Assembly (NCBI RefSeq): GCF_024346135.1
Contig: NZ_JAGQCJ010000006.1
Coordinates: forward strand, 1 to 64,000
Length of the DNA: 64,000 nucleotides
Origin: Cyanobium sp. CH-040
Lineage (GTDB): Bacteria > Cyanobacteriota > Cyanobacteriia > PCC-6307 > Cyanobiaceae
Direction: 5' to 3'
In this document: positions 1 to 64,000 of the stretch, in pieces
Position numbering within the stretch: position 1 is the stretch's first letter
Layout of the letters: every line of letters starts with the position of its first letter
Made by a program: the position numbers and the translations under genes
The notes under the pieces: model-generated
Databases searched by the model: none
Seen by the model: the letters and a program-made list of their open reading frames with translations, nothing else
What the model was told of the DNA's origin: nothing

Positions 1-127
1 CCGCGAGCGCCGCCATTCAACGATCGGTTACCTCAGCCCGATCGACTATGAGCAGCAGTTCATTTCTGCCCGTACACTCACCCCTGTGAACCCCTGATCG
101 GTGTCCACGAAATCGGGGGAACCCCAC
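1..127 (+). mobile_element. 3' end of an IS3-family insertion sequence
   Basis: The window opens inside an insertion sequence: the C-terminus of an IS3-type transposase ends at 97. It is followed by an end-like sequence (about 100-126) containing GTGTCCACGAAATCGGGGGA, which resembles the terminal inverted repeats of several IS3-family members. The exact boundary and the target duplication cannot be fixed because the left end is outside the window. The element abuts a coding fragment that lacks a start, so the insertion probably broke that gene. Confidence 0.7.
2..97 (+). CDS. IS3-family transposase (OrfB/integrase), C-terminal end only
   Basis: Reading from base 2, the last 31 codons encode a peptide with the signature RERRHSTIGYLSPIDYE and a TGA stop at 95-97. 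RRHS-x-(I/L)-GY-x-(S/T)P is the conserved tail of the rve-type DDE integrase encoded by orfB of IS3-family elements, which catalyses element transposition. The 5' part, including the catalytic DDE residues, lies left of the window, so intactness cannot be judged. The terminal repeat follows within a few bases of the stop, as expected for the family. Confidence 0.75.
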   Translation, partial: RERRHSTIGYLSPIDYEQQFISARTLTPVNP

Positions 128-131
128 CGAA

Positions 132-320
132 ATCCTGGATCTCATCGGTGAGCGCAAGATGGGGCCTGCGATCCGTTGCCTGAGGGAGGAGGCCCTGCAG
201 CGGCGGCGACGCGCCCGGATCGCCCAGCGGTTCCTCAGCGGCGAATGGGGTGTGGAGCTGGAGGGCTTCGAGGCGGAGCAGGAACGCGATCACCAGCGGG
301 ATCAGGACATCGCCTGGTGA
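132..320 (+). pseudogene. truncated hypothetical protein beside the IS end
   Basis: An open frame begins immediately after the IS end and closes with TGA at 318-320. It encodes a strongly charged helical peptide rich in Arg, Glu and Gln. The only ATG in frame is at 159 (53 codons), with no convincing ribosome-binding site. Codon use resembles the surrounding genes, so this looks like the C-terminal part of a gene whose beginning was removed by the insertion. I do not recognise the family. It could also be a non-coding open stretch in GC-rich DNA. Confidence 0.35.
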
Positions 321-412
321 CCCTGCCGCCCGACACCGGTCTCTGGGTCCACTTCACGCGGGCCCGCAGCCCGTTGGGACTGGGATGAACCGGTCGGTTC
401 CTTGATGTGCGG

Positions 413-829
413 CTACAGCACCACCACGCGAGGCGGCAGGTTGAGATCGCGGATGCGCCGTGCAAAGCCACGATCGTCGAAGGAGGCGATCGCCTCGCAG
501 TCCCGGCAACTGGCGTGATGGAGGGCGTCGACGAAATCAAGGCCTGATCGCAAGCCGGCCACCGCCTGCTCCATGGCGGGGCGGTCTTCCAGCACAAGGC
601 AGGGGTTGAGAAGCAACTGATCCAGCACCCGCAGCACCTGCTCCACCGGGATGCCGTAGTAGCCGCGCAGCACCCACACCAGCTCCAGGGCCACGGTCTT
701 GGGCAGAAACAGATCCTGGCCGGATTCGATCAGCTGGCGAGCTGCCTCACGCTGGGCCTGCGTGGCCTCATCGGCGTCGGCTTCCTCCACGAAGTAGCGG
801 GCCAGGACCTTGGTGTCGAGCCCGATCAT
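413..829 (-). CDS. PIN-domain toxin ribonuclease (VapC-like)
   Basis: A 138-residue PIN-domain protein. It starts MIGLDTKVLARYF, giving the first acidic residue (D5), followed by the conserved Glu of VALELVWVL (about E49), the LDFVDALH acidic pair (about 98-101) and FDDRGF near the end. PIN toxins of the VapC group are Mg-dependent ribonucleases that usually cleave tRNA or rRNA. The start ATG overlaps the stop of the upstream AbrB-like gene by 4 nt (ATGA), so the two are translationally coupled as an antitoxin-toxin pair. It lies at the left edge of the defence island. Substrate unknown. Confidence 0.85.
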   Translation of the reverse strand: MIGLDTKVLARYFVEEADADEATQAQREAARQLIESGQDLFLPKTVALELVWVLRGYYGIPVEQVLRVLDQLLLNPCLVLEDRPAMEQAVAGLRSGLDFVDALHHASCRDCEAIASFDDRGFARRIRDLNLPPRVVVL

Positions 830-1068
830 GGCCGCAGCAGGCTGGCGGCATCGAAGTCCACCGGCACGGGCGGGCGCTTGCTCTTGAGCATCCCGAAGCC
901 GCTCACAGGCAAGGGCTGCTGCGGCCTGCAGGGCCGCACCTCGATGTGGTCGCCCACCAGCTGGAAGCTGACGCGGCTGCCACGGGCCAGGCCGAGCTGC
1001 TGGCGCAGGGCCTTGGGGATGGTGACCTGGCCCTTGCTGGTGATCGAGCTGGTGCTGGAGGCATCCAC
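826..1068 (-). CDS. AbrB/SpoVT-type antitoxin (VapB-like)
   Basis: An 80-residue protein starting at a GTG (1066-1068). The N-terminal half carries the swapped-hairpin AbrB motif (SITSKGQVTIPKALRQQLGL), a DNA-binding fold used by VapB and MazE antitoxins. The C-terminal half (about residues 48-80, Pro/Leu rich) would be the toxin-neutralising segment. The open frame extends further upstream to 1182, but that part resembles no AbrB protein, and the conserved motif should start within about 10 residues of the N-terminus, hence this start. It probably represses its own promoter in the 1069-1253 interval, which is divergent from the LysR-like gene. Confidence 0.8.
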   Translation of the reverse strand: MDASSTSSITSKGQVTIPKALRQQLGLARGSRVSFQLVGDHIEVRPCRPQQPLPVSGFGMLKSKRPPVPVDFDAASLLRP

Positions 1069-1253
1069 GGCCGAACCAAGCAGGTATTGCCTGGTAAGAC
1101 GAGAGGGCCTGTGTGGCGGCCAGCGGCGAGCGGGAGAACCGCTGCCATCCAGAAGGAGGCTCAGGGCAGGAGAGCCTTCCACTCTTTCGCACGAAAAACC
1201 GGAGTGCAGCCCAGCAGGCCGCTGACGCTGCCCTCAGCACCGTCCCGCCGCCT

Positions 1254-2120
1254 GTGGCCCGCGCCAACGCCTACGCCCCGCCCACGCCGCTGGAAGACCT
1301 GCACATCCTCGATTTCCTCGAGCTGGCAGGGTCCCAGGCCAAGGCCGGCATCGCCCTTGCCATGCACCAATCCACCGTGTGCCGCAGCCTGCAGCTGATG
1401 CAGCAGCAGCTCCGGCTGGTGCCGGGGCAGGGCTCGCCGGTGTGCCGGCACGGGCACAACCCCTGCCTGTTCCACCTGCGCCTGGCCTACCGCGAGCACC
1501 GGCTGATGGAGGGGTTGCTGCGCATCGGCACCGACGTGCTGCACCAGAGCCTGCTGCTCGGCATGGCAGGGGTGCAGCGGGTGCCGCCCCGTTGCCGCAG
1601 CGCCGAGCACTGGGCCGAGCTGGTGCGCCACGGCCTGCTGGATGGGGCGATCGTCAGCTCGTTCAGTCTGGAGAAGCTGCTCGGCGCAGACCAATCCCTC
1701 CACTGGGACGGCCTGACGGCCCTGCCGTTGGGCCAGCTGGAGCTGCAGCTGGTGGCCAGTGCCCCCCAGACGCGGCGAGTGCTGTTGCCCCGCAAGGGTG
1801 CCGCTCCCCTGCTGCATCAGGCCATGGCCTGGCATGGCTTTGGGGCGGAGCAGCAGCCGGCGGCCTGCCAGGAGCCGGCCGCCTGGGTGAAACGAGCGCG
1901 GGACCGGCGGCTGGCAATGCCGATCTGCCCGGGCCTGGTGGAGCCCAGCTGGCTGGAGAGCAATGGACTGGTGCCGCTGGGGGAGCAGCCGCCGCTGCTG
2001 GAGCAGCTCTGGCTGCTGTTGCCCCAGGGAGCGGTCAACACCAGGGCGGCACGGCAGGGCCTGCGGTTGCTGCGCGCTCAGGTGGGCATGGCTTGCGATG
2101 GAGGTAGAGATGTCCGATAG
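1254..2120 (+). CDS. LysR-like transcriptional regulator, cyanobacterial type
   Basis: About 288 residues. The N-terminal section (LEDLHILDFLELAGSQAKAG to about residue 55) reads as a LysR-type winged helix-turn-helix, with the STVCRSLQ recognition helix and a weak linker. The rest is a poorly conserved ligand-binding-like region ending near residue 280. The GTG at 1254 is chosen because it precedes the HTH by about a dozen residues. An in-frame start at 1113 would add a low-complexity leader overlapping the divergent antitoxin promoter region. The gene is convergent with brxL (19 nt between stops). It could regulate the neighbouring island, but nothing in the sequence proves it. Confidence 0.65.
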   Translation: MARANAYAPPTPLEDLHILDFLELAGSQAKAGIALAMHQSTVCRSLQLMQQQLRLVPGQGSPVCRHGHNPCLFHLRLAYREHRLMEGLLRIGTDVLHQSLLLGMAGVQRVPPRCRSAEHWAELVRHGLLDGAIVSSFSLEKLLGADQSLHWDGLTALPLGQLELQLVASAPQTRRVLLPRKGAAPLLHQAMAWHGFGAEQQPAACQEPAAWVKRARDRRLAMPICPGLVEPSWLESNGLVPLGEQPPLLEQLWLLLPQGAVNTRAARQGLRLLRAQVGMACDGGRDVR

Positions 2121-2139
2121 CGTTCGGCTGGAAGACTGT

Positions 2140-4296
2140 CTAGTCAATGGCTACGTAATTAATCTCACATCCTTTCACCAAGCGAGCTTCCTGCACCACC
2201 GCCGCTGCATTGAACGGCGAGAACTCGAACCACTGAAACAGATCAAGCCCCCGGTCAAGAGTGATCTTCCAGCCGGTGTTGGTGGTGATGCTGCGAGCAT
2301 GGAAGTTGGGGCTGGCATCGATTTCCCAGCTGAAGGGGGTGCTTGTGCCCGCAAAGGATTCCTGCACCTGGGCCAGGTTTTCGATCTGCTTCTCCATCGA
2401 CTCCTGATCAGAGCCGGTGATCAGATGCACGGTCACCTCGTCTCCCACCGGGGTGATCTCATTCACCATCCGCAGGAATTCCACCAGATTGCGGATCTGG
2501 TGGAAGGCACGGATGTAGGGGTCGCGAATGATGATGCCGCTGGCACCGCGGAGGTAGTCGCCGAACAGGCGCCGGTAGCTCCAGCCCTTGGAGTTCTCGG
2601 GCACCACCAGATGGTGCTCCTTCAGGGGTGAGGGGTCCGGTTGCTCTGAGGCGTCATCAGCCGGGCCAGACGCAGCCGGCGAGGGGAGGCTGGGATCAGC
2701 GCCGGGCTTGGGTGTTGATGGTGTTGGTGCTGAACCCTGGCTTCCCTCCCCTGGGTTGGGTTCAGGAGCGTCACCACCTGCTGGCGATGCAATCGGCCGG
2801 AGTCCCGCGAAAGCCGGGTATTGCTGCTCTTCCGGGGTGAGCACGGTGACAGCGCAGCCGGTCTCCAGATCTCGGTAGATGAAGTCGTGAGGCTTGAAAG
2901 TGGTGTCGATCCGCAGGATCTGCTCCCGTACTCGCCGGCGGCACTCCATGGCGAACTCGAGAAGCTCGGCGATCTCCTCCTTGCTGGCCTTGCCGTCCGG
3001 ATGAATGATCTTCATCAGCCCGGAAAAGGTCTTCTCGAATCCTGTCTGGTCACGGGTCGACACCTCGGAGCTGATCTCGAAGAACGGCTTGTAGAGGCCG
3101 GTGTAGTCCTCGGTGCGTAGGTGCTTGAGCACCTCGGCGATGTAGTCCACCACAAAGCCATAGCCAGTGCAGAACAGTTCATGGCGCACTGGCGCCACCT
3201 CCCAGCCAGGGTTGAAGGCGTGGATGCGGTCGATGAAGGCCGAATCGATATACTTGTCAGGGAGAGGCTCGTAGAAGTGGGAGTGCTTGAGCATGTAGGC
3301 CACCGACTTCTGGGTGTTGCCCATGAACACCATCGAGGCCTCGGCTGAGAGCTGCTCGATGCCGCGCGAGAAGGTGCGGTTGGCCATGTAGTTCTTCATG
3401 ATGTCCACCAGCGTCTTGTCCACACGCTTGTCCTTGCCGGCGAACTCGTCGAAGCAGATGCAGTCCCAGTAGCCCACCAGGCCGATCTTGCCGTTGGCAT
3501 TGCTCACGAACAGCTTCGGGGCAGTGACCTCCGAGCCCGAGATCAACATGCCGTGGGGCGAGAACTCGGCGTAGACGTGCGACTTACCGGTGCCCTTGGG
3601 GCCGAGCTCCAGCAGGTTGTAGTTGCGCTCGCAGAAGGGGATCAGCCGGATCAGGGTGAGCAGCTTGCCCCGCCGGGTGAACGGCTCGGGGTTGAAGCCC
3701 ACGCTCTGCATGAGCACGTCCATCCACTCGTCGGTGCTGAACTGCGCCCGGGCCTCCAGGAACTCCTCGTGGTTGACGCCGGCCACCTGGATCGGTTTGA
3801 CGCTGGAGATCTGCCAGGGGCTGGCCTTGGGGTCGGTGGGCAGCTCGTATTCGACATCGGTAATCGCCCAGATCCCGCCGACGAGCAACTTGGGATAGCG
3901 CTTGATGAAGTCCACATCAATGGGGACTTTCTTGAGGCCGAGGTTGGTGAACTCCACCTCGTAGAAGCCACCCTTGTCGTTGAGCTCCACGGTGAGCTTG
4001 TCGATCACCTTGTGGGTGCCGCGCTCCTTGATCGTGGATTTCACCAGCTCCGCCTGGTTGCGGTGCACGTAGTGCTTGGCGAGAATCCGGCGCACCGACT
4101 CCAACCCTTCGCTGATCACGGTTGGGTCGTCGGTGGCGCAGTGTTGGCCCAGCAGGTACTCGAGCACGTAGGTGGGCACCACCGCGTTCTGCTTGAGCTC
4201 GGTGGTCAGGTCTTTGCGGACCACCAGGCCAGAGAAGTGCTCCAGGATCTTCTGATCCAGGGGGCTGTGGGCGGCTGGGGGTGAGCTCGGGGCCAT
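2140..4296 (-). CDS. brxL: BREX type 1 protein BrxL (Lon-like AAA+ protein)
   Basis: A 718-residue protein matching BrxL, the AAA+ ATPase that closes type 1 BREX operons and is needed for phage exclusion in most studied systems. An N-terminal BrxL domain (MDQK-like to about 200) is followed by the AAA+ core with Walker A GPKGTGKS (232-239) and Walker B CICFDEFAG (279-287). A Pro/Ser/Gly-rich linker (about 560-615) is unusually long. A C-terminal Lon-protease-like domain follows. The ATG at 4296 is 5 nt after the PIN gene stop. The open frame extends to 4563, but that extension is out-of-family sequence overlapping the PIN gene. Confidence 0.93.
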   Translation of the reverse strand: MAPSSPPAAHSPLDQKILEHFSGLVVRKDLTTELKQNAVVPTYVLEYLLGQHCATDDPTVISEGLESVRRILAKHYVHRNQAELVKSTIKERGTHKVIDKLTVELNDKGGFYEVEFTNLGLKKVPIDVDFIKRYPKLLVGGIWAITDVEYELPTDPKASPWQISSVKPIQVAGVNHEEFLEARAQFSTDEWMDVLMQSVGFNPEPFTRRGKLLTLIRLIPFCERNYNLLELGPKGTGKSHVYAEFSPHGMLISGSEVTAPKLFVSNANGKIGLVGYWDCICFDEFAGKDKRVDKTLVDIMKNYMANRTFSRGIEQLSAEASMVFMGNTQKSVAYMLKHSHFYEPLPDKYIDSAFIDRIHAFNPGWEVAPVRHELFCTGYGFVVDYIAEVLKHLRTEDYTGLYKPFFEISSEVSTRDQTGFEKTFSGLMKIIHPDGKASKEEIAELLEFAMECRRRVREQILRIDTTFKPHDFIYRDLETGCAVTVLTPEEQQYPAFAGLRPIASPAGGDAPEPNPGEGSQGSAPTPSTPKPGADPSLPSPAASGPADDASEQPDPSPLKEHHLVVPENSKGWSYRRLFGDYLRGASGIIIRDPYIRAFHQIRNLVEFLRMVNEITPVGDEVTVHLITGSDQESMEKQIENLAQVQESFAGTSTPFSWEIDASPNFHARSITTNTGWKITLDRGLDLFQWFEFSPFNAAAVVQEARLVKGCEINYVAID

Positions 4297-4301
4297 GGCT
4301 G

Positions 4302-4700
4302 TCACCAGAGGGTGCGGCAGGGGAAGGTGGAGAGCTGGGGATCGGCGGTGAGCAGCACCAGCCGCTCCAATTCGGCCTGGGCGGCGAGCATGCGATCGAA
4401 GGGATCGCGGTGGGGCTGGTTGTAGGCGCCGGCGCGAACACCATGGGCCAGGGCGATCGGCAGGGCCTGGAAGCCATCGGCCTGAAGCAGCCCTGGCAGA
4501 TCGCCGATGGCCTGCGCCAGCTCCGGCAACTTGCCCTGGTGGTGCTTGAGGCTCAGTTCCCACACCGTGGCCGCACTCACCAACACCGTGGTGGCTGGAT
4601 CAGCGAGCAGGGTCTGCACCGGTTCAGTGAGGCGCTCCGGATCGAACCACCACCACAGCAGTACATGGCTGTCGAGCAAGTAGCCTGGTGAATCGCTCAT
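4302..4700 (-). CDS. PIN-domain toxin inside the BREX operon
   Basis: A 132-residue PIN-domain protein: YLLDSHVLLWWW at the N-terminus (D10), TVWELSLKHHQGKL (central Glu), the DPFDRMLAAQA motif (two acidic residues) and LLTADPQL near the C-terminus. This layout is typical of PIN toxins paired with Phd/YefM antitoxins, presumed RNases. It overlaps the antitoxin stop by 4 nt and ends 5 nt before brxL, so it is almost certainly on the BREX transcript. BREX-1 operons do not normally encode it. It may act as an addiction or alarm module for the defence locus (inference). Confidence 0.88.
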   Translation of the reverse strand: MSDSPGYLLDSHVLLWWWFDPERLTEPVQTLLADPATTVLVSAATVWELSLKHHQGKLPELAQAIGDLPGLLQADGFQALPIALAHGVRAGAYNQPHRDPFDRMLAAQAELERLVLLTADPQLSTFPCRTLW

Positions 4701-5035
4701 GGCTGGAGACCTTCAGGCAGGAGGGGCCCGGACTCCCAGCTGGCCAGCTCGTCAGCTGCCATCGGCTCCAGCAGAGCATCGGGGTTGCTCAGAGGGCCCT
4801 GGCTGCGCAGACGCCCGGGGATGCGTTGGGCCGGCGGTGGCGCCAGGGGCATCAGCCGCGCCCAGGGCTTGCCGGCCTTGGCCAGCAGGATCGTCTCGCC
4901 GGCATGGGCGTCATCGATCAGGCGTGAGAGGTGGGTCTTGGCCTGATGCACGTTCACGACACGTGGAGTCCCGTGCGCTGCAGATGGCACTGAATCCATG
5001 GCGCCGCCAGCGGATGACCTGCTTAGTTTAGGCAT
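4697..5035 (-). CDS. Phd/YefM-family antitoxin inside the BREX operon
   Basis: Up to 112 residues. The Phd/YefM core is VVNVHQAKTHLSRLIDDAHAG followed by ETILLAKAGKPWARL, the DNA-binding N-terminal domain of type II antitoxins. The C-terminal third is Pro/Leu/Glu-rich and would wrap the PIN toxin. The ATG at 5035 lies 3 nt after the pglZ stop. An in-frame ATG at 4999 gives a more typical N-terminus and cannot be excluded. Tight packing with pglZ upstream and the toxin downstream suggests translational coupling. The antitoxin could feed back on BREX transcription if operator sites exist, but I did not see any. Confidence 0.82.
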   Translation of the reverse strand: MPKLSRSSAGGAMDSVPSAAHGTPRVVNVHQAKTHLSRLIDDAHAGETILLAKAGKPWARLMPLAPPPAQRIPGRLRSQGPLSNPDALLEPMAADELASWESGPLLPEGLQP

Positions 5036-5038
5036 GGA

Positions 5039-7585
5039 CTAAGGCCATCGGAAGTCGTCGAAGTCGCTGCCGAAGGGCCGCTGCAGCTTCAGGTCCACAG
5101 TCTTGTAGGCCTGGGGCTGGCTGACACCCTCCAGCATCTGCTCCAGGCGCAGCTCCATGGTCTGGTTGTTGTAGTCGCCGGCCGCGTTGGAGAGCTCCAG
5201 CACCACCTGCTGCTCGCGCTCGCGGGCCTCGCTGGCGGCGGAATCGAGCAGCACTGTGCGGTGGGCACAGAGCAGGGCGCCATCGGCCTTGGCGTAGAGG
5301 CCGATGCGCAGCTGCAGCGGCAACCGCTTGCGGGGTTCCACGGGCTCCAGCTGGAACAGCCCGAAGCTCAGCTTGCCCATGGTGATCTTGGCGGGCACCC
5401 GCAGCAGCTCGGCCTCCACCACGCGGCTCTCGTCCTTGCGCTCCCGCTTGAGCCGGATCACGGGCACCACCACCTCCTGCAGGGAAGTGCCGCCATGCAC
5501 GAAGCGTGAGCCAGAGCCTGAGCGTGGGTACCGATCGAGGCCCAGCGGGAACACCGCTTGCCAGCTGCCACTGAGGCCCAGCTCAGCGGCCGTGACCACC
5601 TTCTGCCCGGCGCTGGGCTTGATGCCAGTGCCCAGGGCAAAGCGGCGGTTCTTGAAGGTGAGCTCTTTGGCAGCTGGGAACTCCGAGCGGTCGTTGGCAT
5701 CCACCGGTTCCTGCTGGAACAGGAAGCCGTGATCGGCGGTGATCACGGCCTGGCTGCCCTTGAGGCTGCTGATCTTGCGCAGGATGGCATCCAGCTCCTC
5801 GAAGGCCTGCTCCACGGCCTGGCAGGTGTCGGCTTCCGTGTCGCGCTTGTCGCCGATCCGGTCGATGCGGTTGTGATACACCACGATTAGGTCGTGCTCC
5901 TTGATCAGTTCAGCCCCCTCCTTGGTGGTGGGCAAGTTGAGGAAGTCTTCCGCCTGGATCGCCTTGGCGCGGCCGTTGGCATAGGCCTTGAGGATCTTGT
6001 CGCGGTTGTCGGTGCCGGAGGCGCTCTGGCCGTCCACCACCGCGGTGCCATCGGTGGGATTGATGCCGAGCTGAGCACCCGGCAGCAGGGCGGCCATGCC
6101 CACCTGGGTGTAGGAGGGCAACACCCCCAGCAGGGCATCCACCTCGGCCTTCCAGCCCTTGCCCGCCTGGCTATTGAGGCGCTCGGCATAGTCGCGGGCG
6201 GCCTCGTAGCGCAGGGCATCGGAGATCACCACAAACAGGCGCTTGAGGCTCTTGGCGCCCAGCGGTGCATGCACGTAGCGCATGTGGAACTCCTTCTGCC
6301 GCGGCAAGGCCGTGGAGCTCCAGCTGCTGAGCTGGCTCACCTGATCGCTCCAGCGGTTGGTGAGCGGCAGCAGCACGTTGTTCACGTACTGGTTCTCCAG
6401 CCACTCCCGCAATGGCTTGAACAGGGTGGGCTGCTGGTAGGTGCGAGCATGGAAGATGCAGCGCCGGTAAGCCTGATCCAGCCGCCACCAGCTGTTGCAG
6501 TAGCGCTGCAGACCCTCCTCGAAACCGGGCACCTGCAGATCAGCCTTCGCCTGCAGTTGGCGGAAGGTGATGGCCTGCTCCAGGGCGCGGTAGCCGTGCA
6601 GGTGCTTCTCGAACCAGCAGGAGCTGCTGCGGTTACGGACCGCATCCAGCAGCTCAGCGTCTGAGGCGTCGCCCTGGAAACGCTGCAGCAGGCGGCTGAG
6701 CACAAAGCGCTCGATCAGCTCGTAGCTGTCGTCATCGTCTGGGTCGTACCCATCTGGCGCGTCGTTGAGCTGCTCCTCCACGCGCAGCACTCCGGCGAGG
6801 TGATCGCTCCACTGCTCAAAGGCACTCCTTGCGCTGAGGCTGTCCTTCCAGATACTCAGAAACACCCGGGCGTGGGGCAGCAGGTCTCCATCCGGCCCGA
6901 TTGAGCTCACGCTGTTGAATAGGGCAACGGCGAAGTCGCGCAGGTTTGGCTCGGGGCTGGCGTAGCCGAACTTCTCGCCAACCGCCTTCCAGAAATAGCG
7001 GCTCAGCTGGTGGCTTCCATAGAGGGCCTCCACCGGGTCATCGCCATCGGGGTTGGCCGGATCCAGCTGCCCGAAGGCATGCAGCAAGAGCTTGTCGATG
7101 TCGGGCGGCTGCTTGGCCAGCACAGCGAGCATCTTGAGCCGCACGGCGGTCTTGTCGTCGTTGGGGCGCCGCAGGTCCTTGAGCTTGGTGGTGCGCACCG
7201 GCGAGCGGAAGAAGGCCTTGTGCTCCTGGGCCAGCTCTTTGAACTCCAGCGTCAGGCCCGCTTCCTGGATGTCGAGGGAGGCGCGATCGGCCGTGAACTC
7301 ATGGCCCGCCAGCAGCAGATCCAGCAGCCAGTTATCGGGTTCGGCTGGTTTGGCGCAAGGGATATAGAAGAGGAAGCGCTGGTCGAGGGGGGCGCGGCTG
7401 ATCGCCACCTTCACGGAGAACTCGTTGTTTTCCACCCGCAGCTTCTCGGCCTGTGCAGGCTGGTAGTCATCGAATTCGGAGGCCCACTCGCCGTTGGGGT
7501 CATACCAGAGCACCACGCGCTTACGCGCGAGAGCTGCGTCGAGGCTCTCGTGAATGCGGCTGGTGGCGAGGGAGGAGGCACCCAT
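5039..7585 (-). CDS. pglZ: BREX type 1 protein PglZ (alkaline phosphatase superfamily)
   Basis: 848 residues, normal size for PglZ type A of BREX-1. The alkaline-phosphatase-fold metal and nucleophile motifs are visible: VVISDALRYE (D456), the PSYTQVGMAALLPG segment with candidate nucleophile T493, ITADHGF (D618, H619) and FVHGGTSLQE (H697). PglZ is essential in BREX. Its enzymatic substrate is not settled, and related proteins show metal-dependent nuclease/phosphodiesterase activity. The start is the ATG at 7585, preceded by a 109-nt gap after the nuclease-like gene; this is the largest gap in the operon. Confidence 0.93.
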   Translation of the reverse strand: MGASSLATSRIHESLDAALARKRVVLWYDPNGEWASEFDDYQPAQAEKLRVENNEFSVKVAISRAPLDQRFLFYIPCAKPAEPDNWLLDLLLAGHEFTADRASLDIQEAGLTLEFKELAQEHKAFFRSPVRTTKLKDLRRPNDDKTAVRLKMLAVLAKQPPDIDKLLLHAFGQLDPANPDGDDPVEALYGSHQLSRYFWKAVGEKFGYASPEPNLRDFAVALFNSVSSIGPDGDLLPHARVFLSIWKDSLSARSAFEQWSDHLAGVLRVEEQLNDAPDGYDPDDDDSYELIERFVLSRLLQRFQGDASDAELLDAVRNRSSSCWFEKHLHGYRALEQAITFRQLQAKADLQVPGFEEGLQRYCNSWWRLDQAYRRCIFHARTYQQPTLFKPLREWLENQYVNNVLLPLTNRWSDQVSQLSSWSSTALPRQKEFHMRYVHAPLGAKSLKRLFVVISDALRYEAARDYAERLNSQAGKGWKAEVDALLGVLPSYTQVGMAALLPGAQLGINPTDGTAVVDGQSASGTDNRDKILKAYANGRAKAIQAEDFLNLPTTKEGAELIKEHDLIVVYHNRIDRIGDKRDTEADTCQAVEQAFEELDAILRKISSLKGSQAVITADHGFLFQQEPVDANDRSEFPAAKELTFKNRRFALGTGIKPSAGQKVVTAAELGLSGSWQAVFPLGLDRYPRSGSGSRFVHGGTSLQEVVVPVIRLKRERKDESRVVEAELLRVPAKITMGKLSFGLFQLEPVEPRKRLPLQLRIGLYAKADGALLCAHRTVLLDSAASEAREREQQVVLELSNAAGDYNNQTMELRLEQMLEGVSQPQAYKTVDLKLQRPFGSDFDDFRWP

Positions 7586-7694
7586 AGATCAGAACTTCTA
7601 GATAAACCGCAATAAGAAGGGAGTGCTTGGGTATTGGCGGTAAGGACGCCAGAACCAAATGCCAACCTCATAAATGTGCCCCAATCTCATATCA

Positions 7695-8207
7695 TCACCC
7701 CAAATACTTTTGATCTCGTAGATCTGGAGCCTTGTCTGCGGGCTTTTGGCCTGCAATCAAAACCGGGCGGATGCTCCAGCTTCTTTCAAGCTTCCGCTTG
7801 TCTTTTGCGCCAAGAACTCCGTTTGAGACGATGAACGACTTTTGCACCAGCCTTCCAGTAGTATTTGTTCGTACGTGATCGAGAATTTTCCGGTATTCCG
7901 GTCTGCTGTTAAGTACATAGGCAATTTGCTCATAAGCATGCGGGATGTCGACTCCCTTGAGCTCAACAAGAAGGACATATGACTTATTAGGTTGAGATAG
8001 TACGAAAAGACCGTCGCATTTCAAGTCATTGTCCCGAAAGATGCACTGGTCAAGCGCCAAGGCGATAGCGCGTTCGGCTTTTCTGGGAATCAGTTTTACG
8101 TGCTTCCCTTTTTCTTCAAAGCAAAGACTGTCGCAGCACAGCTTACAAGGTATACCGTTCGAGGTGCAGATGCAATCGGACATGCATTGTGGAATTAAAC
8201 CTGCCAT
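7695..8207 (-). CDS. Cys-rich candidate PD-(D/E)xK nuclease, partner of the AAA ATPase
   Basis: 170 residues with no family name I can assign firmly. The first 30 residues contain seven cysteines (C8, C12, C14, C21, C24, C25, C29), suggesting a zinc or Fe-S cluster site. The core then reads as a possible restriction-endonuclease fold: E45 on a helix, KCDGLF (D65), the strand VLLVELKG (E82-x-K84) and a following helix with YEQ (Q94). This D...ExK order is the classical PD-(D/E)xK arrangement. It follows the ATPase by 8 nt and shares its low G+C, so the two probably entered together. Likely role: effector nuclease controlled by the ATPase (inference). Confidence 0.6.
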   Translation of the reverse strand: MAGLIPQCMSDCICTSNGIPCKLCCDSLCFEEKGKHVKLIPRKAERAIALALDQCIFRDNDLKCDGLFVLSQPNKSYVLLVELKGVDIPHAYEQIAYVLNSRPEYRKILDHVRTNTTGRLVQKSFIVSNGVLGAKDKRKLERSWSIRPVLIAGQKPADKAPDLRDQKYLG

Positions 8208-8215
8208 CGGCTTAA

Positions 8216-9469
8216 TTATTCGTCGCCACCAGTTTTCTCTGCCCCAGTTTCCAGGTCCCGCATCTTGTCAAATAGACCCGAGACTTGGTTGAAGTAGTCA
8301 ATCAAGCTGTCAGCCGTAAGAAGTTCGTCCATATCCATAAGTGCCGTTTCGCCATCCCTCGTAATCTGATAAGTTCTCGTCTCGCTCGGATCCAAGGGGT
8401 AAAGCGCACGAATCGTCTTGATGTCATCATTAGCTTCATCTTCATTTATAAGATCATTGACGCAATATCTCATTAGTAGATTATTTACGCCCTCAACCAC
8501 GATCGGGCTGTGCGTAGTCAAGATGAATTGAGTATTAGGGAAGCAATTCAAGAGATCAGAAATAACGCGCTGCTGCCATGCAGGATGAAGGTGAAGATCA
8601 ACCTCGTCAATCATGACAATTGCCTCGGCGGCCAATGGATCGTCCATGTGAGGGTTGGCGGCTGCCATTCTCCTAGCGAGATCTACCGCTAGCCCTAGCA
8701 TAGTCTTATAACCATCACTGAGCTGGTCTATCTCAAGTTTCTCGCCATCTTGCGTTATTACGAATCGAAGGGGGTTGATGGCAATGTGTGGATCTGACAA
8801 GTCGGGGAATAATGTAGATACACACCTTCGAACTGCATCAAGCTCTGGCAGGGTAATATCAAAGCTTCTGCGTTCCTGTTGAAGACGTCGCTCCTCATTT
8901 TCCTTGTTGTAGAACCAGATAAAAGCAGATCGAAATCGACTCGTAGAGTTAAGAGCATCTGCCAATGCTTCAAAGCGGCTAAATTGCTTGGGAAATCCTC
9001 TTCGCCTCATGGGAAGATCATCAAGCAGGGCCCGCCCGACTCCATACTGAACAATGACCGGCAAATTAAAAGGTGCCCCGGCATTCCAGGGATCAAGAAT
9101 TGATTCCTGTAGATATTGGTGAAGAAGCTTAACTCCAATCCCCGCTGGGACTTGCTTCGCGGTTCGTTGACTCTTGTCTCGCCTCTGGACGCGGTCCCAC
9201 GTCAAGTCATTATCCGCTACCACCTTGACTCTCACGTAAGGGGATAGCTTGCCATTTACTTGGCGAATATCACCGCGGGCGCTAAACCCCTTGCCTTTGA
9301 CTTCAGGAAGGAATGTTAGAACCTCACCAAAAGCGATTGCAATGGCGTCTAAGAATGAAGTCTTACCGCATCCATTCTCACCGATCAGCAAGGTTAACCG
9401 TGATCCAAGCTCCATGGTAGAAGAGCTTTTGGACCTAAAGTTTTCAAGGCTGACGGTTTTGAGTTTCAC
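8216..9469 (-). CDS. AAA/ABC-type ATPase (OLD/PtuA-like, no TOPRIM) inside BREX
   Basis: 417 residues of the AAA_15/AAA_21 (RecF/SMC-like) class. Visible are the N-terminal ENF motif, Walker A GENGCGKTS (30-38), ABC signature LSDGYK (250-255), Walker B AIVMIDEVDLHLHP (283-296) and H-loop TTHSP (318-322). The protein ends soon after, so the TOPRIM nuclease domain of OLD/GajA is missing. The insertion between Walker A and the signature is short, as in PtuA and other defence ATPases. The pair with the downstream Cys-rich gene resembles sensor-effector modules such as Septu. The DNA is markedly AT-richer than the BREX genes on both sides, indicating separate acquisition. Confidence 0.85.
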   Translation of the reverse strand: MKLKTVSLENFRSKSSSTMELGSRLTLLIGENGCGKTSFLDAIAIAFGEVLTFLPEVKGKGFSARGDIRQVNGKLSPYVRVKVVADNDLTWDRVQRRDKSQRTAKQVPAGIGVKLLHQYLQESILDPWNAGAPFNLPVIVQYGVGRALLDDLPMRRRGFPKQFSRFEALADALNSTSRFRSAFIWFYNKENEERRLQQERRSFDITLPELDAVRRCVSTLFPDLSDPHIAINPLRFVITQDGEKLEIDQLSDGYKTMLGLAVDLARRMAAANPHMDDPLAAEAIVMIDEVDLHLHPAWQQRVISDLLNCFPNTQFILTTHSPIVVEGVNNLLMRYCVNDLINEDEANDDIKTIRALYPLDPSETRTYQITRDGETALMDMDELLTADSLIDYFNQVSGLFDKMRDLETGAEKTGGDE

Positions 9470-9532
9470 GACATTATGAAGGGCAAGAAGTAAAGATGCT
9501 CAATGGGCTCCAGTTCATTTGAAGTTTAGTCC

Positions 9533-12500
9533 TCAGTCCTCCTTCGCCGCCAACCCAGGGATCGGTGCCAGCACGTCCTGCAGCTTGAGGTAGTTCACTT
9601 TCACGCCGTCATCGAGATCGAGCTCGATGCGTTGCTGGGCCAAGGGCAACAGAGCGTCCTGCTCCCAGGCCTGGCACTCCTTGAGCACCTTGGTGATCTT
9701 TTCGGCCTCCTTGCGGGCAGTAGTGCGTTCGCGGGTGGGCAAGGAGTCGTTGAGCTGGTCGAGACCGAGCTGAGCCAGGCGAGCTTCCAGCTTCTGCAGG
9801 TAGGGCCGGAAGTAGTTGTTGAGCACCTGGTTGAGGGTGTCCTTGGTGTAGCGGTGCAAGTAGATGAGGCAGGCAAAGCCCTTCTTGGGGCTCTGTACCA
9901 TCCAGTAGATCGGCCGCTTCTTGTAGGTCTGCAGGTGATCCTTGTAGAACTCGCTGCAGAAGTATTTGCGGATGTCTTTGCCGAGCGAGTCCTCGATGAA
10001 GCGGAGGTTTTCGGTGACAGTGCTCTCGGGGAACGTGACCTCCAGGAATTCGCGGGTGCGGGCGACGATGTCGTCTTCGAACCACTCGTCGTCGAGAACG
10101 GGGAGGATGGCGTCGGCGTCCGGCTTGAACTGGACTTCTGAGAGGGGCCTGCCTACTTTTTCTTCGTAGGCGGCGAGCTGGGCGGCCTGGCTGTCGTGGG
10201 AGTCCGCCAGGATCAGGCCAGGTTGATCCAGGCTGTAGCGGCCCATCATGCAGCCGATGGCGTAGGAGAGGAAGGCAGTGATGTCCTTACGCTGGTCGGC
10301 GCGGGCTAGAGTGATCTCGTCCTCGGGGACTTCGGGGTTCAGCTCGTCCTGCAGACCGTAGGCGTCGATCCAGAAGCGGTTGTTCTCGATTTCCAGCTCC
10401 TGCATGCGCCGAATGGCTGCATTGCAGTAGGCGCGGTAGTTGGCCCACGACTCGGCGAGGGTGCGGCCTTTCCATGCTCCGCCGGGTAGGCCTGACTCGA
10501 CTTCCCAATCGCAGAAGCGCAGCAGCGGCAGATCTCGGAAATCCCAGCTGGTTTCAAAGTTGTCCCAGTCATCTGAAGACAGACATATGGCCAATCGACT
10601 TGTTTGAGTCAAAGCGCTGCATTTGGACTCGTCAAGACGGTCGAAAAGAATTGGCAAATCATCAATGACTCCCGTGGTCAAGTTCAATGTACTTCCTCTA
10701 ATCGTTAGCAAGTGGCGAACTAACTTTGAGTTCAGCATCGCTAACAATTCTGGGAGCCGCTCGCCAAACGCAGTTGGAGCTGCATCATTGAAGCAAAATC
10801 CTTTAGGGCGAAACCGAAAACTTGAAATTCCGCTTCCAATTTTCCCCCAACTTACTCCTTCTCTAAAGAGAAACTGAAGATTCTGCGGTCTTGAGCGAAG
10901 CGACCCATCCGGGTTCTTGTAATTCTTGATGCGCTTTCCATTGTCCTCCCAGTCCATCACATAGGACATCCCCATGAACCACCTCCGATATTCGCCGGCC
11001 TTGTCGCTTAAAATCCATCGCTTTTCTTCCCCGATGCTATTCGCTCCCACTTCCCAAAAGACTTTTAGGAATAAATCGTCATTGCGCGTACCGACTCCCT
11101 CTTTGCATTTATATTTTGAGGAGATCGGAGGATTCTTGAATAGATCTCGAACTGAGTCGCTTATCCAATATGCAATAGGAGACGAAGGTATCTTTCTGAA
11201 GTCGTTCGCAGACGCACGATAAAACCACCCGCACTCAGGATTCCGGATTGCCTCTAGGACTCGTGGGCCTTGTTGTTGAGATCCTCTGAAATCAGCAAGC
11301 CTTATAAACCCGCCGCTGTAGGTGGAGCGAGGAAGATTTTCTATGGTGAAAATGCATATTGGAACTGTCGCGCCATCGAATCCGGAATATTCAAGCTGAA
11401 CCAGAGACGTCAAAGTGCTTTCTTCCAAAATAAGCGACCTTAGTTTCTCGTGAGAGGATATGAACATCCAAACAAATGGCGTCATAAATCCGAGAAGGCC
11501 TCGCTTGTCGGTAGCAGCCTTTGCGCGCGCGATAAATGCGGCAAAAAGGTCGCTCTTGTAGTGCGTGAAGTTGCTTTCCAAAAAGGTCTTTAGAGCGGAG
11601 GGAAGCCGGCTTAGATATGGTGGATTTAGGACTGCAATCTGATATCGCTGGCTGAGCATCTCGCTCTGACTGAGGACGCGTCGAAGCTTGCGGTAGGTTG
11701 TCTGTGCAAGCAAGTCTTCGGCCGGCGCCTGTTCGCCGATCTTCGCCTTCAGTGCGGCGAGTTTCTCCCCATCGAGGACGGGCTGGATGAGGGAGCCGAA
11801 AGTCTGGGTGTTTTCTCGGAACTGGTGGATCTGAGCAAGTTCGTCTTGGCTGAAACGGGTGCCGGTGGCGTCGGTGAAGCCCTTGACCTCGTCCGGGGTG
11901 AGGACGACATTACGCAGGCACATCACCTGAGGCTTCAGGGGGCTGCGGAAAGCGCGGCGAGATTGCTCGCGGGCCTTGCAGTGGAGCGCGAAGTTGGCAA
12001 GCTGGGAGGCGCGGGGACAGATTTCGAGGCCGAAAAGGTTGTGGCTGAGTATCTGTTCCGATATCTCGCTGGGTGCATGCCCTTCCTCCTCGTAAATCTT
12101 CACCAGCAGATCGAAGGCGTAGGTGAGCATGTGGCCGGAGCCGCAGGCGGGGTCGAGGAGCTTGATGTCCTGGGGCGAGGCAACGGTGAGACTATCCTCC
12201 GGTGCTTGCCCATCGGGATCCTCGACGAAGTAAGGCATGTGCTCCTTGAGACGGGAGTTCGGCCGAGAGCGCAGCCAGAGACGGCCTAGAGAGTTTTCGA
12301 CGAGGTAACGGACGATCCAGTGCGGGGTGAAGAGCTGGGTGACCGCAGGGATGTCCTCACTGGGCACTGCCTTCTTGCGAGCCATCACCTCATCCTTCTT
12401 TTCCGAGATATAGAACTGGTACAACCAACCCAGAATCTCTACGTCTTGGCAATCGTCATCGGAGATCGAGTTTTTGAGCTCAGCAGTAATTGAGGCATCA

Positions 12501-13048
12501 GTTAGCACATCGTCGGGCAGTAAGAGCTCAGTTGCGTCATCCAGTTCCTCAAACAGATCAGGCAACTGTTGGTGGTAGAATCGACAACTGGCCAGTACGA
12601 GCTCTCGATATACCTCCGCCTGTGGATCTGCACCATTGATTGCGGTGGGGATCTGGCCATCCAGCAGACTACATAGCCGATCTTCGACTGTGTGTGATTT
12701 CAGCTCAGAAGGGAGGATTCCCGCGAGCATCAGCTTGAGCAGTTCCGGCTGGGTTTCTCCGTCACCTGCGGGCATCAACACCTTGCAACCAAACGGGTGC
12801 CAGCCCCGGGCATCCAGATAGCGCAGCGCGCACAGCCGATTGAACCAGGTGTAGGCCACCCGCTCAAGCAGCTGCTCTCGGTTCTCCGCTTCCTGCTCGC
12901 GCAGTTCAGCGATCTGCTTGGCGTAGGTGCTGAGGGTGTCGGGGGTCTGGCTGTGCAGCAGCAGATCGAGCTTGCGGCCCACCGCCTCCAGGAGTTGCCG
13001 GCGCATTGCCGGGGCAAAGGTCTTCAGGGCGGCGGTGTTGACGGGCAT
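9533..13048 (-). CDS. pglX: BREX type 1 adenine-specific DNA methyltransferase PglX
   Basis: 1171 residues. PglX is the N6-adenine methyltransferase that marks host DNA and sets the recognition sequence of BREX. Seen here: an N-terminal helical domain, QLFTPHWIVRYLV (about 238-250), SAM-binding motif I LDPACGSGH (298-306), catalytic motif IV NPPY (475-478), and a long C-terminal target-recognition region. From about residue 470 to 822 (DNA 10580-11640) base composition drops sharply; for example 10741-10800 has 30 G+C of 60 bases. Flanking parts are GC-rich, which suggests exchange of the specificity region. The gene is 50 nt after brxC. Confidence 0.95.
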   Translation of the reverse strand: MPVNTAALKTFAPAMRRQLLEAVGRKLDLLLHSQTPDTLSTYAKQIAELREQEAENREQLLERVAYTWFNRLCALRYLDARGWHPFGCKVLMPAGDGETQPELLKLMLAGILPSELKSHTVEDRLCSLLDGQIPTAINGADPQAEVYRELVLASCRFYHQQLPDLFEELDDATELLLPDDVLTDASITAELKNSISDDDCQDVEILGWLYQFYISEKKDEVMARKKAVPSEDIPAVTQLFTPHWIVRYLVENSLGRLWLRSRPNSRLKEHMPYFVEDPDGQAPEDSLTVASPQDIKLLDPACGSGHMLTYAFDLLVKIYEEEGHAPSEISEQILSHNLFGLEICPRASQLANFALHCKAREQSRRAFRSPLKPQVMCLRNVVLTPDEVKGFTDATGTRFSQDELAQIHQFRENTQTFGSLIQPVLDGEKLAALKAKIGEQAPAEDLLAQTTYRKLRRVLSQSEMLSQRYQIAVLNPPYLSRLPSALKTFLESNFTHYKSDLFAAFIARAKAATDKRGLLGFMTPFVWMFISSHEKLRSLILEESTLTSLVQLEYSGFDGATVPICIFTIENLPRSTYSGGFIRLADFRGSQQQGPRVLEAIRNPECGWFYRASANDFRKIPSSPIAYWISDSVRDLFKNPPISSKYKCKEGVGTRNDDLFLKVFWEVGANSIGEEKRWILSDKAGEYRRWFMGMSYVMDWEDNGKRIKNYKNPDGSLRSRPQNLQFLFREGVSWGKIGSGISSFRFRPKGFCFNDAAPTAFGERLPELLAMLNSKLVRHLLTIRGSTLNLTTGVIDDLPILFDRLDESKCSALTQTSRLAICLSSDDWDNFETSWDFRDLPLLRFCDWEVESGLPGGAWKGRTLAESWANYRAYCNAAIRRMQELEIENNRFWIDAYGLQDELNPEVPEDEITLARADQRKDITAFLSYAIGCMMGRYSLDQPGLILADSHDSQAAQLAAYEEKVGRPLSEVQFKPDADAILPVLDDEWFEDDIVARTREFLEVTFPESTVTENLRFIEDSLGKDIRKYFCSEFYKDHLQTYKKRPIYWMVQSPKKGFACLIYLHRYTKDTLNQVLNNYFRPYLQKLEARLAQLGLDQLNDSLPTRERTTARKEAEKITKVLKECQAWEQDALLPLAQQRIELDLDDGVKVNYLKLQDVLAPIPGLAAKED

Positions 13049-13098
13049 GGATCAGGAGTGGATCGGTGGGAGGTTTGGAGAAAAGACTGCGGTTGCGA

Positions 13099-16000
13099 TC
13101 AGAGGCTGATCCGGTGGCCCTGATCGAGCTCGGCCTGGGCGGCTGCGCGCAAGGCATCAAGCCATTGCTGTAGCTCGACACTGGTGGTGATCTGGCTCAG
13201 CGGACAGCTCACCTTCAGGGATGAGGCCGCTACCACCGTGATCGCTGCAGGCGCCGGAGCGTCCTTGGGAGCTGCCAGAGCCGCCATGCGTTGCAGCTGT
13301 TTGGGCACCTCGTCCGCCCGATACCGGTTCAGCCTCAAGAGCGCAGTACCCGGCTTGCTGGCGCCTTGCACATCGGCTTTGGCTTGAGCTGTGGGGGCGA
13401 GCACCTGGGCTTGCTGCTCCTCATCCAGCTTCTGGAAGTCGGTGTCGGCCTTGAGACGTGCCTCCTGCTCAGTGATCTGCTGAAGGGCGTCAGCTTTGGC
13501 CTGTTGCAGCCGTTGCTCCAGCTGCTTCTGCAGCTCGCCCATGGCGTTGTTGGCCTGGGGGATCAGGCCGCCGGCATAGGGCTTCTCGCTGCTGACCAAT
13601 GCCCTCAGGGCTTGCACCAGATCGGCCGGCAGATCGGCGAACTCATCGCCGTAGCGGGACTCAAATGCCTTCACCTGGTCGTAGACCGCCTTCTGGTTGC
13701 CGTTGAGGAACTGCTTCAGGGGGGTGAGCAGGTCTTCCTCCGCATCGAGCCAGCTGTCTTTGAAGGTGTCCAGCTGGTTGAGCAGGTAGCCGTCGTCCTT
13801 CTTGGCCATCGCCTCGGCCTCCTCGGCCCATGGCTTCACCGCAGCCAGAAATGCATAGGTGCCCGCCTGTGCGGCCAGGTCGCGCAGGTCCTGCGCTTCC
13901 TCACGCATCGCCATCCGGAACGCTTCGCAGGTGCTGCGCGCATCGGTGCCGGGACTCTGCACGTTGAACAAGTCCTGGTGGAACCTCTTGAGCGCATTGA
14001 TCGTGCTGGTGTCGTACACCTCCTGCTTGCGCACGCTCACGCCGCCCAGCTTGCGGCTGTTGGTGAGCGCATCGATCACCTCCACGCTGCTCAGCAGTTC
14101 CTTCTCGCGCAGCTCCAGCTTTCCGAGCCGGTACAGCCGCGCGATGAAGGTGAGCGTGGCCCAGTTGCTCCAGCCGTATGGCCGCGCCTCAAACTTGCGC
14201 ACCAGGTCTTCCGCGCTCTGGCGCTCGCCCAGCTTCTGCTGGCGCTCCACCTCCACCAGCACCTCCTGCTCGGCCTCCGACAGCTGCACCGCCAGGCCAT
14301 CCAGCAGATCGTCCTGATCTTTCACCACCGCGGCCACGGTGATTTCACTGAACGACCCATGCACCATCTTCAGCTTGGGGAACGCCGAGCGGATCAGCTC
14401 CTGGTAGGCCTTGCTGAACCGGGTTCTCGGATCGCCTTCCCCAACCGAGAGGGTCTGACCATTCACCACGAGCGCGGCCGTGCGCAGTTGCTCTTCGGCC
14501 AGGCGGGTGATCTCCTGGCGGCGAGTACCGCTCTGCTTGGCGCGAATCGCCAGGATGGCGTTCAAGGCTTCGTCTTCGCTGCCGCTGTTCTGGCGGACGT
14601 AGAGATCGGTTTTCAGCTGGCTGCGGATCTGCTCCAGTAATCGCTCCTTGCCCGGTAGTACCGCCATCAGCTCAGTGCCGCCCAAGTTGCGGCTGTGAAG
14701 GATCGCCTCGTTGCCATAGTTGGGGTGCTCCGGCGTCACCAGGTTCACGGCCACATCGGTGTCCTTGCCCTTAATCAGGCCGTCGTCGATCTTCTGGGCA
14801 AACGAGTAGTCGTTGCCGTTGTCCTCAAAACGGATCTTGTTGCTGCGCAGCACGTCGTCAAATACGATCCGATGCAGGGCCTTGATCACCTCCGAGTCGG
14901 ACACCTCCGTGCGCTTGATCTCCTGCTCTACATCCTTCTCTTTGTCGGTCAGGAACTCGTAGACCTCACCGTTGCGCTGCAGGTAGCTCTGGCTCTCCAG
15001 GTTGATCAGCGCATCCTTCACCGCCTGCTCATGGGCGCGGATGTCGAAGTTGGGCTCCTGGATCAGCAGGATGGCGATGTTGCGTGCCGTGCTTTTGAAC
15101 TGCGGCACCCACTTGAGCAGGAACAGGGCCTTGAGGACCCGCAGCTCTAGCGCGGCCACCTGGTTCTGGGCCGTCACCATCGTCTGCTGCTTGTCGGCCC
15201 GGATCACATCCCGGATGCCGTCGTAGAGCTGGTCAAAGCTCGCAAGCCGCCCCACCGGCAGTTCCTTGATCGCCTTGGCCACCTCTTGGAATACCGAGAG
15301 CATTGAGCGCTCTCCTGTGGCCATGTTTCGACCCTCGAAGATGCTGTGGGTCGCCAGGCTCTGGATCGCCTGCTGGAACAGGCTCAGCTGATACGGGTGG
15401 AAGGGGTAGAGCCCGCAGAAGGCCTGACAGTCGCTCCAGCCCTTCAGCTGGATCGAGCCATCCCCGAAGCGGAACAGGGTGGTGAAGTTCTCCTTCTCCT
15501 GCTCATAGATCGTGACCAACTGCTCCGGTTCATCCGGGGTCTTGGCCAGCAGGCGCCGCTGGATCACCTCCTGCACATCTGCGCTGGCCAGGGTGATCTT
15601 GGTCTTGAAGCGGCCCTGGATCTTGCTCAGGTCATTAGCCTGCTCAAACCTTACCTGCCCCAGAATCCCTTCTAGGTCAGCCTGGGAGGTAATGAAAACC
15701 GCGGCCCGTCCATCGGTGGCGGTGGCGAGGCTCTCCACCACAGTTTGTAGATTGAGTAGTCGACTTCGGTGCTGAGCTACAAATTCACCAGCCTCATCGA
15801 TGAAGAAATTGAGACGGAAGCCCTGCGGCTGGCTGTCAAGGTAGTCTTTCACTCGAGCAGCAAAGCCTTCGATAGAGAGGCGATAGCTGCCCTTGGCGTC
15901 ATCCATCACATTCACCGCATCATCTTCGCTGCCGCCGAACTGCTCGGCATAGGCCTTCGCGAAGCTGCGCTTGGTCACCGTGGCCAGGGCATCGCGATCG

Positions 16001-16584
16001 TTCTCCCAGCTGCGGCCGTTGACGCGCTCATAGGTCTGCTTGAATGCCGCGAATTGGCCGCGCCTGTTGAGGTCATGCTCGAACTGGGCCACGTAGCCCT
16101 GGTTGCCGTAGTAGCCCTGCAACTCATTCAGCACCTTCATGAAAACTTCTAGTACTGACGACTTGTTTTGCCCCCCTATACCATCAAACTTTTGATCAAT
16201 GTTGAACAGGATACTGCGGGCCGGGATCGCCACCACCTTCTTGAGGTCTGCACGTATTATTTCATCCTCCACCTTGGGTAGCAGGATTTCAGCCGGCCTG
16301 GTGCCCTGCTCGCCAACGCGCTTCTCACTATCCAGCATCAGGGAAAGCATCTTAAGAATGTGAGACTTTCCTGAACCGTAAAAGCCCGAAATCCAGACGC
16401 CATTGGCGGTAGGGTTATGCAGATACGCATCAGCAAAAGCCCCAAGCCCTTTGCTCACCTCCCGAGTGACGACGTACTCGTCGAGTTCCACGTCGAGATG
16501 ACGCTGGTCGTCAGCCTTGATCACTCCGTCGATCGGGCGATCCACCGGCTTGGCGAAAAGCTCGCGGATGGTGGTGGTAGTCAT
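13099..16584 (-). CDS. brxC: BREX type 1 protein BrxC (PglY-like P-loop ATPase)
   Basis: 1161 residues, the usual size for BrxC, the large ATPase common to all BREX systems. The N-terminus has the family start (IRELFAKPVDRPIDGVIKAD). Walker A is GFYGSGKSH (67-75), matching the family P-loop, and Walker B is LNFFIDEAGEF (about 258-268). The second half is largely alpha-helical with a Gln/Lys/Ala-rich coiled-coil section around residues 1000-1060. It overlaps brxB by 4 nt (ATGA), so translation is coupled. It presumably works with PglX and PglZ in the BREX complex. Confidence 0.95.
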   Translation of the reverse strand: MTTTTIRELFAKPVDRPIDGVIKADDQRHLDVELDEYVVTREVSKGLGAFADAYLHNPTANGVWISGFYGSGKSHILKMLSLMLDSEKRVGEQGTRPAEILLPKVEDEIIRADLKKVVAIPARSILFNIDQKFDGIGGQNKSSVLEVFMKVLNELQGYYGNQGYVAQFEHDLNRRGQFAAFKQTYERVNGRSWENDRDALATVTKRSFAKAYAEQFGGSEDDAVNVMDDAKGSYRLSIEGFAARVKDYLDSQPQGFRLNFFIDEAGEFVAQHRSRLLNLQTVVESLATATDGRAAVFITSQADLEGILGQVRFEQANDLSKIQGRFKTKITLASADVQEVIQRRLLAKTPDEPEQLVTIYEQEKENFTTLFRFGDGSIQLKGWSDCQAFCGLYPFHPYQLSLFQQAIQSLATHSIFEGRNMATGERSMLSVFQEVAKAIKELPVGRLASFDQLYDGIRDVIRADKQQTMVTAQNQVAALELRVLKALFLLKWVPQFKSTARNIAILLIQEPNFDIRAHEQAVKDALINLESQSYLQRNGEVYEFLTDKEKDVEQEIKRTEVSDSEVIKALHRIVFDDVLRSNKIRFEDNGNDYSFAQKIDDGLIKGKDTDVAVNLVTPEHPNYGNEAILHSRNLGGTELMAVLPGKERLLEQIRSQLKTDLYVRQNSGSEDEALNAILAIRAKQSGTRRQEITRLAEEQLRTAALVVNGQTLSVGEGDPRTRFSKAYQELIRSAFPKLKMVHGSFSEITVAAVVKDQDDLLDGLAVQLSEAEQEVLVEVERQQKLGERQSAEDLVRKFEARPYGWSNWATLTFIARLYRLGKLELREKELLSSVEVIDALTNSRKLGGVSVRKQEVYDTSTINALKRFHQDLFNVQSPGTDARSTCEAFRMAMREEAQDLRDLAAQAGTYAFLAAVKPWAEEAEAMAKKDDGYLLNQLDTFKDSWLDAEEDLLTPLKQFLNGNQKAVYDQVKAFESRYGDEFADLPADLVQALRALVSSEKPYAGGLIPQANNAMGELQKQLEQRLQQAKADALQQITEQEARLKADTDFQKLDEEQQAQVLAPTAQAKADVQGASKPGTALLRLNRYRADEVPKQLQRMAALAAPKDAPAPAAITVVAASSLKVSCPLSQITTSVELQQWLDALRAAAQAELDQGHRISL

Positions 16585-17189
16585 GAGCTCTTGATGTCGA
16601 AGTAGGCGAGGTTGGTGGCGCGGTAATGCGGGTTTTCGATCTTGCTGGCGGTGCTGGTGCCAAACAGGCGCAGGTAGGAGCCGCCGTCGGCGTCCTGCGA
16701 GTACTCACCCGGAAAGAAGATCACCACCGGATGGCGCACCATCGCGGGCTGCAGGGCTTCGAGGATGGTGTGGGTGCGCAGGAACGGGTACACCCGCCCT
16801 GAACCGGTGATCAGGCTGATCTGCGCATCCCCAAGCTCCTCCATCAACTTGGGCACCAGGGCGCTGGTGGGTTCAGCCACGTTCTGCAGGGTGTCGAACA
16901 GATCGCTCTTGCTCCAGCTCGCCTCCTCCTGCAGCACCACATCCAGGTAGCCCTTGGCCTCCAGCAGCTGCAGCACCAGCTCAAAGAGGTCCACGTGCTT
17001 CACCCGCAGGCCCTGCTTGCGCAGGTGCTGCTCCACACCCCGCACCACCAACCGCAACTGGTCATCATCTGCGGGGCTGTAGGTCTGAATGAAGATCGGC
17101 ACCTCCTTGGCCACGCCCCGCATCTCCAGGAACTCGGGCCGCGCGAGGATCTCCTGCAGGCGCTTGTCGAGGCCGCTCACGCTGCTCAT
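16581..17189 (-). CDS. brxB: BREX type 1 protein BrxB (DUF1788)
   Basis: A 202-residue single-domain protein of the DUF1788 family, matching BrxB in length and in the conserved segment HPVVIFFPGEYS and the C-terminal NPHYRATNLAYFDI. BrxB is required for BREX, and its biochemical role is not established. It lies between brxA and brxC and overlaps each by 4 nt, so the three form one translationally coupled block. The start is the ATG at 17189; the preceding reading frame is that of the brxA tail. Confidence 0.93.
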   Translation of the reverse strand: MSSVSGLDKRLQEILARPEFLEMRGVAKEVPIFIQTYSPADDDQLRLVVRGVEQHLRKQGLRVKHVDLFELVLQLLEAKGYLDVVLQEEASWSKSDLFDTLQNVAEPTSALVPKLMEELGDAQISLITGSGRVYPFLRTHTILEALQPAMVRHPVVIFFPGEYSQDADGGSYLRLFGTSTASKIENPHYRATNLAYFDIKSS

Positions 17190-18061
17190 GCCGCCTTCCT
17201 CCGAGCGGTGCTTGCCTTTTTGGCAGCAGGCTTGGGTGAGGTCTTAGGTGCAGCCTTCGCCGCGGGCATGGCTGCAGGCTTGGTTGCATCTTTTGGCGCT
17301 GGCTTGGAGGCCGCTGTTGCTGAGGGCTTGGGTTTCACCGCTTTGGCCTTTGCAGCCTTCGAAATCCGAGTAGCGGGGCTCAGCAGGAAGCCTGCCAGCA
17401 GAGCCGGATCGTCGTCCTCCAACACCCCCTGCACCTGCGGTGACACCAGCGGGCGTTGCACGCAGCCCAGCGTTCCGCCCTTGCCCGCCTTGCCGGCCAG
17501 CAAACCGGCATCCCGCAGCATCTGCAGCAGCGCTGATCGCACCTTCTGCTGGGACGAGGGTGCCAGGGCTGCCAGTTCGGGGTGGGCGCGCTCGCAGGCC
17601 TCATAGAAAGCCGCCATGTCCGAACGGCGCAGCATCGGATCCAGGCCGCTGAGCTTTTCCAGCAACACCTGTCTGGTCAGGTCCGCCGCGATCTGAATGC
17701 GCTTGAGGACAGCCAGCCAGGCCATGGCGCTGCGATCATCGCTGGTTCCCCGGGCCAGCAGTTCCAGCTGGCGGGTGGTGAGCCGCTGCAGTCGTTGGCG
17801 CAGTTCAGACTCAAGTCGCTTGCCCGTGCTGGCCGAGCGGACCTGCAGAGCGTTGCGCTCCAGCACCGCTGCCTTGGTGCGAGCCCAGTCGCCTTGCTCC
17901 TCCAGGTGGATGCCCGCGATCACGGCAGCCAACTCAGGCCGCAGGCCTGCCGCCGTGAAACTGAGGCAGTAGCGGGGAGCTTTCTCGGCTGGACGGGCCA
18001 AGACGATCAGCAAGCGGCTCCTGGCTGATCTTGGCACTGGGGTGGTGGCCGTGAAAGCCAA
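17186..18061 (-). CDS. brxA: BREX type 1 protein BrxA (DUF1819) with a basic Ala/Lys/Pro tail
   Basis: First gene of the BREX operon, 291 residues from a TTG start. Residues about 31-228 fit BrxA (LSFTAAGL near the start; QVRSASTGKRLESELRQRL; DDDPALLAGFLL at the end of the family region). BrxA is a small DNA-binding protein dispensable or needed depending on the system. Residues 232-291 are an extra tail of Ala, Lys, Pro, Ser and Thr repeats with almost no acidic residues, like histone-H1-type tails. The length exceeds the usual roughly 200 residues because of this tail. Regulation probably comes from the region upstream of 18061. Confidence 0.88.
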   Translation of the reverse strand: MAFTATTPVPRSARSRLLIVLARPAEKAPRYCLSFTAAGLRPELAAVIAGIHLEEQGDWARTKAAVLERNALQVRSASTGKRLESELRQRLQRLTTRQLELLARGTSDDRSAMAWLAVLKRIQIAADLTRQVLLEKLSGLDPMLRRSDMAAFYEACERAHPELAALAPSSQQKVRSALLQMLRDAGLLAGKAGKGGTLGCVQRPLVSPQVQGVLEDDDPALLAGFLLSPATRISKAAKAKAVKPKPSATAASKPAPKDATKPAAMPAAKAAPKTSPKPAAKKASTARRKAA

Positions 18062-18433
18062 AACGCTTGTTGCTGAGCCGGTTTGATGCCAGAAAAGCTA
18101 TGGCCTGTGTCGGCCCTGGGCGCCAGCCCACCTGCGAAGAAGCACGTCAATGGAATTTCCGCATGGTTCCGGTCACGATCTGCGGCGCCCCGGCTCTGCG
18201 GAAGCAGGGCCAACCTGGCCTTCAGCAAGCAGAGATCCCGCAGACCCTGCATGCAGGCAATGAGTTTGTTCAGCCGGAGGACCATCCACCTCCTCGGGAC
18301 CGATGTCGCCAAGTCAATCTCAGGCAGCAGTGGTCGCCGCTCCGATCACGATGCCCGTCGATGGCGCAGAACTCCCCCCTGGCTCGCGTGAGGATGGGGC
18401 CATGAACCCGCGGCCACGTGGTGTGACCCCTCG
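18062..18433. other. divergent intergenic region brxA / cbpA
   Basis: 372 bases between the starts of the BREX operon (minus) and cbpA (plus). It must hold the promoter of the 16-kb BREX transcript. On the minus strand a TTGACG hexamer occurs near 18147-18152, but I see no matching TATAAT-like element at proper spacing, so no promoter is called. No BrxR-type regulator gene is present in this gap. I see no repeats or RNA gene here. Confidence 0.5.
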
Positions 18434-19348
18434 ATGAAGTTCAAGGACTACTACGAGAGCCTCGGCCTTGAGCGGGGCGCAAGCGAGGAGGAGATCAAGA
18501 AGGCCTACCGGCGCCTGGCCCGCCAGTACCACCCCGACATCTCCAAGGAGGAGGGAGCCGAGGCGCGCTTCAAGGAGATCAGCGAGGCCTATCAGACCCT
18601 CTCCGATCCGGAGAAGCGTCAGGCCTACGACGACCTCGGTCGCCACCGTCCCGGCGAGGAGTTCCGTCCGCCCCCGGAGTGGGACACCCGCTTCTGGCAA
18701 GGCCAGCCGCACCAGGAGGTGGACCTCTCCGATCTGTTCCAGCAGATGGGGTTCCGCTCCTCCCAGCGGCGAAGCGGCCCCAGTGGGGTGGACTTCCCCA
18801 TCCGCGGCCACGACATCGAGGCCGTCGCCCAGCTCAGTCTTGACGAGGTGTGCCGCGGCACCCAGGTGACCCTGGAGCGGCCGGGCGGCAATGTGCGCAT
18901 CCGCGTGCCCAAAGGAGTGGTCGATGGTGAGCGGCTGCGCATCCCCGGGCGCGGCGGTCCCGGCATCGGCGGCGGTCCGGCCGGGGATGTGTACCTCCAC
19001 ATCGAGCTGCTGCCCCACCCCTTGTTCCGCCCGGTCGGCCATGACCTTTATCTGGAGCTGCCGCTGGCCCCCTGGGAAGCAGTCCTGGGGGGCCAGATCG
19101 AGCTTCCAACCCTCGATGGCCGCGTTCAGGTGACCGTGAAGCCGGGTTCCCAGGCGGGCCAGAAACTGCGGCTGGCCGGCAAAGGCCTGCCGCGGCGGGG
19201 TGAGGGTGCGGGGGATCTCTACGCCGTGCTGCAGATCGTGGTTCCCAAGGAGATCAGCGAGCGTGAACAGGAGCTCTATCGTGAACTGGCGACAGCGTCC
19301 TCCTTCCAGCCCCGCGCGCAGTTCAGTGGAGGGTCGAGCCATGGCTGA
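18434..19348 (+). CDS. cbpA: DnaJ-type co-chaperone CbpA
   Basis: 304 residues. The N-terminal J domain (MKFKDYYESLGLERGASEEE, with the HPD motif in RQYHPDIS near residue 36) is followed by a Gly-poor linker, and from about residue 115 by the two DnaJ C-terminal substrate-binding domains. There is no Cys-rich zinc region, which makes it CbpA-type rather than DnaJ. It stimulates the ATPase of Hsp70 in the cytoplasm. The stop overlaps the start of the next gene, a CbpM-like modulator, which supports the CbpA assignment. It marks the return to core-genome DNA next to the BREX island. Confidence 0.9.
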   Translation: MKFKDYYESLGLERGASEEEIKKAYRRLARQYHPDISKEEGAEARFKEISEAYQTLSDPEKRQAYDDLGRHRPGEEFRPPPEWDTRFWQGQPHQEVDLSDLFQQMGFRSSQRRSGPSGVDFPIRGHDIEAVAQLSLDEVCRGTQVTLERPGGNVRIRVPKGVVDGERLRIPGRGGPGIGGGPAGDVYLHIELLPHPLFRPVGHDLYLELPLAPWEAVLGGQIELPTLDGRVQVTVKPGSQAGQKLRLAGKGLPRRGEGAGDLYAVLQIVVPKEISEREQELYRELATASSFQPRAQFSGGSSHG

Positions 19349-19649
19349 CGATCTCCTCACCCCCGCGGACGATGAGACGCCGGTGGAGACGGCAGAACTG
19401 CTCGCGGCCTCAGGACTGGCCCATGAGGAGCTGGTGGAGCTGGTGGAGTTCGGCGTCTTTGAAACCAGCCAGGGCGAGACAGGCTGGCGCTTCCACTCCC
19501 GCGTGGTCCACCAGGCGCGTCGCGTGGTGAAGCTGCGGGACGCCTTCGGGCTCAATCCACCCGGGATGGCCCTGGCCCTCACCTACCTGGAGAAGATCGA
19601 GGCACTGGAGCAGCGGTTACGGGAATTAGAGTGCCTGTTGCCCCGCTGA
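19341..19649 (+). CDS. cbpM: chaperone modulator CbpM-like protein
   Basis: 102 residues starting at the ATG at 19341, which overlaps the cbpA stop by 8 nt. The sequence has the MerR-like/CbpM pattern: ELLAASGLAHEELVELVEFG near residues 20-40, a WRF segment, then RRVVKLRDAFGLNPPGMALA and a C-terminal helix EKIEALEQRLRELE likely to form a coiled coil. CbpM binds the J domain of CbpA and inhibits it. Translational overlap suggests stoichiometric production of the pair. Confidence 0.82.
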   Translation: MADDLLTPADDETPVETAELLAASGLAHEELVELVEFGVFETSQGETGWRFHSRVVHQARRVVKLRDAFGLNPPGMALALTYLEKIEALEQRLRELECLLPR

Positions 19650-19668
19650 GGCCTGAACGGCCGCTGCC

Positions 19669-19890
19669 ATGGAGGCTTCCGATCTCCCCACCGCATCGCT
19701 GATCACCCGGCACCTGAGCGTGCGCACGGTGGGTGATCTCGCCCTCTACGAGCAGCATTCAGAGGTCATCCAGCGGCTCTGCGCCGCCCTGGGATTCAAG
19801 GAACCGGCCACCGCGATGGCCTGGGTGTTCGATCAACTGGAGCAGTCGCAGGATCTGCAGAAGGCGATCTTCGATCTGCTCAACGACTGA
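19669..19890 (+). CDS. small hypothetical protein downstream of cbpAM
   Basis: 73 residues, starting 19 nt after cbpM, on the same strand, with the same codon bias. The sequence is amphipathic and helical (TRHLSVRTVGDLALYEQHSE; AWVFDQLEQSQDLQKAIFDL), with no recognisable domain, signal peptide or membrane segment. Its position suggests it belongs to the cbpA-cbpM operon and may be a chaperone-related adaptor. No function is assigned. Confidence 0.6.
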   Translation: MEASDLPTASLITRHLSVRTVGDLALYEQHSEVIQRLCAALGFKEPATAMAWVFDQLEQSQDLQKAIFDLLND

Positions 19891-20231
19891 ACCCGGGCCG
19901 CTGCCGGTTCGCCCGCAGTGAAGTCTCACCAGGCTTCAACAGATCCCCGAATCGGCAACATCCGCCGCCATCGGCACTGGCTTTGGAGCTGCCTGCAGGA
20001 TCAAGCCCAGGCCAGCAGGCTGGAGCTGCTGTGACCAGCTGCCTTGTGCGCTGTCCACCACCTTGCGCATTGTGAAGGGACGTTTCAGAACTTTCTCTCA
20101 AGAAGAGCAGTGAGCCAATAAGCAACACGCGTGCCAATGCTAGAGAGAGGTGCTGAGATCTGCACCGGCGACGACAGCTTTGGATCACCGCCTGAGGAAT
20201 TGCCCAAGGCGACTCAACACGAGGAAGGCCG
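19891..20231 (+). other. intergenic region upstream of the racemase-like gene
   Basis: 341 bases with no convincing ORF. It is AT-richer than the surrounding genes toward its right end (about 20080-20160) and probably carries the promoter of the downstream exported racemase-like gene. A GAGGAAGG ribosome-binding sequence lies just before its ATG (20221-20228). I see no terminator with a T-run after the upstream gene. Confidence 0.4.
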
Positions 20232-21110
20232 ATGAAACCAAGCCCGCTTCCCCTCTGCTCTGCCGGTCTCGCCCCGCTCCTGGTGGCATTGACACTGTGG
20301 CCTCTGGCGCCATCTGTCGTTAGGGCTCAGTCCGTTGTGCAACCTGCAGCCAGTGCGCCAACGGCCGTGGCACCTGCGCCTGCGCCTGCCGCCGGCATGC
20401 AGACAATTGGTTTGATCGGAGGGATCACCTGGGTGTCATCGATTGAGTACTACAGAATGATGAACAAGCGCGTCCAGAAACGCTTTGGCGACAACAGCTC
20501 AGCACGTGTTCTGATGTATTCCATCGAGTTCGGCGAGTTTTCGCGAAATGAGCGACTAGCCGAAGCGGGTGATTGGACTGCGTTGCGATCAATCATGCTC
20601 GACGCCGCCAGCCGCCTCAAGCGTGGTGGCGCAGACTTCATCGTCATCGCCTCAAACACGATGAATTCCACTGCCGACCTGATCGAAAGTAGCGTTGGCA
20701 TTCCCGTGCTGCAGATTGCCGACACCACTGGCCAGGAAATCCGCCGGGCGGGGATCAAAAAAGTCGTGCTGCTCGGCACCAAGTTCACCATGGAGGCGCC
20801 GTTTTACCGTGATCACCTGAAGCGCAACTTTGGAATTGACGTGGTTACGCCGAATCTCGCTGATCGCGAATACATTAACAGGATAATCTTTGATGAATTA
20901 TCTGTGGAGAAATTCACTCCTGAGGCGAAAGCACGCTTCATCGAGATCTCAGAGCGGTTGGTCAAGGAGTCCGGAGCACAGGGTGTTGTTCTCGGTTGCA
21001 CGGAGATTCCTCTGCTGATCAATCAGAAGGATCTCTCCGTTCCGACCTTTGACACGATGGCGATCCATGCTGAGGCGGCTGTGGAGCGGGCATTGAGCCG
21101 CAAGCCCTGA
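20232..21110 (+). CDS. exported aspartate/glutamate racemase-family protein
   Basis: 292 residues. The N-terminus has a signal peptide: basic start, hydrophobic stretch (about 10-28) and a likely cleavage after VVRAQ, followed by an Ala/Pro-rich spacer to residue 55. The rest is the Asp/Glu racemase fold (QTIGLIGGITWVSSIEYYR). The second catalytic motif GCTEI keeps its Cys (C256), but the first motif is ASNTMN, with Ser141 in place of Cys and Asn in place of His. Some L-Asp/Glu racemases also lack one Cys, so activity is possible but altered. Export of such an enzyme is unusual; cytoplasmic forms are the norm. Confidence 0.8.
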   Translation: MKPSPLPLCSAGLAPLLVALTLWPLAPSVVRAQSVVQPAASAPTAVAPAPAPAAGMQTIGLIGGITWVSSIEYYRMMNKRVQKRFGDNSSARVLMYSIEFGEFSRNERLAEAGDWTALRSIMLDAASRLKRGGADFIVIASNTMNSTADLIESSVGIPVLQIADTTGQEIRRAGIKKVVLLGTKFTMEAPFYRDHLKRNFGIDVVTPNLADREYINRIIFDELSVEKFTPEAKARFIEISERLVKESGAQGVVLGCTEIPLLINQKDLSVPTFDTMAIHAEAAVERALSRKP

Positions 21111-21160
21111 GCCAGCTTCAGCAGCGTTCGTCGGCGCGCGGAGGTGACTCGCGCCTGCAC

Positions 21161-21907
21161 TCAGCGGCGCGTCAGCCAGCAGCTCACCCCGCCGTGGCTA
21201 CAGCACCCCAGCACGGGGCGGCTGGACCCGCCGCTTCCACCGCCGCCGCCACCAACCAGTTGCGGCGCGAAGCGCAGGTAGAAGGGGTGGCTTGCCGCCT
21301 CGGCCGCGCTCACCATCTGCGGCCAGAACACCGTCTGCCCGTCGGGGGTGAAGGCTGAGAGCTGACCGATCCGCTCCGCTCGCGGCTGGGCGTGCAGCGT
21401 GCAGCCGAAGGCCACCGGTGCCCCCCAGGGGAAGGCATCAGCCATCGGCAGCCAGTCGGCGGGAACCGTGTGCTCCTCCGGCAGGAAGCAGAACAGGACG
21501 TCATCGCTGCTCAGCGAGGTGTTGACCGTGCTGAAGGTGCCGAGCTGGTAGAGCGTGGGAAAGCCTGGGAAGTTCAGCCGGTTTCCCTGGAAGGGCTGAG
21601 CAGCGGTAGCGGTCGTCGTCATGCTTCCCGCCACCATGCAGGACAGGTAGTGCAGCCGGGGGCCACTGCCGCCTGGCGTGAGCACACCCCAGTCGCGCGC
21701 GTTGGTGAGCGAGGTGTGCGCAGGTAGGGATTGCTGTAGAGCGTGTTCGCCTGGTTCTGCATCCCGATCCCCAGGCCGCCCTGCAGGGTGGCGTTGGGAT
21801 AGCAGGCGTTGGCGAACAGATAGGGCCCGCTTTGGTCTGTACCCGCGGGCCGCTGGTTGCGGTAGCTGCGGGCGAGGAACAGCCAGGAACTGATGCATGT
21901 GAACGCC
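21161..21907 (-). pseudogene. frameshifted, 5'-truncated hypothetical protein
   Basis: Protein-like sequence on the minus strand is split over two frames. The upstream piece (about 21720-21905) reads SGPYLFANACYPNATLQGGL and ends near NPYLRT. The downstream piece (21161 to about 21720) begins at SLTNARDWGVLTPGGSG and continues to the stop with a Gly-rich stretch near the C-terminus. The switch lies around 21710-21725. No start codon is available in the upstream frame, and the sequence runs into the helicase scrap on the other strand, so the gene has also lost its 5' end. I do not recognise the family. Confidence 0.5.
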
Positions 21908-21909
21908 CC

Positions 21910-22068
21910 CAGCTGGAGGACAACCGTCAGTACTGGGGGCAGCGCTTGCTCACCATCGACAGCGATCTGGAGCGCGAACCCGAGCCCATCCGCCGCACCT
22001 TCGCGCTGCAGATCCACCGGGTGGAGCCGGCAGGTGCGATCCACCCCTGGCCTCAGGAGGTGGGTTGA
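21910..22068 (+). pseudogene. C-terminal remnant of a DISARM DrmD-like helicase
   Basis: The frame from about 21910 to TGA 22066-22068 encodes LEDNRQYWGQRLLTID, then DLEREPEPIRRTFALQIHRV and EPAGAIHPWPQ. This resembles the C-terminus of SNF2-type helicases in class 1 DISARM and related loci, which end in a charged helix (HLEADRRHW-like) followed by an H-x-x-EPVGLVYLWP-like motif. All helicase motifs are missing. The fragment starts exactly where the minus-strand pseudogene breaks off, so a deletion or rearrangement joined them. Family assignment is from memory of the motif and should be verified. Confidence 0.45.
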
Positions 22069-22454
22069 TGCAGGGGCTTCGCGATCGCCGGGAACGCCTT
22101 CAGGATGGCCCGATCCTCCGTGATCAGCGGCACTTCGAGCTGGAGCGCCGCGGAAACGAACTCACAGTCGTAGGCGCTGCAGTTGCTGATGCTCACCAGT
22201 TGCAGAACCTGCTCCGATGCCACGGCATGCTCATGCGCCGAAAGCAGAGACTCAGCTGTTTGCATCAGGGCCATGGCATCAGCCAGTTGCAGGAGATCTC
22301 GCCGAACGTGCTGCGCCAGAACATTGCGGAACTCGCTGCGCCAGAGCGGCGGCGTGGCCCATTGGCGATCCTGCCGGCGCAGCGCTTCTGCCAGCTCGGT
22401 GTGGGGGCAGGGGAGGAGCAGATAGGCCACCACGTTGGTGTCAACAACGATCAA
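22053..22454 (-). CDS. PIN-domain toxin (FitB/VapC-like)
   Basis: 133 residues, starting MIVVDTNVVAYLLLP (D5 of the PIN active site), with WRSEFRNVL (conserved Glu), AYDCEFVSAA (Asp) and LITEDRAIL (last acidic residue). Presumed Mg-dependent RNase toxin. It overlaps the stop of its antitoxin by 4 nt. Its 3' end overlaps the end of the helicase remnant on the opposite strand by 16 nt, so the toxin-antitoxin cassette sits right at a rearrangement border. Confidence 0.87.
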   Translation of the reverse strand: MIVVDTNVVAYLLLPCPHTELAEALRRQDRQWATPPLWRSEFRNVLAQHVRRDLLQLADAMALMQTAESLLSAHEHAVASEQVLQLVSISNCSAYDCEFVSAALQLEVPLITEDRAILKAFPAIAKPLHQPTS

Positions 22455-22696
22455 GGCCGCCCCTCATGCTTGAAGGCATCGATCTCCTCAGGATCAAAGA
22501 TGCGGGGGGCGAGGGTTTCGCGCAGGGCTCTGATCTCCGCCAGCTCTTCCTCAACGGATGGAGAAGGCGCCCCAAGGCCTGCCTCCAGGCAGACGATCGC
22601 TTCGTTGTTGAGGCTGCGGCGATGCCGCTTGGCGGCTGCGGCAAGCCGCGCGTGCAACGCGTCGGGCAGGTTCTTGAGGGTGAGGGTCTTGGCCAT
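22451..22696 (-). CDS. ribbon-helix-helix antitoxin (FitA-like)
   Basis: 81 residues. The N-terminus TLTLKNLPDALHARLAAAAK is a FitA/Arc-type ribbon-helix-helix, followed by RHRRSLNNEAIVCLEAGL, which completes the DNA-binding dimer fold. The C-terminal part (EEELAEIRALRETL...FDPEEIDAFKHEG) is the toxin-binding segment. It forms an operon with the downstream PIN toxin through a 4-nt overlap and probably autoregulates from the 22697-22850 interval. Confidence 0.85.
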   Translation of the reverse strand: MAKTLTLKNLPDALHARLAAAAKRHRRSLNNEAIVCLEAGLGAPSPSVEEELAEIRALRETLAPRIFDPEEIDAFKHEGRP

Positions 22697-22850
22697 GGCA
22701 TCCAGCTGATCAACGGCGGTGCCACCAGTATGGAACCGTTCTGGTTGCCTGGCCGTTCAGGAGGCGCGCTGATGGCCTACGGCATCCTGTTCAGCGGCGC
22801 CGAGCTGCGGCCCTGACGCTGCACCAAGCTGGAGATCACTGAGGTGTGTC

Positions 22851-23243
22851 ATGTCCACAACGACCCTGGAGCGGCCGGCCGTCGTGCTCTCCACCGCCAG
22901 ACGCGAAGCCGGGCAGCAGCGGCAGAGCGCGGATGCTGGGGGAGCCAGGGGGTTCAGCAGCGCCGGCGCCGGGGAGAAGCGCAAGAGCAAGGCGGGCAGC
23001 AAGCGCAGCCATGCCCTAAGCAAGGCCGACTGGGGCCCGCTGGGCAAGCACCCTGACCTCGATGCGATCGTCGCCCGCCAGCGGCTGCACCTGCCGCTCT
23101 CCGGCCGGCTCAGCGAGGCGCAGGTGAACCAGGCCTGGAAGCGCTGCGCCGGTGAGCACCACCCCGACCGCGGCGGCGAGCACAGCACCATGCAGCTGGT
23201 GAACGGGGCGCGGGATCTGCTGCTGGGCCGCTCCCTCAGCTGA
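22851..23243 (+). CDS. orphan J-domain-like protein
   Basis: 130 residues. The first 65 are low-complexity, rich in Ala, Gly, Ser, Lys and Arg. The C-terminal part resembles a J domain: LSEAQVNQAWKRCAGEHHPD (helix II plus the HPD tripeptide), then RGGEHSTMQLVNGARDLLLG (helix III). Helix I is weak. J domains recruit and stimulate Hsp70; here no substrate-binding domain is attached, so it may act as an adaptor through its basic N-terminal region. The stop is convergent with the EamA gene. Confidence 0.65.
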   Translation: MSTTTLERPAVVLSTARREAGQQRQSADAGGARGFSSAGAGEKRKSKAGSKRSHALSKADWGPLGKHPDLDAIVARQRLHLPLSGRLSEAQVNQAWKRCAGEHHPDRGGEHSTMQLVNGARDLLLGRSLS

Positions 23244-23269
23244 CCTCCGCCGCCGGAAGCGGCCCCGGA

Positions 23270-23698
23270 TCACGCCCAGGCCACCAGGGCGGCGCCCACC
23301 CCCATCAACACCACCCCGAGCCAGCCCTTGAGGTCCAGCTGCTCGCCCAGGAGCACCATCGCCAGCAGGGCGACCAGCACCACGCTGAGCTTGTCGATCG
23401 CCGCCACCCCCGCCACCGGCCCCAGCTGCAGCGCGCGGTTGTAGCAGGTCCAGGACACACCGGTCGCCAGGCCGGAGAGGGCCAGTGCGCCCAGGCTCAG
23501 GGGAGCCAGTTGCCGCAGCTCATCCCAGGCGAGCTGGCCGCTGGCCAGCAGCAGCAGGCCCAGCACCACGGCCACCGTCAGGGTGCGGAAGAGCGTGGCC
23601 AGCCCCGCATCGATCCCCTGCACACCCACCTTGATCAGCACCGCTGTGACTGCTGCAGACAACGCCGCAGCGGCGGCCCAGAGCTGCCAGGTCTGCAC
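23270..23698 (-). CDS. EamA/DMT-superfamily membrane protein, half-length
   Basis: About 142 residues from the GTG at 23696-23698. Five hydrophobic segments and the EamA pattern ([55 protein letters not shown]) identify a single drug/metabolite-transporter repeat. Full-length DMT proteins have two repeats; single-repeat members work as dimers. The open frame can start at 23794, but that extension is polar and Arg-rich, unlike the family. Substrate unknown. Confidence 0.75.
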
Positions 23699-23956
23699 GG
23701 CGCCTCGAACCAGGGGATTGGCCTCCCGAAGGTAGGAGCGCTTCCAGGCCGGCCGGAGCTGGGTTGCACGACTCCGTATGGCCTGGGGATCCAACGCGGC
23801 GTGGCGGCCCTGGCCTTGGCGGCCGTGGCGATGCTGATGCCCTCACCCCGAAGATCCCCGTGTCGCGAAAGCAGACCCTGAAAGCAAGCAATCGGGTTGC
23901 GATCCCGGGCCAACTGCCACAAGCGATCCGACCGGGAATCCTTATCTCTGACGAAA

Positions 23957-24028
23957 TGGGTCGCCTGAGATTCGAACTCAGGACCAATCGGTTAAAAGCC
24001 GAGTGCTCTACCGCTGAGCTAGCGACCC
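23957..24028 (-). tRNA. trnK: tRNA-Lys (anticodon TTT)
   Basis: The minus strand folds into a 72-nt tRNA: acceptor GGGTCGC pairing with GCGACCC plus discriminator A, a D-arm GCTCAGCGGTAGAGC, an anticodon loop CTTTTAA giving anticodon TTT (Lys), and a T-arm with GGTTCGAAT-like TTCGAAT. The 3' CCA is not encoded. No intron. The gene lies between the EamA gene and the carbonic-anhydrase-like gene. Confidence 0.95.
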
Positions 24029-24150
24029 GCGCCGATCAGGCACCGGGTGACCGTATCACCCGGAGGCGGCCGTCTCCAAACGCTCCCGGCCGGGTGCCGC
24101 ACCGGGGCGAGGACAATGGCCTGCCGTTCCGCCAGCCGCCCGCGCCAGCC

Positions 24151-24723
24151 ATGTCCCATGCTCCGTCCAGCGACGGTCACGCCGCCCCCTGGCCGGACCC
24201 GCAGGTGCACCCGGACGCCTGGGTGGCCGCGTCGGCGGTGCTGATCGGCGACGTGCGCCTGGCGGCTGGCGCCAGCCTCTGGCCCACGGCGGTGGCCCGC
24301 GGGGACGTGTGCCCGATCGTGATCGGCGAGGGCAGCAACGTGCAGGACGGGGCGGTGCTGCACGGCGATCCGGGCCAGCCGGTGCTGATCGGCGCCGACG
24401 TCACCATCGGCCACCGCGCCGTGGTGCACGGGGCCACCCTGGAGGACGGCTGCCTGATCGGCATCGGCGCCGTGGTGCTCAACGGGGTGACCGTGGGGGC
24501 CGGGGCGCTGGTGGCGGCCGGGGCGGTGGTGACCCGCGACGTGCCCCCCGCAGCCCTGGTGATGGGGGCCCCGGCCCAGGTGAAGCGGGAGCTCAGCGCC
24601 GAGGCCGTGGCGGGCCAGCGCGAGCACGCCCGCCGCTACCGCCAGCTGGCCATGGCCCATGCCGGCCGCAGCGCCGATCCGGGCTTCCCACCGGCCGGAT
24701 CGGCGGCGACGGCCCCGGCCTGA
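24151..24723 (+). CDS. gamma-carbonic-anhydrase-like left-handed beta-helix protein
   Basis: 190 residues with hexapeptide repeats ([50 protein letters not shown]) forming a trimeric left-handed beta-helix. The metal-site pattern of gamma carbonic anhydrases is present: [14 protein letters not shown] (His), and [10 protein letters not shown] (two His). Related proteins (PaaY, CaiE, YrdA) do not always have carbonic anhydrase activity. The ATG at 24151 is used; upstream frame sequence runs antisense to the tRNA and is not coding. Confidence 0.85.
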
Positions 24724-24800
24724 TTGCCAAACACTGCGAAGCGCACCGCCCGGTGGGCTGCTGTCCGTAGGATCGCGCCACCTTTTCTCCCGCGCTCCCC

Positions 24801-24923
24801 ATGGACCTTCGGCTGGTGCTGGTTGCCGCTCCGATCGTTCTGGCCGCCGGCTGGGCCGTGTTCCACATCGGCCGGGCCGCCGTGGGCCAGGTGCAGCTGA
24901 TGATCAAGCGGGCCCGCGCCTGA
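24801..24923 (+). CDS. psbY: photosystem II protein PsbY
   Basis: A 40-codon gene. The peptide starts [20 protein letters not shown] and continues [18 protein letters not shown]: one transmembrane helix then a short basic tail. The D-x-R-x-x-x-V-x-x-P start and the WAxFNIGxAAxxQ-like motif are typical of PsbY, a peripheral single-span subunit of photosystem II in the thylakoid membrane. It lies 7 nt before trmFO and 77 nt after the carbonic-anhydrase-like gene. It is direct evidence that the organism is a cyanobacterium. Confidence 0.88.
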
Positions 24924-24930
24924 CGCTCCC

Positions 24931-26283
24931 TTGACCCTTCTGGTGATCGGTGCCGGCCTCGCCGGCACCGAGGCCGCCTGGCAGATCGCCCAAGCCGGCC
25001 TGCCCGTTCGCCTGGTGGAGATGCGGCCGGTGCGCCGCTCTCCCGCCCACCACAGCGGCGAGTTCGCCGAGCTGGTGTGCAGCAACAGCTTCGGCGCCCT
25101 GAGCAGCGACCGGGCCGCCGGCCTGCTGCAGGAGGAATTGCGCCGGCTGGGCTCGCTGGTGATCGGCACCGCCGATGCCCACGCGGTGCCCGCCGGCGGC
25201 GCCCTGGCGGTCGACCGGGGCCGCTACAGCGCCGCCCTCACCGCCGCCCTGGAGCAGCACCCGTTGGTGACGGTGGAGCGGCGGGAGCACACCGAGCTGC
25301 CCGGCCCCGGCGAGATCGCCGTGCTGGCCACCGGTCCGCTCACCAGCGAACCCCTGGCCGAGCAGCTGCGCGCCTTCACCGGCCGCGCCGACTGCCATTT
25401 CTTCGATGCCGCCAGCCCGATCGTGGAGGGTGAGAGCATCGACCTCTCCGTGGCCTTCCGCGCCTCCCGCTACGACAAGGGCGACGCCGACTACATCAAC
25501 TGCCCCATGGATCGGGAGCAGTACCTCGCCTTCCGCGAGGCCCTGCTGGCGGCCGAACAGGCCGAACTCAAGGATTTCGAGCAGGAGAGCGCCCACTTCT
25601 TCGAGGGCTGCCTGCCGATCGAGGAGCTGGCCCGCCGCGGCGAGGACACGATGCGCTATGGCTCGCTGAAACCGATTGGCCTGTGGGATCCCCGCTGGGG
25701 CGACGTGAACGACCGCGACGTGCGCCGCGCCAACCGGGCCTATGCGGTGGTGCAGCTGCGCCAGGAAGACAAGGACGGCCGCCTCTGGAACCTGGTGGGC
25801 TTCCAGACCAACCTCAAGTGGGGCGAGCAGAAGCGGGTGCTGCGGCTGATTCCGGGGCTGGAGACCGCCGAGTTCGTGCGCTTCGGGGTGATGCACCGCA
25901 ACACCTTCCTGGAATCGCCCCAGCTGCTCGATCCCACCCTGCAGTTCCGCCGCCGGCCCACGCTGCTGGCGGCGGGCCAGATCACCGGCACCGAGGGCTA
26001 CGCGGCGGCCGTGGCCGGTGGCTGGCTGGCCGGCACCAACGCCGCCCGGCTGGCCCGGGGGCTGGAGCCGATCAGCCTGCCGCCCACCACGATGATCGGC
26101 GCCCTCACCCACTTCATCGCCGAGGCCCCCTGCGGCGGCGAAGGCAAGCGGGGTGGCTTCCAGCCGATGCCGCCCAACTTCGGCCTGCTGCCCGAGCTGC
26201 CGGAGCGCATCAGGGGCAAGCGCGAGCGCTACGGCGCCTACCGCGACCGGGCCCTGGCGGATCTCGAGCCCTTCCGGTCATGA
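24931..26283 (+). CDS. trmFO: methylenetetrahydrofolate-tRNA-(uracil-54-C5)-methyltransferase TrmFO
   Basis: 450 residues from a TTG start. TrmFO makes m5U54 (T54) in tRNA using methylene-THF and FAD. Visible: the FAD dinucleotide motif [10 protein letters not shown] (7-16), the conserved [16 protein letters not shown] near residue 50, and later [20 protein letters not shown] and [18 protein letters not shown]. The length fits the family. It overlaps the downstream transporter start by 4 nt. Confidence 0.95.
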
Positions 26284-27227
26284 CCCAGGCGTCGCGCCGG
26301 ATCGAACGGGCTTCCCTCAGCGTGGGGGTGATCGGCAATGTGCTCGGCGCGGTCGCCGGCATCGCCGTCTTCCAGATGTCGCGGTCGGAGGCCCTGCTGC
26401 TCGATGGGCTCTATTCAGCGGTGATGTGCGGCACCGGGCTGGTGGCGATGCAGGTCAGCGCCAATGCGGTGCGCCCCCCCACCCGCGCCTACCCCTATGG
26501 CTACGCGGGCCAGGAAACCCTCTACGTGCTCTTCCGCTCGCTGGTGCTGATCGGCGTGATCGGCGTGGCCGTGGTGCAGGCCTCGCTGGCGATCCTCTCC
26601 CACCTCCGGGGGGCGCCGGCGGAACCCCTGGTGCTCACGCCGGTGGCCTGGTACGTGGTGTGGATGTCGGCCCTGTGCCTCGGCCTGGCCTGGCGCCATC
26701 GGCGCGACTGGATCCTCACCAGGCGCCGCAGCGAGGTGCTGCGCAGTGAGTACCAGGCGGCGGTGCTGGATCTGAAGCTCACCCTGGCGGCAGGCCTCGC
26801 CCTGCTGAGCGCACCCCTGCTGGAGACCACCGTGCTGGCGCCGCTCGTGCCGATCCTCGATCCGCTGCTGGTGCTGGTGCTGGCCCTGGCGGTGATCCGC
26901 GACCCTCTGCTCACCTTCCAGGCGGCCATCAGCGAAGCCGCCGGCGCGGCCTGTGCACCGGAGCTGATCGCCCAGGTCCGATCCGGCATCGAGGAGCTGC
27001 TGAGCACGATGTCCGTGCGGCTGCTCGACCTCACGGTGATGAAGACGGGCCGCACCTACCTGGCGGTGGTCTACGTCCACCCCGAAGGCCCCCTGGACGC
27101 CGCCGCGTTCGACCACCTGCGCGAACGCGTGCAGGAACGCTGCCAGGCGCTGTTGAGCTCTCTCCTGTTCTGCGAGGTGATTCCCACCGCCCAGCCACCC
27201 TTCGTCCCTGCCGAGGACGACGGCTGA
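26280..27227 (+). CDS. CDF-family cation transporter
   Basis: 315 residues. N-terminal six-helix region with cation diffusion facilitator features ([14 protein letters not shown] in helix [20 protein letters not shown]), then a soluble C-terminal domain ([20 protein letters not shown]). CDF proteins export Zn, Co, Mn or Fe in exchange for protons. The helix-II metal motif here is DGLYSAV rather than the usual HxxxD/DxxxD form, so metal specificity is uncertain. It overlaps trmFO by ATGA and is followed 4 nt later by the amylosucrase gene. Confidence 0.82.
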
Positions 27228-27231
27228 GCCC

Positions 27232-29220
27232 GTGCACAACGTCTTCGTGATGGCCCCCGAGGTGCGGGCCGCCTTCGAGAACGTGCGCCGGTTGGAGAGC
27301 CACCGCCTCGAAGGCTGGATGAATCCACGCGATGTGGATGTGTTCTGGCTGCGCTTCGAGCGCTATTTCGACGACCTCCACTACTCCCTCCAGGCTCTCT
27401 ACGGCGATCGCTCCGACGCCCTCGAGCAGTTCGGCCGCCTGTTCGGGCGGATGGTGGAGGCCTACGCCCAGCGCCCCGATGCCCTGAAGGTGCTCGACCT
27501 GGAACGGCAGTTCACGCCCCGCTGGTTCCAGCGCACCCACATGGTGGGCTACACCTGCTACGCCGATCACTTCGCCGCTGATCTGCAGGGTGTAGGGCGC
27601 CGCATCGCCTACCTGGAGGAGCTCGGCGTCACCTATCTGCACCTGATGCCGCTGATGCAGCCGCGGCCGGGTGCCAACGACGGCGGCTACGCCATGGCCG
27701 ACTGCCGCAGGGTGCGCCCCGATCTCGGCACGATCGACGACCTGCGCCAGCTGGCGGCGGAACTGCGGGAGCGGGGCATCACGCTCTGCCTCGATCTGGT
27801 GCTCAACCACGTGGCCCGTGAGCACGCGTGGGCCCGGCGGGCGCTGGCGGGGGAGGAGCGCTACCTCGGCTATTTCCACACCTTCGCCGATCGCTCCCTG
27901 CCGGATGCCTATGAGCGCACCCTGCCGGAGATCTTTCCCGACGACGCACCCGGCAATTTCACCTGGGTGCCGGAGATGGCGGACGGGGGGCGCTGGGTGT
28001 GGACCACCTTTCATGACTACCAGTGGGATCTCAATTACGGCAATCCCGAGGTGGTGCACGAGATCGTGGATCTGATGTTCTTCTATGCCAACCTCGGCGC
28101 CGGTGTGCTGCGGCTCGATGCCGCACCCTTCCTGTGGAAGCGGATGGGCACGAACTGCCAGAACCAGCCGGAGGTGTTCCTGCTGATCCAGGCCTTCCGC
28201 GCGATCCTGCGGGTGGTGGCCCCCGGCGTGATCTTCAAGGCCGAGGCCATCGTTCCGCCCGATGCGCTGATCCGCTACCTGGGGGTGAAGAGCACCGTGG
28301 AGAAGCAGTGCGAGCTGGCCTACGACAACCAGCGCATGGCGCTGCTCTGGAGCACTCTGGCCACCCGCAGGACGACGCTCATCACCCAGGCGCTGCACCG
28401 GGCACCCCAGCTGCTGATCGGCTGCGCGCCGGTGAACTACCTGCGCAACCACGACGACATCGGCTGGGCGATCACCGACGAGGACCTGGCCGCGGTGGGC
28501 GAGACCCCGCATCTGCACCGGCGATTCCTCAACGCCTTCTACACCGGCGACTTTCCCGGATCCTTCGCCCGCGGCGCCCTGTTCCAGGAGAACCCCGACA
28601 CCGGGGACGCGCGCGTCACCGGCACCACCGCCTCCCTGGCCGGCCTGGAGGCGGCGCTGGAGCGCGGCGACGAGGCGGCGATCGAGCGCGCCATCCGCCG
28701 CATCCTGCTCCTCCACGCCCTGATCCTCGGCGCCGGCGGCATCCCCGTGATCCATATGGGGGACGAACTGGGTCTCACCAATGACCCCTCCTACGGCGCT
28801 GATCCCCTGCGCGCCGGGGACAGCCGCTGGCTCAACCGGCCCCGGATGGACTGGCAGCGGGCGCGCCAGCGCCACGACGGGCGCACCGTTCCGGGCCGGC
28901 TCTTCGGCGGGCTGCGGCGGCTGATCGAGGCCCGCCGCGCCACCTCCCTGTTCCATGGCTTCGGCCTGTTTCAGCCGCTCTGGACCGGCAACGAGCACGT
29001 GCTGGCTTACGCCCGCAAGCGGCCGGAGGGCACGGTGCTGGTGCTGGCCAACGTCGAGGAGTGCCCCCAGTCGATCGAGGCGGAGCTCCCCCGCCACGCC
29101 GGCCTGCCGGGGGAGCTCCGCGACCTGCTGGCCGCCGGAGCACCGCCGCCGCTGCGGGACGGTCGCCTCCAGCTCGAACCGCTCAGCTGTCGCTGGCTGG
29201 TGGACGGCTCCGAACCCTAG
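27232..29220 (+). CDS. amylosucrase (GH13 alpha-glucan synthesis)
   Basis: 662 residues from a GTG start. Amylosucrase uses sucrose to extend alpha-1,4-glucan and releases fructose, linking sucrose to glycogen. GH13 motifs: LDLVLNHVA (region I), GVLRLDAAPF with nucleophile D296 (region II), FKAEAIV with acid/base E338 (region III) and NYLRNHDDIGW (region IV). The helical N-terminal domain (1-90) and the inserted B' domain are present, and length matches the Neisseria enzyme. A GH13 sucrose phosphorylase or maltose enzyme is less likely given the N-domain. Confidence 0.9.
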   Translation: MHNVFVMAPEVRAAFENVRRLESHRLEGWMNPRDVDVFWLRFERYFDDLHYSLQALYGDRSDALEQFGRLFGRMVEAYAQRPDALKVLDLERQFTPRWFQRTHMVGYTCYADHFAADLQGVGRRIAYLEELGVTYLHLMPLMQPRPGANDGGYAMADCRRVRPDLGTIDDLRQLAAELRERGITLCLDLVLNHVAREHAWARRALAGEERYLGYFHTFADRSLPDAYERTLPEIFPDDAPGNFTWVPEMADGGRWVWTTFHDYQWDLNYGNPEVVHEIVDLMFFYANLGAGVLRLDAAPFLWKRMGTNCQNQPEVFLLIQAFRAILRVVAPGVIFKAEAIVPPDALIRYLGVKSTVEKQCELAYDNQRMALLWSTLATRRTTLITQALHRAPQLLIGCAPVNYLRNHDDIGWAITDEDLAAVGETPHLHRRFLNAFYTGDFPGSFARGALFQENPDTGDARVTGTTASLAGLEAALERGDEAAIERAIRRILLLHALILGAGGIPVIHMGDELGLTNDPSYGADPLRAGDSRWLNRPRMDWQRARQRHDGRTVPGRLFGGLRRLIEARRATSLFHGFGLFQPLWTGNEHVLAYARKRPEGTVLVLANVEECPQSIEAELPRHAGLPGELRDLLAAGAPPPLRDGRLQLEPLSCRWLVDGSEP

Positions 29221-29249
29221 GGTCGCCGCACGCCCCGCCATCCGCACCG

Positions 29250-30878
29250 GTGACGCCAACCCCAGAGGCCCCCACCCGCAGCGCGAGCCCTGCCGCCGGA
29301 TCGCCGGACGGGGGCAGCTGGGACGTGGTGGTGATCGGCAGCGGCATCGGCGGCCTGGTCACCGCCAGCCAGCTGGCGGCCAAGGGCGCGAAGGTGCTGG
29401 TGCTGGAGCGTTACCTGATCCCGGGGGGGAGTGGCGGCAGCTTCAAACGCGAGGGCTACACCTTCGATGTGGGCGCCTCGATGATCTTCGGCTTCGGAGA
29501 GAAGGGCCACACCAACCTGCTCACCCGCGCCCTGGCCGACGTGGGCCAGCACTGCGCCACGGTGCCCGACCCGGCCCAGCTCGAGTACCACCTGCCCGGC
29601 GGCCTGAATGTGGCCGTGGACCGCGACTACGAGCGCTTCATCGCCGACCTCACCGCCCGCTTCCCCCACGAGGCGAAGGGCATCCGCGCCTTCTACGCCA
29701 CCTGCTGGCAGGTGTTCCGCTGCCTCGACGCGATGCCGCTGCTCTCGCTGGAGGATCCGGCCTATCTGGCCAAGGTGTTCTTCAGGGCGCCGCTGGCGTG
29801 CCTGGGCCTGGCCCGCTGGCTGCCGGTGAACGTGGGCGATGTGGCGCGCCGGCACATCAGGGATGAACAGCTGCTGCGCTTCATCGACATGGAGTGCTTC
29901 TGCTGGAGCGTGATGCCGGCCGACCTCACGCCGATGATCAATGCCGGCATGGTGTTCTCCGACCGCCACGCCGGCGGCATCAACTACCCGAAGGGCGGGG
30001 TGGGGGTGATCGCCGGGAAACTGGTGGCGGGGCTGGAGAGCCACGGCGGCGCCATCCGCTACGGCGCCCGCGTCACCCGGGTGCTGATCGAGGGGGAGGG
30101 GGGCGGCGCCCGGGCCGTGGGCGTGCAGCTGGCCAGCGGCGAGACAATCCACGCCCGCCGGGTGGTGAGCAACGCCACCCGCTGGGACACCTTCGCCACG
30201 CCGGAGGAAGCAGCGGACATCCGCCGCCCACGCTCCGCGGCACTGGTGGATGCCGCCCACACCCCGAAGGCAGAAGCCACCTGGCGGCGCCGCTACAGGC
30301 CCTCGCCGTCGTTCCTGTCGCTGCACCTGGGCATCGACGCCGCGGTCGTGCCCGAGGGCTTCCACTGCCACCACCTGCTGCTGGAGGACTGGGCCGACAT
30401 GGAGGCCGAGCAGGGGGTGGTGTTCGTGTCGATGCCCACCCTGCTGGATCCCTCGCTGGCGCCGGCGGGGCGCCACATCCTGCACAGCTTCACCCCCAGC
30501 TCCATGGAGCACTGGCAGGGCCTGCACCCCACCGCCTACCGGGCCAAGAAGCAGGCCGATGCCGAGCGGCTGATCGAGCGGCTGGAGGCGATCCTGCCGG
30601 GGCTGAGTGGCGCCATCCGCCACCGGGAGATCGGCACCCCCCGCAGCCACCGCCGCTTCCTGGGGCGGATGGGCGGCAGCTACGGGCCGATCCCGGCCCT
30701 GCGCCTGCCGGGTCTGCTGCCGATGCCCTTCAACCGCACCGGCGTCCCCGGCCTCTACTGCGTGGGCGATTCCTGCTTCCCCGGTCAGGGGCTGAACGCG
30801 GTGGCCTTCAGCGGCTTCGCCTGCGCCCACCGCATCGGCGCCGACCTGGGCCTCAACCCCTGGCAGCTGCCGGCCTGA
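29250..30878 (+). CDS. crtH: carotene cis-trans isomerase CrtH (CrtISO)
   Basis: 542 residues from the GTG at 29250. CrtH isomerises poly-cis lycopene to all-trans lycopene in cyanobacterial and plant carotenoid synthesis. Visible: FAD-binding VVVIGSGIGGLVTA (28-41), LERYLIPGGSGGSFKREGYT, the INYPKGGVGVIAGKL segment and the C-terminal GLYCVGDSCFPGQGLNAVAFSG, which is hallmark CrtISO/CrtI. The open frame extends upstream into the amylosucrase gene in another frame; the GTG was chosen because it follows the upstream stop by 29 nt. Confidence 0.93.
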   Translation: MTPTPEAPTRSASPAAGSPDGGSWDVVVIGSGIGGLVTASQLAAKGAKVLVLERYLIPGGSGGSFKREGYTFDVGASMIFGFGEKGHTNLLTRALADVGQHCATVPDPAQLEYHLPGGLNVAVDRDYERFIADLTARFPHEAKGIRAFYATCWQVFRCLDAMPLLSLEDPAYLAKVFFRAPLACLGLARWLPVNVGDVARRHIRDEQLLRFIDMECFCWSVMPADLTPMINAGMVFSDRHAGGINYPKGGVGVIAGKLVAGLESHGGAIRYGARVTRVLIEGEGGGARAVGVQLASGETIHARRVVSNATRWDTFATPEEAADIRRPRSAALVDAAHTPKAEATWRRRYRPSPSFLSLHLGIDAAVVPEGFHCHHLLLEDWADMEAEQGVVFVSMPTLLDPSLAPAGRHILHSFTPSSMEHWQGLHPTAYRAKKQADAERLIERLEAILPGLSGAIRHREIGTPRSHRRFLGRMGGSYGPIPALRLPGLLPMPFNRTGVPGLYCVGDSCFPGQGLNAVAFSGFACAHRIGADLGLNPWQLPA

Positions 30879-30921
30879 GGGCGGGTCGCTGCCACCCCGG
30901 CGGCGTCGATAGGCTGATTTG

Positions 30922-31239
30922 ATGGCCTCCACCCCCCACCCCGAGAACGCGCCCCCCGGCGGCGCGCCCCAGCCCAGCTCCGAGCAGCTGGCCCGCTACC
31001 TGGAGCAGCGCGGCGAGCTGGGCAAGCCCTGGCTGCTGCAGCTGCTGCGCCTCACCAAGCTCAGGGAGGCCAAGGATTCCATGGACCCCCATGAGTACCT
31101 CGACAGGCTGGAGGAAGCCCTCGCCGATCTGATGCGGCTCGGTGAGTTCTGGAAGGGCCGGGAAGAGGAGGTGTTCGGTGGCCGCTACAGGCCCTCCGAA
31201 CTGATCGAACCCCTGCCCGGCTCACCTGAGGACCGTTGA
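30922..31239 (+). CDS. conserved small hypothetical protein
   Basis: 105 residues from the ATG at 30922. After a Pro-rich start (about 20 residues) the protein is alpha-helical and charged (ARYLEQRGELGKPWLLQLLR; DPHEYLDRLEEALADLMRLG; EFWKGREEEVFGGRYRP). The pattern is familiar from marine picocyanobacterial genomes, but I cannot name a family. It is soluble, with no signal peptide. It lies 10 nt before the next gene, likely one operon. Confidence 0.7.
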   Translation: MASTPHPENAPPGGAPQPSSEQLARYLEQRGELGKPWLLQLLRLTKLREAKDSMDPHEYLDRLEEALADLMRLGEFWKGREEEVFGGRYRPSELIEPLPGSPEDR

Positions 31240-31249
31240 GGCCCGCCTG

Positions 31250-31804
31250 ATGCCGGTGTCCGGCGCCGTTCCCCCTCCCCAGCCGACGGGCACCAGCCGC
31301 CATCCGATGGCGCCGCTGATCCGCCTCACCCTGCTCGCCCTCTACCTCGCCCTGGTGCTGCCCCTGCCCTGGCAGGCCCCGGCGGCCCTGCAGCCCGCGC
31401 TCTGGGCCGCTGTGGTGCTGGGCCTGGGGCTGGTGCTGGCCCTCACCAGCGAGCGGGTGGAAGTCGACGCCGACGGCATCCGCGTCGGTCATCCGGCCTG
31501 GTGCGCCTGGTGGCTGCGGCGCGGCTGGCAGCTGCCCTGGCAGGCGATCACCGCGATCACACCGGTCACCACCAGCCAGGGGGGCCGGGTGTTCTACCTG
31601 CGCAGCGGCGACGGCTCGTTTCTCCTGCCCCAGCGCGTGGCCCGCTTCGAGGCGTTCCTGGAGCGGCTGAGCCGGGAGACGGGTCTGGACACCAGCGGCA
31701 TCGGCCGCATCAGCCCGCCCTGGACCTACCGATTGCTGGCCACCCTCAGCGCCCTGATGCTGGCGGGTGAGCTGGGCTGGGGGCTGACGCTGCTCGGGAG
31801 CTGA
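31250..31804 (+). CDS. membrane protein with PH-like soluble section
   Basis: 184 residues from 31250; an ATG at 31307 (MAPLIRLTLLALYLALVLPL) gives a cleaner membrane start. Two hydrophobic helices (about 20-67) are followed by a soluble beta-rich domain (ERVEVDADGIRVGHPAW; GRVFYLRSGDGSFLLPQRV) that looks like a bacterial PH-like/YdbS domain, and a final helix near the C-terminus. Function unknown; it follows the small hypothetical gene by 10 nt and is convergent with the response regulator. Confidence 0.7.
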   Translation: MPVSGAVPPPQPTGTSRHPMAPLIRLTLLALYLALVLPLPWQAPAALQPALWAAVVLGLGLVLALTSERVEVDADGIRVGHPAWCAWWLRRGWQLPWQAITAITPVTTSQGGRVFYLRSGDGSFLLPQRVARFEAFLERLSRETGLDTSGIGRISPPWTYRLLATLSALMLAGELGWGLTLLGS

Positions 31805-31815
31805 GGCTGCCCAGC

Positions 31816-32613
31816 TCAGGCGCTGAGGCTGCGCAGCGAAGGGGCCGGCCGCTGCGGGGCCGCCGACTCGCCGTCGGAGAGGGTTTCCAGGCTGAAGCGG
31901 TAGCCCTGCTGGCGCATGGTCTCGATGCCGCCACCCTCGCCCAGGCCGGCCTGCTCGAGCTTGCGGCGCAGGGTGAGCACCTGGGTGTCCACCGAGCGGG
32001 GGCCACCGCTGAAGGGCGGCCAGGCCATGCGCAGGAGTTCCTGGCGGGTGCGCACCACCCCCGGAGGCATCAGCAGGGCGCAGAGCAGGGCGAACTCCCG
32101 CGGGCTCAGCTCCACCGGCTGATCGCGCAGGGTCACCTGGCGCAGCAGCAGGTGCACTTCGAGAGGGCCGACGCAGACCCGCTCCTGCAGACCGGTGCCG
32201 CTGCGGCGCAGCAGGGTGCGGCAGCGGGCCGCCAGTTCCTCGAGACCGAAGGGCTTGCGCAGCACGTCATCGGCGCCGGCATCGAGCAGGGTCACCACCG
32301 GCTCGGAGCCGGAACGGGCAGTGAGCACCATCACCGGGCAATGGAGCTGGGCCGCCAGCCGCAGGGCGCTGCTCTCGTCCAGCAGTTCGGCGCTCACCAG
32401 CAGGTCGGGCGACTGGTCGCGGCAGAGCTGAAGCGCTTCCCGGGCCGATGCCACCGCCGCCGCCAGATGGCCGTCCTGACGCAACCGCTGGGCCAGCACC
32501 GTGCGCAGGGTGGCGTGGGGGTCGACGACGAGCACCCGCTTGGCGACTCCGTCAGCACCCCCTGGCGGTTCAGCAGATGGCAGGGGGGGCGGAGAGGAGT
32601 CGATGGGTGACAT
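31816..32613 (-). CDS. OmpR-type response regulator lacking the phospho-acceptor Asp
   Basis: 265 residues from the ATG at 32611-32613. Receiver-like N-domain: KRVLVVDPHATLRTVL (D31 only, instead of an acidic pair), then SPDLLVSAELLDE where the phosphorylated Asp would align with Ala75. Conserved Thr98 (MVLTAR) and Lys120 (LRKPF) are kept. The C-terminal winged helix is complete (LSPREFALLCALLM; RSVDTQVLTLRRKLEQAG; GYRFSLE). Hence it is a DNA-binding regulator that probably does not use classic phosphotransfer. No partner kinase adjoins it. The frame extends to 32880 but lacks similarity there. Confidence 0.85.
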   Translation of the reverse strand: MSPIDSSPPPLPSAEPPGGADGVAKRVLVVDPHATLRTVLAQRLRQDGHLAAAVASAREALQLCRDQSPDLLVSAELLDESSALRLAAQLHCPVMVLTARSGSEPVVTLLDAGADDVLRKPFGLEELAARCRTLLRRSGTGLQERVCVGPLEVHLLLRQVTLRDQPVELSPREFALLCALLMPPGVVRTRQELLRMAWPPFSGGPRSVDTQVLTLRRKLEQAGLGEGGGIETMRQQGYRFSLETLSDGESAAPQRPAPSLRSLSA

Positions 32614-32754
32614 GGCCGGCGGGTGCCAGGTATCTGGAACCCCTGATCTGCACAACCTAACGGACCCCAGCGGCGGTACGGGTATCAGCCGCTGCCTTTG
32701 GCCGTGGCCCCACCCGGTCCGTTCGCCAGAATGCTTCCCAGCACCCTGGCCCCG

Positions 32755-33024
32755 ATGACCGCGCTGCAGCACCCTGACGCCATCCGCCACTTCCAGTCGC
32801 TGTGCGATGCCTGTCAGGAACTGGCGCATCGTCACCACGGCCCGGCCGAGCTGCGGCTCTATGCCGATGGCTACCTGCATGCCCTGCGGCGCACGGCCGT
32901 GCTCGACCCGCTGGCGCAGCGCCGGCTGGAGGAGCTGGTGGAGCGCTGGATCCTCGACCCCTCCAGCTTCATCGGTGCCGACGGCGACCCGCGCAGCCTC
33001 TACGAACCCGGCCGCAACCTCTGA
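32755..33024 (+). CDS. conserved cyanobacterial small protein (DUF6761-like)
   Basis: 89 residues from the ATG at 32755. The sequence HPDAIRHFQSLCDACQELAH, ELRLYADGYLHALRR and ILDPSSFIGADGD matches, from memory, a short family (DUF6761) found nearly only in cyanobacteria. Helical, cytosolic, function unknown. Divergent from the response regulator, with 141 bases between starts. The frame could begin at 32698, but the conserved part starts right at the chosen Met. Confidence 0.75.
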   Translation: MTALQHPDAIRHFQSLCDACQELAHRHHGPAELRLYADGYLHALRRTAVLDPLAQRRLEELVERWILDPSSFIGADGDPRSLYEPGRNL

Positions 33025-33049
33025 TCGCGGTTCCGGACCGGGCGATGGC

Positions 33050-33067
33050 GGCCAGCTTCAGCTGGCC
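33050..33067. terminator. hairpin between convergent genes
   Basis: The palindrome GGCCAGCT-TC-AGCTGGCC makes an 8-bp stem with a 2-nt centre, overlapping the last codons of the grx4 gene and lying 26 nt after the plus-strand gene. It could act as a terminator for both directions, but there is no T-run on either side, so this is tentative. Confidence 0.3.
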
Positions 33068-33381
33068 AGGGCCACCTCGAGCTGTTCACGGAGCTCACCG
33101 GAGTTGTACATCTCGATGAGGATGTCGGAGCCGCCGATGAATTCGCCCTTCACATACACCTGGGGGATGGTGGGCCACTCGGAATAGTCCTTGATTCCCT
33201 GGCGGATCTCCATGTCGGAGAGCACGTCGAAGGTTTCGAACGGCACGCCCATGGCATGCAGGATCTGCACCACGTTGTTGGAGAAGCCGCACTGGGGCAT
33301 CAGCTTGGTGCCCTTCATGAACACGAAGACCGGGCTGCTGGCGATCAGCGATTCGATGCGTTCCTTGACGCTGGCGTCCAT
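33058..33381 (-). CDS. grxD: monothiol glutaredoxin, Grx4/GrxD family
   Basis: 107 residues. Thioredoxin fold with the CGFS active site (PQCGFSNNVVQIL), the TIPQVYVKGEFIGGSDI motif containing the cis-Pro and glutathione-binding residues, and the standard length of Grx4. These proteins carry [2Fe-2S] clusters with BolA partners and take part in iron-sulfur delivery. The gene lies 6 nt after bolA on the same strand, and that pairing strongly supports a Grx-BolA complex. Confidence 0.95.
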   Translation of the reverse strand: MDASVKERIESLIASSPVFVFMKGTKLMPQCGFSNNVVQILHAMGVPFETFDVLSDMEIRQGIKDYSEWPTIPQVYVKGEFIGGSDILIEMYNSGELREQLEVALAS

Positions 33382-33387
33382 GACTCT

Positions 33388-33621
33388 TCAGCTGGGGGTG
33401 GATGTTTGCAGGGCCAGGGCGTGGATCGCCTCGCTGGCCAGTTCCTGGCGCAGGGCGCCGTACACGAGTTGGTGCTGCCGGATGCGGGAGAGGCCCGCGA
33501 AGGCACCGGAGACGACCTTCACCTGCAGGTGGTCGCCGCCACCGGTGAGGTCTTCCACCTCCACGGCGGCGTCAGGCATGGCGCGATGAATCGCCGCCTT
33601 GACCTGGTCGGGCTGGACCAT
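33388..33621 (-). CDS. BolA family protein
   Basis: 77 residues: [52 protein letters not shown]. This is the BolA fold with the conserved His of RQHQLVY, which ligates the cluster together with glutaredoxin. It is upstream of grxD in a two-gene unit. BolA-Grx4 complexes work in Fe-S trafficking or redox regulation. Confidence 0.93.
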
Positions 33622-33672
33622 CGGGCAGTTGGGGGAATGGCGGGAATCTAGATGCCGTGGCGGCCCGACTGG

Positions 33673-34281
33673 CTAGCCGCCGGCGGCCGCCTGGCCGGCG
33701 GTGTAGGGAGTGCTGGCGAAGCCGATCTCCACCAGGCTCTGGTAGGCCTGGCGACCCTCCTCGCTGGTGGGGGTCATCACCTTGACCACCTCCACCAGCA
33801 GCGGCACCGCCACCTCCGGCTGGTTCTGACGGCGGAACAGGGCGGCCAGACGCAGGTTGGTCTGGGAGAGCACCTGCAGGGTCTCCCGCCCCTTCTGATC
33901 CATCTCCCGCGGAATGCGGGCATCGAGACCGCGGAAGGAACCGCTGAGATCGCGGTAGAACCCCAGCAGCCGGCGGGAGAGATCCCGGGCCTGGTCGTAG
34001 AGGCGGCGGGCCTCGGCCAGATCGCCGCGGGCGGCGGCGGCGTCGCCGCGGGCCAGCAGGCCGCGCACGGCCTCCAGGCTGAGGGGATTGGCGACGGCGG
34101 CGCCGGCGGGAGCCCCCTGGGCCTGCACCGGCTGGAGAGCCCCGGCCCCGCCGGCCATCCCCACGGCCGCCAGGGTGAGCAGCGCCAGGGAGCACAGCCT
34201 GGAGCGGGTGCCCAGCCGAAACGGCCGTGGGCTGCCGCCTGACCAGCGGTTGGGGCTAAGCACGGGCGACCTGAGGATCAT
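33673..34281 (-). CDS. exported protein with a TPR-like helical region
   Basis: 202 residues from the ATG at 34279-34281. After a basic start there is a hydrophobic segment (CSLALLTLAAVGMAGGAGAL) and a likely signal-peptidase site near QAQ-GAP. The mature part contains helical repeats (ARGDAAAARGDLAEARRLYD; NLRLAALFRRQNQPEVAVPL), consistent with TPR-like folding, and ends Ala/Gly-rich. No family is recognised. It is 13 nt downstream of the acyltransferase gene and probably cotranscribed. Confidence 0.65.
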   Translation of the reverse strand: MILRSPVLSPNRWSGGSPRPFRLGTRSRLCSLALLTLAAVGMAGGAGALQPVQAQGAPAGAAVANPLSLEAVRGLLARGDAAAARGDLAEARRLYDQARDLSRRLLGFYRDLSGSFRGLDARIPREMDQKGRETLQVLSQTNLRLAALFRRQNQPEVAVPLLVEVVKVMTPTSEEGRQAYQSLVEIGFASTPYTAGQAAAGG

Positions 34282-34294
34282 CGGCGGGCGAACT

Positions 34295-35002
34295 CTAAGG
34301 GGACTGTTCCCCCGCCTCCCGCGCCACCAGGGCGGCGGGGGCAGGGGCGGGACGCACCCGCAGCTCGGCCCGGCGCTCCTGCTGCAGGAGGGCCAGCGCC
34401 AGCTGCTCGGTGAACAGGGCGGCGGCCTCCCGTCCGGCCGTGTCGATGCGCATCGGCTCTCCGAAGCACACCGCCGCCCGGCCGCAGGGACGGGGCCAGG
34501 GATGGCCGTAGGCGATGCCCACCGGCACCACCTGCACGGGCACGCCGCGGCTGCCGGCCAGGGCCGCGATGCGGGCCAGGCCAGGCTGCAGCAGCATCGG
34601 CTCATCGGCGTGGCGGCGGATGCGCCCCTCCGGGAACACCACCAGCTGCTCGCCCGCCTCCAGCAGCTCCACCGCATGGCGCAGGCTGCCCAGGGACGGG
34701 CGCAGCTGGTTGACGGGAAAGCAGCCGAGTCGGCGCAGAAACCAGCCCTGCAGGCCCTCCATCTCGTCGATGGTCACCATGAAGCGGCAGTCGCGGCCGG
34801 TGGCGCGGCGGCCGGCGGCGTGGGGCAGCAGCAGGCCGTCCCAGCGGGCCCTGTGGGTGGGCGCCAGAAGCACCGGCCCCCGGCGCGGCACCCGCTCGAT
34901 GCCCTCGACGCTGATGGCGCGAAACCACAGCGGCAGGGTGATGTCCTGGGTGACCAGCCTCGCCAGCGGGGCCAGCCAGGGGCTGATGCGGCTGCTGGTC
35001 AC
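34295..35002 (-). CDS. PlsC-type 1-acylglycerol-3-phosphate acyltransferase
   Basis: 235 residues. Acyltransferase motifs: APTHRARWDGLL (H-x4-D), the RRLGCFPVNQ region, and VVFPEGRIRR (glycerophosphate binding). The family makes phosphatidic acid at the membrane by acylating lysophosphatidate. The N-terminal hydrophobic stretch (WLAPLARLVTQDITLPLWF) could anchor it. Some members act on other lipids, so substrate is not certain. First gene of a two-gene minus-strand unit. Confidence 0.87.
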   Translation of the reverse strand: MTSSRISPWLAPLARLVTQDITLPLWFRAISVEGIERVPRRGPVLLAPTHRARWDGLLLPHAAGRRATGRDCRFMVTIDEMEGLQGWFLRRLGCFPVNQLRPSLGSLRHAVELLEAGEQLVVFPEGRIRRHADEPMLLQPGLARIAALAGSRGVPVQVVPVGIAYGHPWPRPCGRAAVCFGEPMRIDTAGREAAALFTEQLALALLQQERRAELRVRPAPAPAALVAREAGEQSP

Positions 35003-35304
35003 GGACGGGTGTTCACCGGCTGTTCAGGACGTTGCTGCCCACCGCTGAACCCATGGGAACGGAGTGGGGAATGGGGGAAGGCACCGGGTGAAGGACGCCG
35101 GCAGCACCGGGGCGTGATCGGGGCGTGATCGATGGGACGGGATGCACGGGCAGACTCCCGGACGCCCTGCGCATCGGTGGACGCGGGACTCGAACGGTAG
35201 GCAGCGCCGCCGCCGCTGCCGGCCCGCCGAGGGCAGTTGCCATTCCGGCGCAGCCCGGGTGCAGCCGCCGCGCTGCATAGGATCCGGGTTTGGCCGCGGG
35301 AGCG
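35003..35304. other. divergent intergenic region acyltransferase / pdxJ
   Basis: 302 bases between divergent starts. It holds an 11-bp direct duplication (CGGGGCGTGAT twice, about 35108-35129) and otherwise GC-rich sequence with no RNA gene or ORF that I can support. Promoters for both flanking transcripts must lie here, but no clear -35/-10 pair is seen. Confidence 0.4.
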
Positions 35305-36054
35305 ATGGCCAGCCTCGGCGTCAACATCGACCACATCGCCAACGTCCGCCAGGCCCGGCGCACGGTGGAACCCGATCCGGTCACCTACGCCCTGCTGGCG
35401 GAGCTGGGCGGCGCCGACGGCATCACCGTGCACCTGCGCGAGGACCGGCGCCACATCCAGGACCGCGACGTGGAACTGCTGCGGGCCACCGTGCGCAGCC
35501 GCCTCAACCTGGAGATGGCCGCCACGTCCGAGATGGAGGCGATCGCCCTGCGCATCCGTCCCGACATGGTGACCCTGGTGCCGGAGAAGCGTCAGGAGGT
35601 GACCACCGAGGGGGGCCTGGATGTGGCCGGCCAGCAGGCGGCCCTCACCGCGCTGGTGGGCCGGCTGCAGGGCGCCGGCATCGCCGTGAGCCTGTTCGTG
35701 GATGCCGAGGCCGCCCAGCTGGAGGCCAGCGCCGCCAGCGGCGCCCGCTGGGTGGAGCTGCACACCGGCACCTACGCCGAAGCCGCCTGGAGCCAGCAGC
35801 CGCGGGAACTGGCCCGCCTCAGCGAGGGCAGCTTCATCGCCCGCAGCCTGGGCCTGCGCGTGAACGCCGGCCACGGCCTCACCTATCAGAACGTGGAGCC
35901 GGTGGCGGCGATCGAGGGCATGGAGGAGCTCAACATCGGCCACACGATCGTGGCCCGGGCCCTGGCCGTGGGCCTGGAGCAGGCGGTGCGGGAGATGAAG
36001 GCGCTGGTTCAGAATCCCCGCCGCGACCCCCTGTTCGGCAGCACCCGCCCATGA
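35305..36054 (+). CDS. pdxJ: pyridoxine 5'-phosphate synthase PdxJ
   Basis: 249 residues. PdxJ condenses 1-deoxyxylulose 5-phosphate with 3-amino-2-oxopropyl phosphate to pyridoxine phosphate (DXP-dependent vitamin B6 route). Visible: [46 protein letters not shown], the Glu of [15 protein letters not shown], and the C-terminal [22 protein letters not shown] at 35305; its stop overlaps the next start by 4 nt (ATGA). Confidence 0.96.
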
Positions 36055-36368
36055 CCACCTACCACTTCGTGGCCGCCAGCGAGCGCTTCCTCACCGAGGA
36101 GGAGCCCCTCGAGGAGGTGCTGCGCGAGCGGGTGCGCCACTACGGGGAGCAGGGCAAGGCGATCGACTTCTGGCTGGTGCGCCGGCCCGCCTTTCTGGAC
36201 AGTGCGGCGCTGGCGGGCCGCACGCAGACGGTTCCCCGGCCGGCCGCCGCGGTGGTGTCCACGGACGAGAAGTTCATCACCTTCCTCAAGCTGCGCCTGG
36301 AGTTCGTGTTCAGGGGCAGCTTCGAGGCCCCCAGCGCCGCCATTCCCGACGCCCTGGCCAGCGCCTGA
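36051..36368 (+). CDS. DUF2488 family protein (MgPME-cyclase complex type)
   Basis: 105 residues: [56 protein letters not shown]. This small family is conserved in cyanobacteria and plastids. Annotation pipelines name it MgPME-cyclase complex protein, but direct evidence of a role in chlorophyll cyclisation is limited. It is coupled to pdxJ by a 4-nt overlap. Confidence 0.82.
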
Positions 36369-36427
36369 GCCCCACGCCCGGACCGGCACCGTCCCTCAAC
36401 CGCACCGACCCGCAACGGCGCCCACCC

Positions 36428-36781
36428 TCAGAAGAGCCCGAAGAAGCGTCGACGGGGTTGCTCGCCATCCGCCCTCTCCGTCTCGGCGTCGGGCTTGCGG
36501 CGCCCCTGACCGCCGTCCTGCTGGTAGCGGGGCTTGTTGTCGCCGATGGTGAGCAGCGCCTCCTTGTTCTTCCACCACACCCAGTCGCGGATGGGGGGGG
36601 TGTTGGCCAGTTGCTCGCGGGTGAGGCCGAGGCCCAGCTTGGCGGAGGCATCCAGCAGCACATCGAGCATCTGCTCGCCGTCGCTGCAGCGGGCCAGGGC
36701 CTCATTGGTGCGCTTGGCCCCGTTGAGCGCCTTCACCAGGGCCTTCACCCGCTGCGTCACCGGCATCGACTGAGGATCCAT
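36428..36781 (-). CDS. small Nif11-like helical protein
   Basis: 117 residues. The N-terminal 75 residues (VTQRVKALVKALNGAKRTNE; DGEQMLDVLLDASAKLGLGL; TREQL) have the spacing of Nif11-type helical domains found in cyanobacterial leader peptides, but similarity is only suggestive. The C-terminal third is polar and Arg/Glu-rich, ending RRRFFGLF. No double-Gly leader motif is seen, so a bacteriocin-precursor role is not supported. Function unknown. Confidence 0.6.
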   Translation of the reverse strand: MDPQSMPVTQRVKALVKALNGAKRTNEALARCSDGEQMLDVLLDASAKLGLGLTREQLANTPPIRDWVWWKNKEALLTIGDNKPRYQQDGGQGRRKPDAETERADGEQPRRRFFGLF

Positions 36782-36893
36782 GGGCCATGCCCGGGGCAGC
36801 TGGGGCCGACCGTACCAAGGGCGGGCGACGAAACCAGGGGTTGGATGACAGGTGACCCGCCGGCGTTCAGACTGTGTTCATCGCCACAATCCG

Positions 36894-37592
36894 ATGCAGC
36901 CCCGCTCACGTCCAGCCCGTCACTGGGTCGTCGGGGACGTTCATGGCTGCGCCGAATCCCTGCACCGGCTGGTGAGCCTGCTGCCGGCCGACGACCGGCT
37001 GGTGCTCTGTGGCGACGTGATCAACCGCGGCCCGCAGATCCGCCGCGCCATGGAGCTGGCCTGGGACCTGGTGCGCAGCGGCCGTGCCGTGTGGCTGCAG
37101 GGCAATCACGAGGCCGATCTGGTGGCCGACCTCCGCCGCGACGACCCCCAGAGCCTCACCCGCCTGGCCGGCTGCGACACCTACCGGCAGCTGGGTGGTC
37201 CTCTCTGCCGGCTCTGGCGGCGCCGCCTCGAGAGCCTGCCCAGCGTCTATCCGGGCCGCGGCTGGGTGGCCACCCATGCCGGCTTCGATCCCCACAGCTG
37301 GCAGCCCGACCTGAACATCAGGGCCCCGTTCTGGCACGCCTACGACGGCCGCTACGGGCAGGTGGTGGTGGGTCACACGCCTGGCCTCAGCGTGCGCCGC
37401 CATGGCGCCATCGTGATGGTGGACACCGGCGCCTGCTACGGCGGCGAACTCACCGCCTACTGCCCGGAGACCTCCGCCCTGGTGCGGGTGCCGGGGCCGC
37501 AACCGGCGCTGCCGCCGGCGCTGCCCCCCGCCATGCGTGCCCAGCTGGAATCCCTGCAGGCCAAGCCGCCCCTGCTGGGCGCTCCGCGCTGA
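36894..37592 (+). CDS. PPP-family metallophosphoesterase
   Basis: 232 residues from the ATG at 36894 (an in-frame GTG lies 42 nt upstream). Metal-binding signatures of the Ser/Thr phosphatase/ApaH superfamily: VVGDVHGC, LCGDVINRGP and LQGNHEAD, then VATHAGFDP and VVGHTPGLSV. These coordinate two metals. Possible substrates include phosphoproteins or dinucleoside tetraphosphates; length fits bacterial PrpA/ApaH-like enzymes. It lies 12 nt before recC. Confidence 0.87.
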   Translation: MQPRSRPARHWVVGDVHGCAESLHRLVSLLPADDRLVLCGDVINRGPQIRRAMELAWDLVRSGRAVWLQGNHEADLVADLRRDDPQSLTRLAGCDTYRQLGGPLCRLWRRRLESLPSVYPGRGWVATHAGFDPHSWQPDLNIRAPFWHAYDGRYGQVVVGHTPGLSVRRHGAIVMVDTGACYGGELTAYCPETSALVRVPGPQPALPPALPPAMRAQLESLQAKPPLLGAPR

Positions 37593-37604
37593 AGGCCTGC
37601 AGCC

Positions 37605-40600
37605 TTGCTCACCGTCTTCCGCAGCAACAGGGCCGAACTTCTCGCCAGTGTGCTGGCCACCCAGCTGCGGCTGGCCCCACCGCCTCCCTTCGAGCAGGTG
37701 CAGGTGCTGGTCAACACCTGGCCCACCAGCCGCTGGCTGGGGGAGCAGCTGGCCCTGGGGCTGGGCGATCCCGAGGCGCCCTTCGCAGATGGGGTGGCCG
37801 CCAACCTGCGCTTCCCCTTTCCCGGCACGCACCTGCGCCAGCTGGTGGATCAGCTGCTGGCCGATGCGCCCGGGCCCGCGCCCGCCCCGGACCGGGACCC
37901 CTGGCGGGCCGCCGACCTGGTGTGGCCGCTGCTGGACCTGCTGCCGGCGCTGATCGCCCGTCCGGAAGCCGCGGCGCTGCGGCGCTGGCTGGCACAGCGG
38001 GGCCCGGGGGATGGAGCGCCACCGCCCGGGGACCGGCTGGCCCTGGATCGGCCCCTCTGGCAGCTGGCCCGCGCCATCGCCGACGCCTTCGACGACTACA
38101 CCCTCTACCGCCCGGAGCTGCTGGCGGCCTGGCTGGACGGCCGGGCGCTCGACGACCGGGGGCAGCCCCTGCCCGCCGCGCAACGCTGGCAGCCGCTGCT
38201 GTTCGGGGCCCTGGCCGAGCGGCTCGGCCGGCCGCCCTTCGGGCTGCAGGTGCGCACGGCGATCAGCAGGCTGCAGGAGGCCGCCGCCGGTGCCGTCCCC
38301 CTGGCGCGGCCGCTGCCCGATCCCGTGCGCCTGTTCGGCCTGAGCAGCATGGCGCCCGTGCAGGTGGAGCTTCTGCAGGCGCTTTCCGGCCTGGTGCAGG
38401 TGGAGCTCTACCTGCTCACCCCCTGCCGCGAGCTGTGGCGCCGCGGCGACCGGGCCGCCGGCGCGCCCCTGGGGGAGGACTGGCTGCTGGAGGCGCCGCG
38501 GCTGGAGGCGCGCTTCGGCCGCCTGGGGGCCGAGTTCCAGCAGCTGCTGGAGGGCACCGGCGCGGAGCAGCTGGGCCGGTGGCAGGAACGGGATCTGTTC
38601 GTGGGTGCCGCCAGCGCGGCGGAGCACGCCGGCCGCAGCCCCACCCTGCTGGAGCAGCTGCAGGAGCAGCTGGTGGATCCGGAGCTGCGGCGGGCGCTGG
38701 AGCTGCGCGCCGACGACCAGTCGCTGGAATTCCTGGCCTGCCCGGGGCTCCTGCGCCAGGTGCAGATCGTGCGCGACCGGGTGTTGCAGCTGATGGCCGC
38801 CGATCCCAGCCTCGCCCCCCGCGACGTGCTGGTGATGACGCCCCAGGTGGATGCCTTCGCGCCGCTGGTGGCGGCCGTGTTCGGCGATGGGGCCGCCACC
38901 GGCGTGGCGTTGCCCTGGCGCCTCACCGACCGCAGCCAGCAGAGCGATCCGGGCATCGCCCAGGGGCTGCTCGCCCTGCTGGAGCTCGGTGGCGAGCGGC
39001 TCACCGCCTCGGCCTTCGAGGGGCTGCTGGCCTGCACGCCGCTGCTGGCGGCCCACGGCATCGACCCGGGCGAGGCCGGCGCGATCGTCGCCCTGCTGCA
39101 GCGGGCCGGGTTCCGCTGGGGCCTCGACGGCCGCGCCCGCGGCGGCGATCCCGCCCACAGCCTCGCCTGGGCCATCGACCGGCTGGTGCTGGGGCTGGTG
39201 CTGCCGGAGCAGCCGGGTCTGGCGCCGGCCGACACCGCGCCGCTGGCCATGGGCCTCAGCCTGGACGAGCAATCGCGCTGGCTCGCCCTGCTGCTGGGGT
39301 TGCGGCGGGCCCTGACGCAGCTGGAGCAACCCCGCACCCCCGCCGGCTGGGGGGCTCTGCTGCGCCAGCTGCTGCCGGAGCTGTTCGGCGACGGGGGCGA
39401 GCGGGCCTGGGACCTGCAGGCCGTCCACAACGCCCTGGCTGACTGGCTGGCGGCGGCCGGCGCCAGCGCCCTGGAGCTGCCGGCCGCGGTGGTGGCCGAG
39501 GTGCTGGGGGAGCGGCTGGCCGCCGACAGCGGCCGCTTCGGCCACCGCTCCGGTGCCCTCACGGTGAGCGGTCTGGAGCCGATGCGCGCCATTCCCCACC
39601 GGGTGATCGTGCTGATGGGCCTCGATGGCGGCAGCTTTCCCCGCCAGCGGGAGCGGCCCGGGTTCCACCTGATGGAGCACGGGCGCCGCCTCGGCGATCC
39701 CAGCCCCGCCGACCAGGACCGCTACGTGCTGCTCGAGAGCCTGCTCTCGGCCCGCCAGCACCTGCTGATCACCTGGAGCAGCCGCGACAGCCGCACCGGC
39801 GAGAACCTGATGCCCTGCACCCCCGTGCGCCAGTGGCTGGCGCTGCTGGAGCAGGAGCTGGGTGCCGAGGCCATGGCCCGGGTGCTGCGCGAACCGGCCG
39901 CCAATCCCCTGGAGCGGCGCAACTTCCTCACCGAGGCGGGGCGGCCGCCGATCTGCAGCGACCGGCGCCTGCTGCAGGCCCGCCGTCTGCTGGAGGAGGG
40001 GCGTTTCGCGCCGCCGACGCCCCTGGCCCGACAGCCTTCGGCTGCGGCGGCCGGCGCCGTGATGCCGACCACCGAGCAGGCCGCCCACGCCGACCTGCTG
40101 GCCTGGCTGCAGGCTCCCCAGGCCGCGTGGCTGGAGAGTCTTGGTCTGCGGCCCCGGGAATGGGCCCAGCAGGTGCTGGATCGCGAGGCCCTCGCCCTGG
40201 ACGAGCGGCAGCGCGCCCGTCTGCTGCGCGAGGCCCTGCAGCGGCCCGAGCCGGAGATGGCTCCGGACTGGGTGGCGGAGCAGCGCGGCCGGGGCATCCT
40301 GCCGGCCGGCGCCGCCGCGCACCTGGAGGCCGGCCGGCTCGATCAGCGCTGGCTCTCCCTGCAGGCGGTGCTGCGGGAGCTGGGCGAGGAGCGATCCGGA
40401 GAGGCGACCGCGGCCGGTCTTGCGGCCACGCTGAGCTGGCGCGGCGGCCGGCTGGTGCTGGTGCACACCGCCCGGCCGCGGCCCGCCAAGCGGCTGGAGC
40501 TGTGGCTGGTGCTGCTGCTGGCCTGCGCCGCCGATCAGCAGCCCCGTGAAGCCCTGCTGGTGGGCCGCGACGGGCACGCGTTCCGGCGGCTGGAGACCCT

Positions 40601-40946
40601 CACCCCCCTGCCGGCCGCCGCCGCCGCCGTCCGGCTGGAGCAGCTGCGGGAGCTGCGCGAGCGGCACCGCCAGCGTTGCTGGCCGGCGCCGCCGCTCACG
40701 GGCTGGGCCTGGGCCGAGGCCGAGTGGCGCCGGCCGGGCAGCGGCTTCAGGGCGGCCGTGGGCGCCTGGGAAGGGGGCTTCGGGGGGCCGGGCGAACGGG
40801 AGGAGGAGGTGATGGCCTTCTGTTTCGGCAGCGGCACCACCACCCGGGAGCTGCTGGGCGGGGACTGCGGGCCGGCCGCCCAGCAGCTGCTGACCCCGCT
40901 GCTGGAGCAGCGCAGCGTGGAGAAAACGGGAGGCCGGAGGCGGTGA
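37605..40946 (+). CDS. recC: RecBCD subunit RecC (exodeoxyribonuclease V gamma)
   Basis: 1113 residues from a TTG start. RecC holds the complex together and recognises Chi during double-strand break processing. Family features: LTVFRSNRAELLASVLA at the start, NTWPTSRWLGEQLALGLG, and the inactivated helicase-like domains (VVMTPQVDAFAPLV-like segment around 410; LTVSGLEPMRAIPHRVIVLMG). The nuclease-like C-terminal domain is shorter than in E. coli. Stop overlaps recB by 4 nt (GTGA). Confidence 0.93.
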   Translation: MLTVFRSNRAELLASVLATQLRLAPPPPFEQVQVLVNTWPTSRWLGEQLALGLGDPEAPFADGVAANLRFPFPGTHLRQLVDQLLADAPGPAPAPDRDPWRAADLVWPLLDLLPALIARPEAAALRRWLAQRGPGDGAPPPGDRLALDRPLWQLARAIADAFDDYTLYRPELLAAWLDGRALDDRGQPLPAAQRWQPLLFGALAERLGRPPFGLQVRTAISRLQEAAAGAVPLARPLPDPVRLFGLSSMAPVQVELLQALSGLVQVELYLLTPCRELWRRGDRAAGAPLGEDWLLEAPRLEARFGRLGAEFQQLLEGTGAEQLGRWQERDLFVGAASAAEHAGRSPTLLEQLQEQLVDPELRRALELRADDQSLEFLACPGLLRQVQIVRDRVLQLMAADPSLAPRDVLVMTPQVDAFAPLVAAVFGDGAATGVALPWRLTDRSQQSDPGIAQGLLALLELGGERLTASAFEGLLACTPLLAAHGIDPGEAGAIVALLQRAGFRWGLDGRARGGDPAHSLAWAIDRLVLGLVLPEQPGLAPADTAPLAMGLSLDEQSRWLALLLGLRRALTQLEQPRTPAGWGALLRQLLPELFGDGGERAWDLQAVHNALADWLAAAGASALELPAAVVAEVLGERLAADSGRFGHRSGALTVSGLEPMRAIPHRVIVLMGLDGGSFPRQRERPGFHLMEHGRRLGDPSPADQDRYVLLESLLSARQHLLITWSSRDSRTGENLMPCTPVRQWLALLEQELGAEAMARVLREPAANPLERRNFLTEAGRPPICSDRRLLQARRLLEEGRFAPPTPLARQPSAAAAGAVMPTTEQAAHADLLAWLQAPQAAWLESLGLRPREWAQQVLDREALALDERQRARLLREALQRPEPEMAPDWVAEQRGRGILPAGAAAHLEAGRLDQRWLSLQAVLRELGEERSGEATAAGLAATLSWRGGRLVLVHTARPRPAKRLELWLVLLLACAADQQPREALLVGRDGHAFRRLETLTPLPAAAAAVRLEQLRELRERHRQRCWPAPPLTGWAWAEAEWRRPGSGFRAAVGAWEGGFGGPGEREEEVMAFCFGSGTTTRELLGGDCGPAAQQLLTPLLEQRSVEKTGGRRR

Positions 40947-43900
40947 GCACAGCTGAGAGCGCAGGGGTGGCGAGCGAGGCGTTGCCGGACTTCGACGCCA
41001 ACGGCCTGCCCCTGGAGCCGGGGGTGCTGCTGCTGGAGGCCAGTGCCGGCACCGGCAAGACCTTCGCCCTGGCCCACCTGGTGCTGCGGCTGGTGACCCG
41101 CCCCGCCGCCCCCCTCCCCCTGGAGCGCCTGCTGGTGGTGACCTTCACCGAGGCGGCGGCGGCGGAGCTGCGCGACCGCATCGCCCGGCGTCTGCAGCAG
41201 GCCCTGGCGGCGCTGGAGGTGGAGGCCGGGGCTCCGTGCGCACCGGCCGTGGATGCCCTGCTGGGGCAGTGGCTGGCGGAGCAGCCCGGCGACGGGCACC
41301 AGCGGCAGCGCCTGCGCGGGCTGCTGCTGCTGGCGCTCGAGGCCCTCGACCGGGCCGACATCACCACCATCCACGGCTTCTGTCGCCGCACCCTGCAGCG
41401 CCAGGCGCTGGAGGCGGGGCTGGGGCCCGCGCCGGAGCTGGAGAGCGATGACGGCGAACGGGCCGCCGAGGTGATCCACGACCTCTGGCAGCAGCAGCTG
41501 CTGCGCCTGCCTCCGGGACTGCAGGCGGGCCTGGAGCGGCAGGGGATCACCCCGGAGCTGCTGGAGACGCTGCTGCTGCGCCTCGACGGCGATCCGGCGC
41601 TGGAGCTCGACCCCCTGCCGGCGGAGCTCGGCCCCGCGGCGGAGCTGGCCGACCGGCTGCCGGCCCTGTGGGAGCAGCGCTGGCGGACCTTCAGGGCGGC
41701 CTGGGGGGAGCGCGCCGAGGCCCTCGAGCAGGCCTTCCGCCAGGCCGCGGCCGACCTGCGCTCCCGCGGCGCCACGGACACCAAGCCCTACGCGGCCAGA
41801 CCCACCCGCGACCGGGTGGCGGAGGTCAACGCCTGGATCGGCGCCTGCGAGGCCGCCGGGGCGGTGCCGGGCTACGGGGAGGTGCTGGAGCAGGAGCTGC
41901 TGCGCGACTACTTCCATCCGGCCCCGTTCACCAGGCGGGCCGCCGGCTGCGAAGGCGAGGCCGTGACGCTGCCGGAGCGGCCCCTGCTGGAGGCGATCGC
42001 CGCCCTGGTGGACGGCCCGGCCGAACTGGTGCTCCTCCACGCCCTGCACCGGGGCCGCGCCGAGCTGGCGCGGCGGCGACGGGCCAGCGGCCGCATGAGC
42101 TTCGGCGACCTGCTGGCCGCCCTCGATCCCGGCCCCGATGGAGACCGGCAGCAGGCCCTGCTGGCGGCGGTGGCGGACCGCTACGGGGTGGCCCTGATCG
42201 ACGAGTTCCAGGACACCGATCCGATCCAGTGGCGGATCCTGGAGCGCGCCTTCGTGGCCCCCGCCGGCGAGCCCCCCCGCCACCTGCTGGTGATGGTGGG
42301 GGATCCCAAGCAGGCCATCTACCGCTTCCGCGGCGGCGAGCTGGCCACCTACCGCCAGGCACGTCAGCGGGCGGATGCCGTCTATGGGCTGCGCGAGAAC
42401 CGGCGCTCCTCGGCGCCCCTGGTGGCGGCCCTCAACGCCCTGATGGCCCCCGGCCTGGAGCGCTCCCGGCTGCCCGTGCCGGCGGTGCTGGCGCGGGCGG
42501 AGAAGGGTGAGCTGCTGCTGGAGCCGGATGAATCGCCCCTGCAGCTGCTGCCCCTGGGCGACGACGAGGAGATCCCGGCCCAGGTGGCCGCCCTCTGTCT
42601 GCAGCTGCTGCAGCGGGATCTGCAGCTGCAGATCCCGGGGGCGGCCGGGGAGCTGCGCCGGCGGCCCCTGGGCCCGGGCGAACTGGGCCTGCTGGTGACC
42701 AGCCACCGCCAGGCCGAGCTGCTGCGCCGTGCCCTCGAGCAGCGGGGCCTGCCCAGCCGGCTGGTGAGCCGCGGCGATGTGCTGGCCAGCGAGGCCGCCG
42801 CTGCCCTGCAGCGGCTGCTGGATGCCCTGGCCGATCCGGGAGACGGGGGGCGGCAGCGCCTGCTGGCGGCCTCGCCGTTGCTGGGCTGGGTCGCGGCACA
42901 GCTGGCGGAGGCCCCCGCCGCGGACTGGGAGCGCCTGGCCGACCGGCTGGCGCAGCTGGCCGGCCGGCTGGAGCACGACGGGCTGCTCGCCTGCCTGGGC
43001 GACCTGCTCAGCACCGAGGGGCTGGCCCGGCTGTCCCTGGGAGGGCGGCTGCTGGCCGATCTGCAGCAGGCCGCCGAACTGGTGCAGGAGCGCATGCATC
43101 AGCTGGGCCTGGGGGCGGCCGCGGCCGCCGACTGGCTGCGCCACCAGCGGCTCGAGCCGGAGCGGCGCGTGCCGGAGGAGCGCCAGCTCAACAGCACGGC
43201 TGCCGATGCCGCCATCGCCGTGGTCACCGTGCACCGCAGCAAGGGGCTGGAGTATCCGGTGGTGATCTGCCCCTACCTGTGGCGGGCCACTGCGGCTCCC
43301 ACCGGCAGCGCCGGCGAACTGGGCCGGCGCTGGCTGCCGCCCGGCGCCGGCGCACCGCGGCTGGATCTGCACCGCTCCCCCCACTGGGGCCGGGGCCGGC
43401 AGGCGGCCCAGGCCGACCTGGCGGCGGCGCAGCAGGAAGCCGAGCGCCTGGCCTATGTGGCCGCCACCCGGGCGCGCCACCTCCTGGTGCTGGGCTGGCG
43501 TGACGACGAGCGCCACAGCGCCAATCCCCTCGCCCCCTGGCTGCTGGCCGGCGGGCAGCTGCGCAGCGGCGCGTCGCTGCCCCTGGCGCTGCTGGATCCG
43601 CAGCGCCTGCCGGCGGCCGGGGAACGCTGGCGGCCACCAGCCCCCGAGGGCGCGCTGCAGGCCGGCCCCCTGCCCGGCCACCGCCTCGACACCAGCTGGG
43701 GCCGCAGCAGCTACTCCAGCTGGGTGCACGGGGGCGCCGATGCCCCCCCTGCGGCCCTGGAGGAGGGACGGGACACGGGCGACGAAGCCGGCGACGACAG
43801 CGGCGCCGATGCCGGCGAGGGTGCATCGGCAGATGAGGGTGCAGCTGGAGATGCTGAAGGCTGCGCGGAAGGTTGGGACCGTCAGGGGCCCCTGGCCGGC

Positions 43901-44749
43901 TTCCCCCGGGGCGCCGGGCCCGGTGAGGCGCTGCACCGGATCCTGGAGCGGCTCGACTACGGCCGGAGCGCCCTGGAGCCGGAACCCCAGATCCTGATCC
44001 AAGCCGAGCTGGAACGGGCCGGGCTGGCCCAGGAGCAGCCGCAGGCCCTGGCCCTGGGCCTCGAGCGCCTGCGGCTCACCCCGCTCGGGGGCGCCCTCGG
44101 CCGCTTCCGGCTGGCGGAGCTGGCCCCGCAGGAGCGGCTGAACGAGATGAACTTCGACCTGCCCCTGGCCGTGCCGACCGGGACGGACGGTCGGCGGGAC
44201 GCCACCCACCGCCAGGCCCCGCCACAGGTGCGCAGCGCCGCCCTGGCCCGCTGTTTCCGCACGCACCCGGGGGGCCTGTTCGGCACGGGCTACGCCGACC
44301 GCCTGGAGAGCCTGGAGATCGCCGGGCGGGGCTTTCTCACGGGCTCGATCGATCTCGTGTTCCGCCAGGGCGAACGCTGGTGGGTGCTCGACTGGAAGAG
44401 CAACTGGCTGGGGGAACGGGATGCCGCCGGGGCCCCGATGGCCTGCGGCCCGGCCCACTACGGCGAGCGGGCGATGGCGGAGCTGATGCGTGCCAGCCAC
44501 TACCCCCTGCAGGCCCATCTCTATCTGGTGGCGCTGCACCGCTACCTGCGCTGGCGGCTGCCGGGTTATGCGCCGGAGCAGCATCTGGGCGGCTACGTGT
44601 ATGTGTTCCTGCGCGGGGTGCCGGGCCCGGAGCCCCGGGCCGAGGCCCTGGCCAGGGCGGGCGGCACGGTGCCGGGCGTGCTGGTTGAACAGCCGCCGCC
44701 GGCTCGGGTGCAGGCGCTCGATGCGCTGCTGCGGGAGGGGGGGCGATGA
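40943..44749 (+). CDS. recB: RecBCD subunit RecB (helicase-nuclease)
   Basis: 1268 residues from the GTG at 40943. RecB is the 3'-5' SF1A helicase and the nuclease of exonuclease V. Walker A ASAGTGKT (33-40), LLVVTFTEAAAAELRDRI, TTIHGFCRR, Walker B ALIDEFQDTDP, VGDPKQAIYRFRGG and HRSKGLEYPVVICP are present. The C-terminal RecB nuclease motif is VLDWKSNWLG. An acidic Asp/Gly/Ala-rich linker (about 950-985) precedes the nuclease domain. Overlaps recC and recD by 4 nt each. Confidence 0.95.
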   Translation: MSTAESAGVASEALPDFDANGLPLEPGVLLLEASAGTGKTFALAHLVLRLVTRPAAPLPLERLLVVTFTEAAAAELRDRIARRLQQALAALEVEAGAPCAPAVDALLGQWLAEQPGDGHQRQRLRGLLLLALEALDRADITTIHGFCRRTLQRQALEAGLGPAPELESDDGERAAEVIHDLWQQQLLRLPPGLQAGLERQGITPELLETLLLRLDGDPALELDPLPAELGPAAELADRLPALWEQRWRTFRAAWGERAEALEQAFRQAAADLRSRGATDTKPYAARPTRDRVAEVNAWIGACEAAGAVPGYGEVLEQELLRDYFHPAPFTRRAAGCEGEAVTLPERPLLEAIAALVDGPAELVLLHALHRGRAELARRRRASGRMSFGDLLAALDPGPDGDRQQALLAAVADRYGVALIDEFQDTDPIQWRILERAFVAPAGEPPRHLLVMVGDPKQAIYRFRGGELATYRQARQRADAVYGLRENRRSSAPLVAALNALMAPGLERSRLPVPAVLARAEKGELLLEPDESPLQLLPLGDDEEIPAQVAALCLQLLQRDLQLQIPGAAGELRRRPLGPGELGLLVTSHRQAELLRRALEQRGLPSRLVSRGDVLASEAAAALQRLLDALADPGDGGRQRLLAASPLLGWVAAQLAEAPAADWERLADRLAQLAGRLEHDGLLACLGDLLSTEGLARLSLGGRLLADLQQAAELVQERMHQLGLGAAAAADWLRHQRLEPERRVPEERQLNSTAADAAIAVVTVHRSKGLEYPVVICPYLWRATAAPTGSAGELGRRWLPPGAGAPRLDLHRSPHWGRGRQAAQADLAAAQQEAERLAYVAATRARHLLVLGWRDDERHSANPLAPWLLAGGQLRSGASLPLALLDPQRLPAAGERWRPPAPEGALQAGPLPGHRLDTSWGRSSYSSWVHGGADAPPAALEEGRDTGDEAGDDSGADAGEGASADEGAAGDAEGCAEGWDRQGPLAGFPRGAGPGEALHRILERLDYGRSALEPEPQILIQAELERAGLAQEQPQALALGLERLRLTPLGGALGRFRLAELAPQERLNEMNFDLPLAVPTGTDGRRDATHRQAPPQVRSAALARCFRTHPGGLFGTGYADRLESLEIAGRGFLTGSIDLVFRQGERWWVLDWKSNWLGERDAAGAPMACGPAHYGERAMAELMRASHYPLQAHLYLVALHRYLRWRLPGYAPEQHLGGYVYVFLRGVPGPEPRAEALARAGGTVPGVLVEQPPPARVQALDALLREGGR

Positions 44750-46359
44750 GCCCCGGTCTGGCGCTGGCCGATGCCCTGGTGGAGGCGCTGCCGCGCCTGT
44801 GCACCCCGCAGACAGCATTGGATCCGCGGCTGGGCGAGCTGATCCGGGCTCTTGCCGAGGCCCTGGAGGGGGGAGCGCTGGAGCTCGATCTCAGCGCGCC
44901 GCCCCCCGAGACACTGGATGCCCGGCACTGGCCGCAGGGCTACCGCAAGGTCCTGCAGAGTTCAGGGCTGGTGGTGGCGGCCGACGCCCTGGAGAGCGCG
45001 CCCCAGGCGCCGCTGGTGCTGGCGGGTGAGCGGCTGCGCTGGCGCCGCTGGCACCTGCAGCTCGAGCACACCCTCGCCGCGCTGGTGCGGCGGGCCCGCC
45101 AGCCCCTGGCCCGCCCCCCCCTGGCCGATCAGCTGGAGACGGCGCGCCGCGAGGCCGCCGCTGCGGGGCTGGATCCCGCCCAGCAGCAGGCCGTGACGGC
45201 GGCCCTGAGCCAGCCGCTGCTGCTGCTCAGCGGCGGGCCGGGCACCGGCAAGACCAGCACCGTGGTGCAGCTGCTGCTGGCGCTGCAGCGCCACCAGCCC
45301 GGGCTGCGCCTGCAGCTGGCGGCCCCCACCGGCAAGGCGGCGTCGCGGCTGCGGGAGGCGATCGCGGCCGGCAGCGCGGGGCTCGAACCGGCCCTTGCCG
45401 CAGCACTGCTGGCGGCCCCCTGCACCACCCTGCACCGGCTGCTGGAGAGCAGCGGGGAGCGTTTCGGCCGCGATGCCCGCCGGCCGCTGGAGCTCGATCT
45501 GCTGGTGGTGGACGAGGTGTCGATGGTGGACCTGCCGCTGATGACGGCCCTGCTCGAAGCCCTGCCGGCGGGCTGCCGGCTGGTGCTGGTGGGGGATGCC
45601 GGCCAGCTGCCGCCGGTGGGCCCGGGCGCGGTGCTGCAGGAGCTGATGCGCCCCCGGAGGCTGGCGGAGCTCGGCCCTGCGGCCGTGGAACTGCGCACGG
45701 CCTATCGCAACGCCGGTGCCATCGCCGCGATCGCCGCCGACCTGCGGCAGGCCGGCGCCACACCGCTGCAGGTGCTGGAGCCCCGGCTGCGGGCCCTGGG
45801 CGCCGACGCCAACCTGCAGTGGCGCCAGGCCCCACCCCGGCAGCCTCCGGCCGAGGCCCTGGCGGCGCTGCGGCAGCACCAGCGCCGGCTGGGCGCCCTG
45901 GCGGCGGCCCTGGCGGATGCGGGCGCCCGGGCACTGCTGGAGGAGCTGGAGCGCTGCGTGCTGCTCACCCCCGTGCGCCTGGGCCAGTGGGGCGTGGCGG
46001 GCATCCACCGGCAGCTGCTGGGGGATGCCGCCGGGAGGGCGATCACCCACTGGCCCCTCGGCACACCGGTGCTCAACCGGCGCAACCTGCCGGAGCAGGG
46101 TCTGGCCAACGGTGATGTGGGGGTGCTGGTGGCCGCAGCCGACGGCCGGCGGGTGCTGTTCCCCGGTGGACGGCTGCTGCATCCGGCGCTGCTGGGGCAG
46201 GCCGAACCGGCCCTGGCCCTGACGGTGCACAAGTCGCAGGGCAGCCAGTACGGCACCGTGTGGCTGCTGCTGCCGCCGGGCCGCGACTGGGACGCCAGGC
46301 TGCTCTACACCGGCCTCACCCGTGCCCGCCAGCGGGCGTGGCTGATCACCCCCGGCTGA
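44746..46359 (+). CDS. recD: RecBCD subunit RecD (5'-3' helicase)
   Basis: 537 residues. N-terminal domain that docks to RecC, then SF1B helicase motifs: Walker A GGPGTGKT (163-170), AAPTGKAASRL, LLVVDEVSMVDLPLM, VGDAGQLPPVGPG, and the C-terminal ALTVHKSQGSQYGTVWLLLP. Together with recC and recB it forms a complete exonuclease V operon, with 4-nt overlaps at each junction. Confidence 0.95.
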   Translation: MSPGLALADALVEALPRLCTPQTALDPRLGELIRALAEALEGGALELDLSAPPPETLDARHWPQGYRKVLQSSGLVVAADALESAPQAPLVLAGERLRWRRWHLQLEHTLAALVRRARQPLARPPLADQLETARREAAAAGLDPAQQQAVTAALSQPLLLLSGGPGTGKTSTVVQLLLALQRHQPGLRLQLAAPTGKAASRLREAIAAGSAGLEPALAAALLAAPCTTLHRLLESSGERFGRDARRPLELDLLVVDEVSMVDLPLMTALLEALPAGCRLVLVGDAGQLPPVGPGAVLQELMRPRRLAELGPAAVELRTAYRNAGAIAAIAADLRQAGATPLQVLEPRLRALGADANLQWRQAPPRQPPAEALAALRQHQRRLGALAAALADAGARALLEELERCVLLTPVRLGQWGVAGIHRQLLGDAAGRAITHWPLGTPVLNRRNLPEQGLANGDVGVLVAAADGRRVLFPGGRLLHPALLGQAEPALALTVHKSQGSQYGTVWLLLPPGRDWDARLLYTGLTRARQRAWLITPG

Positions 46360-46365
46360 GATCCC

Positions 46366-46755
46366 ATGCCGCCATCCGAGCCACCGCCGCAGCGGCACGA
46401 CGTCCGGGTGGAACGGCCCTGGGGATGGTTCGAGACCCTGGGCGGCGGCCCGGGCTACCTCGTGAAGCGGCTGTGCATCAACGCCGGCCGGCGCCTCAGC
46501 CTGCAGCGCCACCGCCACCGCTGCGAGCACTGGGTGGTGGTGGCCGGCGACGGCTGGCTGGACTGCCAGGACAGACGGGTGGCGGCCGGACCGGGCACCA
46601 GCCTGTGGATCCCGCAGGGAGCGGTGCATCGGGCCACGGCCGGCGACCTCGATCTGGTGATCGTGGAGGTGCAGCGGGGCTCGCCGCTGCGGGAGGACGA
46701 CATCGAGCGCCTGGCCGATGACTACGGCCGCAGCGCAGCTGGCCTGGGCTGCTGA
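46366..46755 (+). CDS. cupin: mannose-6-phosphate isomerase type II domain protein
   Basis: 129 residues. RPWGWFETLGGGPGYLVKRL, SLQRHRHRCEHWVVVAGDGW and WIPQGAVHRATAGDLDLVIVEVQ form the cupin fold of the C-terminal half of ManC (type II phosphomannose isomerase), with the metal-binding HRHR...E...H set. The guanylyltransferase half of ManC is absent, so it is a stand-alone isomerase-type cupin interconverting mannose-6-P and fructose-6-P, as often annotated in cyanobacteria. 6 nt after recD. Confidence 0.85.
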   Translation: MPPSEPPPQRHDVRVERPWGWFETLGGGPGYLVKRLCINAGRRLSLQRHRHRCEHWVVVAGDGWLDCQDRRVAAGPGTSLWIPQGAVHRATAGDLDLVIVEVQRGSPLREDDIERLADDYGRSAAGLGC

Positions 46756-46952
46756 TACGATTCGCAATCAGCCCGCTGCATGGGCTGCTGTTTTCAGAGC
46801 AAGCCAGACAACGGCAAGGCAGAAAGGTTCACGGGGCTCCATTAGGTCCCACGGGGTGGCTGCCAGGCCTGCGTTGAAGGGACACCCGCCGGACGGCTGA
46901 ACCGTCCCCGGCGCAGGGTTCCGGCCTGCACGCAACACCCGAGGCAACTTTT

Positions 46953-48810
<1,858 letters not shown>

Positions 48811-48830
<20 letters not shown>

Positions 48831-49023
48831 CGTCGCCGACGGAGACGGAGGTGATCTCGCATACCGACACGGACTCCACCAGCGTTTCCACGGCGGCGAT
48901 CAGGGAGGTCTGAACCTCCAGACATTCCGTCTGCACCAGGCTCTGCAGGAGATCGAAGCGATCCTGCGGAGCCAGTTCGCCATCCTCGCTCCAGGCGAGG
49001 CTCCAGGGGACAGGGGCCGTCAT
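48811..49023 (-). CDS. small hypothetical protein convergent with deaD
   Basis: A 70-residue reading frame from the ATG at 49021-49023. The composition is balanced (WSLAWSEDGELAPQDRFDLL; QTECLEVQTSLIAAVETLVE), more protein-like than the Arg/Pro-rich shadow frames in this GC-rich DNA, and it is helical and acidic. It overlaps the end of deaD by 20 nt on the opposite strand. No domain recognised. It may be a real small cyanobacterial protein; chance ORF is the alternative. Confidence 0.45.
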
Positions 49024-49390
49024 CACGATGGGAACGCGGGGAACGAGGGGGAAGGGAAAGCGGGACAGCGGGGATCGCTTGGATCAGGATCCGCTGACAA
49101 TGGGACGGTACCGGGGATCGCCCCAGCTTCTTCAGGGTCTCTTCCCAAGCGCTTCAAACTTCTCCATGTGCGCCCCCGCCGCCACGTAGGATTGGCCCCG
49201 ATTCCATGACGTGCAGGCTCCCTGCGGCACATCCAGGTCAATCGGCCGATCAGGTCCGACTGTCGATCAGCTCCATCTGTTCCTCAGCTCCATCTGTCGT
49301 TCAGGTCCATCTGGCAATCCCTAGGAACCACGGCATCAGACGAATCCCAACGACCCGTTCCAGCGACCCGTTCCAGGTTTTGCTTCATTC
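49024..49390 (+). other. long leader/intergenic region before the RRM gene
   Basis: 367 bases without a supported gene. The left part is GC-rich; the right part (49234-49318) contains five tandem 17-bp units, described separately, ending 72 nt before the ATG of the RNA-binding protein gene. This long leader is the likely site of promoter and post-transcriptional control for that gene. Confidence 0.5.
49234..49318 (+). repeat. five tandem 17-bp repeats in the RRM gene leader
   Basis: Units begin at 49234, 49251, 49268, 49285 and 49302, each exactly 17 bases, with consensus close to CAGSTCCATCTGTCGAT. Every unit starts CAGGTC or CAGCTC; units 3 and 4 share CAGCTCCATCTGT. A looser 20-base copy (CAGGCTCCC...) may precede at 49214. 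The array lies 72-157 nt upstream of the start of an RNA-binding protein, in a region likely to be transcribed. It could be a protein-binding array at DNA or RNA level, or just an unstable tandem repeat. Confidence 0.85.
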
Positions 49391-49729
49391 ATGACCATTT
49401 ACGTCGGCAACCTCTCGTTCCAGGCCGAACGCGAGGATCTTGTTGATCTCTTCGCCCAGTACGGCGAAGTCCGTCAGTGCAGCCTCCCGCTCGACCGCGA
49501 GACCGGCCGCAAGCGGGGCTTCGCCTTCGTCGAACTCACCCAGGAGGCCGATGAGCAGAAGGCCATCGATGACCTCCAGGACGTGGAGTGGATGGGCCGC
49601 ATGATCCGCGTCAACAAGGCCACTCCCCGCGAAGGCGGTGGCGGCGGCGGCGGCCGGGGTGGCTACCGCGGCGGTGGCGGCGGTGGCGGCGGCTACGGCG
49701 GCGGTGGTGGCGGCGGCAACCGCTGGTGA
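49391..49729 (+). CDS. RRM RNA-binding protein with Gly-rich tail (Rbp type)
   Basis: 112 residues. A single RNA recognition motif fills residues 1-77: RNP2 IYVGNLSF and RNP1 KRGFAFVEL are intact. The tail is Gly/Arg/Tyr-rich, ending GGNRW. Cyanobacterial Rbp proteins of this kind are induced by cold and may localise mRNAs to the thylakoid membrane. The gene is monocistronic, with a repeat-bearing leader and a terminator about 65 nt after the stop. Confidence 0.92.
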   Translation: MTIYVGNLSFQAEREDLVDLFAQYGEVRQCSLPLDRETGRKRGFAFVELTQEADEQKAIDDLQDVEWMGRMIRVNKATPREGGGGGGGRGGYRGGGGGGGGYGGGGGGGNRW

Positions 49730-49754
49730 TCATCCGCGGCAACCGCTGGTGATC
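49713..49754 (+). repeat. 19-bp duplication across the RRM gene stop codon
   Basis: GCGGCAACCGCTGGTGATC occurs at 49713-49731 and again at 49736-49754, separated by ATCC. The first copy encodes the last residues GNRW and the TGA stop; the second lies just downstream. It looks like a recent slippage or recombination event that duplicated the 3' end. Confidence 0.85.
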
Positions 49755-49793
49755 CTTCACCGTCCCTGAGCCTCTGACTCCGGTCAGCCCCAG

Positions 49794-49826
49794 CCCCCGG
49801 CGGAGCACTCCTCGGCCGGGGGTTTC
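49794..49826 (+). terminator. intrinsic terminator after the RRM gene
   Basis: CCCCCGGC (49794-49801) pairs with GCCGGGGG (49815-49822) in an 8-bp GC stem with a 13-nt loop, followed by TTTC. It sits 65 nt after the RRM stop and 58 nt before the ABC transporter start, as expected for a Rho-independent terminator. The T-run is short. Confidence 0.75.
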
Positions 49827-49883
49827 TCGCTGCACGCCCGGCACCGCGGCGGCACACCCAGCTTCCCCCTTGATCTGCAGTAC

Positions 49884-51707
<1,824 letters not shown>

Positions 51708-51738
51708 CATCCAGATCCCCTGCCATAGCGTTGGCGGC

Positions 51739-52644
51739 ATGAGCCGGATGCCAGCCCGACGGAAGCAGAGGCGGGGACGGCTGCGTCCCGTGCTGATGGC
51801 GATGGTCCTGGGGCTCGGCGGTGGTCTGCTGCTGTCGATGCCGCTCTCGGAGTGGCTCAGCGAGAACCCGCTGGGCGAGAACCAGCGCATCATCAACCCC
51901 TTCGCGGCCTGGAGCCGGGTGGGGGAGCAGAACATCCTGCTGCTGGGCACCGATGAGGAGGGCGGGCTCACCGACGTGATCGCCAGCGTGCGCATCGACG
52001 GCGGCACCACCAGGGTCACCCAGGTGCCGCGCGACACCTACATCGAACTGGAGGGCTACGGCCCCCAGAAGGTGAATGCCCTCTACCCCATCGGCGGGCC
52101 AACGATGGCCAAGCGCGAGCTCTCCCAGCGGCTGGGCCGCCCGATCAGCCACTACCTGGTGGTGAATCTGAGGGCCATCCGGCGCATGTCCGATGCCGTC
52201 GGCGGCATCGAGGTGGATGTGCCCAAGCGGATGTACTACGTGGACAACACCCAGGGCCTCTCGATCGATCTGCAGCCGGGTTTGCAGACCCTCAAGGGCC
52301 GGGATCTGGAGGGCTTCCTGCGCTTCCGCCACGACGAGATGGGCGACATCGGCCGCATCGAGCGCCAGCAGCTGGCCCTGCACGCCCTCTTCCGCAAGCT
52401 CACCCGGCCCGATCAGCTGGTGCGGCTGCCGATGGTGCTGGCCGCCGTCAGCGCCGACGTCCAGACCGATCTGGGGCCGATGGAGCTGGGCGGGCTGGTC
52501 ACCGCCATGGGCACCACCCGCCTCGAGATCGAACGGCTCGACGGCCGTCCCTTCGATCTGGACGGCATCAGCTACTGGGATGCCGTGTGGCCCGATCCTG
52601 TGGACCGGGGCCGCGGCGACGACGACGGTCGCTACACCTACTGA
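51739..52644 (+). CDS. LytR-CpsA-Psr (LCP) family protein
   Basis: 301 residues from the ATG at 51739. One N-terminal membrane anchor (LMAMVLGLGGGLLLSMPL), then the LCP domain: NILLLGTDEEGGLTDVIASV, TQVPRDTYIE, KVNALYPIGG, VGGIEVDVPKRMYYVD, and GFLRFRHDEMGDIGRIERQQ with the Arg/Asp residues that bind pyrophosphate. LCP enzymes transfer glycopolymers from lipid carriers to the cell wall. The stop overlaps the convergent FAD gene by 7 nt. Confidence 0.92.
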   Translation: MSRMPARRKQRRGRLRPVLMAMVLGLGGGLLLSMPLSEWLSENPLGENQRIINPFAAWSRVGEQNILLLGTDEEGGLTDVIASVRIDGGTTRVTQVPRDTYIELEGYGPQKVNALYPIGGPTMAKRELSQRLGRPISHYLVVNLRAIRRMSDAVGGIEVDVPKRMYYVDNTQGLSIDLQPGLQTLKGRDLEGFLRFRHDEMGDIGRIERQQLALHALFRKLTRPDQLVRLPMVLAAVSADVQTDLGPMELGGLVTAMGTTRLEIERLDGRPFDLDGISYWDAVWPDPVDRGRGDDDGRYTY

Positions 52645-53777
52645 TCGCCGCGCGAGGGATCCGGACAGAGCGAAGCATCCGGCACCACCCCCAGGCGGAG
52701 CAGGCGCCGGCCGGCATGGGCCCCGTTGTTCTGCCGGCCTGCATCAGCGCCACCATCCCCGGGGTCATGGCGGGCGGCGATCCAGCCGGCCAGCAGCGGC
52801 GCCAGCACCGGCACCTGGGCGAAGGCGCCGCTGAAGCCGCTGAACAGCCACAACCCCTCGGGCTGCAGCGGGCCCACCAGGGGCAGGCCCCCCGGGCAGA
52901 AGGTCACGGGCACCTGGCGGAAGCGGCCGGGCCGGCTGGCCAGGGTCCGGTCCAGTGGCGCCAGGGCGTCACGCAGGCGCCGTTCCTGGAGCCCGGCATC
53001 GGGTGGAGGACCTGGCTCGAGCCCCGGCCGCACCAGGCTGATCTGGCCCGCCAGCCAGCCTCCATCCCAGGGCAGCAGGCCAGGATCCACCGTCCAGGCT
53101 TCCTCCTCCAGCTCGGGCGCGCGGGCCTCCAGGGCCAGGCGGCCGAACCGGGCGGGCAGGCGCAGGCCGCCGCCCGCCGGTGCGGGCCCGGACCCGGGCT
53201 CCAGTTCCAGCACACCCGCCCAGCTCACCCGCAGCCGCTGCGTCAGCCCGGGCCAGAGCGCGCGGCAGCCGGCACCGGCGGCCAGCACCAGCTGGGGTGT
53301 CCGGCGCCGCTCGCCGGACTCCAGCTCCAGCCTCCAGCCGCCTGTCCCGTCGGAGGCGGGCTGCAGCGACCTCACCCTCGCCGCCGTGAGCTCCACGCCG
53401 GCGGCCCGCAGCACCTGCGGCAGCCGCCGCACCAGCAGCGGCGCCTCAACCCGGCTGCAGGGCAGGGGCAGCATCCCGCCCAGGGGCGCGCCGGGACCGA
53501 TGGGGCGGAACCAGGCCGGGTGCCAGCCCAGGGGACCGTGGCGGCGCTGCAGCTGCCGCCAGCGGCGGGGCGCCCCGCGGATGAGACGCCCCATGGGAGC
53601 GAAGGAGGCAGCCCAGGGCGCCATGGCGCCGTAGCTGAGGGCGGTGGCGCTGGCCAGATCGGCATCGATCAGCTCGGTAGCCAGGCCCCGCTCCCGCAGG
53701 GCGAGGGCCAGCAGCGCGCCGGCCAGCCCACCGCCCACCACGACGACGGCGGCACCGGCACCGGGATCCGGCTTCAA
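52638..53777 (-). CDS. FAD-dependent oxidoreductase (DAO family)
   Basis: 379 residues. The N-terminal dinucleotide motif VVVVGGGLAGALLALALRER and acidic ELIDAD match the D-amino-acid oxidase superfamily; the C-terminal TFCPGGLPLVGPLQPEGLWL plus GFSGAFAQVPVLAPLLAGWI forms the FAD closing region. Substrate unknown: family members oxidise amino acids, sarcosine or similar amines. The start overlaps the psbP-like stop by 4 nt, so it is cotranscribed with it. Confidence 0.8.
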   Translation of the reverse strand: MKPDPGAGAAVVVVGGGLAGALLALALRERGLATELIDADLASATALSYGAMAPWAASFAPMGRLIRGAPRRWRQLQRRHGPLGWHPAWFRPIGPGAPLGGMLPLPCSRVEAPLLVRRLPQVLRAAGVELTAARVRSLQPASDGTGGWRLELESGERRRTPQLVLAAGAGCRALWPGLTQRLRVSWAGVLELEPGSGPAPAGGGLRLPARFGRLALEARAPELEEEAWTVDPGLLPWDGGWLAGQISLVRPGLEPGPPPDAGLQERRLRDALAPLDRTLASRPGRFRQVPVTFCPGGLPLVGPLQPEGLWLFSGFSGAFAQVPVLAPLLAGWIAARHDPGDGGADAGRQNNGAHAGRRLLRLGVVPDASLCPDPSRGDQ

Positions 53778-54307
53778 ACCAGCAGGGTGAAGGAGGTCAC
53801 CACCTGGTGGAAGAGATCCTTCACCCGGGGCCAGCGGATCTCGTTGGTGCTGGCGGCGAAGGTGTAGAGGCGGCCGCGGTCCACCACCACCGTGGCCAGC
53901 TCGTGGCGGTCCCGGTCCTGCAGGTGCACCGCATATTCCAGGTCGTAGAACCGGCGTCCTCCCTGCAGGCGCTCATCGGCCTGCAGCAGTTCGGCGGCCC
54001 GGCCGCTGCCCTCCGGAGCGATCACCGTGCGGCGCAGGCGCTCGCCCACGGCCACGGCGCTGCCCAGGTCGCTGAGGTCATCGTCGGCATCCACCTGCGA
54101 CACCACCAGGCTGAGGGTCTCGTCGCTGTTGATCAGGTCGTGGAACACCACCTGCGGCCCGCCGCTCACCTGCACCCGGGTCCAGCCGGTGGGGTAGAGG
54201 AAGGCGTAGCGGCCATCGGGACTCTGGAAGCTGTTCAGGCCCGCGGCCGCGGCGCTGCAGCCCACCAGCGACACCGCCAGCAGCAGCGCCACCAGGCCCC
54301 GGATCAT
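53774..54307 (-). CDS. CyanoP (PsbP-like) photosystem II lipoprotein
   Basis: 177 residues from the ATG at 54305-54307. Lipoprotein signal peptide with lipobox LVGC (Cys about residue 17), so it is anchored on the lumenal side of the thylakoid. The mature part is a PsbP fold: FQSPDGRYAFLYPTGWTRVQ, VVFHDLINSDETLSLVVSQV, GRRFYDLEYAVHLQDRDRHE. CyanoP associates with early photosystem II assembly intermediates. An upstream in-frame Pro-rich extension is not needed. Confidence 0.9.
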   Translation of the reverse strand: MIRGLVALLLAVSLVGCSAAAAGLNSFQSPDGRYAFLYPTGWTRVQVSGGPQVVFHDLINSDETLSLVVSQVDADDDLSDLGSAVAVGERLRRTVIAPEGSGRAAELLQADERLQGGRRFYDLEYAVHLQDRDRHELATVVVDRGRLYTFAASTNEIRWPRVKDLFHQVVTSFTLLV

Positions 54308-54504
54308 GGCCTGGGGCCGCAGCGCCGGAGCGGGCCGCGTCGGCGTCGGGGTGGCGGGTGGCGGCGGCGGTGCGGTGAGGGTCATGGCGGAGCGGTTCGG
54401 GGCGGGACGGTGGCGGGAGCAGCGGTCATTCTGCTCGGCGCTCCACCTACATTCCGCACAGCGGCAGCACAGCGCTGAGCGGCTACACACGCCCCCTGGC
54501 CCGG

Positions 54505-55128
54505 TTGATCGAGCAGTTCGAGCGGCTCCCGGGCATCGGGCCGCGCACGGCCCAGCGGCTGGCGCTGCACCTGCTGCGCCAGCCCGAGGAGCAGACCCGC
54601 AGCTTCGCCGAGGCCCTGCTGGCGGCCCGCAGCCAGGTGGGCCACTGCCGGCGCTGTTTCCATCTCTCGGCCGAACCGCTCTGCGAGATCTGCCGCAACC
54701 CCGAACGGGCCAACGGCCAGCTCTGCGTGGTGGCCGACTCCCGCGACCTGCTGGCCATGGAGCGCACGCGCGAGTACCACGGCGGTTACCACGTGCTGGG
54801 CGGTCTGATCTCGCCGATGGACGGCGTCGGACCGGAGCTGCTGCAGATCCAGTCCCTGGTGAGGCGGGTGGCCGGACAGGCCGATCCGGCGCTCCCCGAT
54901 TCCCCCACGGCCGATCCCCCCACGGCCGATTCCTCCATCGAGGAAGTGATCCTGGCCCTCACCCCCAGCGTCGAGGGCGACACCACCAGCCTCTACCTGG
55001 CCCGCCTGCTGCGGCCGTTCACGCGGGTGAGCCGCATCGCCTACGGCCTGCCGATGGGCAGCGAGCTGGAGTACGCCGACGAGGTGACCCTGGCGCGGGC
55101 CCTGGAGGGGCGCCGGCCCGTGGAGTGA
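54505..55128 (+). CDS. recR: recombination protein RecR with an internal insertion
   Basis: 207 residues from the TTG at 54505. HhH region ([17 protein letters not shown]), zinc finger C48-x2-C51...C60-x2-C63, and a Toprim domain ([33 protein letters not shown]). RecR loads RecA at gaps with RecF and RecO. Family-like residues [13 protein letters not shown] are encoded upstream of the TTG, so the true start may be near 54475 at a non-ATG codon. Residues about 124-143 are a Pro/Asp/Ala insertion with a [11 protein letters not shown] duplication, absent from typical RecR. Confidence 0.9.
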
Positions 55129-55130
55129 CC

Positions 55131-56783
55131 ATGGCGGCAGCAGACCCCACCACCCTCGAGCTGCTGGCGGGCTTTCTCGCCGGCCCCCCGGCCCCTCCGT
55201 CCGGGTCCGGGGGCCGCTCCTGGCCGCCGACGGCAGGCACCCTGCCGGACTTCGGCCAGCGGCTGGGGGGTGGGCGCAGCGCCAGGGAGCTGGTGACGGC
55301 CCTGCGCAGCTTCGGGCAGGTGATCTTCATCAACAATCCGCTGAGCGGCCTGCTGCTGCTGCTGGCGCTCTGCTGGCAGTCGGCCGCCATGGGCCTGCTC
55401 GCCGCCATCGGGGTGGTTGCCGCGACCCTCACGGCCGGCCTGATCGGCTGCGAGCGCAGCGTCCTCCGGAACGGCATCTACGGCTTCAACGGTGCCCTGG
55501 TGGGCTGTGCGCTGGGCGCCTTCGCCGCCATCGCCAGCGCCCCAGCCCTGCTGGTGTGGTCGCTGCCGGTGGCCGCCGGCGCCGCCCTCACCACGCTGCT
55601 GGTGGAGCACCAGGGGCGCTGGCTGGTGCGGCACCTCGGGCTGCCGCCCCTCACCCTGCCGTTCTGCCTGGTCACCTGGTTGCTGCTGGCCATGGTGGCG
55701 GGCTGGGGGCAGCCCGCCCTGGCCCTGGTGGAGAGCACCGCCATCCCCGCCTCGGCGCCGCAGTTGGCCCCCCTGCTGGCGGGCGTGGTGCGGGGCTTCG
55801 GCCAGGTGTTTCTCTGTCCGTCCCTGGCGAGCGGCAGCCTGGTGTTGCTGGCCGTGGCCGCCGCCAGCCCCCTGGCGGCCCTCACCGGTCTGGCCGGGGG
55901 ACTGGCCTCAGCCCTCACCGCCCTGGCGGGGGGGATGGATCCGGGGGCCGTGCACCAGGGGCTGGGCAGCTACAACGGCGTGCTCACCGCCATCGCCATC
56001 GGCGGCACCTTCTACGCCACCAGCCGCTCCAGCCTGCTGGTGGCGCTGCCGGCCGCCGCGGCCACCAGCGTGATCAGCCCGGCGCTGGCCGGCGGCCTGG
56101 CCACGATCAACCTGCCGCTGCTCACGCTTCCCTTCGTGCTCGCCACCATGGCCACCATGCTGGCCCTGCACCGCCTGCTGCCATCCCTGCTGCCGGTGGC
56201 GCTGCATGCGCAGCTCACCCCCGAGGAACACCGCCGGCGGCTTCTGGTGGCCCGCACGCTGCTGGGCGACTTCCGCCAGCGCCTGCGCCAGGCCGTGGGC
56301 AACGGGCGGCGGCTGGCGCTGCTGCCCCAGGCGGCCCGGCAGCAGCGGCGGCAGCTGGCCGCGCTGTTCGCCGCGCTCGACCGGGACGGCGACGGCAGTC
56401 TGAGCCTGGCCGAGCTGCACACCGCCCTGCTGGGCAGTCCGGCGCCAGCCGGCCCCGTAGGCACCGGCAGGCCAACCGCTGCCCAGCTCGGGGAGCTCTG
56501 GCAGCGCCTCGATCTCGATGGCGACGGCCGGGTGGATGCCGAGGAGTTCGCCGAGCTGATGCTGCGCCTGCAGCGCCTCCACGAGGGCCATGAGCGGCTG
56601 CTCACCTACCTGGCTCCGGTGGATGCCGACGGCAACGAGCGGCTCGATGCCGGCGAGCTCGACCGTCTGCTCGCCAGTGTGGGCCAGCGGCCCCTGGAGC
56701 CCGGCGAACGCCGCCGGCTCTTCGGCGCCCAGGGCGGCAGCCTCAGCTGGGGCCGCTTCATCGACCTGCTGCTGCTCACCTGA
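55131..56783 (+). CDS. urea channel (UT family) fused to a calmodulin-like EF-hand domain
   Basis: 550 residues. Residues about 50-355 form a urea transporter with two homologous halves: [43 protein letters not shown]; then [38 protein letters not shown]. The C-terminal 190 residues carry three canonical EF-hand loops: 417-428 ([12 protein letters not shown]), 461-472 ([12 protein letters not shown]), 498-509 ([12 protein letters not shown]), and a degenerate fourth near 531-543. Calcium may gate the channel (inference). It starts 2 nt after recR; a GTG at 55125 is an alternative start. Confidence 0.88.
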
Positions 56784-56800
56784 CACCCCCACCCGGATCG

Positions 56801-57718
56801 ATGCAACCCAGCCGCTCCCGCTACAGCGCCATTCCCCCCGCCGAACGGCTGCCGCCCTGGCTGCAGCGGCCGGTGGGCAACGCCTCCCGGCTGGCGGCGG
56901 TGCAGGGTGTGGTGAAGCAGCAGCGGCTGCACACGATCTGCGAGGAGGGGCGCTGCCCCAACCGCGCCGAGTGCTACGCCGGCGGCACCGCCACCTTCCT
57001 GCTGGGCGGGCCGGTGTGCACCCGCAGCTGTGCCTTCTGCCAGGTGGACAAGGGCCAGGCGCCGGTGCCGGTGGACGGCGCTGAGGCGGAGCGGGTGGCC
57101 GAGGCGGTGGCGGTGCTGGGGCTGCGCTATGTGGTGCTCACCGCCGTCGCCCGCGACGACCTGGCCGACCACGGCGCCGGGCTGTTCACGGCCACCATGG
57201 CGGCGATCCGGCGGCGCGACCCGGCCGTGGCCATCGAGGTGCTCACCCCCGACTTCTGGGGCGGCCACCGCGATCCGGCCGCGGGCGAGCGGGCCCAGCG
57301 GCAGCGGCTGGCCACGGTGCTGGCGGCGGAACCGGTCTGCTTCAACCACAACCTCGAGACGGTGGAGCGGCTGCAGGGGGAGGTGCGCCGCGGCGCCACC
57401 TACCGGCGTTCGCTGGGGCTGCTGGCGGCAGCCCGGGAGCTGGCGCCCCGGATCCCCACCAAGAGCGGCCTGATGCTGGGGCTGGGGGAGAGCCGCGCCG
57501 AGGTGATCGCCACCCTGGCCGACCTGCGCGCCGCTGGCTGCCAGCGCCTCACCCTGGGTCAGTACCTCAGGCCCTCCCTCGACCACCTGCCGGTGGCGCG
57601 CTACTGGCGGCCGGAGGAGTTCGATGAGCTGGGCGCCATCGCCCGGCAGATGGGCTTCGCCCAGGTGCGCAGCGGGCCGCTCGTACGCTCCAGCTACCAC
57701 GCCGGCGACGAGGGCTGA
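56801..57718 (+). CDS. lipA: lipoyl synthase LipA
   Basis: 305 residues. Radical-SAM enzyme that inserts sulfur into octanoyl groups. The auxiliary cluster motif [12 protein letters not shown] and radical-SAM motif CTRSCAFC are intact, followed by [24 protein letters not shown] and [13 protein letters not shown]; the C-terminal RSSYHA segment includes the Ser ligand of the auxiliary cluster. Normal length. Confidence 0.95.
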
Positions 57719-57726
57719 GCACGCCC

Positions 57727-58932
57727 ATGCAGATCCAGATCGGCGCCTTCGCCAGCTTCAACATCGCGATCATGGTGCTGGCGGCGGGCAAGCTGCTTCA
57801 CCGCCGGTTCCAGCCCCTGCGGGAGTTCAACATCCCCGAGCCCGTGGCCAGCGGTCTGCTGGTGAGCCTGCTTCTGGGCCTGGTGTATGCCGTGAGCGGC
57901 CTTGAGGTGGGCTTCGATCTGGCCGCCAGGGATTTCCTGCTGCTCTATTTCTTCGCCGGCATCGGCCTCAACGCCGACGTGCGCACCCTGCGGGCCGGCG
58001 GGCGGCCGCTGCTGATCCTGCTGGCCGTCACCGTCGCCTACATCGTGGTGCAGAACCTCACCGGTGTGGCCATGGCCAGCCTGCTGGGGCTGGATCCGCT
58101 GGTGGGACTGCTCACCGGCTCGGTGTCGCTGGTGGGCGGCCACGGCACGGCGATCGCCTGGGGGCCGCGCTTCGCCGAGCTGCACGGGGTGCAGAGCGCC
58201 GTGGAGATCGGTGCGGCCAGCGCCACCTTCGGGCTGATTCTCTCGGCCCTGATGGGCGGGCCGATCGCCCGGATTCTCATCCGCCGCGCTCCACCCGTGC
58301 CGGAGGCCGGGCGGGATCCGCTCCGGGATCCGATGGCGGAAACCGTCCAGCCCGGGCCGCCGATCACCAGCTTCCGGCTGATGGCCACCCTGTTCTGGCT
58401 GAATGTGTGCCTGGGCCTCGGCCAGCTGATCCACGACGCCCTGGAGGCGATGGGTCGCAACCTGCCCCTGTTCGTGTGCGCCCTGTTCGCCGGCATCCTG
58501 CTCACCAACACGATCCCGCGCCTGGTGCGGATCCCCTGGCCGGCCCACAGCGCAGCCCTGGCAGTGGTGTCGGATGCGGCGCTGGGGGTGTTCCTGGCGA
58601 TGTCGCTGATGAGCCTGCAGCTGTGGACGCTGCAGGGACTGGGTGGGCCGCTGCTGGCGATCCTGGCGGTGCAGTTCCTGATCGCCTTCGCCTACGCCCT
58701 GCTGGTGGTGTTCCGGGTGATGGGCCGCGACTACCAGGCCGCCGTGATCTGTGCGGGCTTCGGCGGCTTCTCGATGGGCGCCACCCCCACGGCGATGGCC
58801 AACATGGCCGCCGTCACCCAGACCTACGGGCCGGCGGCGAAGGCCTTCCTGATCCTGCCCCTGGTGTCAGGCTTCTTCGTGGACATCAGCAACTCGCTGG
58901 TGATCCAGCGCTTCATCAACTGGCTGGGCTGA
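57727..58932 (+). CDS. gltS: sodium/glutamate symporter GltS
   Basis: 401 residues, about ten transmembrane helices. Two inverted pore-loop motifs: GLLTGSVSLVGGHGTAIAWG and AAVICAGFGGFSMGATPTAM, hallmark of GltS. Conserved LYFFAGIGLNAD near residue 76. It imports glutamate with Na+ at the plasma membrane. It lies 8 nt after lipA and is followed by a hairpin. Confidence 0.93.
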   Translation: MQIQIGAFASFNIAIMVLAAGKLLHRRFQPLREFNIPEPVASGLLVSLLLGLVYAVSGLEVGFDLAARDFLLLYFFAGIGLNADVRTLRAGGRPLLILLAVTVAYIVVQNLTGVAMASLLGLDPLVGLLTGSVSLVGGHGTAIAWGPRFAELHGVQSAVEIGAASATFGLILSALMGGPIARILIRRAPPVPEAGRDPLRDPMAETVQPGPPITSFRLMATLFWLNVCLGLGQLIHDALEAMGRNLPLFVCALFAGILLTNTIPRLVRIPWPAHSAALAVVSDAALGVFLAMSLMSLQLWTLQGLGGPLLAILAVQFLIAFAYALLVVFRVMGRDYQAAVICAGFGGFSMGATPTAMANMAAVTQTYGPAAKAFLILPLVSGFFVDISNSLVIQRFINWLG

Positions 58933-58949
58933 GCGGATGGCTGGGCTGA

Positions 58950-58977
58950 ACGGACCAGGGTGAGAGCCCCGGTCCGT
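58950..58977. terminator. bidirectional hairpin between gltS and the subtilase
   Basis: ACGGACC (58950-58956) pairs with GGTCCGT (58971-58977), with an inner AGGG/CCCC that can extend the stem. It lies in the 44-nt gap between convergent stops and touches the last base of the subtilase stop. Probably a terminator for both, although no T-run follows. Confidence 0.55.
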
Positions 58978-60191
58978 CAGGGGGCCTGCACCAGGCCGTC
59001 GCCGCGGTCGAGCACATCCACCCCCGGGGCCAGGCCATTCAGGGTGCAGCTGGCGCGCAGACGGGCATTCACCCCGGCGGCGCTGACGGGAATGCCCATC
59101 TGACGGATGGCCTGCCACCAGAGGGCGGCAACGCCGGCCGCGTGGGGCGTGGCCATGCTGGTGCCGCTGAAGGCCACCAGCCCGCCGCCGGTGGCGGCGG
59201 ACACCACATCCACCCCCGGCGCCGCCAGCACCGGGTTGGTGTTGGAGAACGACGCCACCGAGAGACCGGCGGGGCCTTCCCCCAGCGCACCCACGGAGAT
59301 CACCCCCTGGGCAGCCGACGGCACCGCCGCGGAGAGTTCGTACCGTGGACGCTGGGATTCATTGCCGCTGGCGGCCACCACCACGGTGCCGCCGTTGAAG
59401 GCGGCCCTGGCTTCGACCATGCCGAGCAGCTGGTCGAACATGCGCAGGTTCATGCGATAGGCCTCCAGGGCGGCGCTGGTGGCCAGTTCCACCGGCCAGC
59501 CGGAGTCCACCAGACGCCTGGACATGCCGGGGAAGTCGAATCCCAGGGACATCGACAGCACCTGGGCGTTGTTGCGGGCGGCCCACTCCATGCCGTTGAA
59601 CAGCATCTCGGAACTGCCGCCGCCGTCGTCACCGAGCACCTTGCCGATCAGAGCCGTGGTCACTCCCGGAGCCACGCCGATCCGCTGCCCGTCCACATCC
59701 CGGCCGAGGATCGTGCCGGCGCAGTGGGTGCCATGGCCGTTGGCATCGCCGTTGCCCGAACCGGAGAAGTCCTCCTCGGTGATGGTCACGCCGGAGAAGG
59801 CGGGATGGGCCCGGTCGATGCCGGTGTCCAGCACCGCCACGGTGACGCCGGCCCCGTCGAACCGGCTGCGGTCCGCGCCCACGGCGCGCACCCCCCAGGT
59901 GGCTCCGGCCGTGGCGGCGGTTGCCGTTGCGGTGGAGCGGCTTGCGGGCTCGATCAGCCGGGTTGGAATGGCGCGGGCCACGCTGAGCACGTCGGGATCC
60001 CGGGCCGCCTCCCGGAGGTCGGCGGCGTCGAGCCGCTCGAGAGTGACCGAGGGCTCGGGGGGCAGATCGGCGAAGGGCGTGACCCCGAAACTCTCCAGCC
60101 CCGGATACGGCCGTGACGGAACCGAGAGACCACTGGCGCGACGCCCCTGATTGAGATCCCTAAGAAGAATGAAGTCCTGTGAAGTACTCAT
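58977..60191 (-). CDS. S8-family serine protease (subtilase) without signal peptide
   Basis: 404 residues. Catalytic triad D122 (AVLDTGID), H153 (NGHGTHCAGTI) and S345 (FSGTSMATPH), with oxyanion N277 (AASGN). The first 90 residues look like an inhibitor-type propeptide (PSVTLERLDAADLREAARDP; DVLSVARAI). No signal peptide is visible, so it may work in the cytoplasm or use another export route. It is divergent from the protease-nuclease fusion, with 204 bases between starts, which hints at joint regulation. Confidence 0.9.
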   Translation of the reverse strand: MSTSQDFILLRDLNQGRRASGLSVPSRPYPGLESFGVTPFADLPPEPSVTLERLDAADLREAARDPDVLSVARAIPTRLIEPASRSTATATAATAGATWGVRAVGADRSRFDGAGVTVAVLDTGIDRAHPAFSGVTITEEDFSGSGNGDANGHGTHCAGTILGRDVDGQRIGVAPGVTTALIGKVLGDDGGGSSEMLFNGMEWAARNNAQVLSMSLGFDFPGMSRRLVDSGWPVELATSAALEAYRMNLRMFDQLLGMVEARAAFNGGTVVVAASGNESQRPRYELSAAVPSAAQGVISVGALGEGPAGLSVASFSNTNPVLAAPGVDVVSAATGGGLVAFSGTSMATPHAAGVAALWWQAIRQMGIPVSAAGVNARLRASCTLNGLAPGVDVLDRGDGLVQAP

Positions 60192-60395
60192 GCGTCGACA
60201 CCACCAGCCTTGCTTGATGTTCAGCTCCTAGCCATGGTGAGAGGACAACGTCAAGTCACCTGCAGGCACAACAAGCAAAGGGTCCCGGCAGAATCCATCC
60301 CGCCTAATCCGCCCCAGAAATGGAACACAGGAGACGGTGATCTGGAATACATCAGCCTGGCTTGAATTCGGCTCCTGGTGCAGGGATCACTGCTC

Positions 60396-62528
60396 ATGCC
60401 CGGCCGTGCCAATCCGCTCAGCATCTCCGCACACCATGATCAAGCTGCGAGCGACACCATGACGATCGACCCGACCTTCAGGGCGCTGCTCGATGACACA
60501 CGGGCCCGCTACGACCAGTCCCGCAGCCGGCGGGAGCGGCACATCGCCCTGATCGAGGAGGGGCAGGTGGCCAAGGCCAATCCCACCTCGCTGGTGGAGG
60601 CCCGGCTGGCGCGCATCCGCGGCGGCCGGGGCGCCTCGAGCGCCTCGGTGGAGCGCGGACTGGAGCGGGTGCTGGGCCGCAATGACCTGATGAGCGTGCG
60701 CTTCCTGGAGGACGGCTGGCAGACCTCGCGGGCCGTGGCCCGCATCCAGATCGGCCAGGCGGGCGGGGCCGGAGGCGGCTACGGCACCGGCTTCCTGGTG
60801 GGGCCAAGGTTGCTTCTCACCAACCATCACGTGCTGCCCAGCGCCGAGCTGGCGGCCATCAGCCGGGCGGAGTTCGACTATCAGCTGCGCCTCGATGGCC
60901 AGCTCAGGCCTGGCACCCTGGTCGAGCTGGATCCCGCCGGTTTCTATCTCAGCGACCGCGATCTCGACTATGCCCTGGTCGGCGTCAGGGATCATCCCGA
61001 ACTGGCCAGCTTCGGGTGGATACCGCTGATCGAAGAGCAGGGCAAACTGCTGGTGGGGGAATGGGTGAACATCATCCAGCATCCCAACGGTGAACCGAAA
61101 CAACTGGCGATCCGGGAGAACCGGGTGGTGGATGAACTCGACCGCCATCTTCATTACCTCACCGACACGGCCCCCGGCTCCTCCGGCTCGCCGGTGTTCA
61201 ACGACCAGTGGGAAGTGGTGGCGCTGCACCGTTCCGGCGTTCCGGCAACCGATGCCAGTGGCGGGATCGTGGCCATTGATGGTCGCCCCTGGGAGCCGTA
61301 CATGGGGGAGCACCGCATCAAGTGGGTCGCCAACGAAGGGGTGCGGGTCAGCCAGCTGGTGGCCCACATCCGCAGCCGGGCCACGCCGGGATCTCCCTGG
61401 GAGTCCCAGGTCCGGAGCCTGTTCAGAACGCCGCCGCCCGCGCAGGCCCCCCTGACGGTGCAGAACAAACCGGCATCGACGCCCACGGGTGGCGTTCCGG
61501 AAGCCGACCAGGGGCAGGCGGCCACCTGGACGATTCCGCTCCAGGTGAGTGTGCGGCTGGCCTGGCCCCCGGACGGCGGCCCGCGGCCCCCCACCAGTGC
61601 AGCTCGGGCCGGCGACCTGGCTGGGCACCTGGCTCCCCAGTCTCCCGAGCTGCCGCCGGCGGACGTCGAACCATCCGCCTCCATGCAGCTGCGGGAGGCG
61701 CTGGGCGAGCTGGCCCAGGCCCGGCAGCGGCCCTACTACGACGAGGAGGCGGACGCCGCCGCGATCGAGGCCTACTACCGGCCGATCGATGCCGGGGCCG
61801 GATCCGGCGCGCTGGCGACGGCCCTGGGAGAGCTGGTGCGCAGCACCCACCAGCGGCCCGTGTCCTATGCGCCTGCTCGCCAGCTCTATCCCTGGATCGA
61901 TCTGCATCCCGACCTGCGTCTGCGCAGCATCTACTCAGGCCAGGACTTCGACCCGGAGACGATCATCCGCGAGGACTTCCGCATCGAAGCCGCCCGCAGC
62001 CTGAGGCTGCAGGAGTTCAGGGCAAGGGAGCAGCAGCTGTCTGAGCAACAGCTGGCCCTGGAGGAGGCGCTCCTGGAGACGGCGCTTCCCTACAACTGCG
62101 AGCACGTGGTGCCGCAGTCCTGGTTCGACCGGCGGGAACCGATGCGCGGCGACCTGCACCACCTGTTCACCTGCGAGATGCGCTGCAACAGCTTCCGAGG
62201 CAACTGTCCCTACATCAGCTTCGCGGACCCTCGGGAGGCCGTGATGGACCAGTGCGGCAGGCGGGAGGGACGCGACTTCGAGCCCCAGCGCGGGCGTGGC
62301 ACCGTGGCCCGGGCGGTGCTCTACTTCCTGCTCCGCTACCCGGGGATGGTGGGCGACAAGCCGGGCGAGATGCCCCTTGAGCGGCTTCCCACCCTGATCG
62401 CTTGGCACCGGGAGGAGCCGCCGGACCTCTACGAACGCCACCGCAACGCGGCCATCCAGGCCGCCCAGGGCAACCGCAATCCTCTCATCGACCGGCCCGA
62501 ATGGGCTGAGCGCATCACCTTCCGCTGA
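60396..62528 (+). CDS. trypsin-like protease / endonuclease I fusion protein
   Basis: 710 residues. N-terminal charged helix (about 25-95), then a trypsin-like domain with catalytic His (LLLTNHHVLP, about 145), Asp (LSDRDLDYALVGV, about 191) and Ser (TAPGSSGSPVF, about 263). After a Pro-rich linker (345-425) comes a His-Me-finger endonuclease I domain: NCEHVVPQSWF (about 567-577), GDLHHLFTCEMRCNSFRGNC and RGRGTVARAVLYFLLRYP. No signal peptide. ATG 60396 has AGGGA 9 nt upstream; GTG 60378 and ATG 60459 are alternatives. A protease-activated nuclease or effector is plausible (inference). Confidence 0.85.
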   Translation: MPGRANPLSISAHHDQAASDTMTIDPTFRALLDDTRARYDQSRSRRERHIALIEEGQVAKANPTSLVEARLARIRGGRGASSASVERGLERVLGRNDLMSVRFLEDGWQTSRAVARIQIGQAGGAGGGYGTGFLVGPRLLLTNHHVLPSAELAAISRAEFDYQLRLDGQLRPGTLVELDPAGFYLSDRDLDYALVGVRDHPELASFGWIPLIEEQGKLLVGEWVNIIQHPNGEPKQLAIRENRVVDELDRHLHYLTDTAPGSSGSPVFNDQWEVVALHRSGVPATDASGGIVAIDGRPWEPYMGEHRIKWVANEGVRVSQLVAHIRSRATPGSPWESQVRSLFRTPPPAQAPLTVQNKPASTPTGGVPEADQGQAATWTIPLQVSVRLAWPPDGGPRPPTSAARAGDLAGHLAPQSPELPPADVEPSASMQLREALGELAQARQRPYYDEEADAAAIEAYYRPIDAGAGSGALATALGELVRSTHQRPVSYAPARQLYPWIDLHPDLRLRSIYSGQDFDPETIIREDFRIEAARSLRLQEFRAREQQLSEQQLALEEALLETALPYNCEHVVPQSWFDRREPMRGDLHHLFTCEMRCNSFRGNCPYISFADPREAVMDQCGRREGRDFEPQRGRGTVARAVLYFLLRYPGMVGDKPGEMPLERLPTLIAWHREEPPDLYERHRNAAIQAAQGNRNPLIDRPEWAERITFR

Positions 62529-62538
62529 GCACACCGCC

Positions 62539-63555
62539 ATGGCCCAACCGATCAGCCTTCGAGACCTGGAGCAGAAATTCCTCGATCTGGACATCCCGGA
62601 GCAGGAACTCGCCGACTACGTGGAGATCCGGCCGGAGCGTTCAAGACCCTTCGCCCCCGCCCTGGCCCCACGGGCGGACAGCGTGGACCTGCAACCGCCG
62701 CTGGGCGGACCGGCGATCCGGGCGGAGCTGCTGGGCGATGTGGTGAACCGGCTGGCAAAGGAACGGCGGCGTCGCCAGTTCGAGCGGGATCTGAGCCGCC
62801 GCCCGGCGCTGCCCACGATCTATGCGGAAGGGGATTCCTGGTTCCAGTTCCCTGTGTTCATCGAGGAGCTGATCGACCATCTCGGCGCGCAGTTCAACAT
62901 TCACTGCACCAGCACCGCCGGCGACACCCTCCAGAACATGCTGTTCGACAGGCCGGAGTATCTGACCGAGCTCAAGCGGCTGATCTTTCTGCGTGGCCTG
63001 GATGTGCGCGGCTTCTTCTTTTCCGGTGCCGGCAATGACGTCATCGGCGAGGGGAAGGATGGAGTGCCTGCCCTGGAGACTCTCGTGCGCCCCTTCGACG
63101 CCGCCCAGACGCCCGCCTGGCACCTGGATACCCCGGAGTGCCGGGAGCGGCTGGAGTTCATCGAATCGGCCTACCGGCGCCTGTTCGACAGCGTCGAAGA
63201 GGTGTTCTCGGTGCTCGCCTATCCGCGCTTGAAGATCTATGTCCATGGCTACGACTACGTGCAGGTGCGCAGCCTGCCCGACGGCGATCCCCATAGGCCG
63301 GTCTGGGCCCGCGACTGGACGGGAGGCCCCCTACGGGCGAAGGGGTTTACCGACAACGCCTTCGGCAGCGCTGTGTTGAGGGAACTCCTGGATCGTCTGA
63401 ACAGCCTCACCGAGCGCGTCTGCGCAGCGTATGCGCGAGGGGTGTATGTGAATCTGCGCGGATCGATCCTGCCCAGCCAGTGGGCCGATGAGCTGCACGC
63501 CACCAGCCAGGGCTACAAGGCAGCTGCCAGCCGATTCCTGAGCCATGTGCTCTGA
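62539..63555 (+). CDS. SGNH/GDSL-type hydrolase
   Basis: 338 residues. SGNH blocks: YAEGDSWFQFP (Ser100, block I), Gly near TSTAGDT (block II), FSGAGNDVIG (Asn166, block III) and WADELHATSQGY (D317...H320, block V). These are the catalytic elements of esterases, lipases and related enzymes. The N-terminal 90 residues are charged and helical, not a signal peptide, so it is probably cytosolic. It starts 10 nt after the protease-nuclease gene, clearly one operon. Substrate unknown; phospholipase activity would fit a conflict role. Confidence 0.85.
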   Translation: MAQPISLRDLEQKFLDLDIPEQELADYVEIRPERSRPFAPALAPRADSVDLQPPLGGPAIRAELLGDVVNRLAKERRRRQFERDLSRRPALPTIYAEGDSWFQFPVFIEELIDHLGAQFNIHCTSTAGDTLQNMLFDRPEYLTELKRLIFLRGLDVRGFFFSGAGNDVIGEGKDGVPALETLVRPFDAAQTPAWHLDTPECRERLEFIESAYRRLFDSVEEVFSVLAYPRLKIYVHGYDYVQVRSLPDGDPHRPVWARDWTGGPLRAKGFTDNAFGSAVLRELLDRLNSLTERVCAAYARGVYVNLRGSILPSQWADELHATSQGYKAAASRFLSHVL

Positions 63556-63579
63556 GCCATGTGCTCTGAGCCATGTGCG
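63538..63579 (+). repeat. three tandem 14-bp repeats over the SGNH gene stop
   Basis: CTGAGCCATGTGCT at 63538-63551, 63552-63565 and, with one change at the last base, 63566-63579. The first unit encodes the end of the protein (LSHVL), and the stop TGA lies in the second unit. Slippage here would change the C-terminus, because 14 is not a multiple of 3. Confidence 0.9.
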
Positions 63580-63629
63580 GTGAGCCGGAGCCACGCTCCC
63601 CCCAACGAAGTCCTATCTGGTGAGCACCA

Positions 63630-64000
63630 TCAGCGAAGAGTCGGCGTATCCGGCGAGATCCGAACTCCAGGAATTCGATCAATCCTGCCGGCGGGCCCGG
63701 GAGGCCCCTGGGGACCCGGAGGACCCTGGGGACCCTGGGGGCCCCTCGGACCCACAGGGCAATTGGCTGGACAGACTCCATCTCGCCCATCACTGCCGCG
63801 CGGCCCCTGCAGTCCACGTGGCCCGGGTTCCCCCTGCGGGCCCTGAGGCCCTACCTCGCCACGCAGCCCCTCCGGACCGCGCACTCCAGGCTCTCCCTTC
63901 TGCCCCTGGGGTCCAGGGCTGCCCCGCTGACCTTCCGGACCAGGGGGGCCAGGAGGTCCAGGCTGACCGGGTAGCCCCTGGTCTCCTCTGGGAACAACAA
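63630..64000 (-). CDS. collagen-like G-X-Y repeat protein, C-terminal part
   Basis: The minus-strand frame from the right edge (first full codon at 63998) to the TGA at 63630 is almost entirely Gly-X-Y triplets rich in Pro, Gln, Arg and Glu (for example [13 protein letters not shown]). They are interrupted once by [11 protein letters not shown] with two Cys, and end in a non-repetitive tail ([17 protein letters not shown]). Bacterial collagen-like proteins form triple helices and often sit on the cell surface or phage tails. The N-terminus and any signal peptide lie outside the window. Convergent with the SGNH gene. Confidence 0.85.

Follow-up and report, generated by a model that had tools for sequence, protein, structure and literature searches.

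A urea transporter-type channel fused to a calmodulin-like EF-hand domain, and linked to an EF-hand arginase, in picocyanobacteria

Urea channels of the UT/SLC14 family, among them UT-B, UT-A and the transporter of D. vulgaris (3k3f), are regarded as passive; the termini of known members lie in the cytosol, and none of these structures bears an EF-hand tail. In a further arrangement, found in Bacteroidota and some cyanobacteria and here called UT-M23, the channel is followed by a soluble C-terminal peptidase M23 domain. Calmodulin and troponin C each carry two pairs of EF-hands; canonical EF-hands can sense about 0.2-4 µM Ca2+, and EF-hands can also be structural. In cyanobacteria, Ca2+ is described as rising from about 0.2 to up to 4 µM upon light-to-dark shifts and stress, and the only known Ca2+ sensor in Anabaena is said to be CSE, an EF-hand protein of filamentous cyanobacteria that is tied to carbon/nitrogen balance (PMC7065334). 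The gene analysed here, termed UT-EF, is likewise cyanobacterial and encodes a UT channel that ends in EF-hands; CSE differs in being small and soluble, with neither a transport nor an enzyme domain. A search of the open-licence literature found no description of a UT joined to EF-hands or of an EF-hand arginase, and the novelty lies in the combination of known kinds of protein (UT, EF-hand and arginase).

The window (the whole 64,000-nucleotide stretch of Cyanobium sp. CH-040 DNA that was analysed) contains UT-EF at 55131-56783 of the plus strand, as one open reading frame of 550 amino acids plus stop that encodes a urea transporter domain and four EF-hands (three calcium-type loops and one degenerate), an assignment resting on the frame, Pfam and orthologs. 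A Shine-Dalgarno-like GGAG (55122..55125, plus strand) was read in the sequence within the 3' end of recR, 5 nt before the ATG, and scans of 54400-57800 found 0 promoters and 0 terminators, about what shuffled sequences give. The channel domain, residues 56-345 (55296..56165, plus strand), includes an NNPLSG motif and matches PF03253 over profile positions 3-290 of 292 (E 1.9e-70, 237.8 bits vs a cut-off of 25); it is the sole UT match in the 2.9-Mb genome. It falls below the equivalog level of the NCBIfam model TIGR03441, urea_trans_yut (182.4 vs 274.6 bits). Since the EF-hand model PF13499 (EF-hand_7) matches residues 407-477 of the same 550-residue frame (E 1.1e-13, 51.7 bits vs a cut-off of 30), the proposal of the sequence-only reading that a complete UT channel is fused to an EF-hand tail is borne out.

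The four hands of that tail span residues 402-550. Loop 1 occupies residues 417-428 (56379..56414), loop 2 residues 461-472 (56511..56546) and loop 3 residues 498-509 (56622..56657), all on the plus strand and all at the positions proposed earlier; the description of the three as canonical fails for loop 3, in which position 6 is Glu and which is thus semi-canonical. The loop of the fourth hand, placed by the structure model and by reading of the loop at about residues 532-543 (56724..56759, plus strand), has no acidic residue, in agreement with the earlier view of two EF-hand pairs with a degenerate fourth hand. The last membrane helix and the EF-hands are separated by a helix of residues 364-389 (56220..56297, plus strand), recognized in the AF2 model and basic by charge count (7 K/R, 3 D/E), for which a role as a regulatory linker may be envisaged.

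The AF2 model of UT-EF, built from 16 sequences (the window and the genome_contigs collection), has a pLDDT of 76.0 and a pTM of 0.71, with residues 496-501 below 50. Its membrane domain corresponds in whole to those of human UT-B (Z 43.1), UT-A (Z 43) and the D. vulgaris UT (Z 41.8), with which it has in common the NPLSG motif and the Gln and Thr positions, and it shows about 28-30% identity, at Z 43, to proven urea channels. Fold, motif and profile thus place the protein in the UT/SLC14 family, with urea as its predicted substrate. Residues 394-487 superpose on troponin C at 1.6 Å over 86 residues (Z 11.8), whereas matches to two-lobe calmodulins have an rmsd of about 8 Å or more, as hinged lobes would give; Foldseek concurs on both families. 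The likeness to calmodulin and troponin C extends to the two EF pairs; unlike them, the tail is part of a membrane channel, its fourth hand lacks ligands and its third loop is semi-canonical, so that the four canonical calcium loops by which calmodulin is defined are not found in UT-EF. Binding of Ca2+ by the tail is nevertheless predicted from its loop sequences.

In the genome_contigs collection, 20 loci were picked out as related by a pattern scan, and 32 of 300 sampled genomes from the Cyanobiaceae, the family of the window, match UT-EF. A single open frame runs over channel and EF-hands in 24 of the 32; in two genomes (G203 and G279) the gene is cut by contig ends, and in another six (G023, G148, G198, G208, G221 and G291) it is in pieces or left as a fragment, which suggests decay of the gene in certain strains or assemblies. 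The same architecture recurs in 30 non-redundant full-length frames, the window's included, a set confined to frames that run from residue 60 or earlier to residue 545 or later, with duplicates removed (L006, L014, L018, L020, L021, L025, L043 and L048-L051 fall outside it). Asp at position 1 and Glu at position 12 are invariant in loops 1, 2 and 3 throughout the 30, as is Gly at position 6 of loop 2; position 6 of loop 3, Glu in the window's protein, is Gly in three orthologs, and position 3 of loop 1 is neither acidic nor Asn in one. Among the residues that we take to be the pore-motif positions of UT channels (Q63, F66, Q225, T175, T332 and the NPLSG motif), P70, S72, G73 and Q63 are kept in 30/30, F66 and Q225 in 29/30, T175 in 28/30 and T332 in 24/30. 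Ratios of dN to dS are below 1 in both domains (EF 0.09-0.64, UT 0.07-0.49; Nei-Gojobori, 13 close and non-independent pairs). One further locus of the genome G230 (L169:1243-1950, plus strand) holds a 236-amino-acid frame, made of a UT end and EF-hands, that resembles a truncated second copy and may be either a remnant or a calmodulin-like protein in its own right; and a contig titled as a Bifidobacterium breve MAG (L019) carries a cyanobacterial UT-EF with the arginase described below, the bin probably being mislabelled or contaminated.

Across the phylum, 13 of 386 genomes pass the UT cut-off: eight belong to the window's family (itself included), three to the family f7, and two have another C-terminal region (L066 and L067, with M23 identified by Pfam for L066). 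The f7 proteins (L058-L060) were read as EF-fused UTs, with Pfam run on L058. A tree of 50 UT domains groups all 33 EF-fused rows on one side of a branch with support of 100/98, separate from 10 UT-M23 rows (labelled on the basis of frame length and of L066) and 7 plain channels, one of which (L078) falls among the M23 rows; because the EF-fused rows form one clade, the tree fits a single fusion event in cyanobacteria. Carriage by viruses is unseen among 22 pattern stretches of the viral_contigs collection, none of which contains a relative. Among plasmids there were two records, from Roseomonas and Sinorhizobium; the Roseomonas protein is a plain 340-amino-acid UT downstream of urease genes.

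The premise that the urea transporters known from bacteria stop at the end of their membrane part did not survive a survey of other UT proteins. The UT cut-off is passed by 29 of 247 genomes of Bacteroidota (the phylum of L020), and peptidase M23 was found in 19 of the 24 UT proteins scanned (23 from Bacteroidota, plus L066), none of which matched an EF-hand family at E 0.001; the Bacteroidota alignment holds 23 of 24 new loci, L076 having been dropped for a broken frame, and five matching genomes are without a locus. The arrangement of UT then peptidase M23 (L066:310-2460, minus strand; L067; L080-L097) is common in Bacteroidota and occurs in some cyanobacteria. Like UT-EF, such proteins (L066 and L080, for example) consist of a UT and then a soluble C-terminal domain; they differ in the nature of that domain and in their place in the UT tree. 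The membrane side of the M23 domain is a puzzle for UT topology, and the existence of these proteins makes it questionable that the C-terminus of UTs is always cytosolic.

In G230, UT-EF is preceded by a gene that overruns its start and encodes a 492-residue protein, here called EF-arginase, with N-terminal EF-hands and an arginase domain at residues 169-468 (PF00491, 171.4 bits vs a cut-off of 22). Its best NCBIfam model is the arginase TIGR01229 (E 5.6e-60), the best of the listed families although its equivalog level is missed (203.2 vs 227.6 bits), and its best PDB match is the Thermus arginase 2eiv (E 1.2e-43), with which it has the arginase domain in common and from which it differs by an N-terminal EF-hand region of about 165 residues. 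GDHS, DAHAD and D419/D421, presumably the metal-ligand His/Asp motifs, are invariant in 11/11 EF-arginase rows. In 53 chosen genomes searched with PF00491, this divergent arginase class was found in UT-EF genomes, and the 18 chosen genomes without UT-EF held only stronger-scoring ureohydrolases of two other classes. An AF2 model of EF-arginase from 6 rows was poor (pLDDT 52.7, pTM 0.36) and was not used.

Searches with an EF-arginase model (A3, from 11 of 14 EF-arginases), in which at most 4-5 candidates per genome were scored and short remnants such as those of G076 and G222 stood outside the counts, found the enzyme in 16 of the 32 UT-EF genomes vs 0 of the 268 others of the Cyanobiaceae sample (E <= 1e-60; Fisher p 4e-18, a value that ignores relatedness, EF-arginase occurring in 4/59 genera). 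In 16/16 it is encoded by the next gene upstream of UT-EF on the same strand (as at L099:8565-11646, minus strand), and in the 15 of 16 loci with a Met, the start of UT-EF may lie between 32 nt upstream and 185 nt downstream of the arginase stop, alternative starts being possible; six loci have overlaps of 4-11 nt. The frame matches the model end to end in 12 of the 16; incomplete ones start at a contig end (G212), are frameshifted (G075) or have no EF part (G005). In G205 (L112:10926-14224, minus strand) an insertion of about 1.75 kb interrupts the enzyme gene, upstream of an intact UT-EF. A search of 354 genomes of the phylum (E <= 1e-45) gave nine EF-arginase matches, eight of them in UT-EF genomes; in one f7 genome (G486) the enzyme is on a different contig from UT-EF, and it was not seen in other f7 genomes. 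The ninth, in G497, a genome outside the set of UT matches, is an arginase region with a stop and no EF part. The EF domains of channel and enzyme show only weak similarity (E about 1e-4 to 1e-5 for arginase queries on the loci), and a close common origin was rejected. The architecture of UT-EF, its conservation and its arginase linkage are near certain, and the link between calcium and nitrogen proposed earlier is strengthened by the EF-hand arginase that adjoins UT-EF in relatives. About 2 kb from the pair in G230 lies another UrtA-like gene, the second of that genome (C2:1034101-1035192; 444 bits, under the cut-off).

In the window, recR (54505..55128, plus strand; Pfam RecR and Toprim domains, and synteny) ends 2 bp upstream of UT-EF, and a radical SAM gene (56801..57718, plus strand; PF04055), by our reading a predicted lipoyl synthase, lies directly downstream, as it does in L002 and L100. 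The order in the window and in L002 is recR, UT-EF, radical SAM gene, and in G062 (L100) it is recR, EF-arginase, UT-EF, radical SAM gene; no arginase remnant was found in the window. Synechococcus sp. BSA11S (L003), of the window's subclade, has a deleted arginase of which residues 9-97 (the EF part) and 382-492 (the end) are left in front of an intact UT-EF, G222 holds broken arginase pieces with a stop, and L111, from a genome without arginase (G140), has the same flanks as the EF-arginase loci L010, L101 and L112. Because of this synteny, these remnants and these shared flanks, the pair is probably an ancient feature of Cyanobiaceae, in which the enzyme would have been lost repeatedly and the channel kept; the window's strain would then have lost its arginase rather than never having had it, and gain of the enzyme in some lineages is the lesser possibility. 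Other sources of urea may remain in that strain, because its genome encodes urease, UrtA, a ureohydrolase close to PDB 7esr (769 bits), presumably a guanidine hydrolase, and a second PF00491 protein. Urease is present in 31/32 UT-EF genomes vs 195/268 others (p 8e-4, a weak association, since reduced or incomplete genomes lower the base rate); UrtA scores above its cut-off in 39 of 43 selected genomes regardless of whether UT-EF is present, and is therefore uninformative. A linked urease or urt operon was sought around UT-EF and not seen: of the genes in 21 neighbourhoods, only UT-EF, its antisense shadow and EF-arginase recur in at least five.

Matches to PF13499 were compared across seven genomes. 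In the window's genome UT-EF is the sole match, and a congener without UT-EF (G030) has zero; G045 and G101 have three matches apiece, every one of them within UT-EF or EF-arginase, and G062, G102 and G230 have further matches besides those two proteins. With the shorter model PF13405, the window's genome shows additional weak matches (C1:409996 and C27:65714), so that other single hands may exist there.

The best explanation of these observations, to which the sequence comparisons lend about an even chance, is that UT-EF would be a Ca2+-gated urea channel and one half of a pair with EF-arginase, with Ca2+ setting arginine breakdown and urea movement together; Ca2+ regulation of flux through UT-EF, taken by itself, is a matter of about one in two. 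The calmodulin-like domain, likely on the cytosolic side to judge from the basic linker and the topology of known UTs, would bind Ca2+ and thereby change urea permeability: Ca2+-loaded lobes would grip or release the helix of residues 364-389, which, placed between pore and lobes, resembles a calmodulin target lying next to a calmodulin of its own, and the cytosolic mouth of the pore would shift, with opening or closing alike possible. Gating and the direction of flux are thus predictions. The upstream enzyme would convert arginine to ornithine and urea, UT-EF would move the urea, and one Ca2+ signal would serve both; since the arginase may answer the same signal, control of arginine-derived urea is the natural reading, with the arginase gone and the channel staying in the window's strain. 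Conserved loops, one clade, dN/dS below 1, a UT fold with an EF lobe, the arginase linkage, the company of urease and known Ca2+ transients speak for this explanation; against it stand the lack of Gly6 in loop 3, the exception at position 3 of loop 1, the half of UT-EF genomes without arginase, the 6/32 broken genes, the non-adjacent or absent pair in f7, and the equivalog cut-offs missed by both proteins.

The main rival holds that the EF domains serve docking rather than gating, recruiting EF-arginase or another partner in a Ca2+-dependent manner so that urea is made at the mouth of a pore that stays open. That two EF-bearing proteins, each with one degenerate hand, come from adjoining and often overlapping genes would suit such an arrangement, but 16 of the 32 UT-EF genomes, the window's included, keep the tail and its conserved loops with no detectable EF-arginase, and docking is judged unlikely. 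The departures of loop 3 and hand 4 from the canonical pattern, together with the structural part that EF-hands can play, would also agree with a tail in which bound Ca2+ only stabilises the protein or aids its trafficking, with no signalling; this seems distinctly unlikely in view of the invariance of Asp1 and Glu12 in three loops of 30/30 orthologs and of the second urea-pathway protein, with EF-hands of its own, that adjoins UT-EF. A pore that mainly conducts something other than urea (ammonia, water or other amides) under regulation by the EF tail is improbable: the score below the TIGR03441 cut-off and the presence in the phylum of UT relatives without a known substrate (L066 and L067) leave room for it, but the identity and fold similarity to proven urea channels, the conserved motif residues and the company of arginase and urease all argue for urea. 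The joining of two adjacent genes by a sequencing error or missed stop, which the sequence-only reading had named as its own refutation, is scarcely credible, with an uninterrupted fusion in 30 non-redundant orthologs and nothing found in its favour.

Little is known of the proteins on which Ca2+ acts in cyanobacteria, and UT-EF and EF-arginase are two concrete, assayable and genetically linked candidates in one pathway. A dedicated calcium-switched urea pathway in some picocyanobacteria, in which a cytosolic Ca2+ rise at dusk, under stress or upon a nitrogen shift would act at once on the EF-hand enzyme, which would turn arginine stores into ornithine and urea, and on the EF-hand channel, which would open or close the membrane to that urea, so that nitrogen is released or recaptured, is a tentative extension of the gated-channel reading and is less likely than not to hold in full. 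It could be a main protein target of calcium signalling in G045, G101 and the window's genome, because matches to the EF-hand pair lie only in UT-EF and EF-arginase in the first two and only in UT-EF in the third. Were this pathway to exist, it would add calcium gating to a family of channels considered passive, and picocyanobacteria that release or recapture urea would be of consequence for the exchange of nitrogen in lakes and seas.

Elsewhere in the window, downstream of the radical SAM gene, a trypsin-like peptidase domain is fused to Endonuclease I (60378-62528, plus strand), an odd pairing that adjoins a subtilase gene on the minus strand (58977-60191).
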